Assembly (NCBI GenBank): GCA_003990705.1
Contig: AP018318.1
Coordinates: forward strand, 4,343,501 to 4,407,500
Length of the DNA stretch: 64,000 nucleotides
Direction: 5' to 3'
Source: Nostoc sp. HK-01
Lineage (GTDB): Bacteria > Cyanobacteriota > Cyanobacteriia > Cyanobacteriales > Nostocaceae
The notes beneath the pieces were generated by a model. It did no database searches. It was not told where the DNA came from and saw only the letters and a list, made by a program, of their open reading frames with translations. Numbering within the stretch: the stretch's first letter is position 1; each line of letters begins with the position of its first letter. Both the position numbers and the translations under genes were made by a program. Positions 1 through 64,000 of the stretch are shown piece after piece.

Positions 1-246
1 TTCCTCGAAGTCTGCGTTAGGGATTTCTGCGATACTTTGCCAATCGTTAATGCCAACAGCCTGACAGATAGCGATGAAAATTTCTTGCTGAATGCGATCG
101 CCCTGCCAAAATCGCCGTAAAGTAGCTCTAGAAGTGTGAGCGTCTTGCCACCAACGCGCCGTGCTGGTTTTCGTCCAGCCAAGACGTTTTCGCGCCTTGT
201 CTACAATTGCCAGTCCAGTTGTTGATGCGTTGAGCGAGTTTGACAT
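1..246 (-). CDS. N-terminal part of a Nostoc-type multidomain protein (runs off left edge)
   Basis: The minus strand is open from an ATG at 246 to the window edge (82 codons, no stop), starting MSNSLNASTTGLAIVDKARK. The fragment carries RKRLGWTK, ARWWQDAHTSRATLRRFWQG and a helix-rich tail (IFIAICQAVGINDWQSIAEI). From memory, this N-terminal, HTH-like module precedes ATPase/NACHT, WD40 or other effector domains in Nostoc proteins, so the missing part is probably a larger signalling or conflict protein. The product cannot be named from 82 residues. The first 52 codons and about 44 bases upstream are duplicated at 914-1110. Confidence 0.7.
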   Translation of the reverse strand, partial: MSNSLNASTTGLAIVDKARKRLGWTKTSTARWWQDAHTSRATLRRFWQGDRIQQEIFIAICQAVGINDWQSIAEIPNADFEE

Positions 247-290
247 ATATCTGTTAACTGAGCAGATTGTCTCTATTTTGGCTTAACAGA
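94..290. repeat. Direct repeat copy A (gene start plus promoter)
   Basis: About 197 bases match 914-1110 in the same orientation, roughly 90% identical by eye. The block covers the first ~51 codons of the gene starting at 246 and the bases up to the shared end GGCTTAACAGA. Homology stops abruptly at both sides, so this is a segmental duplication rather than gene-family similarity. Confidence 0.85.
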
Positions 291-315
291 AACGCTGGAA
301 TAATAGTAATTTTAT

Positions 316-439
316 TCAGGCTTCAGTCGGTGGATGCCAACCAGCAGAAACCCAAGCCTGTCTAACTGAGACAGTAACCACATTGATTATTTGCCTGTGT
401 GCGGATTCGCGCTTTGACTTCCTCTGGAATTTGGCTCAT
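316..439 (-). pseudogene. HNH endonuclease remnant with internal deletion
   Basis: The ATG at 439 overlaps the stop of the upstream gene (TAATG). It starts MSQIPEEVKARIRTQANNQC, which resembles the N-terminus of small cyanobacterial HNH endonucleases before the first zinc CxxC, and stops after 25 codons at 362-364. In another frame the same DNA reads NNVVTVSVRQAWVSAGWHPP and ends at 316-318, which resembles the C-terminus of the same family (..VSAGWHPP). The catalytic HNH core is missing. The two ends are fused out of frame over a short stretch that can be read as either end, which suggests deletion through microhomology. Almost certainly non-functional. Confidence 0.7.
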
Positions 440-825
440 TAGCTTAAAGGTTCAATTAACCCGCGTTTGACAGCTTCATTGAGTGCAGTTGCTTTCCGTA
501 AGAGTCCTTCTTGATAAATTTGCATCAAGGTTTGTAATTCTGAAAGTTCATTTTCTGTCATAGTACCTGCTTGTTGCCGATCCAGCAGTTCACTCAATCG
601 AGTATCCTGTTTAGCTTCCATTTGCAGTTCCGTCAACGCTAAAACTTGTTCATTGGAGAGAACTGAAACAGGTTCTAGGCTGTTAACTTCTGCTCTCACA
701 GGCGGAATCGACAGTTGAATTGTATCTGCCAAAATACTGGCAATATCCCGATTTGCCAGTCGCGCAAAGCGTTCGGCACGTTGGTAAATCTCGTCAGGTA
801 ATGTAATCGTGATTCTGGTACTCAT
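439..825 (-). CDS. Ribbon-helix-helix (CopG-like) antitoxin-type protein
   Basis: 128 residues. The N-terminus MSTRITITLPDEIYQRAERF has the beta-strand then helix pattern of RHH DNA-binding proteins, and the rest is predicted helical and acidic (LSELLDRQQAGTMTENELSELQ). The stop overlaps the start of the HNH remnant by one base, so the two were translationally coupled. In cyanobacteria I recall this two-gene order (RHH-like protein, then HNH endonuclease) as common, and it fits an antitoxin or regulator with a nuclease partner. The partner is now broken, so the gene may be a relic. It has not been tested as an antitoxin; family membership is moderately sure. Confidence 0.65.
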   Translation of the reverse strand: MSTRITITLPDEIYQRAERFARLANRDIASILADTIQLSIPPVRAEVNSLEPVSVLSNEQVLALTELQMEAKQDTRLSELLDRQQAGTMTENELSELQTLMQIYQEGLLRKATALNEAVKRGLIEPLS

Positions 826-877
826 GACTCTGAGATGGATGTTCTTCTTTATTTTTACCTGCGATCACCTTTTTATT

Positions 878-1066
878 CTAAAACCTGTATGCTATCGCGC
901 CGTTTATCGTCAGGCGATCGCCTTGCCAAAATCGCCGTAAAATAGCTCTAGAAGTGTGAACATCTTGCCACCAACACGCCGTACTAGTTTTCGTCCAACC
1001 AAGACGTTTTCGCGCCTTGTCTACAATTCCCAGTCCAACCGTTGATGCTTTGAGCGAGTTTGACAT
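878..1066 (-). pseudogene. Truncated duplicate of the left-edge gene start
   Basis: The first 52 codons match the gene starting at 246 (MSNSLKASTVGLGIVDKARK, then RKRLGWTK and RRFWQGDR), then the sequence diverges after GDR into 10 unrelated codons and a stop. Only the head of the N-terminal module is left. Because the upstream region is duplicated too, it may still be transcribed and make a 62-residue HTH-like fragment. Confidence 0.65.
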
Positions 1067-1110
1067 ATATCTGTTAACTGAGCAGATTATCTCTATTTTG
1101 GCTTAACAGA
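914..1110. repeat. Direct repeat copy B (gene start plus promoter)
   Basis: Second copy of the 94-290 block, offset by 820 bases. It ends at the same GGCTTAACAGA boundary. The antitoxin/HNH pair lies between the two copies, so recombination between them would delete that pair. Confidence 0.85.
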
Positions 1111-1162
1111 ACTTTCTACTCATACAAATCAATAGAATAGTTATGTAGAGATAAATCCAGCT

Positions 1163-1408
1163 ATGAGCATTGTTATTCCTGATGAAATTTTAGCTGCAAC
1201 TCGTATGACTGATGCTGAACTGAAACAAGAAATTGCAGTGATGCTGTTTCAGAAAGATAAACTCACCCTTGCTCAAGCCAGTCGTTTGGCAGGGATGAAC
1301 CGCATTGCATTTCAGCATTTGCTTGCCAGTCGTCAAATTCCAGTTCACTATGGTGTAGATGATTTTGAACAAGACATCAAAAACTTGCAGGATATGGGCA
1401 GGTTATAA
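1163..1408 (+). CDS. UPF0175 family small protein
   Basis: 81 residues: MSIVIPDEILAATRMTDAEL, then ELKQEIAVMLFQKDKLTLAQ, ASRLAGMNRIAFQHLLASR and IPVHYGVDDFEQDI. This is the typical order of the UPF0175 family, with a central HTH (LTLAQASRLAGMNRIAF) and a C-terminal YGVDDFEQD motif. These proteins usually sit next to a PIN-domain toxin (DUF3368) and are predicted antitoxins. Here no same-strand partner follows. The 3' end overlaps by 6 bases the convergent PIN-containing gene at 1403-2794, which may be a replacement partner or a chance neighbour. Confidence 0.85.
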   Translation: MSIVIPDEILAATRMTDAELKQEIAVMLFQKDKLTLAQASRLAGMNRIAFQHLLASRQIPVHYGVDDFEQDIKNLQDMGRL

Positions 1409-2794
1409 TATATCTCTATTGAACTCAGCCAATGGGCAAAATTCGGACGTAAAATCAGTTTCATTTTCTAAGTTTAATAATCCAATAATAAGACTTACTC
1501 CTGGCGGTAATTGAATGCTATTCCTCTGTAGAATCTGGAGCATTTTACTCGCAGTTTCTTCATCCAGTGTTACAAATACAAATGTTATTTCGTCAAGTGA
1601 ACCTTCTTTTATTTCATAATAGCCACGATATTGCTGATCCCTTAAAATAAATTTTGTAGCATATGGGTCACGAGATAATTTAACTTCAAATCCTAAACTT
1701 TTTCCTGACTTTGAATCATGAACTATATAATCTGGAAATCTTCGTTCATTCTCTACAACAATAGAATTATAATAACGGTTTTTAAGCCATGCTAATACAT
1801 ATTTACATGCAAGATATTCTAACTTTCTCATAACTGAATATCTATTGGAAAATTTTATTTCTGATTCTGTAGCAATTTCACCAACTTGGGATATTGATTC
1901 ATCAGTTACATTAGTATTTAAGAACTCTTTAGAATACCTCAAGAACTGCTCCGAATTATACATATAGAAAAATTTATTACCAGCATATTTTGAAATTTCT
2001 TGAACTAATTCAGGTCGTGGCCCAACTTTCTTTTTACCTTGGGATTCAGTGATCCACCACCAATCTTCTTTTTCATCATCAGTAAGAAACACTATTGATT
2101 TAATAGAATCCTGTAATGCCTTATCAAGAATTTGTTTCCATAATACTAAATCTCCATACTTGCGTTTATAAATAATGCCTCCGTAAGTAAAAATATCATT
2201 TTTATTTTCATTCTCTTTCTTGTAGTCTTTATAACCTGGAGGTATTTCATCTTTAAATCTGATTTCACCTTCTTGATATATCTTATTAATTTCTTCTTGA
2301 GAGAATGGTTCACCAATTTTTCCTTCTAGCAATTTATCAAGTTTTTCTCTGATTGGATCATTATCTGTTACTGATAACTGAGTTGCTTCAAGCTGTTCTA
2401 GCTTCTCTATGAAATTTGTTATTTTTTCACCAAGTGCTGAAACAAGTTCATCAACCTGAATAGACGAGTGACGTTTCTTTAACTGTAAATTATCTAGCTC
2501 AGATATTATTCCTTTTTCATAATTTTCTAGAACTTTACGAACCTCAGAAAAACGCTTTTTTTGTTCAGCAATAACAGTGAGACGATTTCTTTGAAATTCA
2601 AGTGCAGCTTGATATGGAACCCAAAGTTGGGGGGCTATACTTTGTAAAACTGTAAACAGTTGTGTTCGTGCTTCTTCAGGATACCGATACATATTGAGTA
2701 GCATATTAGCATCAAGCACGAAAGTTGCTGATTTCCAAATTTCTTGAAACTCACTTTCACTAGGTCTATAGTAACCTTTAAATAATTCTTTCAT
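1403..2794 (-). CDS. PIN-like (PIN_8 type) protein with C-terminal PD-(D/E)XK-like domain
   Basis: 463 residues. The N-terminus has the PIN-like start FVLDANMLLNMYRYP (Asp28 and Asn30 in the usual first acidic position), followed by LWVPYQAALEFQRNR, typical of the PIN_8 family. A long charged helical region (about 70-180) follows, then FLTDDEKEDWWW (about 235-250), which supplies further PIN acidic residues. The last ~130 residues contain FPDYIVHDSKSGKSLGFEVK: Asp355, Glu370 and Lys372 in a D-X14-ExK arrangement, which fits a restriction-endonuclease-like fold. I infer a two-nuclease protein, probably defensive. Low GC and location among toxin-antitoxin relics suggest transfer. The PIN call is fairly sure, the second domain less so. 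Confidence 0.7.
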   Translation of the reverse strand: MKELFKGYYRPSESEFQEIWKSATFVLDANMLLNMYRYPEEARTQLFTVLQSIAPQLWVPYQAALEFQRNRLTVIAEQKKRFSEVRKVLENYEKGIISELDNLQLKKRHSSIQVDELVSALGEKITNFIEKLEQLEATQLSVTDNDPIREKLDKLLEGKIGEPFSQEEINKIYQEGEIRFKDEIPPGYKDYKKENENKNDIFTYGGIIYKRKYGDLVLWKQILDKALQDSIKSIVFLTDDEKEDWWWITESQGKKKVGPRPELVQEISKYAGNKFFYMYNSEQFLRYSKEFLNTNVTDESISQVGEIATESEIKFSNRYSVMRKLEYLACKYVLAWLKNRYYNSIVVENERRFPDYIVHDSKSGKSLGFEVKLSRDPYATKFILRDQQYRGYYEIKEGSLDEITFVFVTLDEETASKMLQILQRNSIQLPPGVSLIIGLLNLENETDFTSEFCPLAEFNRDIL

Positions 2795-3025
2795 TTAGAA
2801 CATTCCAAATTTATCTCAATTGCCTTCTTAGTCCAAATATTTGATGATTTGTTATTATACGCTTGTGAAATTCAGTAAGCAAAAAATTTTAATACTTATT
2901 TCGGCAAAAATCAGAATTGATTACTGAACCCAACACTGAGCATCGACTGAACACAAAACTGAGCATATCTGCCGAGTAACCGCGCCTACGCTAGAGACAT
3001 AACATAAAAGCGTGAGGTAACTTAT

Positions 3026-5410
3026 ATGACTCAAACTCTAGAACGCCAAGCTGGTGGCTTATATGTTCAAACTTCTGAACAACAGCAAATTGCTTTTCCC
3101 CTGAAGCACACTGAAGTAGAAGCCAAAATTGCGGGGAATATCTCACGGGTGGAAGTTACCCAAAGTTTTGAAAATCCTTTTACAACTACGTTAGAAGCTG
3201 TTTATATTTTCCCGTTACCGGATGAGGCGGCTGTTGATGATATGCTGATTCGGATTGGTGACAAGACTATTAAAGGTAGTATTAAAAAACGCCAAGAAGC
3301 ACAGCAAATCTACGAGCAAGCAAAGCAGCAAGGACGCACCGCTGGACTGTTGGAACAAGAACGGGACAATATTTTTACTCAATCCCTCGCCAATATTCAA
3401 CCGGGTGAGCAAATTGATGTGATTATTCGCTACTCTGAAAGCTTGAAATTTACTGCGGGTAATTATGAGTTTGTTTTCCCGATGGTGGTTGCTCCCCGTT
3501 ACGTTCCAGGGATACCAATTGAGGGAAATGCAGGCGGTGTAGGTTCGGCTACTGCACCTATGACTCAAAATCAAGATACAGACTTAGTTTCCGATGGTTC
3601 ACGTTTGAATGCACCTATCTTACCATCGGGTACTCGCTCTCCCCATGATATTAATGTGGCGATCGCAATTGATGCGGGGGTTGAGGTTCAAAATGTACAG
3701 TCTCCTTCTCATCAACTCCAGATAAGTTATGAAGGAAAGCGCGTGTTAGTGAAATTGGCGGGTGGGGATAAGATTCCTAACAAAGACTTGATTTTACGCT
3801 ATCAAGTAGCAGGCGACTCTACCCAAGCCACTATACTCACCCAAGCTGATGAACGGGGTGGACACTTTGCACTATATTTAATTCCTGCACTTCAGTATCG
3901 TCAGAATCAGGTTGTTCCTAAAGATGTGGTGTTTCTCATTGATACTTCCGGTTCGCAGATGGGTGCGCCATTGATGCAATGTCAGGAGTTGATGCGCCGC
4001 TTTATTAATGGACTTAATCCTGATGACACTTTTAGTATTATTGATTTCTCCGATACGACTCGGCAACTATCGCCTGTTCCCCTCGCTAATAGTTCTCAAA
4101 ATCGCACACGCGCCATCAATTATATTAATCGATTGACGGCTAACGGTGGCACGGAAATGTTACGCGGGATTCGTGCTGTGTTGAATTTTCCTGTTACAGA
4201 TGCTGGACGTTTGCGGAGTATTGTATTGTTGACAGATGGTTATATCGGCAATGAAAACCAAATCCTCGCCGAAGTGCAACAACATCTCCAACCAGGAAAC
4301 CGCCTTTATAGTTTTGGTGCGGGTAGTTCGGTGAATCGGTTTCTACTCAACCGCATCGCAGAATTAGGACGGGGAATAGCGCAGATAATTCGCCACGATG
4401 AACCAACGGATGAGGTAGTCGATAAATTCTACCGTCAAATAAATAATCCAGTTCTGACTAACATTAATTTGCAATGGGAAGGTGATGGTGATGCTCCAAT
4501 TATCTATCCTGCCACACCACCAGATTTGTTTGCGGAACAACCGTTAGTTTTATTTGGTAAAAAGCCTGATGCGTACGCGGGAAAACTGCATATTACAGGA
4601 ATTGTTGCGGGTGGTACACGCTACAAAAATACAATTAACCTGGACTTTAAAGAAACTGGAAACCCCGCCATTGCTCAACTTTGGGGACGTTCCCGTATTA
4701 AGGAATTAATGAATCTTATGGTGAGTGGTGAAACTAAGTTAGGTGTGGAAGCGGTGGCAGAGACGGCTTTGACTTATCAACTGTTGTCACAATATACAGC
4801 TTTTGTGGCGGTGAGTGATGATGTGCGAGTTGATTCGCGTCAGGGTTCAGTTTCGGTGCAAGTACCTGTAGAAATGGCTGAAGGTATCAGTTATCAAGGT
4901 ATTTTTGGTAGTGCTTTTAGCGATGCTGCTCCCATTATGGCAAATATGGTGTCTCCTGCACCTGAATTTTTGCAACGCAAACGAGTCCAAGCATCTCCAG
5001 GCGCACCCCAAGCAGCGATGAATCCTCCCACACCACCACCAAAAATGTCACGTTATGAAGAGGAGTATCGTGTTTTCGATGAAAGTCTTCAAGATATAGA
5101 AACCTTTGTACCGAGAATTGCACCTGTCGTGCATCTAGAAGTTGTGAGTGTGACAGGATTGAATGAGCAGATGATTGCGCTGCTGACTCAGTATTTAGAA
5201 TCTATCCCATTACAGACAGGTTTCAGTGGCGATTTAGTGTTTGAGTGGCAGATAAACAAGGGACGAGTGAGACAAGTAGTGTTAGATGAGCAGGCTTCTA
5301 CTTTTAAGGAACAGGTGGTAATTGATATGATCAGGCGATCGCTTGTCTCTTGGCAACCCCCTCAAATACTCACAGCTACGGTGTCTCTAACACTGCGCTT
5401 ACAAGCATAA
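3026..5410 (+). CDS. VIT and VWA domain protein
   Basis: 794 residues. The ATG is preceded by GAGG at good spacing. A VIT domain spans about 10-140 (VTQSFENPFTTTLEAVYIFP, then QEAQQIYEQAKQQGRTAGLL). A von Willebrand A domain spans about 300-475 with a complete MIDAS: DTSGSQMG near residue 306, TANGGTEM and LLTDGY. The C-terminal part has a proline-rich linker (about 660-680) and a small beta-rich domain. The layout matches the inter-alpha-trypsin-inhibitor heavy-chain-like proteins of bacteria. No signal peptide or membrane segment is visible, so it is probably cytoplasmic or exported by an unknown route. Function is likely metal-dependent protein binding; the ligand is unknown. Monocistronic, ended by a terminator. 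Confidence 0.9.
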   Translation: MTQTLERQAGGLYVQTSEQQQIAFPLKHTEVEAKIAGNISRVEVTQSFENPFTTTLEAVYIFPLPDEAAVDDMLIRIGDKTIKGSIKKRQEAQQIYEQAKQQGRTAGLLEQERDNIFTQSLANIQPGEQIDVIIRYSESLKFTAGNYEFVFPMVVAPRYVPGIPIEGNAGGVGSATAPMTQNQDTDLVSDGSRLNAPILPSGTRSPHDINVAIAIDAGVEVQNVQSPSHQLQISYEGKRVLVKLAGGDKIPNKDLILRYQVAGDSTQATILTQADERGGHFALYLIPALQYRQNQVVPKDVVFLIDTSGSQMGAPLMQCQELMRRFINGLNPDDTFSIIDFSDTTRQLSPVPLANSSQNRTRAINYINRLTANGGTEMLRGIRAVLNFPVTDAGRLRSIVLLTDGYIGNENQILAEVQQHLQPGNRLYSFGAGSSVNRFLLNRIAELGRGIAQIIRHDEPTDEVVDKFYRQINNPVLTNINLQWEGDGDAPIIYPATPPDLFAEQPLVLFGKKPDAYAGKLHITGIVAGGTRYKNTINLDFKETGNPAIAQLWGRSRIKELMNLMVSGETKLGVEAVAETALTYQLLSQYTAFVAVSDDVRVDSRQGSVSVQVPVEMAEGISYQGIFGSAFSDAAPIMANMVSPAPEFLQRKRVQASPGAPQAAMNPPTPPPKMSRYEEEYRVFDESLQDIETFVPRIAPVVHLEVVSVTGLNEQMIALLTQYLESIPLQTGFSGDLVFEWQINKGRVRQVVLDEQASTFKEQVVIDMIRRSLVSWQPPQILTATVSLTLRLQA

Positions 5411-5421
5411 TCCAAAACTAT

Positions 5422-5444
5422 ACCGGGTTTATCCCGGTTTTTTT
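5422..5444. terminator. Intrinsic terminator of the VIT/VWA gene
   Basis: ACCGGG-TTTAT-CCCGGT followed by a run of seven T on the plus strand, 12 bases after the stop. It sits between two convergent genes, but the U-tract serves only the plus-strand transcript. Confidence 0.85.
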
Positions 5445-5458
5445 CTTCCCTTACACCT

Positions 5459-7669
5459 CTAATTTTTATTAGATAAGACTGTATAGGCTTCATTAAACAA
5501 CCGCATTTTTTCTTGCGCTTGTTTTTGCATCTGGGGTTGGTTAACAAATAAGTCTGGATGCCATTTTTTTACTAAAGTTTTATAAGCATGTTTGATATCA
5601 GCAAACGGAGCATCTTGTGGTACACCTAAAATTTTATAGGCGCGAGTAATTTTATCTTTTTCAGTTTGGCTTTGGGGTGCTTTAGTTGCTTGGGTATTTT
5701 GATTTGTCTGCTGCTTGTTATTTTGAAAACCAGGAGAACCCATTTGAGCTTTCATCCACGCAATTTCTTCATCCATTTCCCAGTTGCGAAACTTCGCTTC
5801 TACCTCTGCGGGATTGGGTGAAGGTGCAGTTTTTGGTGGTGGTGAATAAACTTGCTGTTTGGGAGGTTCAACTTTTTTCTCAGTAGTTTTGGCGTTATTT
5901 TCCGGTTGTGGGGGACGAGTATAAACTTGTTCTTGCTGTCGATGAGATTTTTGTTGAGGTTGAATAACTTTTGGGGTTTCTTGATAAAGTTGATATTTAG
6001 TAGCAATTTTAGCCTTTTCTAACTCACTCAGTAATTGATTAAATCCTTGTTGCAGTTGTCGTAATTCAGCATGTTTTTTAGTTATTTCTGGAGATTCTTC
6101 AGGTACTTGAAAGTAAATTACTTTTTCAGCTTGGAGTTCAAATACAGATAATATTGATAAGGCTTGATTACTAAATTGAGAGAAATAATCTTCAGTTACA
6201 TTTATGCAAATTTTAGCAACTTGTTGATGATATGATTCGTTAACTGATTTTTCTTCTTGCTTTTGAATATTCTTATTTAAAATATATGAAATACTCCCAA
6301 CTACAGCAGCACCTACTGGCCCACCTAATAACCAACCAATTCCACCACCTACCGCGACTGCTCCCGGTTCACTTAACAGTTCATTATTATCTGACTTAGG
6401 CGGTAAAGTAATTTGTGGTTCTGGAGGGAAAGGGATTAATAAATCTTCGGGACGTTCTTCTTTAAAAAAATCATAAGCTTGATATAGCCATTTCATTATA
6501 GGTAACTGTAAATCTGTCAGGTCTTTTTTGAGTTTACCTATTTGCCAAGATTTAAAATTATTTTCTGCTAATGCAACAGCTGCATCAGCTTGATATTTAG
6601 CTAGTAATTTTGATAAAGATAACCAATCATGTAATTCAGAAACACTAGTATTAAACCCTTGATATATAAGACTTTTGGCTTTTTGTTTAATTTCTATTTT
6701 GGCAGTTTGTTTGTCATTAAACTCTTTAACTTCGTTAGCAATAGGGTCAATTTTATTTTTTAATGATAATTGAATTTGGGATGCGATCGCCTGCACTCTC
6801 GGCAACCTCACACTACCCCGATTTTGTTGTAAAATACCCACAATATTTTGTAGTGCAGTTTCAAACGCCACTAAGCCGCTACTACTCGCCGCACTCACAT
6901 CACCTTTTAACCTGGCGCGTAAAGCAGGTAAAGCATCCACACGATATAAATTACTGAATCCTGGTGGTAATTCAGCACGGAAACTTTCTGCAACAAACCG
7001 CAGACGACTTTGCACTTGTTGTTGTTCTTCTGGTTCTAGTAAGTTGAGAAAATTCGCCACAAAAATAACAGTTTTAATATTTCTATCTAATAACCAATCG
7101 CGTAAATTTTCTCGTTCACCTAAAGTCATCAACTTACGTGCATCTAGTAATTGCACAACTAAATCTGCACCAAGTAATTGTTCTCTAACTAAATTATCTT
7201 GTTCATCTCTATCATTCGTTCCTGGTAAATCAAGAAACTCTACACCAGTTTCTAAAAAAGTATGGGGAGAAAATACTTCGACAGACACCACATCTTTCCG
7301 CATCTGTCTGTTGCCATCAAGAATCGCAAATTGTTGTAAAATTTCTGTACCATTGCGATAAACTTCTGTATTATCTGTCAATATGATACGAGTTCTTACA
7401 TTACTACCATATTTCACAGTAATGGCTGCGCCTGTGGTAGGAATTAAATCAATTGGTAATGTGCGCGTCCCTAAGATGGCATTTAGTAAGGTTGATTTTC
7501 CATGATTAAAGGGGCCAAATACGGCAATTCTGAAGTTTGGGTTAGTTAGATAATTGCAGAGTGAATTTATATCGTGATACAGTTTTGATGTACTTTCTAA
7601 GTTTAGTAATGTAGACGCATATTTAAGAGAATCTACTAAATTTTTATAATTTTCATCTTGGGTTGGCAT
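5459..7669 (-). CDS. Dynamin-like GTPase fused to a C-terminal J domain
   Basis: 736 residues. Dynamin-type GTPase motifs: G1 GPFNHGKST (52-60), switch threonine in PTTGAAITV, G3 DLPGTND, and a G4-like VFVANFLN. Helical stalk regions follow, then a glycine-rich hydrophobic hairpin (about 425-465, GGGIGWLLGGPVGAAVVG) that resembles the lipid-binding paddle of bacterial dynamin-like proteins. A proline/glutamine-rich linker (about 565-660) leads to a J domain in the last ~65 residues with the HPD motif (KKWHPDLF). It lies 122 bases downstream of the BDLP gene on the same strand, so the two probably work as a pair. The J domain should recruit DnaK/Hsp70, linking membrane remodelling to the chaperone machine; that link is inference. 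Confidence 0.88.
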   Translation of the reverse strand: MPTQDENYKNLVDSLKYASTLLNLESTSKLYHDINSLCNYLTNPNFRIAVFGPFNHGKSTLLNAILGTRTLPIDLIPTTGAAITVKYGSNVRTRIILTDNTEVYRNGTEILQQFAILDGNRQMRKDVVSVEVFSPHTFLETGVEFLDLPGTNDRDEQDNLVREQLLGADLVVQLLDARKLMTLGERENLRDWLLDRNIKTVIFVANFLNLLEPEEQQQVQSRLRFVAESFRAELPPGFSNLYRVDALPALRARLKGDVSAASSSGLVAFETALQNIVGILQQNRGSVRLPRVQAIASQIQLSLKNKIDPIANEVKEFNDKQTAKIEIKQKAKSLIYQGFNTSVSELHDWLSLSKLLAKYQADAAVALAENNFKSWQIGKLKKDLTDLQLPIMKWLYQAYDFFKEERPEDLLIPFPPEPQITLPPKSDNNELLSEPGAVAVGGGIGWLLGGPVGAAVVGSISYILNKNIQKQEEKSVNESYHQQVAKICINVTEDYFSQFSNQALSILSVFELQAEKVIYFQVPEESPEITKKHAELRQLQQGFNQLLSELEKAKIATKYQLYQETPKVIQPQQKSHRQQEQVYTRPPQPENNAKTTEKKVEPPKQQVYSPPPKTAPSPNPAEVEAKFRNWEMDEEIAWMKAQMGSPGFQNNKQQTNQNTQATKAPQSQTEKDKITRAYKILGVPQDAPFADIKHAYKTLVKKWHPDLFVNQPQMQKQAQEKMRLFNEAYTVLSNKN

Positions 7670-7707
7670 ATTTTTATTATGATGATTTGCGTCTAAAATT
7701 TTATATA

Positions 7708-7782
7708 TTAAACCGCAGATGTAGTTAGATACACACGGATGAATTATCTGTATGTATCATTCATTATCCATCTGTGGTTTAA
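7708..7782. repeat. Palindromic intergenic repeat
   Basis: Arms TTAAACCGCAGATG (7708-7721) and CATCTGTGGTTTAA (7769-7782) pair with one mismatch around a 47-base loop. Sequences like ACCGCAGATG/CATCTGTGGT occur as dispersed repeats in many cyanobacterial genomes. Here the element separates the two dynamin genes and could form a hairpin in their mRNA. Confidence 0.6.
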
Positions 7783-7791
7783 TTATCTAAC

Positions 7792-9873
7792 TTAACTATA
7801 GTAAGCGAGCAAACTACTATAAGATGCTTCTATTTTTTGCAATTGAGCTATCACATCTTCTTGCAAGGTTTTTAAGCGTTTTAGCTCAGTCTCCCGATTA
7901 ATTTCGCGTGTTTGTTTCTGCTTGACTAAATTATCTAATTCGGATTTGCGAGAAGTAATATCATCGTTAATGCGTTGGCTTACTTCTTTTTCGTAAGATT
8001 CAAAACATTCTTTAACTGCATTGTAGACAGTTTGTGATTGTTCATGCGCGACTTGGGGTAAGTATCTCACTAACTCTTTTTTGGCAGTTTTAACTAGCTC
8101 TTTACGTGCTTGATCTGCTTGCAAAAAGCCTACACCTAAACCGAGTAATGCAAAGCCAATTGGCCCAAGTAAAACCCCTGTGACTGCTGTAATTACACCG
8201 CCAATGCCAATTACAGTAAAGTAATTCAGCAGGATATTTTTCCAGTCAAATCCAGCGCCAGCTAATGCTACTCCAGCTAAATTACCTTTTGTTAAAGATA
8301 ACAATCCCATTGCCCATTTTGCCCAGCCTGGAGATTTATCCTCTTCTGTGGAAGTATGAGCGTTAACATGAACTTTTTGTCCTGTGAGTTTTTCGGTGAT
8401 TTCATCTGTAATTTTGTTGTATGATGCACCATATTGTGCAGCACTGTGAGATAATTTTTTAAATGCTGCATCAATATCTTTCTCAGCAGTTAAAGTCCAA
8501 GCCGCAGATTTATCGGTAATGTATTGTTCAAAGGCTTTTTGTAGTGCATTATTAAAAGCTTCACGTTTACCATTACTAAGAAAATCTAACAGATTTAGTT
8601 CTGGTTGATAGCGTAAAAAATCAGTTTCAAATGTATTACCAAGATTTAAAACATAGCTGCGAAACGATTCTGATATTGTTCGTGCTTGAGTATCTCTAGT
8701 GTTGATGATTTCTGTTTGAAATTGATCGCGGATATCGGTGAGTTTGTTAAACTCTGGTTCTACTGACTCAATGCGTTTTTTTAATTCGTCTACATCTTGG
8801 TCGAGTAAAGGTATGCGTCTAGCTATGGCTTCGTGGGTATGGTTACAGGCTTGTCTGGCTAAAGTTCTTACTTGACGGAGTTCTGCGATCGCCCGTTCTC
8901 TGGTAAGAAAAGTATTAATAGCACTCATAAACTCTGGAAAGCCAGTCCCACTCAAATCAGCTTGGGAATTCTTCAATCGTCGTCTGAGTGCTTGAATTGA
9001 CGAAAGCTCAAATACTCGCTCATCATAAATATCTTGACCATCTACATAACAATAATCAGCTAAATTTGCTTTAAATACTTGTCTGAGTCTATCTTCTGCG
9101 GCTTGCAATTCTTCTGTATCATCAGGGTCAATCAATGATTCTTTTACTTGATCCCAAGCATTGATTAAAAAGAAAACAGATAAACCTCGACCTTTAATAT
9201 AATTTTCTAAATAGCGTCTTTCTCCTAAAGTACAAGGCTGCGAAGCTCTCATGACAAATAAAATTGCATGACAGTTATTGACATAACCTAAAGATAATTC
9301 ATTCCGCGCTTCGGTATCATTCAATCCAGGACTATCAACAATTTCAATTCCTTTTTCGAGTAATGCTAAAGGATACTCCACAATAGCGTAATCAACATCA
9401 GGAAATGCTTGTTTTTTCTCTTGTTCTAATTTCTTGGCTTCTGCTGGGTCAATAGTATATTTATACTTGAAACTCTGAAAATCTAGCTGTTGCGGATTTT
9501 TACCATCATTAAAATGAATAGTAACTTTCTTCTCGGGGCCGTAGCGTAAAATTGTTAATACAGCAGTACAAGGATTAACATCACTCGGTAAAAGATTTTC
9601 CCCAATTAAAGCATTTAAGAATGTACTTTTACCGCGCTTCATATCGCCTAACACTAAAAGGCGAAACACACCTTGACGCAGATTTTTACTCGCTAATGCA
9701 ATATCTTCAATATTACGTTCTAAGCTCAGTTTGCCTGATGAAGAGTCTCCAGCTAACTCTGCTTTGGTAATTGTTTCAGCCAGATTATTCAAATGTGTAG
9801 AAATATCAGAACGTACTTGGGCTACTCGCTCTAAATCTCTAAGAAATTGGTCAGTTAGTACTTGATTACTCAT
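7792..9873 (-). CDS. Bacterial dynamin-like protein (BDLP orthologue)
   Basis: 693 residues, the same length as the structurally studied BDLP of Nostoc punctiforme, and near-identical to it as far as I can recall the sequence. GTPase motifs: G1 GDMKRGKST (76-84, catalytic Lys82), PSDVNPCTAVLT switch 1, G3 DSPGLND, G4-like NAWDQ. The long helical neck and trunk follow. The membrane-inserting paddle lies near 530-585 (LLNYFTVIGIGGVITAVTG, then VLLGPIGFALLGLGVG). C-terminal coiled coil to the end. Expected role: GTP-driven self-assembly and tubulation of cell membranes. It starts 16 bases after a small membrane protein gene and precedes a second dynamin, which fits an operon. Confidence 0.95.
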   Translation of the reverse strand: MSNQVLTDQFLRDLERVAQVRSDISTHLNNLAETITKAELAGDSSSGKLSLERNIEDIALASKNLRQGVFRLLVLGDMKRGKSTFLNALIGENLLPSDVNPCTAVLTILRYGPEKKVTIHFNDGKNPQQLDFQSFKYKYTIDPAEAKKLEQEKKQAFPDVDYAIVEYPLALLEKGIEIVDSPGLNDTEARNELSLGYVNNCHAILFVMRASQPCTLGERRYLENYIKGRGLSVFFLINAWDQVKESLIDPDDTEELQAAEDRLRQVFKANLADYCYVDGQDIYDERVFELSSIQALRRRLKNSQADLSGTGFPEFMSAINTFLTRERAIAELRQVRTLARQACNHTHEAIARRIPLLDQDVDELKKRIESVEPEFNKLTDIRDQFQTEIINTRDTQARTISESFRSYVLNLGNTFETDFLRYQPELNLLDFLSNGKREAFNNALQKAFEQYITDKSAAWTLTAEKDIDAAFKKLSHSAAQYGASYNKITDEITEKLTGQKVHVNAHTSTEEDKSPGWAKWAMGLLSLTKGNLAGVALAGAGFDWKNILLNYFTVIGIGGVITAVTGVLLGPIGFALLGLGVGFLQADQARKELVKTAKKELVRYLPQVAHEQSQTVYNAVKECFESYEKEVSQRINDDITSRKSELDNLVKQKQTREINRETELKRLKTLQEDVIAQLQKIEASYSSLLAYYS

Positions 9874-9889
9874 GATAATAATACTCTAA

Positions 9890-10216
9890 TTAAGGATTCT
9901 GCTTTGGTGATTCAAAAAATAGTTTGTAAGACATCCATACCAATCCTGCAATAATAATTACACCAGCAACGGCTGAGGCTATTTTGGCAGCAACCAGCAC
10001 CGCCACACCCAAAGCAAATAACTTTCCGGCGAGGATAGCTTTTTTTACCCAAGGTTTGTGAGAATCTTCTGGCTGATGCTTTACAGTTTGATGAAAAGGT
10101 GCTTGAGAACCGTGAATGTCAGTTTCTATTTCTCGAAGTCGTAATTCAACTTCTCTTTCGCGCAGTATTCGTTCTCGCTGTTCTAGTTCTTGACGGCGAT
10201 CTTCTTCAGATTTCAT
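9890..10216 (-). CDS. Small coiled-coil membrane protein in the dynamin operon
   Basis: 108 residues. The first ~35 are a highly charged helix (EEDRRQELEQRERILREREV) likely to form a coiled coil. Two close hydrophobic segments (about 66-83 and 84-100: LFALGVAVLVAAKIASAVAG, then VIIIAGLVWMSYKLFF) form a membrane hairpin. A GGAG ribosome site precedes the ATG. The stop is 16 bases before the BDLP start, so the genes are probably co-transcribed. I do not recognise the family. Position and topology suggest a membrane partner or recruiter for the dynamins. Confidence 0.75.
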   Translation of the reverse strand: MKSEEDRRQELEQRERILREREVELRLREIETDIHGSQAPFHQTVKHQPEDSHKPWVKKAILAGKLFALGVAVLVAAKIASAVAGVIIIAGLVWMSYKLFFESPKQNP

Positions 10217-10678
10217 CAGTATTTACTCCGTTGAGAACAAAGCAATGATATCGGCATTTAAAAGTCAGTCACCGTGTATGTTAACTTACTATAAACTTCA
10301 TAAACTCCAGTAATATTACGGCTTTGAGGATGAGCGTTTGTTCAACCAAGTTAGAAGTTAGATTCCCAAAAATCTCTTGCCATTCCAGAAATTTTTGGTA
10401 ATAAAAATTTATTCTTGAGTTATGTTTAGTAGTATTTAATTTGTGAGTGATAAACCAACGGGGGGAACCCGCAAGCAACTTCTCTCTGTGGTTTGATAAA
10501 TTAAGCCTTTTGATAATTTAATTTTTGCGTAAGTTCTGTTTAAGTAAGATTAGGTAGTAATTATTGCATTACATATATAATTTCCTATTGTTTTAGTAGA
10601 AAATCCATATAGAAGCCGTAAATTCTACAACCGCCATAAGCCAAAATTTTTATAGGCAAGAATTCGAGAAGATGGAAA
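10217..10678. other. Intergenic region between divergent operons
   Basis: 462 AT-rich bases between the dynamin operon start and cysteine synthase. It must hold both promoters. I see no convincing ORF, RNA or palindrome. A short run near 10455 (AACGGGGGGAACCCGC) resembles a common cyanobacterial dispersed fragment. Confidence 0.5.
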
Positions 10679-11653
10679 ATGGACATTAAAAACGGCTTTA
10701 TTGGCACAGTAGGTAATACACCTTTAATTCGGTTAAACAGTTTTAGTGAAGAAACAGGATGCGAAATTCTGGCTAAAGCAGAGTTTCTTAACCCTGGTGG
10801 TTCCGTTAAAGACCGCGCCGCACTGTATATCATTGAAGATGCGGAAGAAAAAGGTTTGCTCAAACCCGGTGGTACTGTAGTTGAGGGAACCGCAGGTAAC
10901 ACTGGTATTGGACTGGCGCATATTTGCAACGCCAAAGGCTACAAATGCTTAATTATCATTCCTAATACCCAGTCTCAAGAAAAAATCGATGCACTAACAG
11001 CATTAGGCGCGGAAGTTCGGCCTGTTCCCGCTGTTCCCTATAAAGACCCAAATAACTACGTCAAGCTATCTGGTAGAGTTGCTGCTGAGTTAGACAATGC
11101 CATTTGGGCGAATCAGTTTGATAATTTAGCTAACCGTCGCGCCCACTACGAAACCACTGGCCCAGAAATTTGGACACAGACAGATGGTAAAATAGACGGA
11201 TGGGTAGCGGCAACTGGTACAGGTGGAACCTTTGCTGGTGTTGCATTGTACCTAAAATCAAAAAATCCGGCGATTAAATGTGTTGTTGCTGATCCTCTAG
11301 GTAGTGGACTTTACAGCTATATCAAAACTGGTGAAATCCATTTAGAAGGTAATTCTATTACTGAAGGTATTGGTAACAGTCGAATCACAGCAAATATGGA
11401 AGGCGCACCTGCTGATGATGCTATCCAAATAGATGACACAGAAGCTTTGCGCGTCGTTTACCAATTGCTACGGAAAGATGGCCTTTTGATGGGTGGCTCA
11501 ACAGGTATTAATGTGGCGGCGGCTGTTGCTTTGGCAAAACAATTAGGCCCTGGACATACGATTGTTACGATCCTCTGTGATAGTGGTTCCCGCTATCAAT
11601 CACGCATATTTAACAGTGAGTGGCTGGCCTCTAAAGGGTTATCAGTAAATTAG
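10679..11653 (+). CDS. cysK: Cysteine synthase (O-acetylserine sulfhydrylase)
   Basis: 324 residues. A PLP-dependent enzyme that makes L-cysteine from O-acetylserine and sulfide in the cytosol. The PLP lysine is Lys44 in [10 protein letters not shown]. The substrate loop is [13 protein letters not shown], the phosphate-binding glycine loop is [10 protein letters not shown], and the C-terminal PLP-ring contact is in [10 protein letters not shown]. Length is normal for the family. An earlier ATG at 10672 is out of frame, so 10679 is the start. The next gene codes for a 2Fe-2S protein about 50 bases downstream, beyond a heptamer repeat. The CysK subgroup is less certain than the enzyme class. 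Confidence 0.93.
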
Positions 11654-11709
11654 TCAATGGTTAATAGTCAATGGTCATTTGACCATTGACAAAGGACAAA
11701 GGACAAATG
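11651..11709. repeat. Heptamer-type short tandem repeat (STRR-like)
   Basis: Repeats of GTCAATGGTTAATAGTCAAT and AAAGGACAAAGGACAAAT type with an internal palindrome AATGGTCA-TT-TGACCATT. Related blocks occur at 14525, 16321 and 45156. Such tandem heptamers are known in heterocystous cyanobacteria. This one runs up to the start of the next gene and can add codons at its 5' end. Confidence 0.75.
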
Positions 11710-12039
11710 ACAAACATAACTCAACCACCAAACTCAGCAGTCAGCGGCCAAGTATCTACTCACAGGTGTGTGCGGGTGTGCCATAATCGCACCTGTAAGA
11801 AGCAAGGCGCGGCTAAGGTTTTAGCAGCTTTGACAAATTTACCAGTACCAGATGTGACGGTCACAGCAAGTAGCTGTTTAGGACAATGCGGTAACGGGCC
11901 GATGGTACTAGTTCTACCTGATATGGTTTGGTATAGCGGTGTGCAACCCCATGAAATACCTCTATTGGTAGAACAACATTTACGATGTGGTGAAAGAGTC
12001 AAACAGATGCTTTATTATCGATTTCATCCCCAAGGATAA
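11707..12039 (+). CDS. Thioredoxin-like [2Fe-2S] ferredoxin
   Basis: 110 residues from the ATG at 11707. A TTG at 11686 would add seven codons that come wholly from the heptamer repeat, so I reject it. The cluster motif is CVRVCHNRTCKKQG (first two cysteines) and SSCLGQCGNGP (last two), the order of thioredoxin-like 2Fe-2S proteins related to the HoxE/NuoE C-terminal domain. Probably a small cytosolic electron carrier; partner unknown. It follows cysteine synthase on the same strand but the spacing and the repeat leave co-transcription open. Confidence 0.88.
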   Translation: MTNITQPPNSAVSGQVSTHRCVRVCHNRTCKKQGAAKVLAALTNLPVPDVTVTASSCLGQCGNGPMVLVLPDMVWYSGVQPHEIPLLVEQHLRCGERVKQMLYYRFHPQG

Positions 12040-12093
12040 ATCTAATTACAAACAACCAGGTCTGCACTATTTTTGACTCAAGAGAGGCATCCG

Positions 12094-12909
12094 ATGAATA
12101 TTCAGCAGCTACGTCAATCATTGAAAATGAAGTGGCTGGGTTACTATCAACAAAATCGTCCCTGGCTGGTGAAAATGCGAGTTTGGGGAAATTATAATGG
12201 TCTGCGCCGACCCTCATCTGGCTTTATTTTGGCGACTTTATCGGTTTTAGAGCCAGAGTTTGAGCAGATGCTGAATTTTATGATGGATCTAAATAATAAT
12301 CCTGATGCTATAGTCACAGCTTTGGGGCTGAACTTCAATCCTGATGAAGAGTTAAGTCTGACAAAGTTAGATGAAGTTGCGGCTATCAACCAATGTCAGA
12401 GCGAGTTTACTGAGGAAAAATCTTTTGAAGAAAAACCTGTGCGATCGCTCGCCACGGCTAATGATATTATTCCTCAATCTCTAGCTACAATCCAACATCC
12501 CGAAAACATCATTTCAGATTTACCACAGGCACACAAACCTTTACCAGCCTTTACACTCGCTACCAAGGTAACTCGGCAATCTTCTGGTAAATCACGCCAA
12601 AATCAACCCATATCATCTTTAGCTTTGGCTACCACAGTTCCCAGCAACGGTAAAACCATCGCCTTAGCGGAAGTTCCCAATCATGTCAAACTTATGCCCA
12701 GAAGCATTGTAGTTTCTCGCCAAATAGTGGTGGATAGTCAAGCAAAAACTCCACCACCATTGACTGTGATTAATGAAGTGTCTGCCAACAGCAAATTACC
12801 AGAAAAATCCCAACCGCAAAATTCACCTAGCAAAACTCAGCCATTTCTTAGTACTAATGCTCGTACTATAGCTTCTTGGGTAGATGAATTTTGTCAGGGT
12901 AGAGGGTGA
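12094..12909 (+). CDS. DUF5331-type conserved cyanobacterial protein
   Basis: 271 residues from the ATG at 12094; an upstream TTG at 12073 adds seven unlikely codons. The N-terminal ~100 residues are conserved in type (MNIQQLRQSLKMKWLGYYQQ, RPWLVKMRVWGNYNGLRRPS, FILATLSVLEPEFEQML), which I associate with DUF5331. The rest is low-complexity, rich in Ser, Pro, Gln and Thr, and ends in a short conserved helix (TIASWVDEFCQGRG). No membrane segment or catalytic motif is visible. Restricted to cyanobacteria as far as I know; function unknown. Confidence 0.75.
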   Translation: MNIQQLRQSLKMKWLGYYQQNRPWLVKMRVWGNYNGLRRPSSGFILATLSVLEPEFEQMLNFMMDLNNNPDAIVTALGLNFNPDEELSLTKLDEVAAINQCQSEFTEEKSFEEKPVRSLATANDIIPQSLATIQHPENIISDLPQAHKPLPAFTLATKVTRQSSGKSRQNQPISSLALATTVPSNGKTIALAEVPNHVKLMPRSIVVSRQIVVDSQAKTPPPLTVINEVSANSKLPEKSQPQNSPSKTQPFLSTNARTIASWVDEFCQGRG

Positions 12910-12990
12910 TACCGTTTCACTTTAATTTTGATACAAATAAACCGCAGAGGTGCAGGGAGCAAGGGGAAAGAATGGAAAGGCAAAAAACAC

Positions 12991-13845
12991 TTACTCAAAC
13001 ACTACGGTACGATTACCATACACCAATACACGATTTTGTAAGTGTAGCCGTACCGCCCTTGCTAATACTACTCGCTCTAAATCTTTACCTTTTCTCACCA
13101 AATCTTCTACCTCATCGCGGTGACTGACTCTCACTACATCTTGTTCAATAATTGGCCCTGCATCTAAATCTTGAGTGACATAATGAGAGGTAGCACCAAT
13201 TATTTTTACGCCTCTTTCAAAAGCCCTATGATATGGATTTGCGCCAACAAAAGCTGGTAAAAATGAATGATGAATATTAATAATTTGGGGAAATTGACCA
13301 ATAAAATCAGAACTAACAATTTGCATATATTTTGCTAAAACAACTAAATTAATTTTGTATTGGTGTAATAATTCTAGTTGTTTAGCTTCTTGTTCTAGTT
13401 TATTTTCTTTAGTAATAGGAATGTGATGAAAATCAATACCAAATTGTTCAGCTACTACCTTTAAATGAGGATGATTGCTAATAATTAAAGGAATCTCTGC
13501 GGTGAATTCTTTAGCACGGTGTCGCCAAATTAAATCGTAGAGACAGTGGTCTTGGCGGCTTACCCAAATCGCTATACGTGGTACAGAATCAGAAAAATGA
13601 AGTTCCCATTTAGCACCTAAAGGTTGAGCGATCGCATTAAAAGCTGGAGCAATTAAATCTTTAGGTAAATTAAATCCGGCTAACTGCCATTCTATGCGCG
13701 TTAGAAATAAACCCGCCGAAAAATCTGTGTGCTGATCTGCATGAATAATATTACCGCCATTGGCATAAATAAAGTTAGCAATTTTGGCAACTAGTCCTCG
13801 TTGATCAGGGCAAGAAATGAGCAGGGTGGCAGTTGTCGTGGACAT
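12991..13845 (-). CDS. purU: Formyltetrahydrofolate deformylase
   Basis: 284 residues. Hydrolyses 10-formyl-THF to formate and THF, balancing one-carbon pools. An N-terminal ACT domain (about 5-85, TLLISCPDQRGLVAKIANFI) is followed by a formyltransferase domain whose catalytic triad is visible as Asn in INIHHSFLPAF, His in the same motif and Asp in TQDLDAGPIIEQD. Length is typical (about 280-290). Start ATG at 13845. No operon partner: the neighbours are convergent or separated. Confidence 0.95.
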   Translation of the reverse strand: MSTTTATLLISCPDQRGLVAKIANFIYANGGNIIHADQHTDFSAGLFLTRIEWQLAGFNLPKDLIAPAFNAIAQPLGAKWELHFSDSVPRIAIWVSRQDHCLYDLIWRHRAKEFTAEIPLIISNHPHLKVVAEQFGIDFHHIPITKENKLEQEAKQLELLHQYKINLVVLAKYMQIVSSDFIGQFPQIINIHHSFLPAFVGANPYHRAFERGVKIIGATSHYVTQDLDAGPIIEQDVVRVSHRDEVEDLVRKGKDLERVVLARAVRLHLQNRVLVYGNRTVVFE

Positions 13846-13909
13846 AAAATAATTTATAATTCGTAGTTAAAGAAATTTAATTTCAGTCAATTCATACTTC
13901 ATACTTCTT

Positions 13910-14524
13910 CTAAGGTGTTGGTAGAGGAAGATTAGTAGGTAAAGGTGTTGATTTACTGTTATCGACAGTTTGTCGCCATTCTGACAACTCCCGATTGACG
14001 GCATTTGCAAAATCTGTAGATACTAATAATACATTGATATTGCCGTTTGGTTGTGTAGCGGAGTCAGTTTGAGCATACACAAAACGATTATTAAAATCAG
14101 ATTTGCCTAAAATCAACTGATGGGTTTGCTGATTTTTTAGTTTAATATCAATAGTGGCGTGGGGTTGAGCCAAACCAAATTCTGTTAGTTGGTTAGCGGG
14201 GGTTGATACAATGTTATTGCTCTTACCCTTAACCAACAAATCCATTAAATAAGAAACAATTGCATCATTGGCTGACTCTGATACTGGATATTTCAGCAAC
14301 CATTTGGGATTACTACCTTGAGAGTTGCGTTCCAAAATTAGAGTGTAAGCTTTTGTTTTTACTGTCAAAGACTGCACATCATCTTCTGCAAAAGTGAAAA
14401 TTTGCTGCTGTTTCTCTTTGACTTCTTCTTGCTGAGTTGCACCTCGAATTTCATGGAAATACACGAAAGCACCTAAACCCAGCGCCAACAATATCAAAAT
14501 TAAAGTTGTTTTTGGAATAGTCAT
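13910..14524 (-). CDS. DUF4340 protein of the ABC exporter operon
   Basis: 204 residues with an N-terminal membrane anchor (about 6-24, TTLILILLALGLGAFVYFHE) and an extracytoplasmic beta-rich region. Motifs WLLKYPVSESANDAIVSYLM and HATIDIKLKNQQTHQLILGK match DUF4340. It is the last gene of a four-gene run (ATPase, permease, GldG-like, DUF4340), an order frequent in bacteria. Likely an accessory extracytoplasmic subunit of the transporter; substrate unknown. Confidence 0.88.
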   Translation of the reverse strand: MTIPKTTLILILLALGLGAFVYFHEIRGATQQEEVKEKQQQIFTFAEDDVQSLTVKTKAYTLILERNSQGSNPKWLLKYPVSESANDAIVSYLMDLLVKGKSNNIVSTPANQLTEFGLAQPHATIDIKLKNQQTHQLILGKSDFNNRFVYAQTDSATQPNGNINVLLVSTDFANAVNRELSEWRQTVDNSKSTPLPTNLPLPTP

Positions 14525-14556
14525 TTGTCAATGGTCAATAGTCAATGGTCAAAAGA
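14525..14556. repeat. Heptamer-type repeat inside the ABC operon
   Basis: TTGTCAATGGTCAATAGTCA followed by ATGGTCAA: four imperfect TCAATGG/TCAATAG units directly upstream of the DUF4340 start. Same family as the blocks at 11651, 16321 and 45156. Confidence 0.7.
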
Positions 14557-14590
14557 CAGGAGTATGAAATTTCAGACTTCCTACTTCTTC

Positions 14591-16318
14591 TTACCTTCTT
14601 CGCCACCAAATGAAAGCTGCCGTTAAAAAGCCAAGCAGAGGTAATACCAATAAAGATGACAATGTTAATACATTGGCTTGTGATGTTGATAAAGTAATTC
14701 GACGGTTTTTCGGTTCTTTGGGGCGAATAGAAAGGGGTTGCTGGTCTTGTTGACTCAGCCAGGTAACAGAGTTGAGAAATACATCACCATTTAGTTGCTG
14801 TTGAAATACTCCATCGGTAGCAAAATCCGAATTTCCAAAAACTACTAACCGTGATTCTTTTGGAGATTGTTCAGATTTCTCTTCTGTTGCGGGAGTAGTC
14901 GCTGGTGAAGGTAAAGAAGTAGTGGTAGCTGTAGGAGTGGAAGTTGCTGGAGATGTCGTAACTGTGGGAGTGGGAGTTGCTTGATTTTGCGTTGTTGTGG
15001 GAGTGGTTAAAGGCGAAGGAGTTGTCGCTGCTGTCGGAGTAGGAATAGGGTTAGATGTAGCTGGCAATTTTCTTGTTAACGCTACACCTAAAGTCAGCGG
15101 CCCTTTGAGGTCTTTATCAGGATTGAATTCTAATTTTTCGCTTTGCAGGTCGCTTTCAGCCCAGCTATTGGGATAGGCTTTGGTTTGCAGTAGGGGTGTG
15201 GACTGGATACCAGCAACGGAGGTAATTTCTATTGGTCTAGCCAAGCGATAAAAAGAAATATTTTTGCCAAAATCTTTGGTAATTGGGTGTTGTCCGTAGT
15301 CTGTGATGATGGGTGCTGCGGGGCCAAGTCCCACACCTGCACCGGAGACATCAACGGCTAAACGATTATCGAGGCGTACACCCCACTCTTGTAATAAAGG
15401 GCTGAGTTTGGGGTCAGTATCAGGATCAATCATCAGCAGCAAGTTACCGCCACGATTGAGATAATTTTGTAAGGCTTTTACCTCTGCGTCGAATAGTCCG
15501 CGTTTAGCACCTGCTACCACTACAGCCGCAGCATCGTTAGGAACTTGCAGTTTGTCAGCTAAATTTAGTGGTTCAACGGTGTAACCTTTTTCGGTTAATC
15601 CTTGCACAGCCTGAGAAATTCCACTTTCGCCACCAGTCAGGGGATGTTCACCGTGACCTTGAAGGAAGTAAGCTTTAACAACGGTGGAATTAGTAAGTTG
15701 CTGTAGTCGATTCGTTAATTTAATTTCTGATAGGCGTTCATTGACGTTCAATGATTGTACTAATTGGCGTTTATTTCCAGATTCTAAATAAACTTCTCCA
15801 TATTCTTTCACCCCAAATTTTTCGGCGATTCCGGGTCGGCTTTGAGGGTCAACATATTCAAATTGAAACTTAGAACTTTGCCGTTGATAGTTTTCTAGTA
15901 ATTCTCTATCTTGAGGATTTTGATTAGTGTCAAATACCCAAATTTTCACAGATTGTGGTAGACGACGGACTAATTCTTGTGATTGGGGTGCTAGGGTAAA
16001 TAACTGAGTTTCGGTTAAATCTTGGCGTAGTTGATAGCGAACACCTAAAAAGTTAATTAACCCTAAAATTACCAAGATAGCTAATGTGGCAACAACCGCA
16101 TTAGTTCCAGCTTGGGTAGAACGACTAGCCCACCAACGGCTTTGCTGGCTTTGCCAAACTACCCAAAATATAATAACGGCAATTCCAGGAATCATAAAAG
16201 CTAGAGGTAATAGTCCCCAGCTACCAGATACTAACCCTGCTGTGAAGCCGACCATGAATAGAAACGGCCCCAGCCAAAATAAATATTTCCAAGGTTGCTT
16301 TTTTGTGATTTTTTTCAT
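14591..16318 (-). CDS. GldG-family ABC transporter auxiliary protein
   Basis: 575 residues. Two or three N-terminal membrane segments (about 12-55 and 77-97) and one at the C-terminus (about 545-568, followed by WWRRR) bracket a large extracytoplasmic domain. Motifs YQLRQDLTETQLFTLAPQSQ, AYFLQGHGEHPL and GGNLLLMIDPDTDP are typical of GldG/DUF4350-like proteins. A Thr/Pro/Ala-rich low-complexity stretch of roughly 60 residues (about 425-485) interrupts the domain and looks expanded. Operon position between permease and DUF4340. GldG in Bacteroidetes supports gliding; in cyanobacteria the role is unknown, with export of surface material a guess. Confidence 0.88.
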   Translation of the reverse strand: MKKITKKQPWKYLFWLGPFLFMVGFTAGLVSGSWGLLPLAFMIPGIAVIIFWVVWQSQQSRWWASRSTQAGTNAVVATLAILVILGLINFLGVRYQLRQDLTETQLFTLAPQSQELVRRLPQSVKIWVFDTNQNPQDRELLENYQRQSSKFQFEYVDPQSRPGIAEKFGVKEYGEVYLESGNKRQLVQSLNVNERLSEIKLTNRLQQLTNSTVVKAYFLQGHGEHPLTGGESGISQAVQGLTEKGYTVEPLNLADKLQVPNDAAAVVVAGAKRGLFDAEVKALQNYLNRGGNLLLMIDPDTDPKLSPLLQEWGVRLDNRLAVDVSGAGVGLGPAAPIITDYGQHPITKDFGKNISFYRLARPIEITSVAGIQSTPLLQTKAYPNSWAESDLQSEKLEFNPDKDLKGPLTLGVALTRKLPATSNPIPTPTAATTPSPLTTPTTTQNQATPTPTVTTSPATSTPTATTTSLPSPATTPATEEKSEQSPKESRLVVFGNSDFATDGVFQQQLNGDVFLNSVTWLSQQDQQPLSIRPKEPKNRRITLSTSQANVLTLSSLLVLPLLGFLTAAFIWWRRR

Positions 16319-16320
16319 AT

Positions 16321-16381
16321 TTTGTCAATAGTCAATGGTCAATGCTCAATAGTCAATAGTCAGGACTTTAGACTATTGACT
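16321..16381. repeat. Heptamer repeat with stem-loop between permease and gldG-like gene
   Basis: Seven or so TCAATAG/TCAATGG/TCAATGC units, then arms AGTCAATAGTC (16351-16361) and GACTATTGACT (16371-16381) forming a perfect 11-bp stem with a 9-base loop. No U-tract follows, so it is more likely an mRNA structure than a terminator, and could set the expression ratio of the flanking operon genes. Confidence 0.7.
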
Positions 16382-16387
16382 AATAAA

Positions 16388-17200
16388 CTATTGCCTTTGA
16401 AAACGTAGGGCATCAATTGATTGTGCTGTGAGAAAGATACCTAAAAAAATGTAACTAGCAAATAAAATTATGGCGCTGGTGTCAAAAATTCCTTGGATGA
16501 AGGTGTTGTAATGTTTGAGTAATGACAAATGACCCAAGGCTTCGCCGACAGGGCCGCCAATACTTTTAGCGATTAAATCAACAAATAACAGCAACAAAAC
16601 CAAGCCAAAGGTCAGAACAGCAGAGAGGATAGTGCTGTCTGTTAAGGAAGAAATAAACATTCCCAATGATAAAATTGCGGCTGCCAGCAAGATTAAGCCA
16701 AAATGACCGAGTAGGGGAATAGCTGGCGACATAGGTGGATTGGAACCACTAAGGGCGATCGCTTCAAATATCAACAGTGGTGCAACCATTGTAATTAAGA
16801 ATGTCACCACGCCTAATAATTTTCCAACCGCTACTGCCCAATTCGTTAAGGGTGAGGTGGCTAAAAGTTCCAATGTGCCACGCTTACGTTCTTCGGCGTA
16901 CAGTCCCATCGACAGAATTGGCAAAATAAATAGCAATAACCAACCCATTCGGTCTAAAAATGCTCGAATAAATTCATAGGGGACATCAATTAAGGGGACT
17001 GGGACACCCAATTGTTGACCTTGTAAGTCGATGGCTGCAACCGAGGGCAAAATTCCATCGGGGCCAAATAAAATGGTCACAAAAAATAACCCAGAGATGA
17101 ACCAAAATACCCCAGCGATCGCATAAGCTAATGGCGAGATAAAGTAACTCTGTAGTTCCCGGCGATAAATGGCAATAATATTCGCTAGTACTATACCCAT
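16388..17200 (-). CDS. ABC-2 type permease (GldF-like)
   Basis: 270 residues with six hydrophobic segments and the amphipathic N-terminal YRRELQSYFISPLAYAIAGV that opens ABC-2 permeases of the GldF/NosY group. KRGTLELLATSPLTNW is the conserved cytoplasmic loop that contacts the ATPase. Its ATG follows the stop of the ATPase gene without a spacer (TAAATG), so the two are translationally coupled. Probably forms the membrane channel with the ATPase at 17201-18193. Confidence 0.92.
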   Translation of the reverse strand: MGIVLANIIAIYRRELQSYFISPLAYAIAGVFWFISGLFFVTILFGPDGILPSVAAIDLQGQQLGVPVPLIDVPYEFIRAFLDRMGWLLLFILPILSMGLYAEERKRGTLELLATSPLTNWAVAVGKLLGVVTFLITMVAPLLIFEAIALSGSNPPMSPAIPLLGHFGLILLAAAILSLGMFISSLTDSTILSAVLTFGLVLLLLFVDLIAKSIGGPVGEALGHLSLLKHYNTFIQGIFDTSAIILFASYIFLGIFLTAQSIDALRFQRQ

Positions 17201-18193
17201 TTATGCTGCTTCTCCTTCGTTGGCTGCTTCAGGTTCAAAATGCTTTTCTTCGGTGGTCAGTTGCAAGAACACATCTTCTAAGGTAGCGCTGACTCGCCGC
17301 ATTTCTTGTAAACCAAATCCAGCCCGGATTAAGGTGGCGGCGATTTCTCTTCCCGGTTCTGTTCCCGGTTGAGCAATCACTCGCAAATAAGCGCGACCGT
17401 CTGTAGCATGGATCAGATGATGACCAGGAATTGATTCTACCAGACTCACACCCGCAACGTTTTGCAAGACTTGTTTCGCTAGGTTTGCTTCGCCTTCAAT
17501 TTCTAATTCATATCCTGAGCCTCCAGTCAACTGTGTCATGAGGCTTTCTGGAGTATTAGTAGCTACAACCTTTCCACGATTAATAATAGCGACACGGCTA
17601 CAAGTCATACTCACTTCCGGCAAAATGTGGGTAGACAAAATAATCGTGTGTGTCCCCGCGAGACTTTTAATCAAATTTCGCACTTCGATGATTTGTCTAG
17701 GGTCAAGTCCAACGGTGGGTTCATCCAGGATGATGGCTGGTGGGTCGTGAACGATCGCCTGAGCAATGCCCACTCTTTGGCGATATCCTTTAGAGAGTTT
17801 GCGAATAATGACTCGCTGTTTATCTTGTAAGTTACATCGGGCGATCGCTGCTTTGACTTTAGCGGTGCGATCGCCTGCGGAGACACCTTTGATTCGGGCG
17901 ACGAAATGCAAAAATCCCTCCACCGTCATCTCTGGATATAACGGTGGTGTTTCTGGTAAATAACCAATGCGTTGACGCACCGCCAAAGAATTATCATGGA
18001 CATCAAACCCAGAAATTTTAGCTGTCCCGCTAGTTGCAGGTAAATAACCCGCTAAAATTCGCATTGTTGTGGTTTTACCAGCGCCATTCGGCCCTAAAAA
18101 CCCTAAAATTTCCCCTGGTTCAACCCGAAAAGTCACATCTGTAATCGCTGGGGTAGAACCGTAAGTTTTACTGAGATGTTCAACTTCAATCAT
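17201..18193 (-). CDS. ABC transporter ATP-binding protein (GldA-like)
   Basis: 330 residues from the ATG at 18193 (MIEVEHLSKTYGST); a TTG at 18214 adds seven weak codons. Walker A GPNGAGKTT, signature LSKGYRQRVG, Walker B AIILDEPTVGLDP, D-loop and switch His in LSTHILPE are all present. A ~90-residue C-terminal extension (YELEIEGEANLAKQVL to LEDVFLQLTTEE) is typical of drug/gliding-type exporters. First gene of the ATPase-permease-GldG-DUF4340 operon. Its promoter lies in 18194-18540. Confidence 0.95.
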   Translation of the reverse strand: MIEVEHLSKTYGSTPAITDVTFRVEPGEILGFLGPNGAGKTTTMRILAGYLPATSGTAKISGFDVHDNSLAVRQRIGYLPETPPLYPEMTVEGFLHFVARIKGVSAGDRTAKVKAAIARCNLQDKQRVIIRKLSKGYRQRVGIAQAIVHDPPAIILDEPTVGLDPRQIIEVRNLIKSLAGTHTIILSTHILPEVSMTCSRVAIINRGKVVATNTPESLMTQLTGGSGYELEIEGEANLAKQVLQNVAGVSLVESIPGHHLIHATDGRAYLRVIAQPGTEPGREIAATLIRAGFGLQEMRRVSATLEDVFLQLTTEEKHFEPEAANEGEAA

Positions 18194-18548
18194 CGGTCTA
18201 TGGGCGATCGTCAACTAGAGAATACCCAACAATCTTAGATCATGATGGAATAGCAATTGGTTTTGTGCCTAAAGAATACGCAAAAAAATTAGTAACTTTT
18301 ACTACTTAATAATATTTTAGTAACTTACACTCCAGAGATATAAATAAATTACACAAATTACTAATATTGTTTGTCTAATAAGACTTATAAATAAATTCAA
18401 AATGCTGTTTATATCTTGAAGATTTTGGCATTTTGGCATTTAATGAAAATTTGATGGTGCTAAATTGATCAATAGTACAAGTATGACTTTGGTGAAAACA
18501 GTAAGTAAAGTATGAATACTGTTCTTATTGCCTAAATCCTTAGTCTTC

Positions 18549-18579
18549 TTGACAACCTCCTAATTTTAATTTATATGAT
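18549..18579 (+). promoter_or_regulatory. Sigma70-like promoter of candidate sRNA
   Basis: Perfect -35 TTGACA at 18549-18554; -10 candidates TATATG (18572-18577, 17-bp spacer) or TATGAT (18574-18579, 19-bp spacer). Expected start of transcription near 18585, pointing into a stretch that ends in a strong terminator. Confidence 0.55.
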
Positions 18580-18584
18580 TTTTC

Positions 18585-18649
18585 TTTAATCCAAGGTGTA
18601 TCGCCACTTTCAAGCTATTTTGACGGGTGAAAACCCGTCTTTTATTTTG
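18585..18649 (+). ncRNA. Candidate small RNA of about 65 nt
   Basis: Between a consensus-like promoter and a textbook terminator. It can fold a 5' hairpin AAGGTG-TATCGC-CACTTT, a short single-stranded linker (CAAGCTATTTT), and a terminator GACGGGT-GAAA-ACCCGTC (18622-18639, GNRA loop) followed by TTTTATTTT. Two hairpins around a linker recall the architecture of Yfr1, but the Yfr1 core ACTCCTCACAC is absent, so it is a different RNA. No ORF fits. Expression has to be shown. Confidence 0.5.
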
Positions 18650-18857
18650 CTGATTGTTATCAATCGAGCCATAAATACTATCTATAGATGCCAAAATTCG
18701 GAGGATTATATCAGCATTTTTGAATTTTAAAAAAATTCATCTCAATGATTTTATTTTAATGTAATGAATAATACCTAGTTAGCGTAATATCAGTTTTTAT
18801 AAGTTTTGGATACATCCTATAGGAAGATGCTCGGAAGGAAAAATCATGAGTAAATAA

Positions 18858-18905
18858 ATGCGGGATGTTGTTATGCACTGGATTTATAGTCAGGTTTGGT
18901 GGTGA
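18858..18905 (+). other. Possible 15-codon ORF (Trp-rich) overlapping a terminator
   Basis: ATG at 18858 reads MRDVVMHWIYSQVWW and stops at 18903-18905. A three-codon ORF (MSK, stop) directly precedes it after GGAAGG. The last codons form the left arm of the terminator hairpin at 18892-18914, so translating ribosomes would disturb the hairpin as in attenuation leaders. No same-strand gene follows within 2 kb, which argues against classical attenuation. May be a micro-mRNA or chance. Confidence 0.25.
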
Positions 18906-18919
18906 GCCAAACCTTTTTT
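18892..18919 (+). terminator. Intrinsic terminator
   Basis: AGGTTTGG (18892-18899), loop TGGTGAG, CCAAACCT (18907-18914), then T to 18919: an 8-bp stem with a U-tract. No long plus-strand gene precedes it, so it must end a short transcript. Confidence 0.8.
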
Positions 18920-19152
18920 CTTTTTCCAGGTATTAAAATCATTTGACACAGCTTGTCTAGGGAAAAAAGGAATTGATTTATAGTTGAAATTTGCAATTAA
19001 CTATAATTATTGATAGGAATTAAGTAAGTAGGCGTGAAAAAACAAAAATAAGTTCAGAAAGGTAAACAAGGCTGCAATCCTCTTCCCTCCTGCCTTATCC
19101 TAATTACAATTATTTATGTCACTCTACTTATTAACTATTTGTGAACAACAAT

Positions 19153-19181
19153 AACCCCAACTTCTTTAAGAGGTCGGGGTT
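19153..19181 (-). terminator. Palindrome/terminator after the SLH porin
   Basis: AACCCC-AACTTCTT..AAGAGGTCGGGGTT, a stem-loop 16 bases beyond the porin stop on its strand, followed by TATTGTT. It is a diverged member of the ATCCCCGACTTCTT palindrome family found at 48556, 50818 and 54999. Confidence 0.7.
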
Positions 19182-19196
19182 CTAAAACTCTCAATA

Positions 19197-20900
19197 CTAA
19201 AACAAAAAGGTACTCCGAAGAATACCAATCGTAATCGGGTCGCTATCTGGTGTATGTCCAGGTTCCAAGATATGAATTATCCCTGGCGTAATGTAGATAT
19301 TGTCTGTCATTCGGAAACGATAAAAAGCTTCGATTTGAGTGGTGGTTCCTGGTTGTCCACCTGCACGTCCTAGACCTGTATTCTCAAAATCTGGAACATT
19401 ATTACCCACAGGTAAATTACTACTAGTAATTTTAGGTGGTTGTCCCACATAAATACCGCCTAAATTTCCTGGAGCAAATAAATCAGGGAAATTCAGAAAT
19501 ACCATGTAATTCGTTGTGTCCACACTACCTGATCGCCCAGGAATGGACGAAGTAGTATAACCACCCCATGCGCCGACAGTGACGCGGGGCGAAATTTGCC
19601 AACTGACTGTCCCACCATAGGCGTTGGTTTGTAAGGGTGCATTAGTCGCTGTTAAACATTCATCACCAACAAAGGTAAGTAAACAGCCATTAGAAGCATA
19701 GTTATTAACGTAATACAAACTCAAATCCACACTATCAGTAGGTGTTAATAACAATTGCACTGCTGTTGTCGTAGTTCCATCAAACAAACCATTGCGTTGA
19801 CTGGGATTCCCCGGAGTGTAACTAGTATACAAAGCTTGCACACTGGCGCGTTTGGCAAATTGCCAATCTATAGCAATTCCACCATGACCAAAGCCTATGT
19901 CTAAAATTGGGTTTCTTTGTGCTAACCAAGATAAAGGCCCTGTAGCTGCGCTCTCGACTCGAACGGGGCCACGGAAAGCATTGGTCATATTTACGCCTTC
20001 TGTTCCTACCATCACCGCTAATTTGTCAGTAACTAACCAGCGATAATTCAAGTCAGTAACAGTTAATGTGTTATCTGTAGGATATTCGTAACTTAGTGCA
20101 AAGTCATTACTCAATTTAGGTTTTGTGGTACCATCGGCAGCTATCAACCCTGTAAATAGATAACTACGAGGTGTGAGTTGAGTAGTTAAACTCAGGTAAG
20201 AAAAGTTAACAACATTAAAGTTTGTTCCATTATCATCTGAGTCTTTTACACCATCTCTGGGATTAACATCACCACGGTTAGAACTCCGCCCTTGAACACC
20301 TACAATTAACAGTCCGTTAAGTTTTGTTGTGGTAGAAAATTGGTTAGCTTGAATTTCGGCGCTACGTGCTTCTAAGCTATCTACTCGTCCCCGCAAGGTA
20401 GCTAATTCGCTACTAAATTCTGTTTGTAAGCGTTTAATTGTCTCTAAATCTGCGCGGGTTACGAGTTCGGCGCTGGGTGCTGCTACTGCAATAATTTGGT
20501 TAATTTTATCTAAGCAAGCATTCATCCCTGCGGCAAATTCATAGCGAGTAACAGCGCGATCGCCACGAAATGAATTATTCGGATAGCCAGCAATGCAGTT
20601 ATAGCGTTCTACCAAAGATTGTAAAGCCGTAAAAGCCCAATCGCTAGGTTGGACATCATTCAATTGCGACACCGATGTGACTTGTGCCATTGGTTCTGTG
20701 TCTTCTTTTACACCCTGATCTGTTGCAGCGGTAGGAAATATCGAGAAATTTTGGTTGTCTAAACTTAGACTTGTTTCTGTCTCTGTATTTGTATAATCCT
20801 GGGCGGATGCTATTTGTGATCCGCCGTTTAATCCTGCTATCAAGAAAGATGCGATTATCCAGAATTTCAGATAATTATAGCGAATCACGTTAAGTTTCAA
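19197..20900 (-). CDS. SLH-OprB outer-membrane porin (iron-uptake porin type)
   Basis: 567 residues. Signal peptide-like start (FWIIASFLIAGLNGGSQIAS), then one SLH domain (about 75-135, LNDVQPSDWAFTALQSLVER, AVTRYEFAAGMNACLDK), a coiled coil (about 145-190, LVTRADLETIKRLQTEFSSE) and an OprB beta-barrel ending in Phe (ILRSTFLF). This is the main porin architecture of cyanobacteria; the SLH domain binds the peptidoglycan-linked polymer. The first codon is TTG at 20900; a GTG four codons in is an alternative. No palindromic TACCAA operator is found upstream, unlike the porin at 32268. Confidence 0.92.
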   Translation of the reverse strand: MKLNVIRYNYLKFWIIASFLIAGLNGGSQIASAQDYTNTETETSLSLDNQNFSIFPTAATDQGVKEDTEPMAQVTSVSQLNDVQPSDWAFTALQSLVERYNCIAGYPNNSFRGDRAVTRYEFAAGMNACLDKINQIIAVAAPSAELVTRADLETIKRLQTEFSSELATLRGRVDSLEARSAEIQANQFSTTTKLNGLLIVGVQGRSSNRGDVNPRDGVKDSDDNGTNFNVVNFSYLSLTTQLTPRSYLFTGLIAADGTTKPKLSNDFALSYEYPTDNTLTVTDLNYRWLVTDKLAVMVGTEGVNMTNAFRGPVRVESAATGPLSWLAQRNPILDIGFGHGGIAIDWQFAKRASVQALYTSYTPGNPSQRNGLFDGTTTTAVQLLLTPTDSVDLSLYYVNNYASNGCLLTFVGDECLTATNAPLQTNAYGGTVSWQISPRVTVGAWGGYTTSSIPGRSGSVDTTNYMVFLNFPDLFAPGNLGGIYVGQPPKITSSNLPVGNNVPDFENTGLGRAGGQPGTTTQIEAFYRFRMTDNIYITPGIIHILEPGHTPDSDPITIGILRSTFLF

Positions 20901-21085
20901 TTTCTTAAACTCTACCTACAATACTGAAGTTCGAGTGTAAGCAAAAATATCAGGTTCGGCATGAGAAATTTTACCGACTTTGTACTAAATGAGACAAAAC
21001 TTATTCTGGGCAACAGGAGAAAACGCGAGTATAAAAGTAAAAATAACCAGCCTTACACCACCTACTAGATTGACCGAGAAGCAAT

Positions 21086-22498
21086 ATGGCACATCCCTCG
21101 CGCAGATTATCGCTCAAATTTTTTAGACGCAATCAAACTTCTACAGACATTGTAGAAAAAACGCCGCAACAAGTAAGTTTGCTGACATCAACAATAGCAG
21201 TCACTGTTTTGTTCAGTAGTGCTGGGCTAATTCTGGTGTTTGCTTGGATTAGTTGGCTGTTTATTTTTAATCCCGACAAGATAGTTTGGCTGAACAAGTT
21301 TCTACCAGAATGGGCGCAAATTCCCTTCGGTTACAGCGAACACCCGCACACATTACCAGAAATTCAAGCCAGCTTACAAGCACAAAAACAAACATCCGGG
21401 GCGACTCTGGCTTTAGATAAAAACGAAAACGCATTTTTATTACCAATTTTTCAGCAACGCACCGATTGTCAGTCTAATTGTCAAGAACTAGCAGCACTGC
21501 GGGTTTATCAACTAGCAACAGACTCAGAGTTTCAATCAAAAAGAGAAAAATACTATCGTCTAGCGACGCAACTATCTGTGACTGGAATTGAAAAATCTTT
21601 GATTGAAGGAACAGCAGAAAGTGATGATACTAATACTCTGCTACCTTTGAACACAATTAAAGGTTTTGATGACGAAACACCAGCATCAGGAGCATGGTTT
21701 AATTTACAAGGGCAATATAAAAAAGGCACAACTGCGATCGCCTATGGTCAAATTTTGTATTACAATCCAGAACGCTCTAACTTAATCCAACTTCTGTCTT
21801 GGAAGAATTCTAACGGCCAATTACCAAAATGGCAGCAAGTTACTGGTAACGATACTAAAGAGTTAATTCTAGATCAAACAGTCGGTTTAGAACCCCAATT
21901 ACGCGTTTACCAAGTTAAACCTACCAAGCTTTACCTCAACCCCATTGAGCTAGATAAAATTTCTCTAAAACCACCAGCCATCAAGGATACTGCTTACCAA
22001 AATGCCATATCAATTGCGCGTAGTGGTTTGTGGACACCAGCCTTAGAATCTTTAAAATCTATTCAACAACAAGGCAAAATCGCTTTACCAGCCACAGCAC
22101 AAGCTCAAATAGATTTAATTCGCCTACATGCTCAATTCACCAAAGCCCAAGCAGAAAAAACCTGGGCTAGTCCTAGTGAACAAGTCTTGGCCGATTTAAT
22201 TGATGGGCGTTGGTCTCAAGCTTTAAAAGTATTTAAAGCATCACCTCAAAATGCACAAGAAATTTCCATCCTCTTAAAAGCAGAAAAAGGCAAGTTGTGG
22301 AATCGTGTAGCAGCAACATTAGAAGTTAATCCACAACAAACAGAGGTATTAGCTTGGGGGGCGTTAATTTTAGCCGTTCAACAAGGAAATGAAAGTGCTA
22401 ATTCTTGGCTAGAGAAAGAGCCAAAAATTACCAAAGATACCATTGCAGAGATTCAAGATTTGCTCAAACGATTAAATCATGAGTCAGCCAAGTCTTAA
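21086..22498 (+). CDS. Conserved cyanobacterial membrane-anchored protein
   Basis: 470 residues. Short basic N-terminus (MAHPSRRLSLKFFRR), one membrane segment (about 33-62, LLTSTIAVTVLFSSAGLILV), then a large extracytoplasmic part with a beta-rich half (to about 275) containing a possible disulfide pair in DCQSNCQEL, and a helical, TPR-like C-terminal half (about 300-465). I recognise it as a type conserved in filamentous cyanobacteria but have no function for it. Divergent from the SLH porin, sharing a 185-bp promoter region. Confidence 0.75.
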   Translation: MAHPSRRLSLKFFRRNQTSTDIVEKTPQQVSLLTSTIAVTVLFSSAGLILVFAWISWLFIFNPDKIVWLNKFLPEWAQIPFGYSEHPHTLPEIQASLQAQKQTSGATLALDKNENAFLLPIFQQRTDCQSNCQELAALRVYQLATDSEFQSKREKYYRLATQLSVTGIEKSLIEGTAESDDTNTLLPLNTIKGFDDETPASGAWFNLQGQYKKGTTAIAYGQILYYNPERSNLIQLLSWKNSNGQLPKWQQVTGNDTKELILDQTVGLEPQLRVYQVKPTKLYLNPIELDKISLKPPAIKDTAYQNAISIARSGLWTPALESLKSIQQQGKIALPATAQAQIDLIRLHAQFTKAQAEKTWASPSEQVLADLIDGRWSQALKVFKASPQNAQEISILLKAEKGKLWNRVAATLEVNPQQTEVLAWGALILAVQQGNESANSWLEKEPKITKDTIAEIQDLLKRLNHESAKS

Positions 22499-22518
22499 AT
22501 CTCAACAAATCACTACAA

Positions 22519-23118
22519 CTACCTTTTTTGAAGGTAATTTTTCCGCTTGTGTAGCAGTAAAGTTATACCAGTTGCAACTAACACACCTGGGAGCAAATCT
22601 GATTCAGGAATTGGGATAATTTTACCCGATCCACTAATTGAGTTGGTAAAAACACCAAAATCAGCTATTCTTCGACCAGTTATGACTAAAAAGTATTTTC
22701 GTTGAGAAGTTAATTCTCTACTGAATACAGCAGTACCACCAGTTGTGGTAGTACTTGCTATTAGCACATTATTTAATTGTTGAGAGGGATGGAAACTGTC
22801 TTGATATAAAGCTAAAAAAATATCCCATTTTATATTACTTCCAGATGAACCACTGATAGTATATAAACCTGATTGATCAACCGTAAAATCAAACACACTA
22901 TAAGGTACACTCATCCCTAATGTCCCATCTCTTTCGCCAGAAATCAGAGTAGGAGGATTACCGGGTGCAACGCGCCGCCAAATGGGTTGAGTTGTTGTAT
23001 CACCTTGATAAGTAAAAGTAACTGCTAGAGATGGTGTAGGAGTAAAAGTCGTTAATGCTAACCCCAAAATAAATATGAATGGGTTTTGCAAAAACTTTAT
23101 TTTCAACATAAAATTCAT
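22519..23118 (-). CDS. Secreted protein with PEP-CTERM-like sorting tail
   Basis: 199 residues. Signal peptide (about 1-32, FIFILGLALTTFTPTPSLAV). The middle has the beta-sandwich look of pre-peptidase/DVUA0089-like domains (FDFTVDQSGLYTISGSSGSN). The C-terminus has the tripartite tail: PIPES, a hydrophobic stretch LLPGVLVATGITLLL, then HKRKN. It should be processed by an exosortase and end up on the cell surface or in exopolysaccharide. Lies 58 bases downstream of the molybdopterin-family gene on the same strand and may be co-transcribed. Confidence 0.72.
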   Translation of the reverse strand: MNFMLKIKFLQNPFIFILGLALTTFTPTPSLAVTFTYQGDTTTQPIWRRVAPGNPPTLISGERDGTLGMSVPYSVFDFTVDQSGLYTISGSSGSNIKWDIFLALYQDSFHPSQQLNNVLIASTTTTGGTAVFSRELTSQRKYFLVITGRRIADFGVFTNSISGSGKIIPIPESDLLPGVLVATGITLLLHKRKNYLQKR

Positions 23119-23176
23119 GATTTATTCAGATAAAACCTGTGTAATTCTGCAAAGTGTAGAATTTTAAAAAAGTCCG

Positions 23177-23860
23177 TTAAGGATAACGAAAATCTTTAAT
23201 TTCTAAAGGAGAAGGCGGCGCAGAAAGTACGACGATATTTCTAATATTGCTAATATAACGTCCTCCTGCTCTATCACCAGGAACTACTAAACGAGCAAAT
23301 CCTTCATCTGTCAGCAGTTGCACTGTACCATCATTAGCTTTTTTCGCAAATGCAACCAGCACAGATTTATTTTCAAAGTTGGGATGAATTTCGCCAACAG
23401 CTACAACTGCTCCATAACAATCTGTAGCCTCAACTAAAATGTATTGGCGAAGAAAAGCATTTTTGGTATTTTGTCCAGGATTACGAGGTTCTAGTCCACC
23501 ACCAGCTTTTTCATTGTTAATTAAATCCCATAAAGGAACGCCATAGTATGTTTCAGTTCTGGGGCCTGAGCCTGTTTGAAAGCTAACAGTGATTTCTGTA
23601 ACTGTTGATGGGTTTTGGGTTTTTACAGCATCTCGTAACTCTGTGAGTTTTTGGAGTGTAAAAGTCCTGGGATGATTAATTTCTCCACTTAAACGAAACT
23701 TTTCTAAGAATCCACCTGCACATTTATTTTTTGCCCACGGAGCAGGTGTTTCTTGTTTTCTCCAAGGTAGAATATTTCCTGGTTCAGCTAAGGTTGGTTG
23801 CCAAAATCCTAGCATAGACAGTATTAAAGATACGCTGGCTATATGGCGCGTAAAATACAT
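23177..23860 (-). CDS. Periplasmic molybdopterin-binding oxidoreductase-family protein
   Basis: 227 residues. Signal peptide (about 1-25, SVSLILSMLGFWQPTLAE), then a sulfite-oxidase-type molybdopterin-binding fold: FRLSGEINHPRTFTLQKLTE, TYYGVPLWDLINN, YILVEATDCYGAVVAVGEIH and FARLVVPGDRAGGRYISNIR. The last motifs are conserved in the small stand-alone family. A cysteine (TDCYG) is near the place of the molybdenum ligand, but small members often lack activity. Three copies or half-copies of the TACCAA palindrome lie 155-317 bases upstream, so it is a probable member of the molybdenum-status regulon. Enzymatic role or metal binding is unproven. Confidence 0.8.
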   Translation of the reverse strand: MYFTRHIASVSLILSMLGFWQPTLAEPGNILPWRKQETPAPWAKNKCAGGFLEKFRLSGEINHPRTFTLQKLTELRDAVKTQNPSTVTEITVSFQTGSGPRTETYYGVPLWDLINNEKAGGGLEPRNPGQNTKNAFLRQYILVEATDCYGAVVAVGEIHPNFENKSVLVAFAKKANDGTVQLLTDEGFARLVVPGDRAGGRYISNIRNIVVLSAPPSPLEIKDFRYP

Positions 23861-24014
23861 ACAATATTCCTTATCAACAGTTTGTATTTCTTCTCAGAAG
23901 AATATGGTTACGCGTGCCAAATCAACCTAGTTTTTCATCAACTTGGTTAGAAGAAAATATTTTTCTATCCTACATTTCTAGAAAAACTAAGTAAATATTC
24001 GGATAAAGCAATAA

Positions 24015-24031
24015 TACCAACTTTATTGGTT
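24015..24031. promoter_or_regulatory. TACCAA-N5-TTGGTT operator
   Basis: TACCAACTTTATTGGTT, an exact 17-base match to the site at 32199-32215 before the SLH porin. It lies 155 bases upstream of the molybdopterin-family gene. Confidence 0.7.
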
Positions 24032-24033
24032 TT

Positions 24034-24050
24034 GATCAAGATAGTTGGTA
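24034..24050. promoter_or_regulatory. Degenerate copy of the TTGGTA operator
   Basis: GATCAAGATAGTTGGTA: one perfect arm (TTGGTA) and 4 of 6 in the other, two bases from the site at 24015. Two adjacent sites could allow cooperative binding. Confidence 0.45.
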
Positions 24051-24160
24051 ATTAAGTTGTAAAAAAATTAAGAGGCGTAGACTTCTTGGCTTATTTAGAG
24101 AAATCAGACATTTTATTATATAAATATTGCTGTTTATATACAGCAAGTATTAGGTTATAA

Positions 24161-24177
24161 ATCCAAATTTGTTGGTA
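24161..24177. promoter_or_regulatory. Degenerate copy of the TTGGTA operator
   Basis: ATCCAAATTTGTTGGTA: inner CCAA/TTGG conserved, one full arm. Lies just beyond the stop of the HsdR-N-like gene and about 300 bases upstream of the molybdopterin-family gene. Confidence 0.45.
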
Positions 24178-24187
24178 ACTTAAAATC

Positions 24188-25117
24188 TTATGGTACAGTG
24201 CAAAAATGATAACGCAGTAATTTTTTACTGTAACTAACGCCATCTTCCTCAAACACTATAGAATGTTTAATTATTTCTAGAAAGCGTCGTTTATCAAAAA
24301 TACCTTGGATTAGCACATCTATTTCTGTTTCTTGTGGATGGGTAAAGTCTTCACCATCTATTGTGTACCAAGGTAAAAACTCTGTTGATTTACAAGTTAA
24401 TGTACCTAAGTTGGCTCGATTGCCAGAAGTAACTACTAGAAAGACATTATAAAAAAACAATTTTGGAATATTTTGAATATATTTATGCAAGGTATCTTGA
24501 TTATTTTTCAAGATGTTTATTGCAGATGCTTTCTGATTATATAAGATTGCCAAAGGTAAGCCGTTAATAAAAATAACTGCATCTAACTGGTGAGTTTGAT
24601 GATTTGCAACAATGGTAAATGGATGAACTACCAACCAATCATTGTTAAGCAAGTTAGCAGCATCTATTAACCAGACTTTTTCGCTAATTATTTGATTATT
24701 AATTATGTATGTAATATCAATTCCTTGAGTTAATAATTTATGCAAGTACAGGTTATTTTCAAGTAAGTTTTGTTTGGGTAAAGCAGTCAACTGACGGATA
24801 GTTGATTGAAGTGCTGCTGATGAGATATGCGGATTGATTCTCAGTAAGGCATGACGCAGGCGATCGCCTAAAATAACTTCAGTCTCATTATTACGTTCTG
24901 TCGGATGTCTACCAGCGGCGATATCTGCTTCTAGTTCTACTGTGTAGCCAATAACTTCAAACCAAGTCAGCCAAGAGTCTACAGCAATGGATGGGTTAAA
25001 ATTTCTGTAGAGATGATGTTTTTTAGCCAAGTTAGTTGCTTGGGCAATTGTTCTACTGGACTTGATAGGATGATTGGGACTCAAAGACTTGATTTTGAGT
25101 CTATGGCATGTTTTCAC
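24188..25117 (-). CDS. HsdR N-terminal-domain-like protein lacking the ExK catalytic pair
   Basis: 309 residues from a GTG at 25117. The layout follows the N-terminal nuclease region of type I restriction HsdR subunits: WFEVIGYTV, TERNNETEVILGDRLRHAL, ALLRINPHISSAALQSTIRQ, VHPFTIVANHQTHQLDAVIF. The key site reads LDAVIFINGLPLAILYNQK, where active enzymes have GLPLxVIELK: Asp179 is kept but Glu is Tyr193 and Lys is Gln195. No helicase domain and no HsdM/S follow. It is probably a catalytically dead DNA-binding or structural protein. It follows nifN on the same strand but has a perfect TACCAA palindrome at 25205 before it, so it belongs to the same regulon. Confidence 0.7.
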   Translation of the reverse strand: MKTCHRLKIKSLSPNHPIKSSRTIAQATNLAKKHHLYRNFNPSIAVDSWLTWFEVIGYTVELEADIAAGRHPTERNNETEVILGDRLRHALLRINPHISSAALQSTIRQLTALPKQNLLENNLYLHKLLTQGIDITYIINNQIISEKVWLIDAANLLNNDWLVVHPFTIVANHQTHQLDAVIFINGLPLAILYNQKASAINILKNNQDTLHKYIQNIPKLFFYNVFLVVTSGNRANLGTLTCKSTEFLPWYTIDGEDFTHPQETEIDVLIQGIFDKRRFLEIIKHSIVFEEDGVSYSKKLLRYHFCTVP

Positions 25118-25204
25118 ATTGCTTACTAAGATTGGTTGATATATTTTCCCTAATCAGCATCAAAGCTGAAATTGACCACTCAAACTGTATCAATTGCATC
25201 TTTT

Positions 25205-25221
25205 TACCAAATAAGTTGGTA
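25205..25221. promoter_or_regulatory. Perfect TACCAA-N5-TTGGTA operator before the HsdR-N-like gene
   Basis: TACCAAATAAGTTGGTA with both 6-base arms intact. It lies in the 127-base gap between nifN and the HsdR-N-like gene, 88 bases upstream of the latter's start. Confidence 0.75.
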
Positions 25222-25244
25222 AATTTATAGGATTTGTGAGATGA

Positions 25245-26531
25245 TTAGTCTTGGAAAAATAAGTTAGCAATATCCAACAATAGCTGCTTAGTACCTTGAT
25301 AGCCAACTTTAGTCGACAGCGCATGACCTAAGCGGTCAAAAATCGGGATTCCTTGACGATAGAGAGGAATATTCAGTCGTTTAGAGATTGTTGTTGTATA
25401 TGAATTAGCAATCAGCAAGTCAGAACCAACCGCCATCTGTTCAAAATCTTCTAAGTCGCCAATAGTCACACAGGGAATTGTTAGTTTTTCCAGCACAGGA
25501 GAACGCGTTGTTGTGACAGCTGTATGAATATGCACACCCATCGACTGTAAAAAAGTGACGATAGACAAAAGCAAGTCTGGTTCGAGTGCGACAGAAACTC
25601 GTTTACCACCAAAGTAAGTGTGAGTATGCAGCATCAAATCTTGCAGTTGACGGCGTTGGCGGCGATATTTCTCTGGGACATTATGACCGCTAATATCTGC
25701 CAAGGCTTGCAGAAATCTATCTGTAGCACCTAACCCTGTTAATTCACTAAAAACTTCATAAGGGATGTTAAATCGCTGTTCTAAAATTTTGGCTGCACCA
25801 CGCATACTCTCACCCAAAGCTAAAGTGAAGACAGAATGACCGATTTGTTGTAATTCTGCCAATGTTGTACCACTGCCTGTGATGCCACTGTAATTATGAT
25901 CCCACTGACTATCTAGTAAACCAGAAAGATCAGGGATAGCGATCGCCTGTAAGCCAAAAGCCGCAATTATTTCTTTTACCTGTTCGATATCGGCTGGTGT
26001 AAATGCAGAACTCGCCAACACAACAACTTGCTGGAAATAACAGCCGCCACTATTTTGGGGGATTTCCTTAACTATACTTTCTACGACTGCGGCAAAGCCA
26101 TCTTGCAAAGTACCTTTAAAATCAGGCGTAGAGACTAAGACAATTGGTAAATTATCCAATTCTGGGTAACGGTGGCGAATATCTTTAGTCAAACGTCGCA
26201 AATCATCGCCTTTAGTTTCCGTTAATCCCGTGGTACATAAACCGAGAATTTCTGGTTGATATCTCTGCACCATCTGTAAAATTGCCTGTTCAACTTTATC
26301 CTCATCTCCCATAATGGTAGAGACTTCTGTCATCGCCGTACTAGAAAGCGGAATCGCCTTACGCAAATGCTGTGTTAGAGGAGATTTAGTAAAGGCACTG
26401 CAACCAGGTGAACCATGTAATAAAGGCAGCATCCCTTTTAAGCCTAAGAATGCTAAGGTTGCACCGATGGCTTGACTTTGTTTAAGAGGATTGACTGTAA
26501 CAGATGTATTCGTAACGCTCACAATTGCCAT
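25245..26531 (-). CDS. nifN: Nitrogenase cofactor scaffold NifN/VnfN
   Basis: 428 residues. With NifE it forms the heterotetramer on which the FeMo/FeV cofactor precursor matures before transfer to apo-nitrogenase. It follows Azotobacter NifN closely: VNPLKQSQAIGATLAFLGLK, PLLHGSPGCSAF with Cys44 (same number as the NifN ligand of the O-cluster), STAMTEVSTIMGDED, LCTTGLTETKGDDL, VSTPDFKGTLQDGFAA and RYRRQRRQLQD-like KYRRQRRQLQDLMLHTHTYF. Length is normal. It starts 52 bases after nifE. Sequence alone cannot separate nifN from vnfN; the nearby molybdenum-sensing genes favour the alternative system. Confidence 0.9.
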   Translation of the reverse strand: MAIVSVTNTSVTVNPLKQSQAIGATLAFLGLKGMLPLLHGSPGCSAFTKSPLTQHLRKAIPLSSTAMTEVSTIMGDEDKVEQAILQMVQRYQPEILGLCTTGLTETKGDDLRRLTKDIRHRYPELDNLPIVLVSTPDFKGTLQDGFAAVVESIVKEIPQNSGGCYFQQVVVLASSAFTPADIEQVKEIIAAFGLQAIAIPDLSGLLDSQWDHNYSGITGSGTTLAELQQIGHSVFTLALGESMRGAAKILEQRFNIPYEVFSELTGLGATDRFLQALADISGHNVPEKYRRQRRQLQDLMLHTHTYFGGKRVSVALEPDLLLSIVTFLQSMGVHIHTAVTTTRSPVLEKLTIPCVTIGDLEDFEQMAVGSDLLIANSYTTTISKRLNIPLYRQGIPIFDRLGHALSTKVGYQGTKQLLLDIANLFFQD

Positions 26532-26583
26532 AATTTAAGTACGGGAGAATTTTATGAATGAGGATTGATGCCAAGAGGTAATT

Positions 26584-27927
26584 TCATTCAATCTCCTCCC
26601 AAGGTGCAGATTTGCGTACTTGTTGCCAAACGGGACTGTAGATAGTTGTGTAGATTTCTCGTGCGGCGGCTAAAACTCCTGCGTAGCCTGCGTAAAGTTC
26701 TGAGTTAATGTTGAGGAAAGGAATTTTGGCTTGGAAGGAGAGAGATTTTAGGCGATCGCTTGCTATTAATAAATCAACTTGATTTTCATTAATTATTGGA
26801 ATAATCTCTTCCAGTCTCTCATTTGCCAAAACTACTTCATCCCTATCAAGCCATTGTTTCAGTCTATTTTTATCCTCTTGATTCAATTTTCTACAACTAA
26901 TTGGAATTACTTGCATTCCTAAATTATTTGCAGATTCAATCATTATCCAACTACCAAAATCAGTAATATCAATAATTACGGTTTTATCTTGTAGTTGTAA
27001 TTTATAGAAATTCAGGTTTTCTGATAAATTATTAACTTCTTCGTTGATTAGCTTTTCTGTTTTTTCTTCTAGTTCATGGCTGCCTAATTTTGTGGCAATA
27101 CTTTTCAAAAGCTGAGTTATATCATCTACACCATACAGTGGTACTTCAATGTATGGTATATCAAATTTATGCTGCATCTTTTTGACAAAATTTAACATTA
27201 TCTGTGAAGGAATCAGCACATTCAACTTGGCACGATGGGCATAACAAATTTCTTTGTAGTGACTATTCGCTGTAATTTTGGCTAAAACTCTAATACCTAA
27301 TTTTTCTAGTAATGGCAAAATGTTACTAACTGCACCTGCCATATTATATTCACTAATAATATTGATATCATAAGGTGTAGTAAACTCTGGTTCGGCTGTA
27401 CCAATTACGTGTTCTATTAAAGTTTCACCAGCCAGACGAATACCCAAGTTTTTCCGACCAGCAAAACCAGGAGAATCTACAGGGATAATTGGTATCCCTA
27501 TTTGTTCATAAGCATCTTTACAGGCTCCATGAATATCATCGCCAATCAGAGCAGAAACACAAGTAGAATAGACAAATACAGCACTAGGCTGGTAGCGTCT
27601 AACTAGCTGTATAATAGCTTTTTGTAATTTTTTAGCACCACCAAAAATAATGTCGCTTTCCTCCATATCAGTGGTAAAGCGAATTTTGTGCAGCCTAAAG
27701 TCAGATGATAAATTGCTGTTATTTCCCCAAGCATTATTTATACAACCACTTGGCCCATGAATTAAATGTGCAGCATCAATAATAGGTACAAGAGTCAACA
27801 TTGCCCCATCAAAAGCACAATCTTCATGAGCATCTAACGCTGAAGGTACCTGCATACCAAATCTATCTTCATTATCTGGCATTGAATTATGAGGATTTCT
27901 GCTGGTATTTTCTTGATTAATTTTCAT
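26584..27927 (-). CDS. nifE: Nitrogenase cofactor scaffold NifE/VnfE
   Basis: 447 residues. Cofactor-maturation partner of NifN. The three O-cluster cysteines are present: Cys37 (HEDCAFDGA), Cys62 (LIHGPSGC) and Cys123 (FVYSTCVSALIGDD). Further NifE motifs: IRFTTDMEESDIIFGGAKKL, IPVDSPGFAGRKNLG, TTPYDINIISEYN. The C-terminus keeps YAGYAGVLAAAREI and VWQQVRKSAPW. A somewhat shorter and more divergent C-terminal half than housekeeping NifE suggests a secondary or vanadium-type copy. Its 324-base upstream gap separates it from the iron-protein gene and may hold its own promoter. Confidence 0.9.
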   Translation of the reverse strand: MKINQENTSRNPHNSMPDNEDRFGMQVPSALDAHEDCAFDGAMLTLVPIIDAAHLIHGPSGCINNAWGNNSNLSSDFRLHKIRFTTDMEESDIIFGGAKKLQKAIIQLVRRYQPSAVFVYSTCVSALIGDDIHGACKDAYEQIGIPIIPVDSPGFAGRKNLGIRLAGETLIEHVIGTAEPEFTTPYDINIISEYNMAGAVSNILPLLEKLGIRVLAKITANSHYKEICYAHRAKLNVLIPSQIMLNFVKKMQHKFDIPYIEVPLYGVDDITQLLKSIATKLGSHELEEKTEKLINEEVNNLSENLNFYKLQLQDKTVIIDITDFGSWIMIESANNLGMQVIPISCRKLNQEDKNRLKQWLDRDEVVLANERLEEIIPIINENQVDLLIASDRLKSLSFQAKIPFLNINSELYAGYAGVLAAAREIYTTIYSPVWQQVRKSAPWEEIE

Positions 27928-28252
27928 GGTTTGTGATTAGAAGGTAATATTTTTGAATGGAATCTCAAAAACTCATTTCATCTGTGTGTCTTGAAGCGAG
28001 ATAAAGAAAGAATGGGAAAAATAACATTCCCATTCCCTCAAAAAATAGACAACCAACCAAGTAGAGAAAGAGAAAAACTAAAATACTAATTCCACATTAA
28101 AAATCTGAGAAATTGCGGTAAAAATGGTAAAGCAAAAACTTCCAAAACAATAGATCAGCTATGAGAATACCTCCGAATTTCGATAGATGAATGATTGAGG
28201 GTAGAGTGGGCTATTTTCGCCCACTCAATGCTGACTAGGTAACTAACAAGCT
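27928..28252. other. Gap between nifE and nifH-type genes
   Basis: 325 AT-rich bases. Besides the stem-loop at 28204-28226 I see no ORF and no TACCAA palindrome, so nifE expression either depends on read-through from nifH or on a promoter I cannot recognise. Confidence 0.5.
28204..28226. terminator. Stem-loop after the nitrogenase iron-protein gene
   Basis: GAGTGGGC (28204-28211) and GCCCACTC (28219-28226) form a perfect 8-bp GC-rich stem 27 bases downstream of the nifH-type stop. No U-tract follows on the minus strand (TACCCTC), so it fits an mRNA 3'-stabilising or processing hairpin, as known downstream of nifH, more than full termination. Confidence 0.65.
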
Positions 28253-29404
<1,152 letters not shown>

Positions 29405-29467
29405 TTACCCTAGGGTAGGAGGAAATTTTACCCTTCCTACCTACTCCCTATTTCCCTATTCCCCAGC

Positions 29468-30658
29468 CTAAACAGTTGCTACAACTTCCCCAATTTTGCT
29501 AATGTCGTAGCCACCGAGAACTTCTAATTGTGAGTGAACCATCCGATGTCCCAAGGTACTCAGCAATTGTTGGATTGGTGATTCTTCTAGATATTCCTTA
29601 AGAATTACTAAGTCATATCGTGACTGATGTAGTGGGATAAATCCTAAGCCAAAGGTTGCAGCGACGGACGCTGTACTAATACCTGCATCGGCTGATCCTA
29701 AGACAACAGCTTGGGCAACATCTTGATGGCTGTGAACGATATGTTCAAATCCTTTGACAGCATCAAATGGTATATGTGCCTCTTGCAGTTTGCGTTCCAA
29801 CAGCATCCGACTACCCGCACCAGTTTCTCGATTGATAATTGTTGCTTTGGCTTTGACTAAATCGGATAGTGTTTCCCAACCTTTAGGATTACCAGATGGT
29901 ACTAATAATCCTTCTTCCCATAAACCAAGGGTAATGAGAACTGCTGATTTTCCCGCTAAAACTTCTCGCACAAACGGAACATTATGTTCACCTGTTTTTG
30001 GATCATACAGGTGCATCCCTGCAATGTGCGCTTCACCTCTGCATAGACTGTGTAATGCAGCCATGCTGTTAGCAAAGGTAAAATGTACTCGTAATTGCGG
30101 ATGCCAACGTTCGGTAGCCCTTGCCCAAAGCGAGATTACAGGCGCACAGCCAGCAATTACAACAGTATTGTGTAGCGCTTCGAGATTATCATCCAAAAGC
30201 CTGACTTTGACTGTATTTGCATCTATGTGCTTTTCTGCTTCCTCCTCCGGATTCGACAGTTTGCTTATGCCGGGGAACCCGTCCACCGCAACTGTCTCAC
30301 CATCCGCAGGAATCATATCTTGACGGAATGCTTCTTTTCCCACTAAAGGATAAGCTATCCATTGTCCACCAACTCTAGCGAGACTAACTCGCAAAGGTTG
30401 ATTAATTGTGACAGGTTTAGCGAGAATTGCTTCAATTTCAGGTAAATCCTGCTCTAACCAGAATAGATCCTCAACTTGACAGCCAAGTGCTTTCGCTAAT
30501 TTTAGTGTGATGGCGACAGAAGGAGCATATTGTCCCGACTCTACACCACTAATAGTTTGACGAGTGACACCAGCAATGTTGGCTAAATCTTGCTGGCTCA
30601 TTCCTAAGCGGGTTCTGATTGACTTCAAGTTATTCCGGAGGTCGCTATCCTGCTTCAT
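29468..30658 (-). CDS. XRE-type repressor with molybdate-like binding domain
   Basis: 396 residues. HTH of the XRE/Cro type at about 8-62 (TRLGMSQQDLANIAGVTRQT, ISGVESGQYAPSVAITLKLA). A middle linker domain covers about 70-155. A periplasmic-binding-protein-like domain (PF12727/COG1910 type) covers about 160-390: VIAGCAPVISLWARATERWH, CRGEAHIAGMHLYDP, INRETGAGSRMLLERKL, SADAGISTASVAATFGLGF. That domain is related to molybdate-binding proteins, so the protein should sense molybdate or a similar oxyanion. A perfect TACCAA-N5-TTGGTA lies in its upstream region, as expected for autoregulation. Functionally it resembles the dual repressors described for vanadium nitrogenase genes in Anabaena variabilis; orthology is not established. 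Confidence 0.85.
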   Translation of the reverse strand: MKQDSDLRNNLKSIRTRLGMSQQDLANIAGVTRQTISGVESGQYAPSVAITLKLAKALGCQVEDLFWLEQDLPEIEAILAKPVTINQPLRVSLARVGGQWIAYPLVGKEAFRQDMIPADGETVAVDGFPGISKLSNPEEEAEKHIDANTVKVRLLDDNLEALHNTVVIAGCAPVISLWARATERWHPQLRVHFTFANSMAALHSLCRGEAHIAGMHLYDPKTGEHNVPFVREVLAGKSAVLITLGLWEEGLLVPSGNPKGWETLSDLVKAKATIINRETGAGSRMLLERKLQEAHIPFDAVKGFEHIVHSHQDVAQAVVLGSADAGISTASVAATFGLGFIPLHQSRYDLVILKEYLEESPIQQLLSTLGHRMVHSQLEVLGGYDISKIGEVVATV

Positions 30659-31099
30659 TGGCTTCCTTTTTTCTCAACTTTACAAAGCCGTAGCGGATTT
30701 ACCTGTATCTGTGCTTGCAAAAGGTTTGCTTTGTCTTTTGCCTTGCCCTTTCTTTTCCCTCTACAGAAAGAATAACATACATCTTGCTAGTTTTCTTGCC
30801 AAAAAATCAAAAATATTTGCGCTAAGTTTGTTTTACCTGCTTTTTTTTGGCAGTAGCAATGAGAAAAATGCTTCTATATATAAGGGTTGGCGCTTTAGTT
30901 AACTTCTAGGTTTATACCAAAATAGTTGGTAAAAGTGGCGATCGCTACAGTTTTTATAGTTAGTTTCGGTTTTGATGCTTTTTAGGCAGGTAATCTCGCT
31001 AGTGAAGAACATACCAACCAACATTGTTGTTGGGATAAAGTATTGACTACTAAATATCCCTCACAACAAAAGCTTTTCCTGCAAGATTTTAGAGGCAAT
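30659..31099. other. Divergent promoter region of the repressor and the 119-residue gene
   Basis: About 440 bases, AT-rich, with the operator at 30915-30931 and a half-site TACCAA at 31012-31017 within an imperfect palindrome CCAAC..GTTGG (31014-31033). A TTG-initiated extension of the 119-residue gene would begin at 31043. No other ORF is supported. Confidence 0.55.
30915..30931. promoter_or_regulatory. Perfect TACCAA-N5-TTGGTA operator in the repressor promoter region
   Basis: TACCAAAATAGTTGGTA with both arms intact, 257 bases upstream of the repressor start and about 170 bases upstream of the divergent 119-residue gene, so it could control either or both. Confidence 0.75.
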
Positions 31100-31459
31100 A
31101 TGATTACCGAAGAAGATTTAGCACAGCAATTTGCGACTATTGTTGAACACACTCATCCCAGTGCATGGGAAGTAATTCGCCATTGTTACGTAAAAGTTAT
31201 TAACCCCCAGTTCACATATCTACATCCTACATACTTCCATAAACGATATGTGAGCATTTACTGTCCTGAGAAACTGATGGCTGCTGTACTCACGCAAAAA
31301 AACTTACTCAGAGAAGTCGCACAGTATTTGGGACTAATTGAAGTTGTCTGCTTAAATGCTACCAACTTAGTTCGTGATCCTATGTCTCAACTTAAGCGAA
31401 CTCATCCCCAATTATGGTTAGACTTATTATGGATTCTCTCAGCCAAACATGAAAATTAG
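31100..31459 (+). CDS. Unknown 119-residue protein of the molybdenum-status block
   Basis: From the ATG at 31100 with GAGG four bases before it; a TTG at 31043 would give 138 residues without a good ribosome site. The protein is soluble and aromatic-rich: THPSAWEVIRHCYVKVINPQ, YLHPTYFHKRYVSIYCPEK, VAQYLGLIEVVCLNATNLV, THPQLWLDLLWIL. Three His, three Cys and several Tyr are spread over the chain without a classical metal motif. I do not recognise a family. Its location opposite the molybdate-type repressor, with the operator between, suggests a regulon member. Confidence 0.6.
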   Translation: MITEEDLAQQFATIVEHTHPSAWEVIRHCYVKVINPQFTYLHPTYFHKRYVSIYCPEKLMAAVLTQKNLLREVAQYLGLIEVVCLNATNLVRDPMSQLKRTHPQLWLDLLWILSAKHEN

Positions 31460-31535
31460 CTAATTGCCAGTAGTAGAAGATAAGTTTTTGAGTTGGCTCG
31501 CTGACTTTCACTGACTTCTAGAATAGTGTAAAAAT

Positions 31536-31578
31536 TTAATATAACAAATGGCTACTATACAGCCATTTGTTATATTAA
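31536..31578. terminator. Perfect 18-bp inverted repeat between convergent genes
   Basis: Arms 31536-31553 (TTAATATAACAAATGGCT) and 31561-31578 pair over all 18 bases around a 7-base loop. It sits between the 119-residue gene and the convergent mop gene, with A- and T-rich ends on both sides, so it can terminate transcription in both directions. Confidence 0.8.
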
Positions 31579-31597
31579 TCCACTAATCAACAATGAC

Positions 31598-31807
31598 TTA
31601 ATCGATAGCGATCATGACATCAGTAGCTTTAATGATTGCATAAACTTCCTTGCCCTCAGATAGTTTTAGATTGTCTGCTGATGATTTAGTAATGATTGCA
31701 GTTACTTCTACCCCATTAGCAATTTCTATTGTTACTTCAGTATTGACACTACCAATTTCAACTTTTTTGACTGTTCCTTTTAAGCCGTTACGTGCGCTAA
31801 TTTGCAT
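31598..31807 (-). CDS. mop: Molbindin (single Mop domain)
   Basis: 69 residues, one Mop/TOBE domain: MQISARNGLKGTVKKVEIGS, VNTEVTIEIANGVEVTAIIT, KSSADNLKLSEGKEVYAIIK, ATDVMIAID. Molbindins form hexamers that bind several molybdate (or tungstate) ions and buffer them in the cytoplasm. Spaced purine-rich leader (GGGGG, 9 bases) before the ATG. A degenerate operator copy lies 153 bases upstream. Located between the molybdate-type repressor and an SLH porin, it anchors the reading of this block as molybdenum-responsive. Confidence 0.9.
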   Translation of the reverse strand: MQISARNGLKGTVKKVEIGSVNTEVTIEIANGVEVTAIITKSSADNLKLSEGKEVYAIIKATDVMIAID

Positions 31808-31959
31808 ATTAAGTTGCCCCCTGGTTCAGTATTATTAACAGTTTCAATATAACATTTACTATTTTTAAAATTGAAGAATATCAAATTCAACACAGTTTTT
31901 TTATTATTTGTTTATATTTATTCTGTGTCAAAAAAAGATTACCAACTATACTAAAAATT

Positions 31960-31976
31960 TATTAATAAAGTTGGTA
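31960..31976. promoter_or_regulatory. Operator copy upstream of mop
   Basis: TATTAATAAAGTTGGTA: one perfect arm, 4 of 6 in the other, with the same CTTTA core (reverse strand) as the porin and molybdopterin-family sites. Confidence 0.5.
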
Positions 31977-32000
31977 TTTTAGCAGTAAGATATTCTATGT

Positions 32001-32114
32001 ACTTACCCTAAGTTCAACGAGCGCTAATTCAAGAACACCCTATGTTATGAGTTTTGCATCTAGCGTAATTGCCTCCTCAATCGGTTAAGAGGTAGGACTC
32101 ATAACAGGGTAAGT
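32001..32114. other. Nested inverted-repeat element (possible structured RNA)
   Basis: ACTTACCCT (32001-32009) pairs with AGGGTAAGT (32106-32114). TGTTATGAGT (32043-32052) pairs with ACTCATAACA (32097-32106). Inside, CCTC/GAGG closes a loop AATCGGTTAA. The stems nest, giving a three-stem fold. It lies upstream of the porin operator and upstream of mop on the other strand. Part of it looks like a tRNA D-arm plus a CTCATAA anticodon loop, but no anticodon stem or T-arm exists. Function unknown. Confidence 0.4.
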
Positions 32115-32198
32115 ATTTTCCTACTTTTGTTGTCAACATTTCCACACAACTGAAGCTGACAAACTTTTAAACTGATCTTAACCATGATAAACTAGCTT

Positions 32199-32215
32199 TA
32201 CCAACTTTATTGGTT
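32199..32215 (+). promoter_or_regulatory. TACCAA-N5-TTGGTT operator before the SLH porin
   Basis: TACCAACTTTATTGGTT, identical to 24015-24031, 53 bases before the porin start. A -10-like TAATAT follows at 32244, so bound repressor would cover the -35 region. Confidence 0.75.
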
Positions 32216-32267
32216 AGTATATGCTTTTACTAACCTACGAGTGTAATATATATCAGGTGTGAGGAGC

Positions 32268-34151
32268 ATGAGTAGTATTTTCCGCAGTGCAGTATGGATA
32301 ACTCCAATACTGCTGATTGCTAGTGTCGTTACAAGTAAAAAAGTGCTGGCAAATCCTGTTGAATCCAATATAAATATACAAGCAGAAAGTATCAATTTAA
32401 TCCAATCACAACAAACTCTGACTGCTCAAACAGAGATTAAACCGAAAAAAAATAATGTATTAGAATTAACATTAGCAGATGATAATTTTGATACAATGTC
32501 TCAAGTAACATCCGTATCGCAACTATCAGATGTGCAACCTACAGACTGGGCATTCCAAGCTCTACAATCTTTAGTTGAGAGATATGGGTGTATTGCAGGT
32601 TATCCCAACAGTACATATCGTGGTAGTCGCGCCATGACGCGATATGAATTTGCAGCTGGGTTAAATGCTTGCTTAGAAAGAATTAATGAGCTAATTGCCA
32701 CAAGTACAGCCGATGCTGTTAAAAAAGAAGACTTAGAAACCTTACAAAAACTGCAACAAGAATTTGCTGATGGTTTAGTAGAGTTGCGCGGTAGAATCGA
32801 CCCACTAGAAGCACGTACCGCCGAACTAGAAGCAAATCAATTTTCCACCACAACCAAATTATCAGGGGATGTAATTGTCACCTTTGGGGGTGTATATGGT
32901 GATGAAAAAGCGCTCACTTCTGATGCGTGGCGGACTATAAATAATACACCGGGTGGAAATAGAGCCGCCAGAGAAGCCACCGCCTATAGAAGTGCTGGTG
33001 GGCGTGACTTGGAAGACAATACAATATTGGCTGACCGAGTACGAATAATATTGGATTCGAGTTTTTCTGGCCAAGACCGCTTGCGCGTGATATTGAGAGC
33101 AAATAATACTTTGGCATTCAACGCGACAAATCAAGTCTCTGGAACAAATATGACTCGTTTGGCTTGGGATACAACTCTTGAACCAGACAACAGTATTGGA
33201 GTAGCCAAGTTATTCTATAACTTCCCGGTTGGGGATAAGTTGAATGTGACGGTTGACGCAATTGGTGGTTCGTTTTTCGATAACTTCAACACAGTGAACC
33301 CGCTGTTCTCTGCTGCTACAACTGGTGCTATTTCGCGGTTTGGTCGTTTTGCACCAATTTATCGCGCTAGTAACTCTGGACTGGCGGTTGGTAGAGGTTC
33401 TGGTATTAGTGCTATTTTCAAGCTGAGTGATGCTATTACCTTCTCAGGTGGTTATATAGCTAGAAATGCCGAAAATCCTCTTGATGGTAGAGGTTTGTTT
33501 GATGGTAGTTATGGTGCGTTAGGACAAGTAGCGTTTCAACCAAATAAAAACTTGACTCTGGCTTTCACTTACGCCCATTCTTACTTTAGTGCTGTTGATG
33601 GTAATGGAGTTGCAACTGGTGATGTGAATGTCTCTGGTTCGGAAGGAAGTACCTTTGCAAATAATCCTTTTGGTACAACTGCAATTCCAATTGCTACATC
33701 AGCCAATCACTACGGTATTCAAAGTAGTTATAAGTTGAGCGATAAATTCATCTTATCTGGTTGGGTGGGTTATACACAGGCGATCGCCGAAACAAATTCT
33801 GGCAGAAATCCCGTGACTAACACAGTTAATAGAGGGGATAAAGCAGACATTTGGAACTGGGCTGTCACTTTAGGGTTTCCCGATTTGGGTAAAAAAGGTA
33901 ATGTCGGTGGAATTATCTTTGGTCAACCGCCGAAGGTGACAAGTAATGATTATGGGGCGCAGACTCTCACCGCCACAAGTGCGCGTCGGGAAGATAGCGA
34001 TACTTCATATCATCTAGAAGCTTTGTATCGTTATCAGGTGAACAGTAATATCTCAATTACACCAGGATTGATTGTGCTTTTTAACCCTGAACACAATAGC
34101 AACAACGACACCATCTATGTCGGTACTATTCGGACAACCTTCCGTTTCTAG
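32268..34151 (+). CDS. SLH-OprB outer-membrane porin of the molybdenum-status block
   Basis: 627 residues from the ATG at 32268 (a GTG three codons upstream is possible; AGGAG overlaps that extension). Signal peptide (SSIFRSAVWITPILLIASVV), SLH domain (about 90-150, LSDVQPTDWAFQALQSLVER, AMTRYEFAAGLNACLER), coiled coil (DLETLQKLQQEFADGLVELR) and OprB barrel ending FRTTFRF. Same architecture as the porin at 19197, but its promoter carries the operator. I infer an inducible outer-membrane route for a metal or oxyanion such as vanadate or molybdate; the substrate is not shown by sequence. Confidence 0.9.
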   Translation: MSSIFRSAVWITPILLIASVVTSKKVLANPVESNINIQAESINLIQSQQTLTAQTEIKPKKNNVLELTLADDNFDTMSQVTSVSQLSDVQPTDWAFQALQSLVERYGCIAGYPNSTYRGSRAMTRYEFAAGLNACLERINELIATSTADAVKKEDLETLQKLQQEFADGLVELRGRIDPLEARTAELEANQFSTTTKLSGDVIVTFGGVYGDEKALTSDAWRTINNTPGGNRAAREATAYRSAGGRDLEDNTILADRVRIILDSSFSGQDRLRVILRANNTLAFNATNQVSGTNMTRLAWDTTLEPDNSIGVAKLFYNFPVGDKLNVTVDAIGGSFFDNFNTVNPLFSAATTGAISRFGRFAPIYRASNSGLAVGRGSGISAIFKLSDAITFSGGYIARNAENPLDGRGLFDGSYGALGQVAFQPNKNLTLAFTYAHSYFSAVDGNGVATGDVNVSGSEGSTFANNPFGTTAIPIATSANHYGIQSSYKLSDKFILSGWVGYTQAIAETNSGRNPVTNTVNRGDKADIWNWAVTLGFPDLGKKGNVGGIIFGQPPKVTSNDYGAQTLTATSARREDSDTSYHLEALYRYQVNSNISITPGLIVLFNPEHNSNNDTIYVGTIRTTFRF

Positions 34152-34568
34152 AGATACAGTAGGGAACAAAGTTTAAAGCCTCTTGGTAGACAGCTTTGTT
34201 CTGAAAATTTTTCCCCTATTCACCTACAAACTACTGTAAAAATCCCAAGTCAAGCTGTTTGAATACAAAACTCCTCAAACAGCTTTTGTCAGCATATTTA
34301 TGTAGAAAATTACTCAGCAAGTATAGAAAATCAGTACCTTACTACTATCCTAATTTTTTTTGATAGTGGTAATGTTTATGTATAAAGATTTTTTAGAAAC
34401 ACAACTCAACGGGTCTTGATAGCGATCGCCAAACTTAGATTTGCTCAAAGAAAATTATCAAAATTACGGTTTTATGTTTTGGTTAGCTAAAAACGGGCGT
34501 TAATCCAAAGCCCTATGCTCACAAACAGACTGATATAGTACAGGCGATCGCTTTTTATGAAAATAAAT
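34152..34568. other. Intergenic region after the porin
   Basis: 417 bases. Contains one terminator hairpin at 34252-34287; otherwise AT-rich sequence with HIP1-type octamers near 34424 and 34544 and no supported gene. Confidence 0.5.
34252..34287 (+). terminator. Terminator of the SLH porin
   Basis: AAGCTGTTTGA (34252-34262) and TCAAACAGCTT (34275-34285) form a perfect 11-bp stem with a 12-base loop and a TTTT tail, about 100 bases after the stop. Confidence 0.75.
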
Positions 34569-34760
34569 TTATTCTTCTTCTGGATGAGCAGCAGCTAACT
34601 TTTGCTCTTTCAAGTTTTGTAATTGCTGTAACAGAGAATCTACCTCTGCTTCCAGGTTTTTCAATTTTACTTGCTGATCTGCTTGATAGTAAGACTTGTT
34701 CAGATCACTGATTAAAGTAGCTTGAGACTGCCGTTCTGAAACACTAGATAATGTAGACAT
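34569..34760 (-). CDS. Small conserved coiled-coil protein
   Basis: 63 residues: MSTLSSVSERQSQATLISDL, NKSYYQADQQVKLKNLEAEV, then a leucine-heptad helix DSLLQQLQNLKEQKLAAAHP. The whole C-terminal half should be a coiled coil. I know similar short proteins as conserved hypotheticals in filamentous cyanobacteria. ATG start, monocistronic, no functional clue. Confidence 0.65.
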   Translation of the reverse strand: MSTLSSVSERQSQATLISDLNKSYYQADQQVKLKNLEAEVDSLLQQLQNLKEQKLAAAHPEEE

Positions 34761-35183
34761 TGTTTATTAAATAGATACACAACTCAACTCACACCAATAT
34801 TAAATATTATAGTAATGTCGGTTTAAGGTTTGTTAAATTATTGTGTAGTTTTCATCACATCATCTGATAGGTTACGAGTTTTGTGATAAGTGACGGCGAT
34901 GAGAAATTAATGTTCCACTGTTCCTATCGCTACAAAAAATCGAGGTTCTTTATGCTTGAGGGTATAGGGGTTTGCGCTTTACGAGAGTTGCTATTCGGGT
35001 TTAGGAGAGCAAGAGGTTATGATAAACTAACGATCTGCACAAAATAAAAATCTTCTAAAAAACTACACCAAACAAAGATAATATTTTTCTGGAATACAAA
35101 GTGTAAACCGTGGAGAGACAAAGCTAAATACTAGCTTTCATCATCCATACCCATAAATCTTTAGTGAAAAACTGTTAAAACCT
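34761..35183. other. Intergenic region before threonine synthase
   Basis: 423 bases holding the divergent promoters of the small coiled-coil gene and threonine synthase. I see no ORF, tRNA or riboswitch signature I can name. Confidence 0.5.
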
Positions 35184-36275
35184 GTGACTGTGAGCTTGTC
35201 TGTTGCTAAATCTCATCGCCAACCTTGGCCCGGACTGATAGAAGCCTATCGTGAGTACTTACCTGTCAGTGACAATACACCCGTTGTTACCTTGTTAGAG
35301 GGTAACACTCCCTTGATTCCGGTGCCGGCGATCGCAGAACGCATTGGCAGACAAGTCAGCGTATTTGTCAAATACGACGGTCTCAACCCGACAGGCAGTT
35401 TTAAAGACCGAGGGATGACGATGGCCATTTCCAAGGCCAAAGAAGCTGGCGCGAAAGCAGTAATTTGCGCGAGTACAGGTAACACTTCCGCCGCCGCCGC
35501 AGCTTATGCCAAGCGTGGGGGAATGAATGCTTTTGTGCTGATTCCTGATGGTTATGTTGCTCTGGGCAAATTAGCGCAGGCTTTATTATATGGAGCCGAA
35601 GTTCTGGCAATTAAAGGGAATTTTGACCGCGCCTTAGAAATTGTTCGGGAAATGGCCGAGAGCTATCCTATAACTTTGGTGAATTCCGTTAATCCCTACC
35701 GTTTAGAAGGACAGAAAACGGGAGCCTTTGAAGTAGTTGATGCTCTGGGTAACGCTCCAGACTGGTTATGTATCCCGGTGGGTAATGCCGGGAATATCTC
35801 AGCATATTGGATGGGATTTTGTCAATATCATCAAGCGGGGAAATGCGATCGCCTGCCCAAAATGATGGGATTTCAAGCCGCAGGTGCAGCACCCTTAGTT
35901 AACGGTCAACCAGTAGCCCATCCCGAAACCATCGCCACAGCCATTCGCATTGGGAATCCAGCCAGTTGGGATAAAGCGATCGCGGCTCAAACTGCTAGTC
36001 AAGGAACTTTTCAAGCCGTCACTGATGCCGAAATTCTAGATGCTTATCGTCTCTTGGCTGCATCCGAGGGAATTTTCTGTGAACCAGCCAGTGCAGCTTC
36101 TGTAGCCGGATTATTAAAAGTCAAAGACCAAGTACCCACAGGCGCAACAGTGGTTTGTGTACTGACTGGTAATGGACTCAAAGATCCAGATACAGCTATT
36201 AAGCACAGTGATAGTAAATTTAAGCAAGGCATCCCAGCCGAATTAAAAGCTGTAGCTACAGCAATGGGATTTTAA
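35184..36275 (+). CDS. thrC: Threonine synthase
   Basis: 363 residues from a GTG at 35184. Converts O-phosphohomoserine to threonine with PLP. PLP lysine Lys74 in [11 protein letters not shown], substrate loop [19 protein letters not shown], phosphate loop [15 protein letters not shown], and the C-terminal [12 protein letters not shown]. Length fits the short (class II, bacterial/archaeal) form. Monocistronic; the 3' end is followed by a perfect 14-bp hairpin. Confidence 0.95.
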
Positions 36276-36290
36276 ATACGTGGAGTCAAG

Positions 36291-36322
36291 GGTTAATCAT
36301 CAATGACTATTGATGATTAACC
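36291..36322 (+). terminator. Perfect hairpin after threonine synthase
   Basis: GGTTAATCATCAAT-GACT-ATTGATGATTAACC, 14-bp perfect stem with a 4-base loop, 16 bases after the stop. The tail is TTCCC, so termination may be partial. Confidence 0.65.
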
Positions 36323-36428
36323 TTCCCAGCAACCTCTATAATCTGTTAACAGTTTTGTCTCAGCATTCCCTATTGCCTATTTTTAGGATAGATGTAATTT
36401 TTAGGGAGCTTGTGTTTGAGATAAATTT

Positions 36429-38963
36429 ATGCTGGGTTTTTTTAAAATTCTTTTAACTACTCAACAGTTTATTCCTCACGGTCATTGCTATCTTTGGCAA
36501 TCAAATTTATTAGGACTGCATATTGTATCTGATAGTTTAATTGCACTTGCTTATTATTCCATTCCCTTGACGCTACTTTATTTTGTCCGCCAGCGCCAAG
36601 ATGTACCATTCAACTGGATATTCTTGCTGTTTGGCACATTTATTATTACCTGTGGCGCTACCCACCTAATGGAAATTTGGACGCTTTGGCATCCTACCTA
36701 TTGGCTAAGTGGCGGGATTAAAGCGATCGCGGCTGTAGTCTCACTGTACACAGCTTGGGAACTGATATATTTAATGCCTCAAGTACTGGTTTTACCTAGT
36801 CCGGCACAACTAGAAGCTGCTAACCAAGAACTCAAGCGAGAAATCAGCGAACGCCAACAGATAGAAGCCGCCTTGCGATGTAGTGAAGAACGTTGGCATT
36901 TAGCTATTGCTGGTACCAATGAAGCAATTTGGGATTGGAACATATTAACTAATCAAACTTTCAGGTCTGAGCGTTGGTATGAGATGTTGGGATATGAACG
37001 TTATGAACTCAGCAGTGAAGATGATGAATGGAGCAAACGCATACATCCTGATGATTATGCACCAGTCATTGCTGCCCAAACAGCTTATTTATGGCAACAA
37101 ACCCCAGATTATAACGTTGAATATCGGCTGCGGCGCAAAGATGGGAGTTACTGCTGGTTTAGATCACGGGCAAAAGCTGTCTGGGATGAACAAGGAAATC
37201 CAGTACGGTTGGTTGGTTCATTAGGGGAAATTACTGACCGCAAACAAGTAGAACTAGCATTGCAAGAGCGAGAAGCAATGTTGCGGCGGATTGGGGATAA
37301 CCTGCCGAATGGCGCAATTTATAAAGTCATCCGAGAATTTGATGGGAGCGATCGCTTTTACTATCTGAGTGCCGGAATTGAAAAAATTATGGAAGTTAGT
37401 GCAGCAGATGCACTCAGGGATGCAAGCTTACTCTATCGTCAGTTTATCCCAGAAGATATGCCCCGACTGGAGGCAGCTGTTAATGAGTCAATGCAGCATC
37501 TCTCTATTTTTAATGTTCAACTGCGAATCTGCACACCCAGTGGTCAAATTAAATGGTGTCATTTTCGTTCCTCACCACGTCAGTTAGAAGACGGTCGAGT
37601 CGCTTGGGATGGTTTGGTAGTAGATGTCACCGAACTTAAACGCACGGAAGAAATACTCCGCAAAAATGAAGCCTTGTTAGAAGAATCGCAGCGAGTAGCG
37701 CGTTTGGGTAATTGGGAGTATGATTTGTCCACTGGGAAAATTACTTGGTCAAAAGGGCTGTTTGAGCTTTTTCAACGAGATCTAAATCTGTTGGCTCCCA
37801 GCTATGAAGAAAATTTACAACTATATCACCCTGAAGATCGGCAACAATTAGACCAAGCTGTCAAGCGTGCTATTTCAACGGGTGAATCTTACAAACTGAT
37901 TTTACGTGCTACCAGATCTGACAAAGAGGAAATTTATGTTGAGGGGATTGGCTATGCTGAGTTTAACGCTAATCAAGAGGTAGTTCGTCTTTACGGTACG
38001 GCTCAAGATATTAGCGATCGCAAGCAAGCAGAATTAGCTTTACAAGCAAGCGAACGCAGATTTCGAGGCATTTTTAATAATTCATTTCAGTTTATCGGAC
38101 TACTGAATATTGATGGAACCTTGTTAGAGGCGAATCAGACAGCGCTCAATTTTGTCGGACTTCAGCCTGAAGATGTAATTAATCGACCATTTTGGGAAAC
38201 ACATTGGTGGACAATTTCACCAGAAATCCAAGAGCAACTGAAACAGGCAATTGCTTGGGCGGCTCAAGGAAACTTTATCCGCTATGAAGTTGATGTTTTA
38301 GGAGCCAATAACCAAGTAGCCACCATTGATTTTTCCTTGCGACCACTTCAAGACGAAAATGGCCAAGTGATTTTGTTAATTCCCGAAGGACGGGATATTA
38401 CTGAAAGACAAGTAGCGATGCGCGATCGCATCCAGGCGGAAGAAAAATTGCGCCGCAGTGAAGCCCAGCTAACTGCTGCCCAGCATATCGCCCATGTTGG
38501 TAGTTGGGAATGGAACTTGGGTGATGAAAAACAAATTTGGTCAGCGGAAACCTTTCGGATTTTTGGTCTCTATCCAATTCAACCAGTACCAACTCAAGCA
38601 GAATTACTGCGAATGCTTCATCCAGATGATCGCCCCGCTTTACAAGCCCATTTTTTAGCAGCAATTATTGATGCCTGCCCAATAAATCTTGAGTATCGCA
38701 TTATTCGACCTGATGGCTCAATTCGCTATTTGGAGTCTAGAGCAGAGGTAGCATATAATACTCAAGAAAAAACAATTAAGTTATTTGGAGCCATTCTCGA
38801 TATTACAGAGCGTAAACAAACTGAATTAGAAATTATCAAGAGCCGCGACTTGCGCGAAGCTATTTTTAACGAATCTGCTGATGCTTTATTTTTAGTTGAT
38901 CCGAAAACATTACTCACTACCGACATTCGGAACAAGTTAGAAGAGAAAGAATTTTGTCAATAA
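36429..38963 (+). pseudogene. 5' half of an ethylene-receptor-like multi-PAS histidine kinase, cut by an IS
   Basis: Reads 832 native residues, then runs 13 codons into the IS. N-terminal three-helix domain matches the plant ETR1 ethylene-binding domain: IVSDSLIALAYYSIPLTLLY, then FGTFIITCGATHLMEIWTLW with copper ligands Cys75 and His79, and Asp35. Five full PAS/PAC units follow (about 153-278, 283-415, 415-540, 545-665, 675-800) and the first third of a sixth. Joining 36429-38923 to 40551-42609 gives 4554 bases, 1517 codons, without a stop, so the gene was intact until insertion. The truncated product has a sensor but no kinase. Confidence 0.9.
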
Positions 38964-39011
38964 GTCTTTGAGAATAAATATAGGTGCATAAGAATGATAA
39001 TTGTAATGAAG

Positions 39012-39044
39012 GTGGAGAGGGCGAGCTTCCCTCGCCCTCTCCAC
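39012..39044. terminator. Perfect 14-bp hairpin near the left end of the IS
   Basis: GTGGAGAGGGCGAG (39012-39025), loop CTTCC, perfect complement to 39044, followed by TACTCCTGTTTTT. It lies between the left end and the transposase gene, where it can stop or disarm read-through transcription from the host gene. Confidence 0.75.
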
Positions 39045-39154
39045 TACTCCTGTTTTTGATTATCATTATCATACGGGTCTGAGAGAATGATTTGCTCTGT
39101 TCAAAATCATGGCAAACTCAATTAATACAAGTAATTGAGCGATTGTAAAAAACC

Positions 39155-40528
39155 ATGAGTAGCAGTCGTAAAACCAATCGAGATCATGCTAAAAAGAAGC
39201 AACGCCCAATGATGGAAGACGAAGTAATTGCTTCTCAACTTGAGCAGTTACTTACACCAGCAATCACTTCACAAGAAAATTACTACCGTCAACTGGGATT
39301 AAGAGACAGGATTCTCAACTTACCATTAATGGTAGCGGCAGTGCTAACTCTACTGTGGCGAGACGTGGCGGGAGCCACAGAATTAACCAGAATGTTAGCA
39401 CGAGAAGGGTTTCTGTGGTGTAAACCTCTTGAGGTGAGCCAACAAGCAATATCGCAGAGATTTCTGACATTCCCAGCGCAATTATTTGAAAGAGTTTTTA
39501 AAGATTTAGTCCCAAAATTACAAGATTCTTGGCAAAGAAGAAGTAGGCGAAAAGTCCCCCAAAGTGTTCAATTCACTAAGTCAAAATTTGAAAAAATTTG
39601 GATAGTAGATTGTTCAATTTTGGAAGCTTTATTTCAGAAGCTTGACAGTTTAAAAGATGCTCCGCCTGGTAAATTAGCTGGAAAAATTTGTACAGTTATA
39701 GATTTAGTCAATTTTTTACCTGTAGAAATTTGGTTTAATGAGAATGCCAGAAGTGCAGATACAAATTTTGAATCAGATATTTTAAAGTCAGCAGATCCCC
39801 ATACCTTACTTTTATTAGATAGAGGATTTTATCATTTTAACTTCTGGCTACAACTAATTGCACAAAAAGTGAATTTTATTACTCGGTTAAAAAAGGGAGC
39901 AGCAATTCATGTCGAGCAGGTATTTACAGATAGCTTTTCTTTACGTGACCGTCTGATACGTCTTGGCTCTGGCACTAAGAAAACTCCGTTTATTACTTTA
40001 CGTCTGGTCGAAGTTCGTTCAGCTAAGACCTGGCATTCTTATTTAACAAGTGTGCTTGAACCTACAGTTTTACCACCATACGTTGTGGCTGATTTGTACC
40101 GTCGAAGATGGAGAATTGAAGATGCTTTTAATACTGTAAAGCGGCTCTTAGGTTTAAGTTATTTATGGACTGGTTCTGTTAATGGTGTTCAATTGCAGAT
40201 TTGGGGTACTTGGTTATTTTATGCTGTGTTAGTTGATTTAGGTGATGCTGTCGCCGACGAACTTTCTCTACCTTTTGACTCCATTTCTCTAGAGATGATT
40301 TATCGCGGTCTTTATCATTTTTATGTTGCTCATCAAAAAGGTAAGGCAACTGACCCTATCAAATACTTTGCTGCACCAGAAAATCAAGATTTAGGCATTG
40401 TTAAACGACAACGAAAACCAAACATGTTGCTCATCGTTGCTCCTTTCCCTGATCAACAACGAGGCACACCTGAATTTTTCTTTCAGCCACCTTCTCAAAT
40501 CCCCTTGACAACTGCCTCACAACCTTAA
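39155..40528 (+). CDS. IS4-family transposase (DDE)
   Basis: 457 residues. DDE residues are placed in IVDCSILEAL (first Asp), LLLLDRGFYHF (second Asp) and the IS4 signature YRRRWRIEDAFNTVK, which fits Y-(2)-R-(3)-E-(6)-K. The N-terminus is basic (SSSRKTNRDHAKKKQR) and HTH-like. ORF is full length with ATG start, so the element may be active. The stop codon overlaps the right terminal repeat. Confidence 0.95.
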   Translation: MSSSRKTNRDHAKKKQRPMMEDEVIASQLEQLLTPAITSQENYYRQLGLRDRILNLPLMVAAVLTLLWRDVAGATELTRMLAREGFLWCKPLEVSQQAISQRFLTFPAQLFERVFKDLVPKLQDSWQRRSRRKVPQSVQFTKSKFEKIWIVDCSILEALFQKLDSLKDAPPGKLAGKICTVIDLVNFLPVEIWFNENARSADTNFESDILKSADPHTLLLLDRGFYHFNFWLQLIAQKVNFITRLKKGAAIHVEQVFTDSFSLRDRLIRLGSGTKKTPFITLRLVEVRSAKTWHSYLTSVLEPTVLPPYVVADLYRRRWRIEDAFNTVKRLLGLSYLWTGSVNGVQLQIWGTWLFYAVLVDLGDAVADELSLPFDSISLEMIYRGLYHFYVAHQKGKATDPIKYFAAPENQDLGIVKRQRKPNMLLIVAPFPDQQRGTPEFFFQPPSQIPLTTASQP

Positions 40529-40550
40529 CTTGTGACCAATGCACTACCGA

Positions 40551-42609
40551 CTGCAATAATCGGGCAGTAGAATTATTTGCCGCTGCATCTAAAGCTGACT
40601 TGATTGGGATTGAAGGACACACTCTGCAAAAACGACCTTTTGGTTTTCAAGAGGTAGCTGAAATTCTGGCACAAATGAATCAGCAAGGATTTTGGAGCCA
40701 AGAAATTGAGTACGTTACAAAACAAGGTAATAGTTTTTGGGGAAACATCGCAGCGAAAGAAATTAGAATTGCTGATCAAGTGATGAATCTGGTGAGAATT
40801 ACAGATATCAGCGATCGCAAACGCACCGAAGCAGCCTTAACCAAGAGTGAAGAACAACAGCGACTTACACTAGAATTTACCCATATTGGCATCTGGGATT
40901 GGAATCTTCAAACAAATGAAGTTATTTGGAATGATAAACTCTATCACTTGCTAGGCTTAGACCCAGAAACATCAACAGCTAAGTATCAGCTATGGCATGA
41001 TGCCATCCATCCAGATGATGTAGAAAACGTTGAAAAAGCTGTATTGCAAGCTTTGACAACACATACTAACTTTGATGCAGAATATCGCGTAATTCTTCCA
41101 AATGGCGAAATTCTCTGGCTGCTAGGCAAAGGACGTGGAATCTACGACACAGCAGATCAGCCTATTCGGATGTTAGGTGTGATTATTGATATTAGCGATC
41201 GCAAACTAGCAGAACAAGCACTGCAAGATAAAGAAAATTTTTTACGCAGTATCTACGATGGCGTAGGGCAGTCAATTTTTGTCGTCGATGTTGTAGATGA
41301 TGATTTTTGCTATGTGGGTTTTAACCACACTCACGAAGAACTAACGGGTTTACGTTCAAATGAGTTGCAAGGTAAAACCCCAGAACAAGTTCTTCCACTA
41401 GATGCAGCGGTAATAATCAGACAACATTATCAAAATTGTCTAGCCGCAGGTACAACCATTACTTATAACGAATGTTTACCTTTTAAAGGACAGGAAACCT
41501 GGTGGATGACGAGTCTGACACCCCTGAGAGACGAAAGCTCAAGTATTTACCGCATTGTTGGTAGCAGTATTAATATCACAGAGCAACAACGCGCTCAACA
41601 AATGCTAGAACTGCAAGCAGTCATTACGCGTAATATGGCTGAAGGGATATGCTTGGTTCGCGCCAACGATGGAATTATCGTCTATGCAAATCCTAAATTT
41701 GAGAAAATGTTTAGCTATGACACTGATGAATTAAACGGCTTACATATATCAATTATTAATTATGCAGATGATCAAGCTAAAGCCGAAGAGGTGAATCAGG
41801 CCATTCGTGCAGCGGTTTTAGAACATGGCGAAGCCAGCTATGAAGTCCACAATGTGAAAAAAAATGGCACTCCCTTCTGGTGTAGTGCTACCACCTCTGT
41901 CTTTGAACATCCTGAGTACGGAAAAGTTTTCGTTGCTGTTCACCAAGATATTACCGAACAAAAGCAAGCAGAAAAAAAAATCAAAGCATCTCTCAAAGAA
42001 AAAGAAGTTTTACTTAAAGAAATTCACCATCGTGTCAAAAACAATTTAGGCATTGTCAGCAGCTTATTACAAATGCAATGCCGACGCACACAAGACCCGC
42101 AAGCATCAGAAATTCTGCGCGATAGCCAAAACCGCATTGCTTCTATTGCCTTAGTCCATGAAAAACTCTACCGTTCCGCAGATTTGGCTAATATTGATTT
42201 TTCTCAATATATCCCCGATTTAACAACTCATTTATTCGATTCTTACAATATAACTCCCAATTGTATTAAACTAAAAATCCAAGTTAATGGTGCCAGCCTA
42301 GACATTGAAACAGCCATTCCCTGTGGTTTGATTATCAATGAATTAGTTTCTAATGCTTTAAAATACGCTTTTACTAATCAAAGTACAGGCGAAATTCTAG
42401 TCAGTTTAGCACAACAAGAACATGATAATTTAATACTTACTGTTCGAGATAATGGAATCGGGCTACCTCAAGACTTTAACAGTAAAAACACGAAAACACT
42501 AGGTATTATTCTTGTACAAGGTTTAGTTAAGCAGTTAAGAGGAAAGATTGAGATTAACTCTCAACAAGGGGCAGAATTTAAAATTACTTTTACAAAAAGC
42601 AGGGCATGA
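40551..42609 (+). pseudogene. 3' half of the multi-PAS histidine kinase
   Basis: Continues the interrupted kinase: the rest of PAS6 (CNNRAVELFAASKADLIGIE, ending ITDISDRKR), then PAS7 (LEFTHIGIWDWNLQTNEV), PAS8 (SIYDGVGQSIFVVDVVDDD) and PAS9 (NMAEGICLVRANDGIIVYAN), a HisKA_2/HWE-type phosphoacceptor helix (EIHHRVKNNLGIVSSLLQMQ) and a HATPase domain (ELVSNALKYAF, VRDNGIGLPQDF). A TTG at 40600 would open a 669-codon reading frame, so the kinase end could still be made from IS-driven transcription. It overlaps the next gene by 4 bases (ATGA), which ties the two into one operon. Confidence 0.9.
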
Positions 42610-44288
42610 ATATGATGAACATCTCTTCCGATACAAAAAAAACCAACACAGTTCAGGTCTTGATTGTTGAAGATGAGTATATTCTTGCTCTTAACCTACA
42701 AGAAAGTTTAGAGTCCCTGGGATACATTGTTGTTGATATTGCTGATACCGCCGCCACAGCTATTGCTAAAGCAACTGCACTACGCCCAACCTTAATTTTA
42801 ATGGATATTCGACTGCAAGGTGAGGCTGATGGTATCCAGGCGGCAGAAAAAATTTGGCATGATTTACAAATCCCGATTATCTACGTTACAGGACACTCTG
42901 ATCAAAGTACTGTAGAACGGGCAACACTCACCTTTCCTTTTGGTTATATTCTTAAACCTATTCGGGAGCAAGAACTCTATGTGTCCATTCAAACAGCGCT
43001 GAATCGCTATGAACGAGAACAGTTTTTGAGTACTGTGCTGCGAGGTATGGGGGATGGGGTGATTGTGGTTGATACCCAGTTGCACGTCAAGTATCTGAAT
43101 CAAGTAGCAGAAACTCTTACAGGCTGGCAATTACAAGAAGTGCAAGACCAGATATTAGATCAAGTTTTTCCGATTATTGACGAACAAACTCGGCTACCTG
43201 TAGCAAATCCCATTCATGCTGCTCTAGAACAAGAAACTATTGTATATTTAAGCGATCGCACTTTACTAATTACCAAAGATCAAAAAACTATTCCTATTGC
43301 TGATAGTGCAGCACCTCTGCGTGACAACAATGGTAAGATTAGCGGTGCGGTGATAGTGTTTCGGGATGATACACAACGCAGATTAACTCAAGAACGCAAC
43401 CTCGCACATGAACGCGCTCGTCAGTTAGAAATTCAAATGGCAGAAGTTAAACGGCTGAACCAGTTAAAAGAAGATTTTTTAGCCGCTACTTCTCATGAAA
43501 TGCGTACGCCGTTATCAAATATTAAAATGGCAATTACAATGCTCGAAAATATTCTCGATCGCCGGCGGATCGTCCAATCAGGTAAGCCTCCAGAAGTAAA
43601 TGCCGTAGCTCGTTACATCAATATATTACGTTCTGAATGCGAACGCGAGCTAAATTTGGTAGACGATTTATTAAATATGCGTTTCGTTGATGCAGATATG
43701 TACCCCTTGGAATTAACTTCCATTCATCTGCAAGACTGGCTACCTCACATTACTGAAAGCTTTGAGGAATTTGCTCAAACTCAGCAGCAAATTTTGCAAA
43801 TAGATGTTCCCCCAGAATTACCTAATATCATGACTGATTTGGCTATCTTGACGCGGATTGTTTCAGAGTTATTAACGAATGCTTGCAGATATACTCCCTT
43901 GGGAAAACTGATTACAGTGACGGCTCAACTGACTACAACTTTGAATTATGTAAACCTGCAAGATGAATCATCTGATGTCAAAATTCCTGGGGTAGAAATC
44001 ACCGTCAGCAATTTTGGGGTAGAAATTTCACCACAAGAACAATCTCAAATCTTTGAACCGTTTTATCGTATATCCCAAAATCAGGACCAAGATAAATCTT
44101 CGATTTTTGATTCTAATTACCAAGCTCTGCAAAACGAATCTGCACTCAATAGCAGTACAGGTTTAGGGCTGGCTCTGGTAAAAAAACTAGTAGAATATTT
44201 GCAAGGTACGATCGCAGTTACTAGTTCTCAAGGTTGGACAAGGTTTACAGTTCAGCTACCATTAACCTTGCCAGAAAGTTCAGATTAA
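42606..44288 (+). CDS. Receiver-PAS-histidine kinase
   Basis: 560 residues. Receiver domain at about 13-135 (VQVLIVEDEYILALNLQESL, phospho-Asp near 64 in LILMDIRL, Lys in GYILKPIREQ). PAS at about 140-265 (LRGMGDGVIVVDTQLHVKYL). HisKA with His near 296 (FLAATSHEMRTPLSNIKM) and HATPase (ELLTNACRYTP, STGLGLALVKKLVEYLQG). It starts inside the stop of the upstream ethylene-receptor-like kinase, so it was the natural phosphorelay partner; with the IS upstream, its expression and input are likely altered. The 3' end overlaps the convergent aroE gene by 9 bases. Confidence 0.93.
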   Translation: MNMMNISSDTKKTNTVQVLIVEDEYILALNLQESLESLGYIVVDIADTAATAIAKATALRPTLILMDIRLQGEADGIQAAEKIWHDLQIPIIYVTGHSDQSTVERATLTFPFGYILKPIREQELYVSIQTALNRYEREQFLSTVLRGMGDGVIVVDTQLHVKYLNQVAETLTGWQLQEVQDQILDQVFPIIDEQTRLPVANPIHAALEQETIVYLSDRTLLITKDQKTIPIADSAAPLRDNNGKISGAVIVFRDDTQRRLTQERNLAHERARQLEIQMAEVKRLNQLKEDFLAATSHEMRTPLSNIKMAITMLENILDRRRIVQSGKPPEVNAVARYINILRSECERELNLVDDLLNMRFVDADMYPLELTSIHLQDWLPHITESFEEFAQTQQQILQIDVPPELPNIMTDLAILTRIVSELLTNACRYTPLGKLITVTAQLTTTLNYVNLQDESSDVKIPGVEITVSNFGVEISPQEQSQIFEPFYRISQNQDQDKSSIFDSNYQALQNESALNSSTGLGLALVKKLVEYLQGTIAVTSSQGWTRFTVQLPLTLPESSD

Positions 44289-45155
44289 ACCTAAATGTTG
44301 GCGTAGTGCTTGGCGCATCACGTCAACTGGTACAGTTTCTTGTTGTAACCAAATTTTTAAGGCCGCTGCGCCTTGTTGTACGAGCATTTCTAACCCATCA
44401 ATAATAATTGCGCCTTGTTTTTCTGCCTGTTGGAGAAATTTTGTCGGCTGGGGAATATAAATTAAATCATAGGCGATCGCACCTGATGGCAGATCAATCA
44501 TTTCCGCAGCACTCAAAGGTGAGTCATCAACTTGCGGATACATCCCCATTGGTGTAGTATTCACTAATAAATTAGCTTGGGGAATTAGTTTGGCCAGAGT
44601 AGGCCATGTATGAACTTGCAGTTTCTCAGCTATGGGTGAACTTCCCCAACTATCCCGGAACTCGATTACTTTTGGTTCATTGCGTCCCACAACATGAATT
44701 TCGGCAAAACCCAGTTGATAACAACCTGCAACCACAGCCCTCGCCGCACCGCCATTACCTAAAATTACCGCTACTTTTTGACTCCAATCTTGCTGATATG
44801 TTGTTTGTAATGGGGCGATAAATCCCTCAATATCAGTGTTTGTCCCTACCCATTGCTGATTTTTACGGGTAACAGTATTGACTGCACCTATTGCTTGCGC
44901 TACGGGTGTAATGTCTGAGAGTAAAGACATAATTGCCTGTTTATGGGGAATTGTCACACTAAAACCTGTCACCCCAATTGCCGCAAAACCTGCGATCGCT
45001 ATTTGTAAATTCTCTGGTTCAATAGGAAAAGGTAGATAAATATAATCTACGCCTAACGCTGCTAACGCTGCATTGTGCATCACTGGCGACAGCGAATGTT
45101 CCACCGGATGTCCAATTACACCTAATAATTTGGTAGTGCCTGTAACTTTAGTCAT
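44280..45155 (-). CDS. aroE: Shikimate dehydrogenase
   Basis: 291 residues. Reduces 3-dehydroshikimate to shikimate with NADPH in the chorismate pathway. N-terminal substrate domain GVIGHPVEHSLSPVMHNAAL with catalytic Lys in GFSVTIPHKQAIM, Asn/Asp in NTDIEGF, the NADP loop ILGNGGAARAVV and INTTPMG-type VNTTPMGMYP. Length normal. Overlaps the convergent kinase gene at its 3' end. Confidence 0.95.
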   Translation of the reverse strand: MTKVTGTTKLLGVIGHPVEHSLSPVMHNAALAALGVDYIYLPFPIEPENLQIAIAGFAAIGVTGFSVTIPHKQAIMSLLSDITPVAQAIGAVNTVTRKNQQWVGTNTDIEGFIAPLQTTYQQDWSQKVAVILGNGGAARAVVAGCYQLGFAEIHVVGRNEPKVIEFRDSWGSSPIAEKLQVHTWPTLAKLIPQANLLVNTTPMGMYPQVDDSPLSAAEMIDLPSGAIAYDLIYIPQPTKFLQQAEKQGAIIIDGLEMLVQQGAAALKIWLQQETVPVDVMRQALRQHLGLI

Positions 45156-45185
45156 TGATTAATAGTCAATGGTCAATGGTCAAAT
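45156..45185. repeat. Heptamer-type repeat upstream of aroE
   Basis: TTAATAGTCAATGGTCAATG and GTCAAATTA: three to four TCAATGG/TCAATAG units directly before the aroE start. Same family as 11651, 14525 and 16321; these blocks favour positions next to start codons. Confidence 0.65.
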
Positions 45186-45396
45186 TACTATTCAACAGTG
45201 GTAAGTAAAGAAGTATATTCTACCTTAGACCACCTAATATATTCAAAGCTTACAGCTTAGGCATTAGATGTGGCTGTAGTATTATTTCAAACTTAATCGA
45301 CTTAGCTCAACAGGTGAATGGAGATGCAGCTTGCCAAACGCCACTTGGTATGCCAGAACCTAGAGAATCGCCAGAATTCACCTACAATCTATCCTG

Positions 45397-46824
45397 ATGA
45401 TTTATAAAACTTTCAATCGATTGGCAGTTAAATGTAGTGCTTTATCATTTGTATTCTTGATTACTCTACTGAGTTGTGTACTGCTCAACACATTAGTTGC
45501 TCATGGCACTACTAGCCCTCTTGATGAGGTACAAATTGTTTCTCAAACAGTAGTTGGTAAACCGGGTTTTTTCCAAGTGGGTCAATCAACCAAAGGTCGT
45601 TGGTGGTTTATCGCTCCTGATGGCAAAGCTTTTTTTTACAAAGGAGTAACTTCTGTCAATTTTGGCTATCCAGATGCTTATATACCTATTGTGACCAAAA
45701 AATATGGTAGAAATCCTGCGAAATTCCGTCAAGCAGCTTTTGCGCGACTGCGAAGTTGGAATTTTAATGCTCTGGGAGCCTGGACTCCTGCTGAATTATG
45801 GGATCGGGGTATGCCTTACACTGTGATACTGGATTTTGTGAAAGTAACTCCACCCGCGGGATTGAAATTAGATGATTGGAAATTGAACTTACCAGATGTC
45901 TTTGACCCAGAATGGATAAAAGCAATTGATGCCAAAGCAAAAAGTGTAATTACTTCTATACATCAGAGCAAACTTCTTGTTGGCTATTTCACTGATAATG
46001 AACTGAGCTGGTACGATTTGGAAACACCAGACCTCAAAGAAAAGTTGAATCCAGAATTGTTGTTAACAGATCAAGTTAAACCTGCGTTGCTGCAATTGTG
46101 TCTGAGTCTAGATCCAAAACAACCTGCATATCAGGCCGCATGGAAATTTGTACTTCAGCGACATGGAAATAATTTAGAGCAATTAGCTCGTGATTGGCTT
46201 CTAAATACCAAGACTCTTAAACACATCAAGCAGTTAACAAAGGCAGAAATTACTATTATCTCTCAACCATACTTGCAAGACCTCAGATTATTTGTACAAG
46301 AATATGCCAGCAGATATTTTATGTTGACAGCGGCAGCTATTCACCGCTATGACCGTAATCATTTAATCTTAGGATGTAGGTTTGGTAAACCGCCTAGTAA
46401 AGAAGTTTTTTCAGCTGTTAAAAGACCTTGGGTCGATGTAGTATCTGCTAACAATTATCGCTACGATATGTATAATCGGATGGATATTTACTACCAATCA
46501 ACACATTTACCTGTGCTGAATACTGAGTTTAGTTGGGGACATAATGTTTTTTCTCAGCATCTTTTAGCAGAAGAAGCAATAGATGATTTATCTCCGACAG
46601 AACGTATGCTTCGTAATGGCGAAAACTCCTTGGCACTAGCTCTAACTCATCCTGGTCTGGTTGGTTACACTTGGTATCGTTGGGTTGATTTGAGTAGTTA
46701 TAAACCACCAATTAGTCATGGTCTTGTTAATCTTCAAGATGAACCTAATCGATTACATACAGATTTATTGACAAATTTGAATAGCAAAGCTGAAACAATA
46801 GCAGTTTCAAGTTCAAATAACTGA
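45397..46824 (+). CDS. Secreted glycoside hydrolase-like TIM-barrel protein (GH50/agarase-like)
   Basis: 475 residues. N-terminal export signal (about 10-36, CSALSFVFLITLLSCVLLNT) with a possible lipobox LLSC. The mature part begins KGRWWFIAPDGKAFFYKGVT, then AFARLRSWNFNALGAWTP, a probable acid/base in GYFTDNELSWY and a probable nucleophile in LPVLNTEFSWG, with C-terminal GYTWYRWVD. This order fits clan GH-A enzymes near GH50 (beta-agarase-type). It probably acts on a polysaccharide at the cell surface, own or foreign. Family placement is from motif look only. Monocistronic. Confidence 0.65.
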   Translation: MIYKTFNRLAVKCSALSFVFLITLLSCVLLNTLVAHGTTSPLDEVQIVSQTVVGKPGFFQVGQSTKGRWWFIAPDGKAFFYKGVTSVNFGYPDAYIPIVTKKYGRNPAKFRQAAFARLRSWNFNALGAWTPAELWDRGMPYTVILDFVKVTPPAGLKLDDWKLNLPDVFDPEWIKAIDAKAKSVITSIHQSKLLVGYFTDNELSWYDLETPDLKEKLNPELLLTDQVKPALLQLCLSLDPKQPAYQAAWKFVLQRHGNNLEQLARDWLLNTKTLKHIKQLTKAEITIISQPYLQDLRLFVQEYASRYFMLTAAAIHRYDRNHLILGCRFGKPPSKEVFSAVKRPWVDVVSANNYRYDMYNRMDIYYQSTHLPVLNTEFSWGHNVFSQHLLAEEAIDDLSPTERMLRNGENSLALALTHPGLVGYTWYRWVDLSSYKPPISHGLVNLQDEPNRLHTDLLTNLNSKAETIAVSSSNN

Positions 46825-46960
46825 TGTTATTGGTTAGAGCGATATCACTGCATCATCTCCTGCAACGCCACCGTCTTACCCAAGGAGCCTGTACACACCC
46901 CTACTCCTTCTTCTATCCTGCTCTACAATTATTAAGAGCTACTTAACATTTCTTATAACT

Positions 46961-47896
46961 ATGCAGGTAAATACAGCACCCTCTACAAATGCAGTTCCTG
47001 GTCAATATTGGCAGTGGCGAGGTCAAAAAGTTTACTATGTGCGTGCAGGAAAATCACAACCGCAACGTCCGCCTTTGTTATTGGTGCATGGGTTTGGCGC
47101 TTCCACAGACCACTGGCGCAAAAATATCAATGGATTAGATCAAGATTTTGAAGTGTTTGCGATTGATTTATTAGGATTTGGGCGATCGGCTAAACCCAAA
47201 TTGCAGTACAGTGGTGATCTATGGCGTGATCAACTCCACGATTTTATTAGAGAAGTGATTGGTCGCAAAGCTGTCATAGCAGGTAACTCTCTAGGTGGCT
47301 ATGCCAGCTTATGTGTTGCAGCCCAATATCCTGATAGTGTTGCTGGGGTAGTATTACTCAATAGCGCTGGCCCCTTTAGCGAAAACCAAACCACGTCCGA
47401 ACCAGAAGCTTTACAATCACAAATTCAACCCCCAAAACAACCGTCACCATTACAGCAAATTTTGGGTAATGGTGTTAAGTGGGTTTTGAAACAATCTTTC
47501 TCCCGATTTTTAATATTTCAATATGTGCGACAACGTTGGGTAATTCGCCGCACTTTAGAAAAAGTTTATTTAGATAAAACTGCAATTACAGACCAATTAG
47601 TAGAAGACATTTATCGCCCTGCTTTTGATACTGGCGCTTTTGATGTTTTTGTTTCTGTTTTTAGCAGCCCTCAAGGAGAAAAAGTTGATGTGCTATTGCA
47701 GCGATTAACCTGCCCTTTATTATTATTATGGGGCGAAGCTGATCCTTGGATGAAGGCAAAAGAACGTTCCCAAAAATTCCAGCAATATTATCCTCAACTG
47801 ACTGAATATTTTCTCAATGCAGGTCATTGTCCCCATGATGAAATTCCAGAGCAAGTCAATCAACTTTTAAGAGATTGGGTTATGTCTATTTCTTAG
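46961..47896 (+). CDS. Alpha/beta hydrolase
   Basis: 311 residues. Oxyanion-hole motif LLLVHGFGASTDHWRKN, GLDQDFEVFAIDLLGFGRS, nucleophile elbow GNSLGGYAS (Ser), acid in LLLWGEADPWMKAKER and His in NAGHCPHDEIPE. A helical cap (about 150-225) covers the site. No signal peptide. Substrate unknown; this subgroup in cyanobacteria and plastids includes pheophytinase-like and other ester hydrolases. A CRISPR array starts 72 bases after its stop. Confidence 0.9.
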   Translation: MQVNTAPSTNAVPGQYWQWRGQKVYYVRAGKSQPQRPPLLLVHGFGASTDHWRKNINGLDQDFEVFAIDLLGFGRSAKPKLQYSGDLWRDQLHDFIREVIGRKAVIAGNSLGGYASLCVAAQYPDSVAGVVLLNSAGPFSENQTTSEPEALQSQIQPPKQPSPLQQILGNGVKWVLKQSFSRFLIFQYVRQRWVIRRTLEKVYLDKTAITDQLVEDIYRPAFDTGAFDVFVSVFSSPQGEKVDVLLQRLTCPLLLLWGEADPWMKAKERSQKFQQYYPQLTEYFLNAGHCPHDEIPEQVNQLLRDWVMSIS

Positions 47897-47967
47897 TAAT
47901 ATTAGGTTGGGTGCTTTACCCAATCTAGTTGAGATGTGATCGCACTCGGTTCAATTGAATATCTGAG

Positions 47968-48301
47968 ATTTCAATCCCTAATAGGGATTAGTTGAAATTG
48001 CAATCTGTAGAACAACTCGAAAAGCGCGATGTTCAGATTTTCGTTTCAATCCCTAATAGGGATTAGTTGAAATTGCAATTTGACCAGGCAAGCAACCGCG
48101 AATTTTAGCAACACGTTTCAATCCCTAATAGGGATTAGTTGAAATTGCAATGCTACGGAGGGGTGTATTCCGTAAACTCCAGTATCTCGTGTTTCAATCC
48201 CTAATAGGGATTAGTTGAAATTGCAATCTCCAGCACCGCGTTGCAGGTTCGCATATACGGACTTGTTTCAATCCCTAATAGGGATTAGTTGAAATTGCAA
48301 T
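47968..48301 (-). CRISPR. Small CRISPR array, 5 repeats and 4 spacers
   Basis: 37-nt repeats at 47968-48004, 48043-48079, 48115-48151, 48191-48227 and 48265-48301; spacers of 38, 35, 39 and 37 nt. On the minus strand the repeat ends in GGGATTGAAAC, the usual ATTGAAAC 5' handle, so crRNA is made from the minus strand. The left-most repeat has its terminal base changed (G to A at 47968), as expected for the trailer end, which puts the leader to the right (48302 onward). No cas gene is within the window, so processing must be by cas genes elsewhere. Confidence 0.96.
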
Positions 48302-48555
48302 CGCGGGAGCCAGAAAAGCTTACTATATTTAGTTTTCAAGGTTCGATTTCGCGGATGGGATGATTTTAGCACAAGCAAATGTCAGTTGATTGAACGAAAA
48401 TATCTGAAATATAGACTGTGTAAGGTGCGCGGATGATTCTAATGAAATTTTCTGGAAAAAGCTTGTACTCTAAGGAATTCAGCGATTGTTGCTTAAAGGC
48501 GATTTTCTACACCTACCCATTCGCGCATTTGGAGAGATTTTTTGTTGTGCTATTC
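48302..48555. other. Putative CRISPR leader and flank
   Basis: About 250 bases next to the leader-end repeat. The part to about 48430 is AT-rich and would be the leader on the minus strand (TTGAAAACTAAATATAG close to the repeat). An ORF can be drawn at 48433-48684 but has no protein-like character and overlaps a better gene on the other strand. Confidence 0.45.
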
Positions 48556-48588
48556 AGATCCCCAACTTTTTCAAAAAGTCGGGGATCT
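48556..48588. repeat. ATCCCCGACTT-type palindrome
   Basis: AGATCCCCAACTTTTT and AAAAGTCGGGGATCT form a near-perfect hairpin. Sister elements lie at 19153, 50818 and 54999. It sits 6 bases beyond the stop of the 92-residue gene and may terminate it. Confidence 0.75.
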
Positions 48589-48593
48589 AGATA

Positions 48594-48872
48594 TTACATC
48601 AAGATTTGGCGGATTAAAATACTCATGACTTCATCTGAGTTGGCGGTTGGTAGCAGTGGACTCCAGTCGCCGACGCTGGCGTAACCAACGATGTGTAAAT
48701 GATGAATGGTACTAGTAACGACTTGAGTAGAGCCTATCAGTATGTGCTTAATTGGTTCGCGGTGAGGAAGTTGGTGTTCTGGAGATTGATTGCGGGTGTT
48801 TAGATGAAAATCTGCGTTACCTAAATATTGTTGTAACTTTGGCTGGGCGGACTTTTGGATTTGTGGCATCAT
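48594..48872 (-). CDS. Conserved cyanobacterial protein of unknown function
   Basis: 92 residues. The second half, VVTSTIHHLHIVGYASVGDW followed by SPLLPTANSDEVMSILIR, is a pattern I recall from short hypothetical proteins widespread in filamentous cyanobacteria. The first half is polar and Gln-rich (MMPQIQKSAQPKLQQYLG). No membrane segment or catalytic motif. ATG start at 48872; a palindrome follows the stop. Confidence 0.7.
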   Translation of the reverse strand: MMPQIQKSAQPKLQQYLGNADFHLNTRNQSPEHQLPHREPIKHILIGSTQVVTSTIHHLHIVGYASVGDWSPLLPTANSDEVMSILIRQILM

Positions 48873-49104
48873 AATATTTGTACTCTGATGTTGGGTATTA
48901 GAGAAAGGCGATCGCAGACTCTTGGCCGAGGGCGATCGCTTTTCTCATGCCTTTATTCTAAAGTATAAAATTATACTTGTCAATTATTAATGCAAAGATT
49001 TTTATTAATAATTTCACCATTTTTAGAGAAATCAAATAATACGAAATTATAGGGTTTTTAGAGTTTTAATTGAATGTTGATAGAGAATTATATAAGAAAT
49101 TAAT

Positions 49105-50724
49105 TTAAAAATTTAAAATATCTAATGATTCTTCTATTTGTAAATCTAAGACTCGTCCTCGTGCATCTTTCAGCGCATCTAATTTGCCTTCTTGACGATA
49201 AAGTTCTACAGCCTTTTGAAAATCGGCAATTGCTTCTTGTTTATCTCCAATTTCTGATTGCACATTGCCACGGTTGTAATAAGCATCAGCATAATTAGGA
49301 TTAATTTTGATTGCCTGAGTATAATCTTCAAAAGCTCCGGCATTATCGCCTAAATCATAACGAGCATTACCGCGATTGTAATAAGCATGGGCATCATGGG
49401 GATTAATGGCAATGACTTGAGTGTAATCATCAATTGCACCTTCATAATCGCCTATATCAGCACGAGCATTACCACGATTTTTATAAGCAATCGCATCGTG
49501 GGGATTCATTTTGATGGCTTTAGTAAAACTTTGCTGATATCCTAAAAAATAACGTGACATCCCACGGTTTTTATAAGTTATGGCATAGTTAGGATTAATT
49601 TTGAGTGCTTGAGTATAGTCTTCGATTGCACCTTGATTGTCTCCTAAATGAGAACGAGCATCAGCGCGGTTTTTATAAGCAACAGCCATATTAGGATTTA
49701 GTCTAATTGCTTGAGTATAATCATCAATAGCTGCGGTATAGTCGCCTAATTGATAATGAGCTAAACCTCGTTTGATATAAAATTTGGCATCATTGAGATT
49801 AATTTTAATTGCTTGATAATAATCTGCGATCGCTTCTGCATAATCTCCTAGTTGATAATAGCTTAACCCCCGCTGATAATAAATTTCTGCATCATTTGGG
49901 TATAATTTTAAGGCTTGGCTATAGTGAGCGATCGCATCTGAATATTCTCCTTTAACTAAGCAATTATGCCCTAGTTTTAGATAATCAATTTCTTGTGGAT
50001 ATATTAATGACTTCTCAGGTTGATTAACTGGTAACTTAGGTGAAAATAACTGAGAATGATTAGTTGATAAAAAACTCTGCGGTTTGTTGTGATATTCTGA
50101 CTTTGCTAAGTTGTAATTAATGGCGGGTTGATACTGTTCTAAATAGCAACGCAAACCACCACCATATAATAATTGTTCTATCCCGAAGGCGATTCTCCCT
50201 GTTTTAAGTTTAATCATCCGTGTCGGTAGAAACCCAGCCAAAAAAAGATGATATTCAGATTGAGCTTCGTGTACTTCTTCTTGAATTAAGATGCAGACGA
50301 CAACTGCATTTTTTTCTACTTCTTCGGAACTGACAGACCATCTTACTTTATCAAGGCTACCATGCCGAGATTTGACTTCAATGCCGACTGATGGGTTAGT
50401 AGTCAGGGTAAAATCAATTTTACCGTCACCGCCGAAGCGTTTTTCATAATCGACTTCGGTAATTAAATCAGCTAAACGTTCTTTGACAACTTCCTCACCT
50501 AATTTACCTTTGAGATAGCTGATAAAAACGTCACGCACTGGCGAAACCCGCTTATATTTTTCCGCCATCAGCCAGCAAAAATCTCGGAGAGTTTTTAATC
50601 TTTGTCCAGAGATTATAATTAATTCACTATATTGAGCTTCTGTTTCGCAATGAAGCAGAGAACCGGATGTTAACCTTTGAATAAAATCAGACTGTAGCGA
50701 TCGCAGTAGCGTAATCCAGTCCAT
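49105..50724 (-). CDS. PD-(D/E)XK nuclease-like domain fused to TPR repeats
   Basis: 539 residues. N-terminal domain (about 1-190) has a restriction-endonuclease-like core: KLGEEVVKERLADLITEVDY, then DFTLTTNPSVGIEVKSRHGS with Asp104, Glu116 and Lys118 (D-X11-ExK), followed by a beta-strand VVVCILIQEEV. A short linker leads to eight or nine TPR units (about 250-515), each about 34 residues and ending DYTQAIKINPN or a close variant; the repeats are very alike and likely still expand. No partner gene adjoins it. The catalytic core looks intact, so DNA cleavage guided by TPR protein contacts is possible; conflict or stress role is inference. Confidence 0.82.
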   Translation of the reverse strand: MDWITLLRSLQSDFIQRLTSGSLLHCETEAQYSELIIISGQRLKTLRDFCWLMAEKYKRVSPVRDVFISYLKGKLGEEVVKERLADLITEVDYEKRFGGDGKIDFTLTTNPSVGIEVKSRHGSLDKVRWSVSSEEVEKNAVVVCILIQEEVHEAQSEYHLFLAGFLPTRMIKLKTGRIAFGIEQLLYGGGLRCYLEQYQPAINYNLAKSEYHNKPQSFLSTNHSQLFSPKLPVNQPEKSLIYPQEIDYLKLGHNCLVKGEYSDAIAHYSQALKLYPNDAEIYYQRGLSYYQLGDYAEAIADYYQAIKINLNDAKFYIKRGLAHYQLGDYTAAIDDYTQAIRLNPNMAVAYKNRADARSHLGDNQGAIEDYTQALKINPNYAITYKNRGMSRYFLGYQQSFTKAIKMNPHDAIAYKNRGNARADIGDYEGAIDDYTQVIAINPHDAHAYYNRGNARYDLGDNAGAFEDYTQAIKINPNYADAYYNRGNVQSEIGDKQEAIADFQKAVELYRQEGKLDALKDARGRVLDLQIEESLDILNF

Positions 50725-50817
50725 TGATATATCTGCGAATCTTTGAATTTAGATTATTGTATTCAAATATCCCAGCCGCGTAAACATTTAATAGTGGGGA
50801 AAACTCATATTTCCCAT

Positions 50818-50846
50818 ATCCCCGACTTCTTGAAGAAGTCGGGGAT
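50818..50846. repeat. Perfect ATCCCCGACTTCTT palindrome
   Basis: ATCCCCGACTTCTT-G-AAGAAGTCGGGGAT, 14-bp perfect arms around one base. Best-preserved copy of the family seen at 19153, 48556 and 54999. It lies in the divergent region between the TPR-nuclease gene and PBP2, so here it is not a simple terminator. Confidence 0.85.
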
Positions 50847-51049
50847 TTAGATTGTCAAGAATAATTTAGGGTAGCTATAGACGTTGTGAATAGCTAATTG
50901 CAATAATTGTTGATAAACTTAATCAGCAGTATAGTTTGACCCAAATATGTCAAACTATATACAAAAAATTATTGTAATTTACAGTAATACCCGGTACAAT
51001 CTCAGACTTATTGAATACATATACTACTTATCAGTAAATTAATCTATTT

Positions 51050-52870
51050 ATGGCAATATTACATCCCTCTCCTCTTGGTGGTAAAAAAAATACACGTACA
51101 GTCGGGCGCAATTTTCAGTCGGGATTTTTAATCCTATTCACTCTCTCAATGTTAACGGGCATTGGGGCGAGGTTAGCTTATTTGCAAATTGTTGAGGGGG
51201 AAACGCACCGCCAACGGGCTGAGTCTAACCGCATTCGAGTAATTGCTAAACAACCAGAACGCGGAAATATTTTTGACCGGAATGGCAAACTGTTGGCTAG
51301 TACACGTTATCCTCGTTCTGTGTATCTTTGGCCGATGGCACATACTAAACCTTCTTGGCCAATTGTTGGGCCAAGGTTAGCCAGCATTTTAGATATTCCC
51401 CAAGCAGACATCGAAAAAAAGCTAGATGAAGCCGGTGCATATTCATCTTCTTTAATTAGAATTGCCCGTGACTTGAATGAAGCACAAGTCACAGCGATGA
51501 AGGAGTATGAAAACGAACTACCAGAAGTAGAAGTTCATACGGAAGCCGTACGTTACTATCCCCACGGCACAGCCCTCGCCCATGTACTGGGTTATACACG
51601 AGAATTAACCGCTGAACAGTTAAAAGAAAGAAAACAAGAAGGCTATCGCTTAGGTGATGTCATCGGTCAGATGGGAGCCGAAAAGGCTTATGAGAAATTA
51701 TTGCGGGGTGAATGGGGCGGTCAGCAAGTAGAAGTAGATGGGGCTGGGCGACCGTTGCGGGTGTTAGGAGAAAAACAAGCCAAAGCCGGGAATGATCTGC
51801 ACTTGACCTTAGATTTGGATATACAGAAAGCTGCCGAAAAAGCGTTAGGCGATCGCGATGGTGCTATTGTGGCGATTAATCCGAAAAATGGTGCAGTTTT
51901 AGCCTTAGTTTCCCATCCCACCTTTAACCCCAATATCTTTTCTAAACAAAAACTCACGCAAAAAGACTGGGAATCTGTGCAAGGTGAAGACCATCCTTTA
52001 GTAAATCGCGCCCTCAGCGCCTTTCCCCCCGCCAGTACTTTTAAAATTGTCACTGCAACTGCGGGGTTAGAATCAGGGAAATTTTCTCCCAGCACAATTT
52101 TACAAACCTACGGTTCCTTAAATATTGGCGGAACCAGATTTGGCGAGTGGAACCATGCAGGTTTCGGGCCTTTAGGATTTGTCGGCGCATTACAGTGGAG
52201 TAGCGATACTTTCTTTTATCAAATAGGTAGAGGTGTTGGCGGCCCGACTTTAATTGAATGGACTCGCAAGTATGGATTTGGGCAAAAAACTGGCTTTGAG
52301 TTCGCCGCCGAAGAAACTAAAGGTTTAGTCCCGGATGAAAACTGGAAGCAAAAAGCCTGGAAAATCCCCTGGACTGTCGGCGACACCATTAATATGTCCA
52401 TTGGTCAAGGTGCTTTACAAACCACACCTTTACAAGTGGCGATTATGTTTGCAGTTCCAGCTAATGGCGGCTATCGAGTCCAGCCGCATTTACTCAAAGA
52501 TAATGAAGAAGCTAAAAGCTGGCGTGAAACTCTAAATATCAAGCCGACAACCATTAAGGTTCTGCGCGATGGACTACGCAAGGTTGTGGCGGAAGGTACA
52601 GGTAAGGCTTTAAATAAGCCGACAATTCCCGCTGTGGCTGGCAAAAGTGGTACAGCAGAAGCCTGGAAAAATCGCGTCAAGCAAAATCATGCTTGGTTTG
52701 GTGCATATACGCCAGCTGATAACCCAGAAATGGTAATTGTCGCTTTTGCAGAACATTCTGGTGGTGGTGGTGGTGCGATCGCCGCCCCGATGATTTTACA
52801 AATTATGGAAGACTATTATCAAAGAAAGTATCCAGGTAAATATCAAAAACCAGAGGCGAAACAACCATAG
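51050..52870 (+). CDS. mrdA: Penicillin-binding protein 2
   Basis: 606 residues. Class B transpeptidase for cell elongation. One N-terminal membrane anchor (about 24-45, SGFLILFTLSMLTGIGARLA), the pedestal domain (NRIRVIAKQPERGNIFDRNG), and the transpeptidase domain: SxxK as PPASTFKIV near residue 328, SxN-type WSSDTFFYQIG, and KSGT in VAGKSGTAEAW near residue 530. Length matches PBP2. Monocistronic in view. Confidence 0.95.
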   Translation: MAILHPSPLGGKKNTRTVGRNFQSGFLILFTLSMLTGIGARLAYLQIVEGETHRQRAESNRIRVIAKQPERGNIFDRNGKLLASTRYPRSVYLWPMAHTKPSWPIVGPRLASILDIPQADIEKKLDEAGAYSSSLIRIARDLNEAQVTAMKEYENELPEVEVHTEAVRYYPHGTALAHVLGYTRELTAEQLKERKQEGYRLGDVIGQMGAEKAYEKLLRGEWGGQQVEVDGAGRPLRVLGEKQAKAGNDLHLTLDLDIQKAAEKALGDRDGAIVAINPKNGAVLALVSHPTFNPNIFSKQKLTQKDWESVQGEDHPLVNRALSAFPPASTFKIVTATAGLESGKFSPSTILQTYGSLNIGGTRFGEWNHAGFGPLGFVGALQWSSDTFFYQIGRGVGGPTLIEWTRKYGFGQKTGFEFAAEETKGLVPDENWKQKAWKIPWTVGDTINMSIGQGALQTTPLQVAIMFAVPANGGYRVQPHLLKDNEEAKSWRETLNIKPTTIKVLRDGLRKVVAEGTGKALNKPTIPAVAGKSGTAEAWKNRVKQNHAWFGAYTPADNPEMVIVAFAEHSGGGGGAIAAPMILQIMEDYYQRKYPGKYQKPEAKQP

Positions 52871-53332
52871 TTTGAAAGTGGGCTAAGTCTGGCAACATTG
52901 GTTTTCTCAAAACAGAATTCAGGAGTCAGAAGCGAGAATTTAGAATTGGATTCTCGGCGATATTATTGATTTTGACTGCTGAATTATCTTGCAATTCAAT
53001 CCAGTTTAATGAATATTCCGCCTACAGACTAGGAATATCAATTTGTTCTTACTTTAGACAGAGAGAAGAGAAGCCTTCTGAGTTGTAGTATTTTAGATGT
53101 CTTTCTTGATTCATTTAACAAGAAGATATTCCAAATCTTCTGACAGATGTATTGCTAATTTAAAAGACTCAAACAAATTAAGGTTTTGATTATTTTTATC
53201 ATACCTATATGCCTAACTTGTAGTGCAGAGATGAGGCGTTCTTTTGTTTGGAGCAACATATCAGTTCCCGAACGGATTATGTTGGCTATTGATGGGAGTC
53301 CGAGATAGCAGAAGTTTTGCAACAAGGATTTT
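52871..53332. other. Intergenic region between PBP2 and the radical SAM gene
   Basis: 462 AT-rich bases. I see no hairpin with a U-tract, no ORF of note and no repeat family member. It should hold the promoter of the radical SAM gene. Confidence 0.5.
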
Positions 53333-54922
53333 ATGAAAGCATTATTGCTCTACCCTCAGTTTCCCCAGTCCTTTTGGTCTTACGATCGCTTCATGGAAAT
53401 TGCCGGACTGAAAGCCGTTTTACCGCCACTAGGAATTATCACAGTTGCAGCACTACTACCCCAAGAATGGGAAATTAGATTTTGCGATCGCAATGTCAAT
53501 CTGGAAACAGAAGCTGATTGGGAGTGGTGCGATATCGTCATCTTGTCGGCAATGCTGGTGCAGAAACCAGATTTTCATGCCCTGATTCAAAAAGCTGTGC
53601 GCTTAGGTAAAAAAGTCGCAGTCGGTGGCCCTTACCCAACATCAATACCACAAGATGCTTTGAACTCTGGAGCGCATTATTTAATTTTGGATGAGGGGGA
53701 ATTAACTGTTCCGCAATTTTTAGCAGCCCTCAATCAAGGTCAAGAACAGGGGATATTTCGCTCTCTGGAAAAACCTGATGTCAGCCAAAGCCCCATGCCT
53801 CGTTTTGACTTGCTAAAACGGGATGCTTACTTGATGATGGCTATCCAGTTTTCTCGCGGTTGCCCCTTTAACTGCGAGTTTTGCGATATTATTACGCTCT
53901 ACGGTCGCAAACCACGCACAAAAGAGCCTCAGCAAACCATTGCTGAATTACAAACTCTGTATGATTTAGGCTGGCGAGGGTCATTATTTATTGTTGACGA
54001 CAACTTTATTGGCAATCAACGGAACGTCAAACGTTTTTTGCGGGAGTTGATTCCTTGGATGAAGCAGCACTCCTATCCCTTCACATTCATCACTGAAGCT
54101 TCTGTGAATTTAGCTGAAGATGAAGAACTGTTGCAATTGATGAATGAAGCAGGTTTTTATGCAGTTTTTCTTGGTATAGAAACTCCTGACCAAGAAAGTT
54201 TGCAATTAACGCAAAAACTGCAAAATACTCGTAGTCCTCTGGTGCAAGCCTGTCAAAAGATTAATCAAGCAGGCATACTCATCTATGCCGGGTTTATCCT
54301 CGGTTTTGATGGAGAACGCCCAGGCGCAGGAGAAAAAATTCAGGCTTTTGTCGAACAAACCAATATTCCTCAACCAATGTTGGGCATTCTTCAAGCTTTG
54401 CCCAATACTGCTTTATGGAACCGTCTGCAAAAAGAGCAGCGTTTATTAGAAAGTAAGGGTATTGGTGGAACTGAAGTGGGAGACCAGAATACCTTAATGA
54501 ATTTCATCCCCACACGTTCCATTGATGAAATTGCCAGAGAATATGTAGAGGGCTTGTGGACTTTATATGAACCTAGAAACTATCTGAGACGCTGTTTTCA
54601 GCAATGTCTGAGTCTTGGTTCCCTCGCCCAGCGAAAACAAGCTATGCAATTGTCTCCAGGCAAGGCATTGCGGCTGGTTGTTCAGTTAATCTGGCTTCAA
54701 GGCTTACGTCAACCGGAAATTCGTGTGCAGTTCTGGCAACAACTCTGGGCAATTCTGGTGACAAAACCGCAAGTTTTAAATATGTATTTAGGACTATGCG
54801 CTGCGGGAGAACATTTTTGGGAGTACCGAGTTTTAGCTAGGCAACGAATTACTCAACAATTAGGCTACGACCCACTCACAGCCTCTGCGTTACCTAAGCA
54901 AGAACCAGTACTAGTAAAGTAG
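53333..54922 (+). CDS. B12-binding domain radical SAM protein (DUF4070 type)
   Basis: 529 residues. N-terminal cobalamin-binding Rossmann domain (about 1-140, ALLLYPQFPQSFWSYDRFME, PPLGIITVAALLPQEWEIRF). Radical SAM core with the CxxxCxxC cluster motif in SRGCPFNCEFCDIITLYGRK near 173-192, then VDDNFIGN and FYAVFLGIETPDQESL. The C-terminal ~150 residues are helical, as in the DUF4070 subgroup. Substrate not predictable from the sequence; relatives include hopanoid and tetrapyrrole-related methylases. Stands alone. Confidence 0.9.
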   Translation: MKALLLYPQFPQSFWSYDRFMEIAGLKAVLPPLGIITVAALLPQEWEIRFCDRNVNLETEADWEWCDIVILSAMLVQKPDFHALIQKAVRLGKKVAVGGPYPTSIPQDALNSGAHYLILDEGELTVPQFLAALNQGQEQGIFRSLEKPDVSQSPMPRFDLLKRDAYLMMAIQFSRGCPFNCEFCDIITLYGRKPRTKEPQQTIAELQTLYDLGWRGSLFIVDDNFIGNQRNVKRFLRELIPWMKQHSYPFTFITEASVNLAEDEELLQLMNEAGFYAVFLGIETPDQESLQLTQKLQNTRSPLVQACQKINQAGILIYAGFILGFDGERPGAGEKIQAFVEQTNIPQPMLGILQALPNTALWNRLQKEQRLLESKGIGGTEVGDQNTLMNFIPTRSIDEIAREYVEGLWTLYEPRNYLRRCFQQCLSLGSLAQRKQAMQLSPGKALRLVVQLIWLQGLRQPEIRVQFWQQLWAILVTKPQVLNMYLGLCAAGEHFWEYRVLARQRITQQLGYDPLTASALPKQEPVLVK

Positions 54923-54998
54923 GATATGCGATCGCCTACCCTACTTTACTATACCAACCGTTGTGCGCGATCGCGCTATTTAAAGTTGACTAGGCGAG

Positions 54999-55027
54999 AT
55001 CCCCGACTTCTTTAAAAAGTCGGGGAT
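54999..55027. terminator. ATCCCCGACTTCTT palindrome between convergent genes
   Basis: ATCCCCGACTTCTTTAAAAAGTCGGGGAT with one internal mismatch. It lies 77 bases after the radical SAM stop and 97 bases after the convergent LuxR-type stop, where it could end both transcripts. Confidence 0.7.
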
Positions 55028-55123
55028 ATGAACACTGCTAATTTTGAGATTTATCACTATTTACTATCTATTAATTCATCTAAAGAAATACCAAAATTTA
55101 TATTTTCATGATAAAAATTACAA

Positions 55124-55807
55124 TTATCGTTTCGGCAATTGCTGGGACTGTGCAACTGTAGAAAGCTTTGCCAACATTTGAGTGCGAGATGAAACTTCTA
55201 GCTTGCGGAACATTCTTTTTAAAGCTTGTTTCACAGAGTTCTCGGTAATCCACAATTCACGACTAATTTCTGCATTGCTTCGTCCTTGGGCGACTAAAGT
55301 AGCAATTTCCAGTTCACGAGGTGTTAAACGCGCTGTTTGTAAGGGTAGATGTTGGGATTTGCTCATTGTTACCCAAGTGGAAATATGCAGACAAATCGCA
55401 CTCAAATCTGTGAGGTTGTGGGAATCGAATGCAGGCATTCCTTTTTCACGGGTAAATCCTATAGCACCTATTAGCTGACCATTACTGACAATTGGCCCTG
55501 CCATTACGTGCCAGTGGTCAGCACGCGGACAAATCAATCGCCATGTTTTCGGTTCTACTACCAAAGCTTCATGAACAGGCGCATGGCGTTCTAATAAGTA
55601 GCGAGCAACTGGGTTGTATTGGGGTGATAAAGCAACTTGCAACACTTTTTGAACATTGCTGTCAATTAGATGAGTTTGATTAAAGAAAAACAGTCCGCAG
55701 CGTGTAGCTGAAAAATACTGACTCATGTCTGCGGATATGTGCGATCGCAATGTCTGTTCATCTTTAGCTTGGGCAATTGCACGAAATAGAGCGATTAAAG
55801 CAACCAT
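55124..55807 (-). CDS. GAF-domain LuxR-type transcription regulator
   Basis: 227 residues from the ATG at 55807; a GTG at 55825 adds six codons. GAF domain at about 15-150 (FSATRCGLFFFNQTHLIDSN, GPIVSNGQLIGAIGFTREKG). LuxR HTH at about 160-220: LTPRELEIATLVAQGRSNAE, ISRELWITENSVKQALKRMF, RKLEVSSRTQML. It lacks a receiver, so it should bind a small ligand directly. Divergent from the rhodanese gene with a ~100-base shared promoter, so that gene is a likely target. Confidence 0.9.
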   Translation of the reverse strand: MVALIALFRAIAQAKDEQTLRSHISADMSQYFSATRCGLFFFNQTHLIDSNVQKVLQVALSPQYNPVARYLLERHAPVHEALVVEPKTWRLICPRADHWHVMAGPIVSNGQLIGAIGFTREKGMPAFDSHNLTDLSAICLHISTWVTMSKSQHLPLQTARLTPRELEIATLVAQGRSNAEISRELWITENSVKQALKRMFRKLEVSSRTQMLAKLSTVAQSQQLPKR

Positions 55808-55909
55808 AATTGGCAAATTGTACACTTTCGAGGTCTAGGAGCAGTATCACAATCAGATTTATCTTAGCTGTAGTCAAATTCAGTATTTACCTTTTTGGAG
55901 AAATTTACT

Positions 55910-56758
55910 ATGACTACAAATTCTGATTACGCTTATCCATCAGTTATTGTTGATACTCAATGGCTGGCAAATCATCTTAATGATCCTTATGTTCGCATTA
56001 TCGAAGTGGATGTGAGTCCAGAACCCTACAAAAATGCTCACATCCCTGGTGCTGTATTTTGGAACATTTTTACAGATTTACTATTGCCAAATTTGCAGAT
56101 AAATTTTGATGCGATCGCTTTTACAAAGTTGATGGCACGCTCAGGCATTACCAATAATACAACAGTGATTGCCTATGGCAGTTATCCCGGCATCGGCGGC
56201 TGGATTTTTTGGTTGTTAAAAGTCTTTGGTCACGATAATGTCCGAGTTCTCAATGGCGGCTATCAAAAATGGCAGTCAGAAAATCGTCCCCTCGCAACTG
56301 AGTTATCTACATTTCCCAGCACTGATTATCAACCTCAAGCGCTTAATCATAGTTTGAGAGTCTTACATCCCGAAGTTGAAGCGGCAATTCATCAACAGGA
56401 ACCCATTTTGTTAGATGTCCGCACAATTCAAGAATACAACGGTGAGTGGTTTTTTAATCAGCCACCCAAGGCCAATGAACGCACCGGACATATTCCCAGC
56501 GCAGTTCATCTCGAACATCTCCTAACACTGAATGAGGACGGTACTTTTAAATCATCTGCTGAGTTGAAAAATCTTTATACCAGCCAAGGTATTACACCCG
56601 ATAAAGAAATTTTTCCCTATTGTGCGATCGGTGGACGTTCTGGATATATTTGGTTTGTCTTAAAGTATTTACTAGGCTATCCAAATGTTCGCAATTACGA
56701 TGGCTCTTGGAATGAATGGAGTCGTTTAGTAGACTCATCTGCACATGGCAAATGCTGA
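55910..56758 (+). CDS. Sulfurtransferase with two rhodanese domains
   Basis: 282 residues from the ATG at 55910, with GGAG nine bases before it; a TTG at 55895 overlaps that ribosome site. N-terminal inactive rhodanese domain (VIVDTQWLANHLNDPYVRII, AHIPGAVFWNIFTDLLLP) and C-terminal active domain with Cys near 238 in YCAIGGRSGYIWFVLKYLLG. Moves sulfane sulfur from thiosulfate or mercaptopyruvate to acceptors. Divergent to a GAF-LuxR regulator and followed by an ICMT-family gene 71 bases later. Confidence 0.93.
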   Translation: MTTNSDYAYPSVIVDTQWLANHLNDPYVRIIEVDVSPEPYKNAHIPGAVFWNIFTDLLLPNLQINFDAIAFTKLMARSGITNNTTVIAYGSYPGIGGWIFWLLKVFGHDNVRVLNGGYQKWQSENRPLATELSTFPSTDYQPQALNHSLRVLHPEVEAAIHQQEPILLDVRTIQEYNGEWFFNQPPKANERTGHIPSAVHLEHLLTLNEDGTFKSSAELKNLYTSQGITPDKEIFPYCAIGGRSGYIWFVLKYLLGYPNVRNYDGSWNEWSRLVDSSAHGKC

Positions 56759-56829
56759 TGGCGACTGGATTTGACAAATTTGGATACAATAAAATAATCC
56801 TTTGGTGAAAAACAAGGAGGGAAAAGAGT

Positions 56830-57513
56830 ATGTTTGTTTTTAAGGTTCTGCTCGCTCTTTTCTGGAATCTTTTGATTTTTGGGGGACTATTATTTATCCC
56901 AGCAGGAACACTTTTTTGGTGGCGTGCGTGGATATTTCTTGGTGTTGTTTCTGTGAGCGTGATTGCAGTGATGATCACGGTGTTCCGAGAGAATGAAGAA
57001 TTATGGAATGAACGCCTCAAGCCATTCATCCAGGAAGGTCAACCTATTGCTGACAAAATTATTATTAGCCTTTTCGTCATTGCATTCTTCTGTCTAATTG
57101 CTATTATTCCCCTAGACCTGTTCCAATTTCACTTATTGAGCAAACCAGGTACACTAATTTCCAGCTTAGGACTGTTGCTTTTTATTGTGGGTTGGTGGAT
57201 TATTTCTCTTTCTTTCAAGGAAAATACTTTTGCTGCGCCAGTAGTCAAGCATCAGACAGATCGTCAACAAATAGTAATAGACACTGGAGTGTATAGCTTG
57301 GTGAGACATCCTATGTATGCAGGTGCGATTTTATTGATGATTGGGATGCCTTTGTGGTTAGAATCATACACAGCAGTTTTGTATTCGATATTACCTATAC
57401 TACTGTTAATTGTACGCGTTCAGTTTGAAGAAAAATTCTTACGCCAGGAATTAAAAGGTTACGATGTTTATACCGAAAGAGTTCGATACAAGCTTTTACC
57501 ATATCTTTGGTAA
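56830..57513 (+). CDS. Isoprenylcysteine carboxyl methyltransferase family membrane protein
   Basis: 227 residues. Strong ribosome site AAGGAGG 9 bases before the ATG. Five hydrophobic segments. The SAM-binding motif of the ICMT/PEMT family is GVYSLVRHPMYAGAILLMIG, and the C-terminus has EEKFLRQELKGYDVYTERVR. Members methylate isoprenylcysteine, phospholipids or other membrane substrates; in cyanobacteria the substrate is unknown. Probably in one transcript with the rhodanese gene. Confidence 0.9.
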   Translation: MFVFKVLLALFWNLLIFGGLLFIPAGTLFWWRAWIFLGVVSVSVIAVMITVFRENEELWNERLKPFIQEGQPIADKIIISLFVIAFFCLIAIIPLDLFQFHLLSKPGTLISSLGLLLFIVGWWIISLSFKENTFAAPVVKHQTDRQQIVIDTGVYSLVRHPMYAGAILLMIGMPLWLESYTAVLYSILPILLLIVRVQFEEKFLRQELKGYDVYTERVRYKLLPYLW

Positions 57514-57524
57514 AGGCAATTAGT

Positions 57525-57601
57525 TGTAGGTTGGGTGAAGCGAATCGCAACCCAACAAAGTTTAGTAAATGTTGGGTTTCCTTACGTCAACCCAACCTAC
57601 A
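57525..57601. repeat. TGTAGGTTGGG palindromic dispersed repeat
   Basis: TGTAGGTTGGG (57525-57535) and CCCAACCTACA (57591-57601) bracket inner arms CAACCCAACA and TGTTGGGTTTC. This hairpin with GTTGGGT motifs is a very common cyanobacterial intergenic repeat. It lies directly after the ICMT-family gene. A partial relative (TTAGGTTGGGTGCTTTACCC) is at 47903. Confidence 0.8.
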
Positions 57602-57610
57602 GACTATAGC

Positions 57611-57749
57611 TGCATTATTTTTGATTGCTTCCCTACTTCCCATAAAGTACAGAAAGTGCAACTATTATTGGATGACTTGCGATCGCTGTTGCAGCACTGG
57701 TGGTTTTGGATGAGGATTAGCGTATTGCCCAAGCGATCGTGCTTGCCAT
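57611..57749. repeat. Duplicated intergenic fragment, copy 1
   Basis: Starts TGCATTATTTTTGAT and shares CAACTATTATTGGATgA, GCGATCGCT, GCACTGG, GATGAGGATTAGCG and CCCAAGC with 61601-61731, with small indels. It reads like the decayed remnant of a coding sequence (one frame gives QKVQLLLDDLRSLLQHWW) but neither copy is intact. Both copies lie just beyond the 3' end of a minus-strand gene. Confidence 0.65.
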
Positions 57750-57760
57750 AGATTTTTAGT

Positions 57761-58309
57761 TTAATTGGGCTGAATATTCTGATCAACACCCTCGTCATTT
57801 TTCAGCTTGTTTTCACTTGGCAGTAAAGACTCTTGAGAAACGGATTCCAACAATTTAACAGCCTTTACTAAAGATTCTCCCGATAATTGTTCGAGTAGCT
57901 GTCTTCCTCTTTGGCGAATTTCTTCAGGTGCAGTCATCGGCAACCTGTCCTCATTTACATCTAGCTTTAATTTTAAGCTAGGTTTTTTTTCGTATTGTCT
58001 TTCTAAAGTCTTATTTCTGCCTGTGTCTCTTTGTTGTAAGTAAGTCGTGGGCATTTCATAGTCATCCGGCTCTAATAATAGTTGAAATGCCTGAAAGCAT
58101 CGCGTTAGCGAGTATCGATCAACCCTGGTATTAGAGCTAAAAATCTTACACAGGGTATGAGAGTCTAAACCTGTCTGATGACTCAGATCATCAAGAGTAA
58201 ATCGCTTGTTACCGTTTTCATTAAATTCTGCTTGTTGTTTTGCATCCTGAAGTTTATGCAATCCTTTTGGTGTAAGAACTGCACCACGTCTGCGTTGTTT
58301 TGTAGGCAT
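57761..58309 (-). CDS. Nostoc-type HTH module protein
   Basis: 182 residues. N-terminal ~85 residues: MPTKQRRRGAVLTPKGLHKL, FTLDDLSHQTGLDSHTLCKI, FSSNTRVDRYSLTRCFQAFQ, LLLEPDDYEMP, an HTH-like domain that I recall at the front of many large Nostoc signalling or ATPase proteins. Here it stands alone with a charged tail (about 100-182) instead of an effector domain. It may be a regulator made from the module or a truncated family member. The acidic C-terminus has no known motif. Confidence 0.65.
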   Translation of the reverse strand: MPTKQRRRGAVLTPKGLHKLQDAKQQAEFNENGNKRFTLDDLSHQTGLDSHTLCKIFSSNTRVDRYSLTRCFQAFQLLLEPDDYEMPTTYLQQRDTGRNKTLERQYEKKPSLKLKLDVNEDRLPMTAPEEIRQRGRQLLEQLSGESLVKAVKLLESVSQESLLPSENKLKNDEGVDQNIQPN

Positions 58310-59060
58310 GATGAAAACGTTGGATTTAATTTATACAAGCTGTAGGCAAACAACGGAACTAGTTAGCCTAGAGGTAGCCTTATGCTTTTATATCGTTTAA
58401 ATTCAGGGATATTATGCAGCAGTAAATCTTCGTTAGTGAGAGCATATAGACATCAGATGGAGATTTGCCAGAGTAAGCAGATTAATGTATCTGATTATAA
58501 GCTAATTTTAAACTTTACAAGTTTAATTATGAGATTATAAGCACTCTACAAAGTAGAGACAGCGGAGTCGTAACACACTGTAATAATTTTGGGTGTTGCT
58601 GATTTTTATTCCGCGCATACTGCAAACAGCACTTGTAGGGTAGGCGCAAAAAGTCAATATTTCACTGTGCTTTGCGCGAAACTCGCAACTCATCCCGCAT
58701 TTATGCAAGGCTGTATTTTGCAATCTGATTTGCTCAATTTCTCAGTTGTTGAAGAGATTACGATTGGATTTTACAGAGACGCTTGTAATAATTCTTAAGC
58801 ACAGCGTAGCTTAAGTTGGCAAAATTCCATTGCTTTAGAGGGATTGCAAAGTATATTCTCCTTATCACTATCGCTGGGCTTTGCTTGAAGGCTTAGGGTG
58901 ATAGGGCGGCTATCGCTCTTTTAGTATGACTTACCATTTTGTACAGTCATGTCTAACACACTATATACATAGCTTATTAGTACAGGGATAATTTCAAAAA
59001 AGAATAAATTTCATCATAATTTTTAATTTTCATTAGTTTATTTTGTTTGTAAGAAAAAAT
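58310..59060. other. Intergenic region before the split hydrolase
   Basis: About 750 bases. ORFs at 58535-58723 and 58589-58798 overlap each other on opposite strands and look non-coding. There are degenerate palindromes near 58860-58925 (TATCACTATCGC..GGTGATAGGGC). I see no supported gene or RNA. Confidence 0.5.
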
Positions 59061-59930
59061 ATGGGAAACAAAAATATGACTGATTCTAATTCTAAAGAGC
59101 CTTATTTTTGTGCATATACTGTAACGAGTACAGCAAAATCAAACGTTGAAGATGACAAGCATAATTCGCAAGAAATATGGGAGATTAAATGTCTTCAACG
59201 TAATAGTGAAGTTAATATCCAAGATATTGCTAAAAAATTAGATAATAACGGCAAAAAATCAGAGTTAATTATTGCTGTTCATGGCTACTCTCAAGGAAAA
59301 GAAGAGCCATTCTGGCATAAAGGAATTTTTGACTATTTTTCAAAAAATACACGTACTTTAGAAAATGATGAAGATAAAAAATACGTTTTTTTGGGCTATC
59401 GCTGGCCTTCTGAAAAACCACTGTTAGGCAATAATTTTGTATCAATGCCTGGTACTATTTTAGGACTTTTGTTATTTTTAGGATTTTTTATTCTTTCATT
59501 TTTGATAATTTTATTAGTTTCAGCACAAAAAAATCAATCAGTAGTTCCTAAAGATTCTGATGTATATTTTTTATGGATTGTTGTTTCTGCTTATATAGTC
59601 GTAAGTTGCTTTCTTTTATCTCATCGCCATCAACATAATAATCCTTGCATTGAATGGGTTATTGATGGGTTTTTATGGGTACTTTCTGGCGGTTTATTCT
59701 TTGGATTTTTACATATTCTTCACAGCCAATACAATCATTCTTTTTTACTCTTGATTAGTATAGCTCTTAGTATAGCTCTTAGTATTTTGCTACTTGTAAT
59801 ACTACAATATAGTAAGGCGTTAGACTTGCTTGCACCAACTTTGCCTGTATCTTTGTGTATAGTTATAGCAGTTGAATTTTTATCAATACAGCCCTTTGAA
59901 CCCATACTAAGACTTTTAAACCTATACTAG
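59061..59930 (+). CDS. Membrane alpha/beta hydrolase, N-terminal part before a frameshift
   Basis: 289 residues from the ATG at 59061 (a TTG at 59043 and an ATG at 59076 are alternatives). Starts the hydrolase fold: ELIIAVHGYSQGKEEPFWHK holds the oxyanion HGY motif and FLGYRWPSEKP the next strand. Then come five or six membrane helices (about 135-285), an unusual insertion in a hydrolase. It ends at TAG 59928-59930, seven bases after an in-frame T TTA AAC heptamer (59915-59921). A -1 shift there continues into 59921-61498, which has the nucleophile. So this is one gene of 812 codons split by a single base, not two genes. Confidence 0.75.
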   Translation: MGNKNMTDSNSKEPYFCAYTVTSTAKSNVEDDKHNSQEIWEIKCLQRNSEVNIQDIAKKLDNNGKKSELIIAVHGYSQGKEEPFWHKGIFDYFSKNTRTLENDEDKKYVFLGYRWPSEKPLLGNNFVSMPGTILGLLLFLGFFILSFLIILLVSAQKNQSVVPKDSDVYFLWIVVSAYIVVSCFLLSHRHQHNNPCIEWVIDGFLWVLSGGLFFGFLHILHSQYNHSFLLLISIALSIALSILLLVILQYSKALDLLAPTLPVSLCIVIAVEFLSIQPFEPILRLLNLY

Positions 59931-59977
59931 ATGTTTTTAAACCCATACTAGATGTTTTTAAACCTATACTAGAATTC
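59895..59977. repeat. Four 21-base tandem units at the frameshift
   Basis: Units at 59895, 59915, 59936 and 59957 of the type TTTAAACCYATACTAGATGTT. They code for seven-residue repeats F-(E/K)-P-I-L-x-x. Unit 1 is 20 bases long: one T is missing at the unit 1/2 border compared with the others, exactly where the frame changes. Confidence 0.9.
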
Positions 59978-61498
59978 TTATTAGATAGGTTCGGAACTTC
60001 ATTAATAATTGCTATACCTACTTTTGTAATTGGAATTATTGCAGCACTAATTTCATTAAGAGCCGTTGCTTACTTTCGCGATAGCTACCGAGCTAATCAC
60101 TTTGGTGTTCCAGATTTAGTTGAATTGATTAGACAACTTGATAGAGCTTTATTTCTTGAACAATATATTTCAAAATTAAAACAACTTGAGCAGGAGAATA
60201 TTTTAACTGAAGATGTGTTTTCGGAAATGGGCTTGACCAAACAAGATTGGATAGCAAAAAGCCATGATGAGAAAATAAAATTATGGAAGGAGAAAGGAAC
60301 CTCATTTATCAAGCGAAATGAAGTAGAAAAGAAACAGAATGAAATTGACAGAGCTTTATTTTTTAAAAAAATTACTTCAGAATCAGAACAGCTTAAGCAG
60401 GAGAATATTTTAACTGAAGATGTGTTTTCGGAAATGGGCTTGACACAACAAGATTGGATAGCAAAAAGCCATGATGAGAAAATAAAATTATGGAAGGAGA
60501 AAGGAACCTCATTTATCAAGCGAAATGAAGTAGAAAAGAAACATAGTAATAATAGAGTGAAATTGAGTTTCATTGGGCATAGCATGGGATGTTTTGTAAT
60601 TACAAATACAATTAGGATAGTTTCTGATGTATTTGATTCAAACTCTCTTTATAAAGATCCTGATTCCAATATTGGTACATCTTTCAATTTAGAAAGGCTA
60701 ATTTTAGTTGCACCTGATATTCCTGTAGAAACTATTATCACCGGACGAGCAAATTTCTTACGAGCTTCTTTGCGCCGCGTTAAGGAAGCATATATTTTCA
60801 GCAACGAAGGAGATATAGTTTTGCGAATACTTTCAGCAACAGCGAATTACTTTAGCTTTCCAACTAATGGTCGCATCCGGGGTTCTAGACTTGGTATTTT
60901 AACTGTTAGCAATGATTATCGTGATGAAATAATTGATAAGAAGGAAAATAAACGCAACCCAGATGCTTATGGAATTGTTAATTATGTTAATAATAATGTA
61001 GACTCACCATCTGGTTATCTTGAAATTCGCGATTCAGGTAATAAACCTTTAAAAATATCTGAGGTTTCTGTAAAGTTTATACAAGCCCAAGTTGCAGATT
61101 CATTTACTTATTTTGATTGCACTGATTATAAGGATTATCTCATTAAGGATGGTAAAAAGAGCCAAGAAACAGTTTCAGTTGTCAGCAAAGCACTTAACAA
61201 ACCAAAGCTAGGGATATGGGAGTATTTTATACTTTCTATTATTGGCTTATTACCTGTTGACAGAATTCCTTTTTTAAAATGCAGAAAGATTGACGTACAC
61301 GGTGATTATTTTAATGGAGAGTTTACCCAAAAAGCAATTTATGAAATAGCTTTTTTAGGATTAAAAGGATTCGTAAACACAATACCAAATCAGCCAAAAA
61401 CAGGAAATACAGACCTTCTACCACGTTTCACGGAAATGTGCAAAGAAAAACGAATTAGAGTAGTCATTTCACCACAACACCGCGCTCTACTTAAATGA
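59921..61498 (+). CDS. Membrane alpha/beta hydrolase, C-terminal part after the frameshift
   Basis: 525 codons open in the -1 frame with no good start of its own. FKPILDVFKPILEFLLDRFG leads to a last membrane helix (SLIIAIPTFVIGIIAALISL), then YFRDSYRANHFGVPDLVELI. A 69-residue acidic/basic helical unit occurs twice in tandem (60140-60545). The nucleophile elbow follows as LSFIGHSMGCFVITNTIR (Ser), with later strands LERLILVAPDIPVETI and AYIFSNEGDIVLRIL (likely acid) and a His in KIDVHGDYF or SPQHRALLK. Resembles DUF900-type hydrolases. If the shift is a mutation the protein is dead; if ribosomes shift, a full enzyme forms. Confidence 0.7.
   Translation, partial: PILDVFKPILDVFKPILEFLLDRFGTSLIIAIPTFVIGIIAALISLRAVAYFRDSYRANHFGVPDLVELIRQLDRALFLEQYISKLKQLEQENILTEDVFSEMGLTKQDWIAKSHDEKIKLWKEKGTSFIKRNEVEKKQNEIDRALFFKKITSESEQLKQENILTEDVFSEMGLTQQDWIAKSHDEKIKLWKEKGTSFIKRNEVEKKHSNNRVKLSFIGHSMGCFVITNTIRIVSDVFDSNSLYKDPDSNIGTSFNLERLILVAPDIPVETIITGRANFLRASLRRVKEAYIFSNEGDIVLRILSATANYFSFPTNGRIRGSRLGILTVSNDYRDEIIDKKENKRNPDAYGIVNYVNNNVDSPSGYLEIRDSGNKPLKISEVSVKFIQAQVADSFTYFDCTDYKDYLIKDGKKSQETVSVVSKALNKPKLGIWEYFILSIIGLLPVDRIPFLKCRKIDVHGDYFNGEFTQKAIYEIAFLGLKGFVNTIPNQPKTGNTDLLPRFTEMCKEKRIRVVISPQHRALLK
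60140..60545. repeat. In-frame 207-base tandem duplication
   Basis: Copy 1 60140-60346, copy 2 60347 to about 60545. The last ~150 bases of each copy are nearly identical, while the first ~50 differ. Each codes for 69 residues with ENILTEDVFSEMGLT and DWIAKSHDEKIKLWKEKG. The near-identity at DNA level points to recent duplication or gene conversion. Confidence 0.9.
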
Positions 61499-61600
61499 AA
61501 AAAGTGAGACTTCCGCATCCCTCAATAATATATGAGCCTTAAAGTCATGATTTTGCTTTCATTGCCCATACAGCCACTTTAGAGAGTAGGGTTTCATTTC

Positions 61601-61731
61601 TGCATTATTTTTGATGCCTTGCAGAAAGTACAACTATTATTGGATAATGATGTGCGATCGCTCTCGTAGCACTGGCGGCTTTAGATGAGGATTAGCGATC
61701 GCCCAAGCAATCATACTTGCAAGATATATTA
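61601..61731. repeat. Duplicated intergenic fragment, copy 2
   Basis: Relative of 57611-57749, shortened near its start (TTGATGCCTTGCAGAAAGTA) and with two extra HIP1-type changes. It lies in the 388-base gap between the hydrolase and the serine/threonine kinase; otherwise that gap shows only HIP1 octamers. Confidence 0.65.
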
Positions 61732-61886
61732 GATTGATAGCTCTTGTAATAAGTAGCAATTAGGATGCTTTTGCAAATTTGTGTCTATTTAGTGCGATCG
61801 CTAGACATTATAGATACACTTGGTTAATCTTAAATTAAAATTTGTCGGGTGGGTATTTTCCAGAACACTCTCAATCACCAGCCTCT

Positions 61887-64000
61887 TCATTGTTCTGCTC
61901 CCGCAGGTGTAGGTGTTTCTGTCGGCGTTTCTATCGGTGTGGGCGTTTCTATGGGTGTGTCTGTGGGTGTTGGTGTTGGTGTTTCCACAGGAATGGGATT
62001 TTCCGCAGAAATAGTGAGTTGATAATCTACTGATGTTGAGGCTGTAGAAGCGATCGCAAACTCATAGTATCCCTTTTCGGGTAATTCTGTAGTTAAAGTG
62101 CGTTTTGTCGAGTCTTCTAAAAGTCTGATTTTGCCAGAGGGGGAATAAACTGATAGTAAAACTTGAGAATTTGCTTTGAGATTTAAATCTAATGTTTGCC
62201 CTTTAGCCAGTTCAGCAATGAAGACTTTACCATTCCCTGGTTTGAGAGTTCCACTGACTGTTTCACTTGTCGCGCCTATATCAAAAACAATCTTGGCAAA
62301 AGCATTGCCATTGAGGATAGCACTAAGTTGATCATTTACAAACCCATACCAAACTTGCCCGATGGGTTCCTTCATAAAATCTCGCCCACGCTGTTCGGGA
62401 AATATGCGGTAAAAAGCTACGTCGCCTAAATCATATAAAGCACGACTACCAACGTTAATTTTATTGACTGCGGCTTTCCAGCGATCGCGATCGGCTGCGG
62501 TATAATTCCCTAGTTGTCGCCGTGATTGATTACTGAGAACGGAAAGTTTACTTAACACTTCATCCGCAGTTTTATCCCAAGCCGCCCGCAAACTTTCGTC
62601 TTCTGGTTTATCGCTGATGGTGCGCCCTTGTAAGCTAGGGTTTCTCCGCCAAAAGATTTGATTAACTAAGTCTACATAAAAGCTTTGCTCAATTCCCAAC
62701 TCTTGACGGCGATCGCTTAATTTTTCTTTGCGTTGCTTTTCTTCTGGGGAATAATTCTCGGAAGCATCAACGGGTTGGGTAACGCTGGGTGTTGGCGTGG
62801 GGTCAATATTATTCCCACCATCATTATTATTATTGCGATTTGTCCCTAACCACAGTACCCCAATCACACTAACGACTGCTAATGTTGCGGCAAAGGTTTT
62901 AGTTGGTGTCCACCAGCTTGTTGTTTGAGAAATAGGTGCGGGGGATGCAGGAATGAAACGCGGCGGTGTTGGATTAACTGAAGGAGAAGGGGCGACTGCG
63001 AAAGTAGCTGAGGTTTCCGGCTGAGGTGTAACGGGCGGTTGAGTGACAGGATATTGAATCGGTGTCGGGTTAAGTGCGTGTAAAACTTGACTAGCAGATT
63101 GATAGCGATCGCTCGGACGAGGCGCTAACATTTTATCTAACACCTGTGCTAACATCGGACTCACACTAGCGTCCTGCTGCCATTTCCAAGCCAGAGTGTA
63201 ATTATCTAATAATTCTTGCGGTTGTTTACCTGTTAATAATACTAATATCGTGACTGCCAAAGCATACAAGTCACTGTGGGGCGATACTGCACCAGTTTGC
63301 ATTTGTTCTGATGGTGCAAAACCGATTTTACCCAATAAAGTCGGCGCGGGCGTGGCTGCTGCACCTGGTTGGTAATATTGCGAAGCAACTGTAGCGACTA
63401 CTTGTTTCACACCACCAAAGTCAATTAATACTGGTAGTTGATCGGCAGTGCGTAAAATTAAATTATCTGGCGAAATATCTCGATGAATCACATCCTGGGA
63501 GTGAATATAATCTAAAACTGGCAAAATTTGCTGTAATAGTTGCCGTACTTCTGCTTCTGTAAACCGTAGACCTTGCTGTTTGCGGGTATTTAATAAAGAA
63601 TTATATGTCTGTCCCTCTACATAATCTTGCACTAAAAACAGGTATTCCTTACCTTGCAGATTTGTCCGAAACAGTTCACGAAAGCGAGGTATTTGGGGAT
63701 GTTGCAATTTGTAGAGAACACTAGCTTCACGCTGAAATAGTTCTTCCGCTTTTTGTAAAACGTAAGCCGTTTGCACTTGGGGAGAAAATTCTTTTAAAAC
63801 ACAAAGTTCGCGGAAGCGGTTGATATCTTCAGCTAAATAAGTGCGTCCAAATCCACCTTGCCCGATTTGACGGACAATAACATAGCGATCGCTTAAAGTT
63901 AAACCAGCTTGAATACCATTACTTACAGGTAAACCTTGCAAATTCTCACCACACTGGAGACAAAACCGACTACCTGCGGGATTTTCATGACCTTTAGAGC
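61887..64000 (-). CDS. Serine/threonine protein kinase with N-terminal zinc ribbon (start outside window)
   Basis: At least 703 residues. The frame is open to the right edge, where SKGHENPAGSRFCLQCGENL shows the second half of a zinc ribbon (CxxC), so the true start lies beyond 64000; a TTG at 63941 is not the start. Hanks kinase domain: GQGGFGRTY (P-loop), Lys in CVLKEF, HRDISPDNL (Asp catalytic), DFGGVKQ, and SDLYALAVTILVLLTG. Then a Pro-rich linker, one membrane helix (TFAATLAVVSVIGVLWLG), an extracytoplasmic domain (about 430-650) and a Thr/Pro/Glu repeat tail ending AGAEQ. Typical of the many cyanobacterial PknB/SpkC-like membrane kinases; target unknown. Confidence 0.92.
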   Translation of the reverse strand, partial: SKGHENPAGSRFCLQCGENLQGLPVSNGIQAGLTLSDRYVIVRQIGQGGFGRTYLAEDINRFRELCVLKEFSPQVQTAYVLQKAEELFQREASVLYKLQHPQIPRFRELFRTNLQGKEYLFLVQDYVEGQTYNSLLNTRKQQGLRFTEAEVRQLLQQILPVLDYIHSQDVIHRDISPDNLILRTADQLPVLIDFGGVKQVVATVASQYYQPGAAATPAPTLLGKIGFAPSEQMQTGAVSPHSDLYALAVTILVLLTGKQPQELLDNYTLAWKWQQDASVSPMLAQVLDKMLAPRPSDRYQSASQVLHALNPTPIQYPVTQPPVTPQPETSATFAVAPSPSVNPTPPRFIPASPAPISQTTSWWTPTKTFAATLAVVSVIGVLWLGTNRNNNNDGGNNIDPTPTPSVTQPVDASENYSPEEKQRKEKLSDRRQELGIEQSFYVDLVNQIFWRRNPSLQGRTISDKPEDESLRAAWDKTADEVLSKLSVLSNQSRRQLGNYTAADRDRWKAAVNKINVGSRALYDLGDVAFYRIFPEQRGRDFMKEPIGQVWYGFVNDQLSAILNGNAFAKIVFDIGATSETVSGTLKPGNGKVFIAELAKGQTLDLNLKANSQVLLSVYSPSGKIRLLEDSTKRTLTTELPEKGYYEFAIASTASTSVDYQLTISAENPIPVETPTPTPTDTPIETPTPIETPTETPTPAGAEQ

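Follow-up and report, generated by a model that had tools for sequence, protein, structure and literature searches.

Which protein recognises the palindrome TACCAA-N5-TTGGTW, which recurs around the vnfR2 and vnfH genes of Nostoc sp. HK-01, and what do the genes behind it have in common? In the window (the whole stretch of 64,000 nucleotides that was analysed), exact copies start at 24015, 25205, 30915 and 32199 and nowhere else. The exact search thus bears out a preliminary description of this DNA, which listed four sites with both arms, two of them identical over 17 bases: 24015–24031 and 32199–32215 agree letter for letter (TACCAACTTTATTGGTT). The sites at 25205 and 30915 are perfect palindromes and are matched on both strands, giving six strand-hits from four sites; 100 dinucleotide shuffles of the window gave a mean of 0.02 and a maximum of 2. 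With up to two mismatches, 16 sites are found where 3.8 are expected. The remark that no second TTGGTA arm occurs elsewhere at the right spacing is correct for exact arms, but has to be limited to them, since one additional site with a single mismatch lies at 15265, within an ORF. The features of the region are as follows.

23177–23860, minus strand: protein-coding gene behind the 24015 site; the site precedes this gene in 3 sources
24015–24031, minus strand: predicted operator upstream of the 23177–23860 gene (exact search, alignment)
24044–24050, minus strand: additional half-site TACCAAC, given as 24034 in the preliminary description; kept in both relatives aligned (L023, L026)
24188–25117, minus strand: HSDR_N-domain protein, a recurring target of the predicted operator (17 loci)
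25205–25221, no strand: perfect predicted operator, 88 bp upstream of the HSDR_N gene
28253–29293, minus strand: vnfH-type nitrogenase reductase, downstream of vnfR2 (domain search)
29468–30658, minus strand: VnfR2-type regulator, HTH_3 + PBP_like (domain search)
30774–30802, minus strand: promoter-like match TTGGCA-17-TATGTT before vnfR2, within conserved block B and more than 110 bp from the predicted operator
30915–30931, no strand: perfect predicted operator between vnfR2 and the divergent orf31043, assigned to orf31043
31100–31459, plus strand: orf31043, a small conserved protein; conserved start ATG at 31100, mechanical ORF from 31043
31598–31807, minus strand: mop, a TOBE/molybdenum-pterin binding protein (domain search)
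31940–31976, minus strand: half-sites upstream of mop, given as 31960 in the preliminary description; conserved in 3 relatives
32199–32215, plus strand: predicted operator upstream of the porin gene, 43 bp before the GTG at 32259
32259–34151, plus strand: OprB/SLH porin, a recurring target (11 loci with 17 sites) that also follows the site in a genome lacking VnfR

Three degenerate copies had also been proposed, and two of them are conserved. The first, now placed at 24044–24050, lies just upstream of a -35-like hexamer and 19 bp from the half-site of the same orientation in the 24015 palindrome. The second is a pair, 31940–31946 and 31970–31976, in which TACCAA and TTGGTA are kept in all three relatives aligned (L023, L024, L027); it lies upstream of the -35-like hexamer of a promoter-like match before mop (TTGACA-17-AATAAT, 31931–31903) and does not cover that hexamer. 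The third copy, at 24161, was rejected, since neither of the two relatives aligned there keeps it. The palindrome at 24015 occupies the interval between the two hexamers of a promoter-like match (-35 TTGATC, 24039–24034; -10 TATTAT, 24016–24011) and overlaps the -10 hexamer, an overlap that is suggestive only, because promoter-like matches in the region (21, against 25.8 in shuffles) are not above chance.

Family profile searches matched the orf31043 product to no known family, and the 23177–23860 product had no significant match in Pfam or NCBIfam, though we take its earlier placement in the molybdopterin family to be plausible. No exact palindrome lies upstream of the vnfH-type gene in the window. 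No protein of the window genome scored above the VNFD cut-off, so the vnfR2-vnfH-E-N genes here form an island without vnfD, the structural gene of V-nitrogenase. Among 217 genomes of the family, VnfR is found in 116 and VNFD above the cut-off in 22.

The palindrome is specific in arm and spacer. Of 138 loci around VnfR relatives from named contigs, the best 80 were used; they contain 75 sites, where 20 simulated sets averaged 0.35. A spacer of 5 gave 59 perfect deduplicated sites, 55 of them intergenic, whereas the other spacers from 0 to 15 gave 0–4 each. When the arms were permuted, 59 alternative palindromes averaged 0.3 sites in the same loci; one had 16, all coding. The arms are fixed among relatives while the letters of the spacer differ. 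Constant arms, variable spacer letters and selection for a 5-base spacer are most simply explained by a protein-binding palindrome, and we predict that it is one.

The genes behind the palindrome belong together. Ten distinct exact sites are present in the 7.52 Mb genome, four of them in the 24015–32215 block. Of the other six, three lie within ORFs and three are intergenic, beside genes for anion or Mo uptake: one between the gene of a small regulator, here called RHH-TOBE, and modA (TIGR01256, 237 bits), one 30 bp upstream of a ModA-like substrate-binding protein (SBP), and one 281 bp upstream of a TauE/SafE permease. The copies outside the window are therefore not scattered at random. Across 121 sources, 105 deduplicated sites were found, 88 intergenic and 17 coding. 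The nearest genes were orf31043 (23), vnfR (22, for the most part divergent sites already counted for orf31043), ModA-like proteins of the SBP_bac_11 family (21, in 13 loci), the OprB/SLH porin (17 in 11 loci), HSDR_N (17 loci), the mop group (13, of which 11 match mop), DUF7219 (6) and the 23177–23860 gene (3); other target genes were seen once each. By their sequence assignments, modA, the ModA-like SBPs, the OprB/SLH porin, mop, TauE/SafE, DUF7219, HSDR_N and orf31043 form a predicted Mo uptake regulon. The earlier proposal of an operator for a molybdenum-status regulon is thus supported by the target genes in this genome, in the 121 sources and in VnfR-less genomes.

The preliminary description named the protein encoded at 29468–30658, an XRE/molybdate-type repressor, as the binder. 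The domain search identifies this protein as a VnfR, next to vnfH, and VnfR2 could then act as a Mo-dependent XRE repressor that binds the palindrome, regulates its own gene and controls its neighbours. Its gene adjoins the sites, a site lies about 225–330 bp upstream of vnfR in 22 cases, genomes with VnfR have somewhat more sites, and VnfR1 and VnfR2 are Mo-dependent repressors in Anabaena variabilis (PMC4284476). The distribution of the sites does not bear this assignment out: the palindrome is kept in genomes without VnfR and is absent in perfect form near vnfD. VnfR2 is very probably the wrong binder, judging from these sequence comparisons, and as a complete explanation of the sites it is very improbable.

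VnfR2 was rejected first because the site persists without VnfR at RHH-TOBE, porin, SBP, TauE and modA genes. In VnfR-less genomes of the same genus (G157, G158, G162, G164), 8 of 20 annotated sites are at regulon genes – RHH-TOBE/modA (3), TauE (2), SBP, porin and DUF7219 (1 each) – and ten are coding or unrelated. The remaining two precede a gene that we take to be ilvD, without a recognised SBP. The annotation left out G017 and G026, which were also searched for the palindrome.

The sites near vnfR itself follow its neighbour. A site with at least 11 of 12 arm bases is found upstream of vnfR in 28 of 28 loci with a divergent orf31043 and in only 7 of 45 without it (7 of the 80 loci were dropped because their upstream sequence was too short). 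From this split, sites of the 30915 type were assigned to the divergent orf31043 and autoregulation of vnfR through them was rejected. Three of the seven exceptions have another regulon-type gene, a divergent hsdRN (L065) or RHH-TOBE in the same orientation as vnfR (L073, L076); no regulon-type neighbour was found in the other four (L029, L042, L047, L062). In VnfR-positive genomes without an RHH-TOBE hit, whatever the divergent gene, none of seven (an eighth, G213, is outside the count) has a site of at least 10/12 upstream of vnfR. The site is likewise missing in all 8 genomes with a Mop-like hit only and in G189, whose hit is middling, but even among the four genomes whose RHH-TOBE hit is clear only one has it. 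This comparison of 20 genomes is a weak test, as several start positions are approximate.

The surroundings of vnfD also argue against VnfR2. Of 22 loci with vnfD, none has a perfect site closer to that gene than about 1.5 kb, though three have one of 11/12. VnfR1 is reported to bind the ava4025-vnfDG promoter region in A. variabilis (PMC4284476), yet in G211 no site with at least 10 of 12 arm bases is upstream of the ava4025-like gene, vnfR1 or vnfR2. Seven vnfD, vup or VnfR loci (L133, L134, L136, L137, L139, L140, L142; 135 kb) have no perfect site and four 11/12 sites, three of them coding. Perfect sites do occur in other loci of these genomes, around vnfR2 (L135, L138, L141, L143). L144, with a copy of vnfD, has a pair of perfect sites several kb past that gene, and one of the pair precedes a porin gene by 54 bp. 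Neighbourhoods of V-nitrogenase genes are thus not free of the palindrome; the surroundings of vnfD are.

The better candidate is encoded far from the block. The RHH-TOBE gene of the window genome (C1:3369160–3369606) is divergent from modA and about 1 million bases from the window sites. Upstream regions of this gene were compared in 60 of the 183 genomes (out of 217) counted as RHH-TOBE-positive; 40 of the 60 lack a VnfR hit (E<=1e-60) and the other 20 have one. The palindrome (at least 11/12 arm bases) is at -22, i.e. 5 bases before the ATG, in 41 of the 60 (25 of the 40 VnfR-less and 16 of the 20 VnfR-positive genomes). Among the VnfR-less exceptions it is at -30 in one genome and at -33 in three, so that 29 of 40 have a site within 33 bp of the RHH-TOBE start. 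No site of at least 11/12 was found in 14 of the 60 regions, and one more has only a distant site at -229. Eight of these 14, seven from one genus (g18) and one from a VnfR-positive genome, carry a TACTAA- or TACTCA-like/TTAGTA variant in the same position. The divergent modA start is present in 39 of the 60 regions, including that of G211, where by our identification the layout agrees with the one published for A. variabilis.

The arrangement extends to distant relatives. Full-length RHH-TOBE copies with 47–53% identity, from other families or another order, have a site 5–7 bp before the ATG in all five cases with loci (a sixth distant hit, G224, is outside this count), four with 12/12 arm bases and one with 11/12. 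In a sample of the phylum, 48 of 292 genomes had a match at E<=1e-12, in many cases confined to the Mop half. Four of five RHH-TOBE copies no more than about 10 kb from VnfR genes have no site.

RHH-TOBE proteins have about 150 residues (149 in the window genome), with an N-terminus of about 45 residues that is RHH-like (ribbon-helix-helix, as in CopG, MetJ and Arc) and a C-terminal TOBE/Mop part. The TOBE domain was found in 17 of 17 members. TIGR00638 scores 71 bits on the window genome's protein, which has a single TOBE stretch (residues 84–144 of 149), and the TOBE profile matches PDB structures of Mop, ModG and ModE, aligning well with Mop/ModG (1gug, E 1.7e-14; 1h9j, E 1.5e-30). The N-terminus is less clear. 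RHH_1 was matched weakly by 8 of the 17 members (best E 0.0023), and the unrelated model zf-CRD was weakly matched by 10 (best E 0.036). A PDB profile search with the N-terminus matched no RHH protein. One copy was modelled as a monomer, with poor confidence (pLDDT 47); the model has helices at 15–28 and 32–48, where RHH helices would be. A winged-helix N-terminus was not found in the profile search, in which ModE chains align only from profile position 68 on.

TACCAA-N5-TTGGTA is therefore read here as, with high probability, the operator of a molybdate-responsive RHH-TOBE repressor, and VnfR2 as a separate Mo sensor for the vnf genes. The sites, the selection for spacer, the coherence of the targets and the tie to the RHH-TOBE gene carry this reading, and from them physical binding, a Mo ligand and repression are predicted. 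When Mo is sufficient in the cell, the TOBE domain would bind molybdate, and the loaded protein would occupy the palindromes, helped by the extra half-sites, covering promoter or start regions. RHH-TOBE would in this way shut off its own gene, modA and the genes of the ModA-like SBPs and of the outer-membrane porin, together with linked genes such as HSDR_N and orf31043; once Mo is exhausted, the whole set would be released. Repression as the sign of control is suggested by the overlap with promoter and start regions. VnfR2 would act on the vnf genes as a second, separate Mo sensor. According to a review on A. variabilis (PMC4284476), both Mo and tungstate repress a Mo-transport gene, while vnfH is repressed by Mo and not by tungstate; its authors infer two regulators and, for Mo transport, the modE homolog adjoining modA.

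The possibility that both sensors use the palindrome, with RHH-TOBE as the main reader and VnfR2 also contacting it at shared promoters, has two observations in its favour. Perfect sites per Mb in 217 genomes were 0.71 with both genes (n=99), 0.49 with RHH-TOBE only (n=84), 0.22 with VnfR only (n=17) and 0.32 with neither (n=17), giving rate ratios of 1.97 (z 4.7) for RHH-TOBE and 1.32 (z 3.6) for VnfR; this is a weak test, with a table compiled by hand, RHH-TOBE presence set at E<1e-25, related genomes and coding background included. The residual effect of VnfR can be explained by linked target genes, though not necessarily, VnfR binding being the alternative. The other observation is conserved block B before vnfR, which holds a loosely similar 17-base TAGCAA...TGYTA element. 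This element differs at the third arm base and overlaps the promoter-like match before vnfR, and as a VnfR operator it is only a lead. VnfR dependence has no evidence at the level of sites, and such cross-talk is very improbable. A third account, in which the sites are due to an unrelated regulator or to a DNA repeat and RHH-TOBE is just one more target, is equally improbable: regulators can be controlled by others and binding by RHH-TOBE is a prediction, but the position before its start holds down to 47% identity, it has a molybdate-type TOBE domain, the targets are Mo uptake genes, and an intergenic signal specific in spacer and arms is not repeat-like.

Compared with known systems, the putative RHH-TOBE repressor resembles ModE of Escherichia coli in its TOBE/Mop molybdate-type sensing and its control of molybdate transport, proposed here from the divergent modA. 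In ModE the N-terminus is a winged helix, TOBE is present as two repeats and the operator is a different one, whereas RHH-TOBE has the RHH-like N-terminus of 45 residues, one TOBE and TACCAA-N5-TTGGTA. Mop and ModG share the TOBE part and are not known to have a DNA-binding domain. NikR is an RHH metal-responsive repressor in which an RHH arm is fused to a ligand-sensing domain, with a palindromic operator and autoregulation; its ligand domain is ACT-like and serves nickel, against TOBE for molybdate in RHH-TOBE. VnfR1 and VnfR2 of A. variabilis share Mo-dependent repression in related organisms, and the 29468–30658 protein is of the VnfR2 type and beside vnfH; they differ from RHH-TOBE in having HTH_3 + PBP_like with no TOBE match and a reported target, ava4025-vnfDG, at which no palindrome was found.

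That a modE homolog controls Mo transport in A. variabilis is already in print (PMC4284476). A literature search did not find the operator sequence, its owner, the RHH-like N-terminus or the wider regulon; Pratte 2013 and Zahalak 2004, outside its scope, may describe sites. We lean towards a distinct class of cyanobacterial Mo sensor, with a DNA-binding part unrelated to that of ModE and independent of VnfR as a second sensor. Its regulon would take in the whole of uptake, beginning with an outer-membrane molybdate porin and ending with the binding proteins of the periplasm, and would place HSDR_N, orf31043 and DUF7219 in the physiology of Mo starvation. With these results, the molybdate regulon of heterocyst-forming cyanobacteria can be traced by a sequence rule and has a probable sensor, set apart from VnfR, the repressor of V-nitrogenase. 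The reading also predicts an outer-membrane route for molybdate and a role for several uncharacterised genes as Mo-starvation genes, and turns the published inference of two Mo sensors, based on the different response to tungstate, into a directly testable model with two operators.

Additional half-sites occur near the RHH-TOBE palindrome as well. A TACCA-type half-site starts 19 or 20 bp before it 11 times in 45 upstream regions, and TTGGTA starts at -53 to -56 35 times in the 60 regions.

VnfR, the regulator with HTH_3 and PBP_like domains, was found in 116 of the 217 genomes of the family, and the V-nitrogenase protein VnfD (VNFD model) in 22 of the 217. In the window, 25245–30658 is an island of vnfR2, vnfH, a nifE-like gene and nifN, its H, E and N genes standing without vnfDGK. 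No VNFD match above the cut-off was found in the window genome. A NifD is encoded on another contig of the same genome (C2, 485 kb; L022:8797–10101; TIGR01282, 776 bits), with an IS5 transposase ca. 3 kb from its gene.

Many vnfR genes are preceded by a conserved block centered on TAGCAAnnTGTATGnTA, a candidate VnfR site or core promoter, which is located as follows:

window 30774–30802, conserved block around TAGCAAnnTGTATGnTA
locus L133, ca. 11757, the same block
locus L134, ca. 11330, the same block

In genome G211, the block is also upstream of a gene similar to ava4025, the A. variabilis gene whose promoter region reportedly binds VnfR1.

The TACCAA-N5-TTGGTW operator recurrently targets the gene for the HSDR_N protein (window 24188–25117), in 17 loci. 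Two perfect operators in an A. variabilis-like genome (L135:6811 and 6950) have a porin on one side and a binding protein of the SBP_bac_11 type on the other, and two relatives lacking VnfR (L273 and L285) have the operator twice, with a spacing of 54 or 55 bp.

Copies of RHH-TOBE, the putative molybdate-sensing regulator and proposed reader of the operator, lie within ca. 10 kb of VnfR genes in L055, L057, L073 and L076; none of these four has the palindrome in front of it. In three Nostoc plasmids, the match to RHH-TOBE is confined to a 44-residue N-terminal part. In genus g18 (L230, L235–L238, L246, L247), the operator at the RHH-TOBE start has shifted towards a TACTAA- or TACTCA-like/TTAGTA form, and the first 48 residues of RHH-TOBE differ little.
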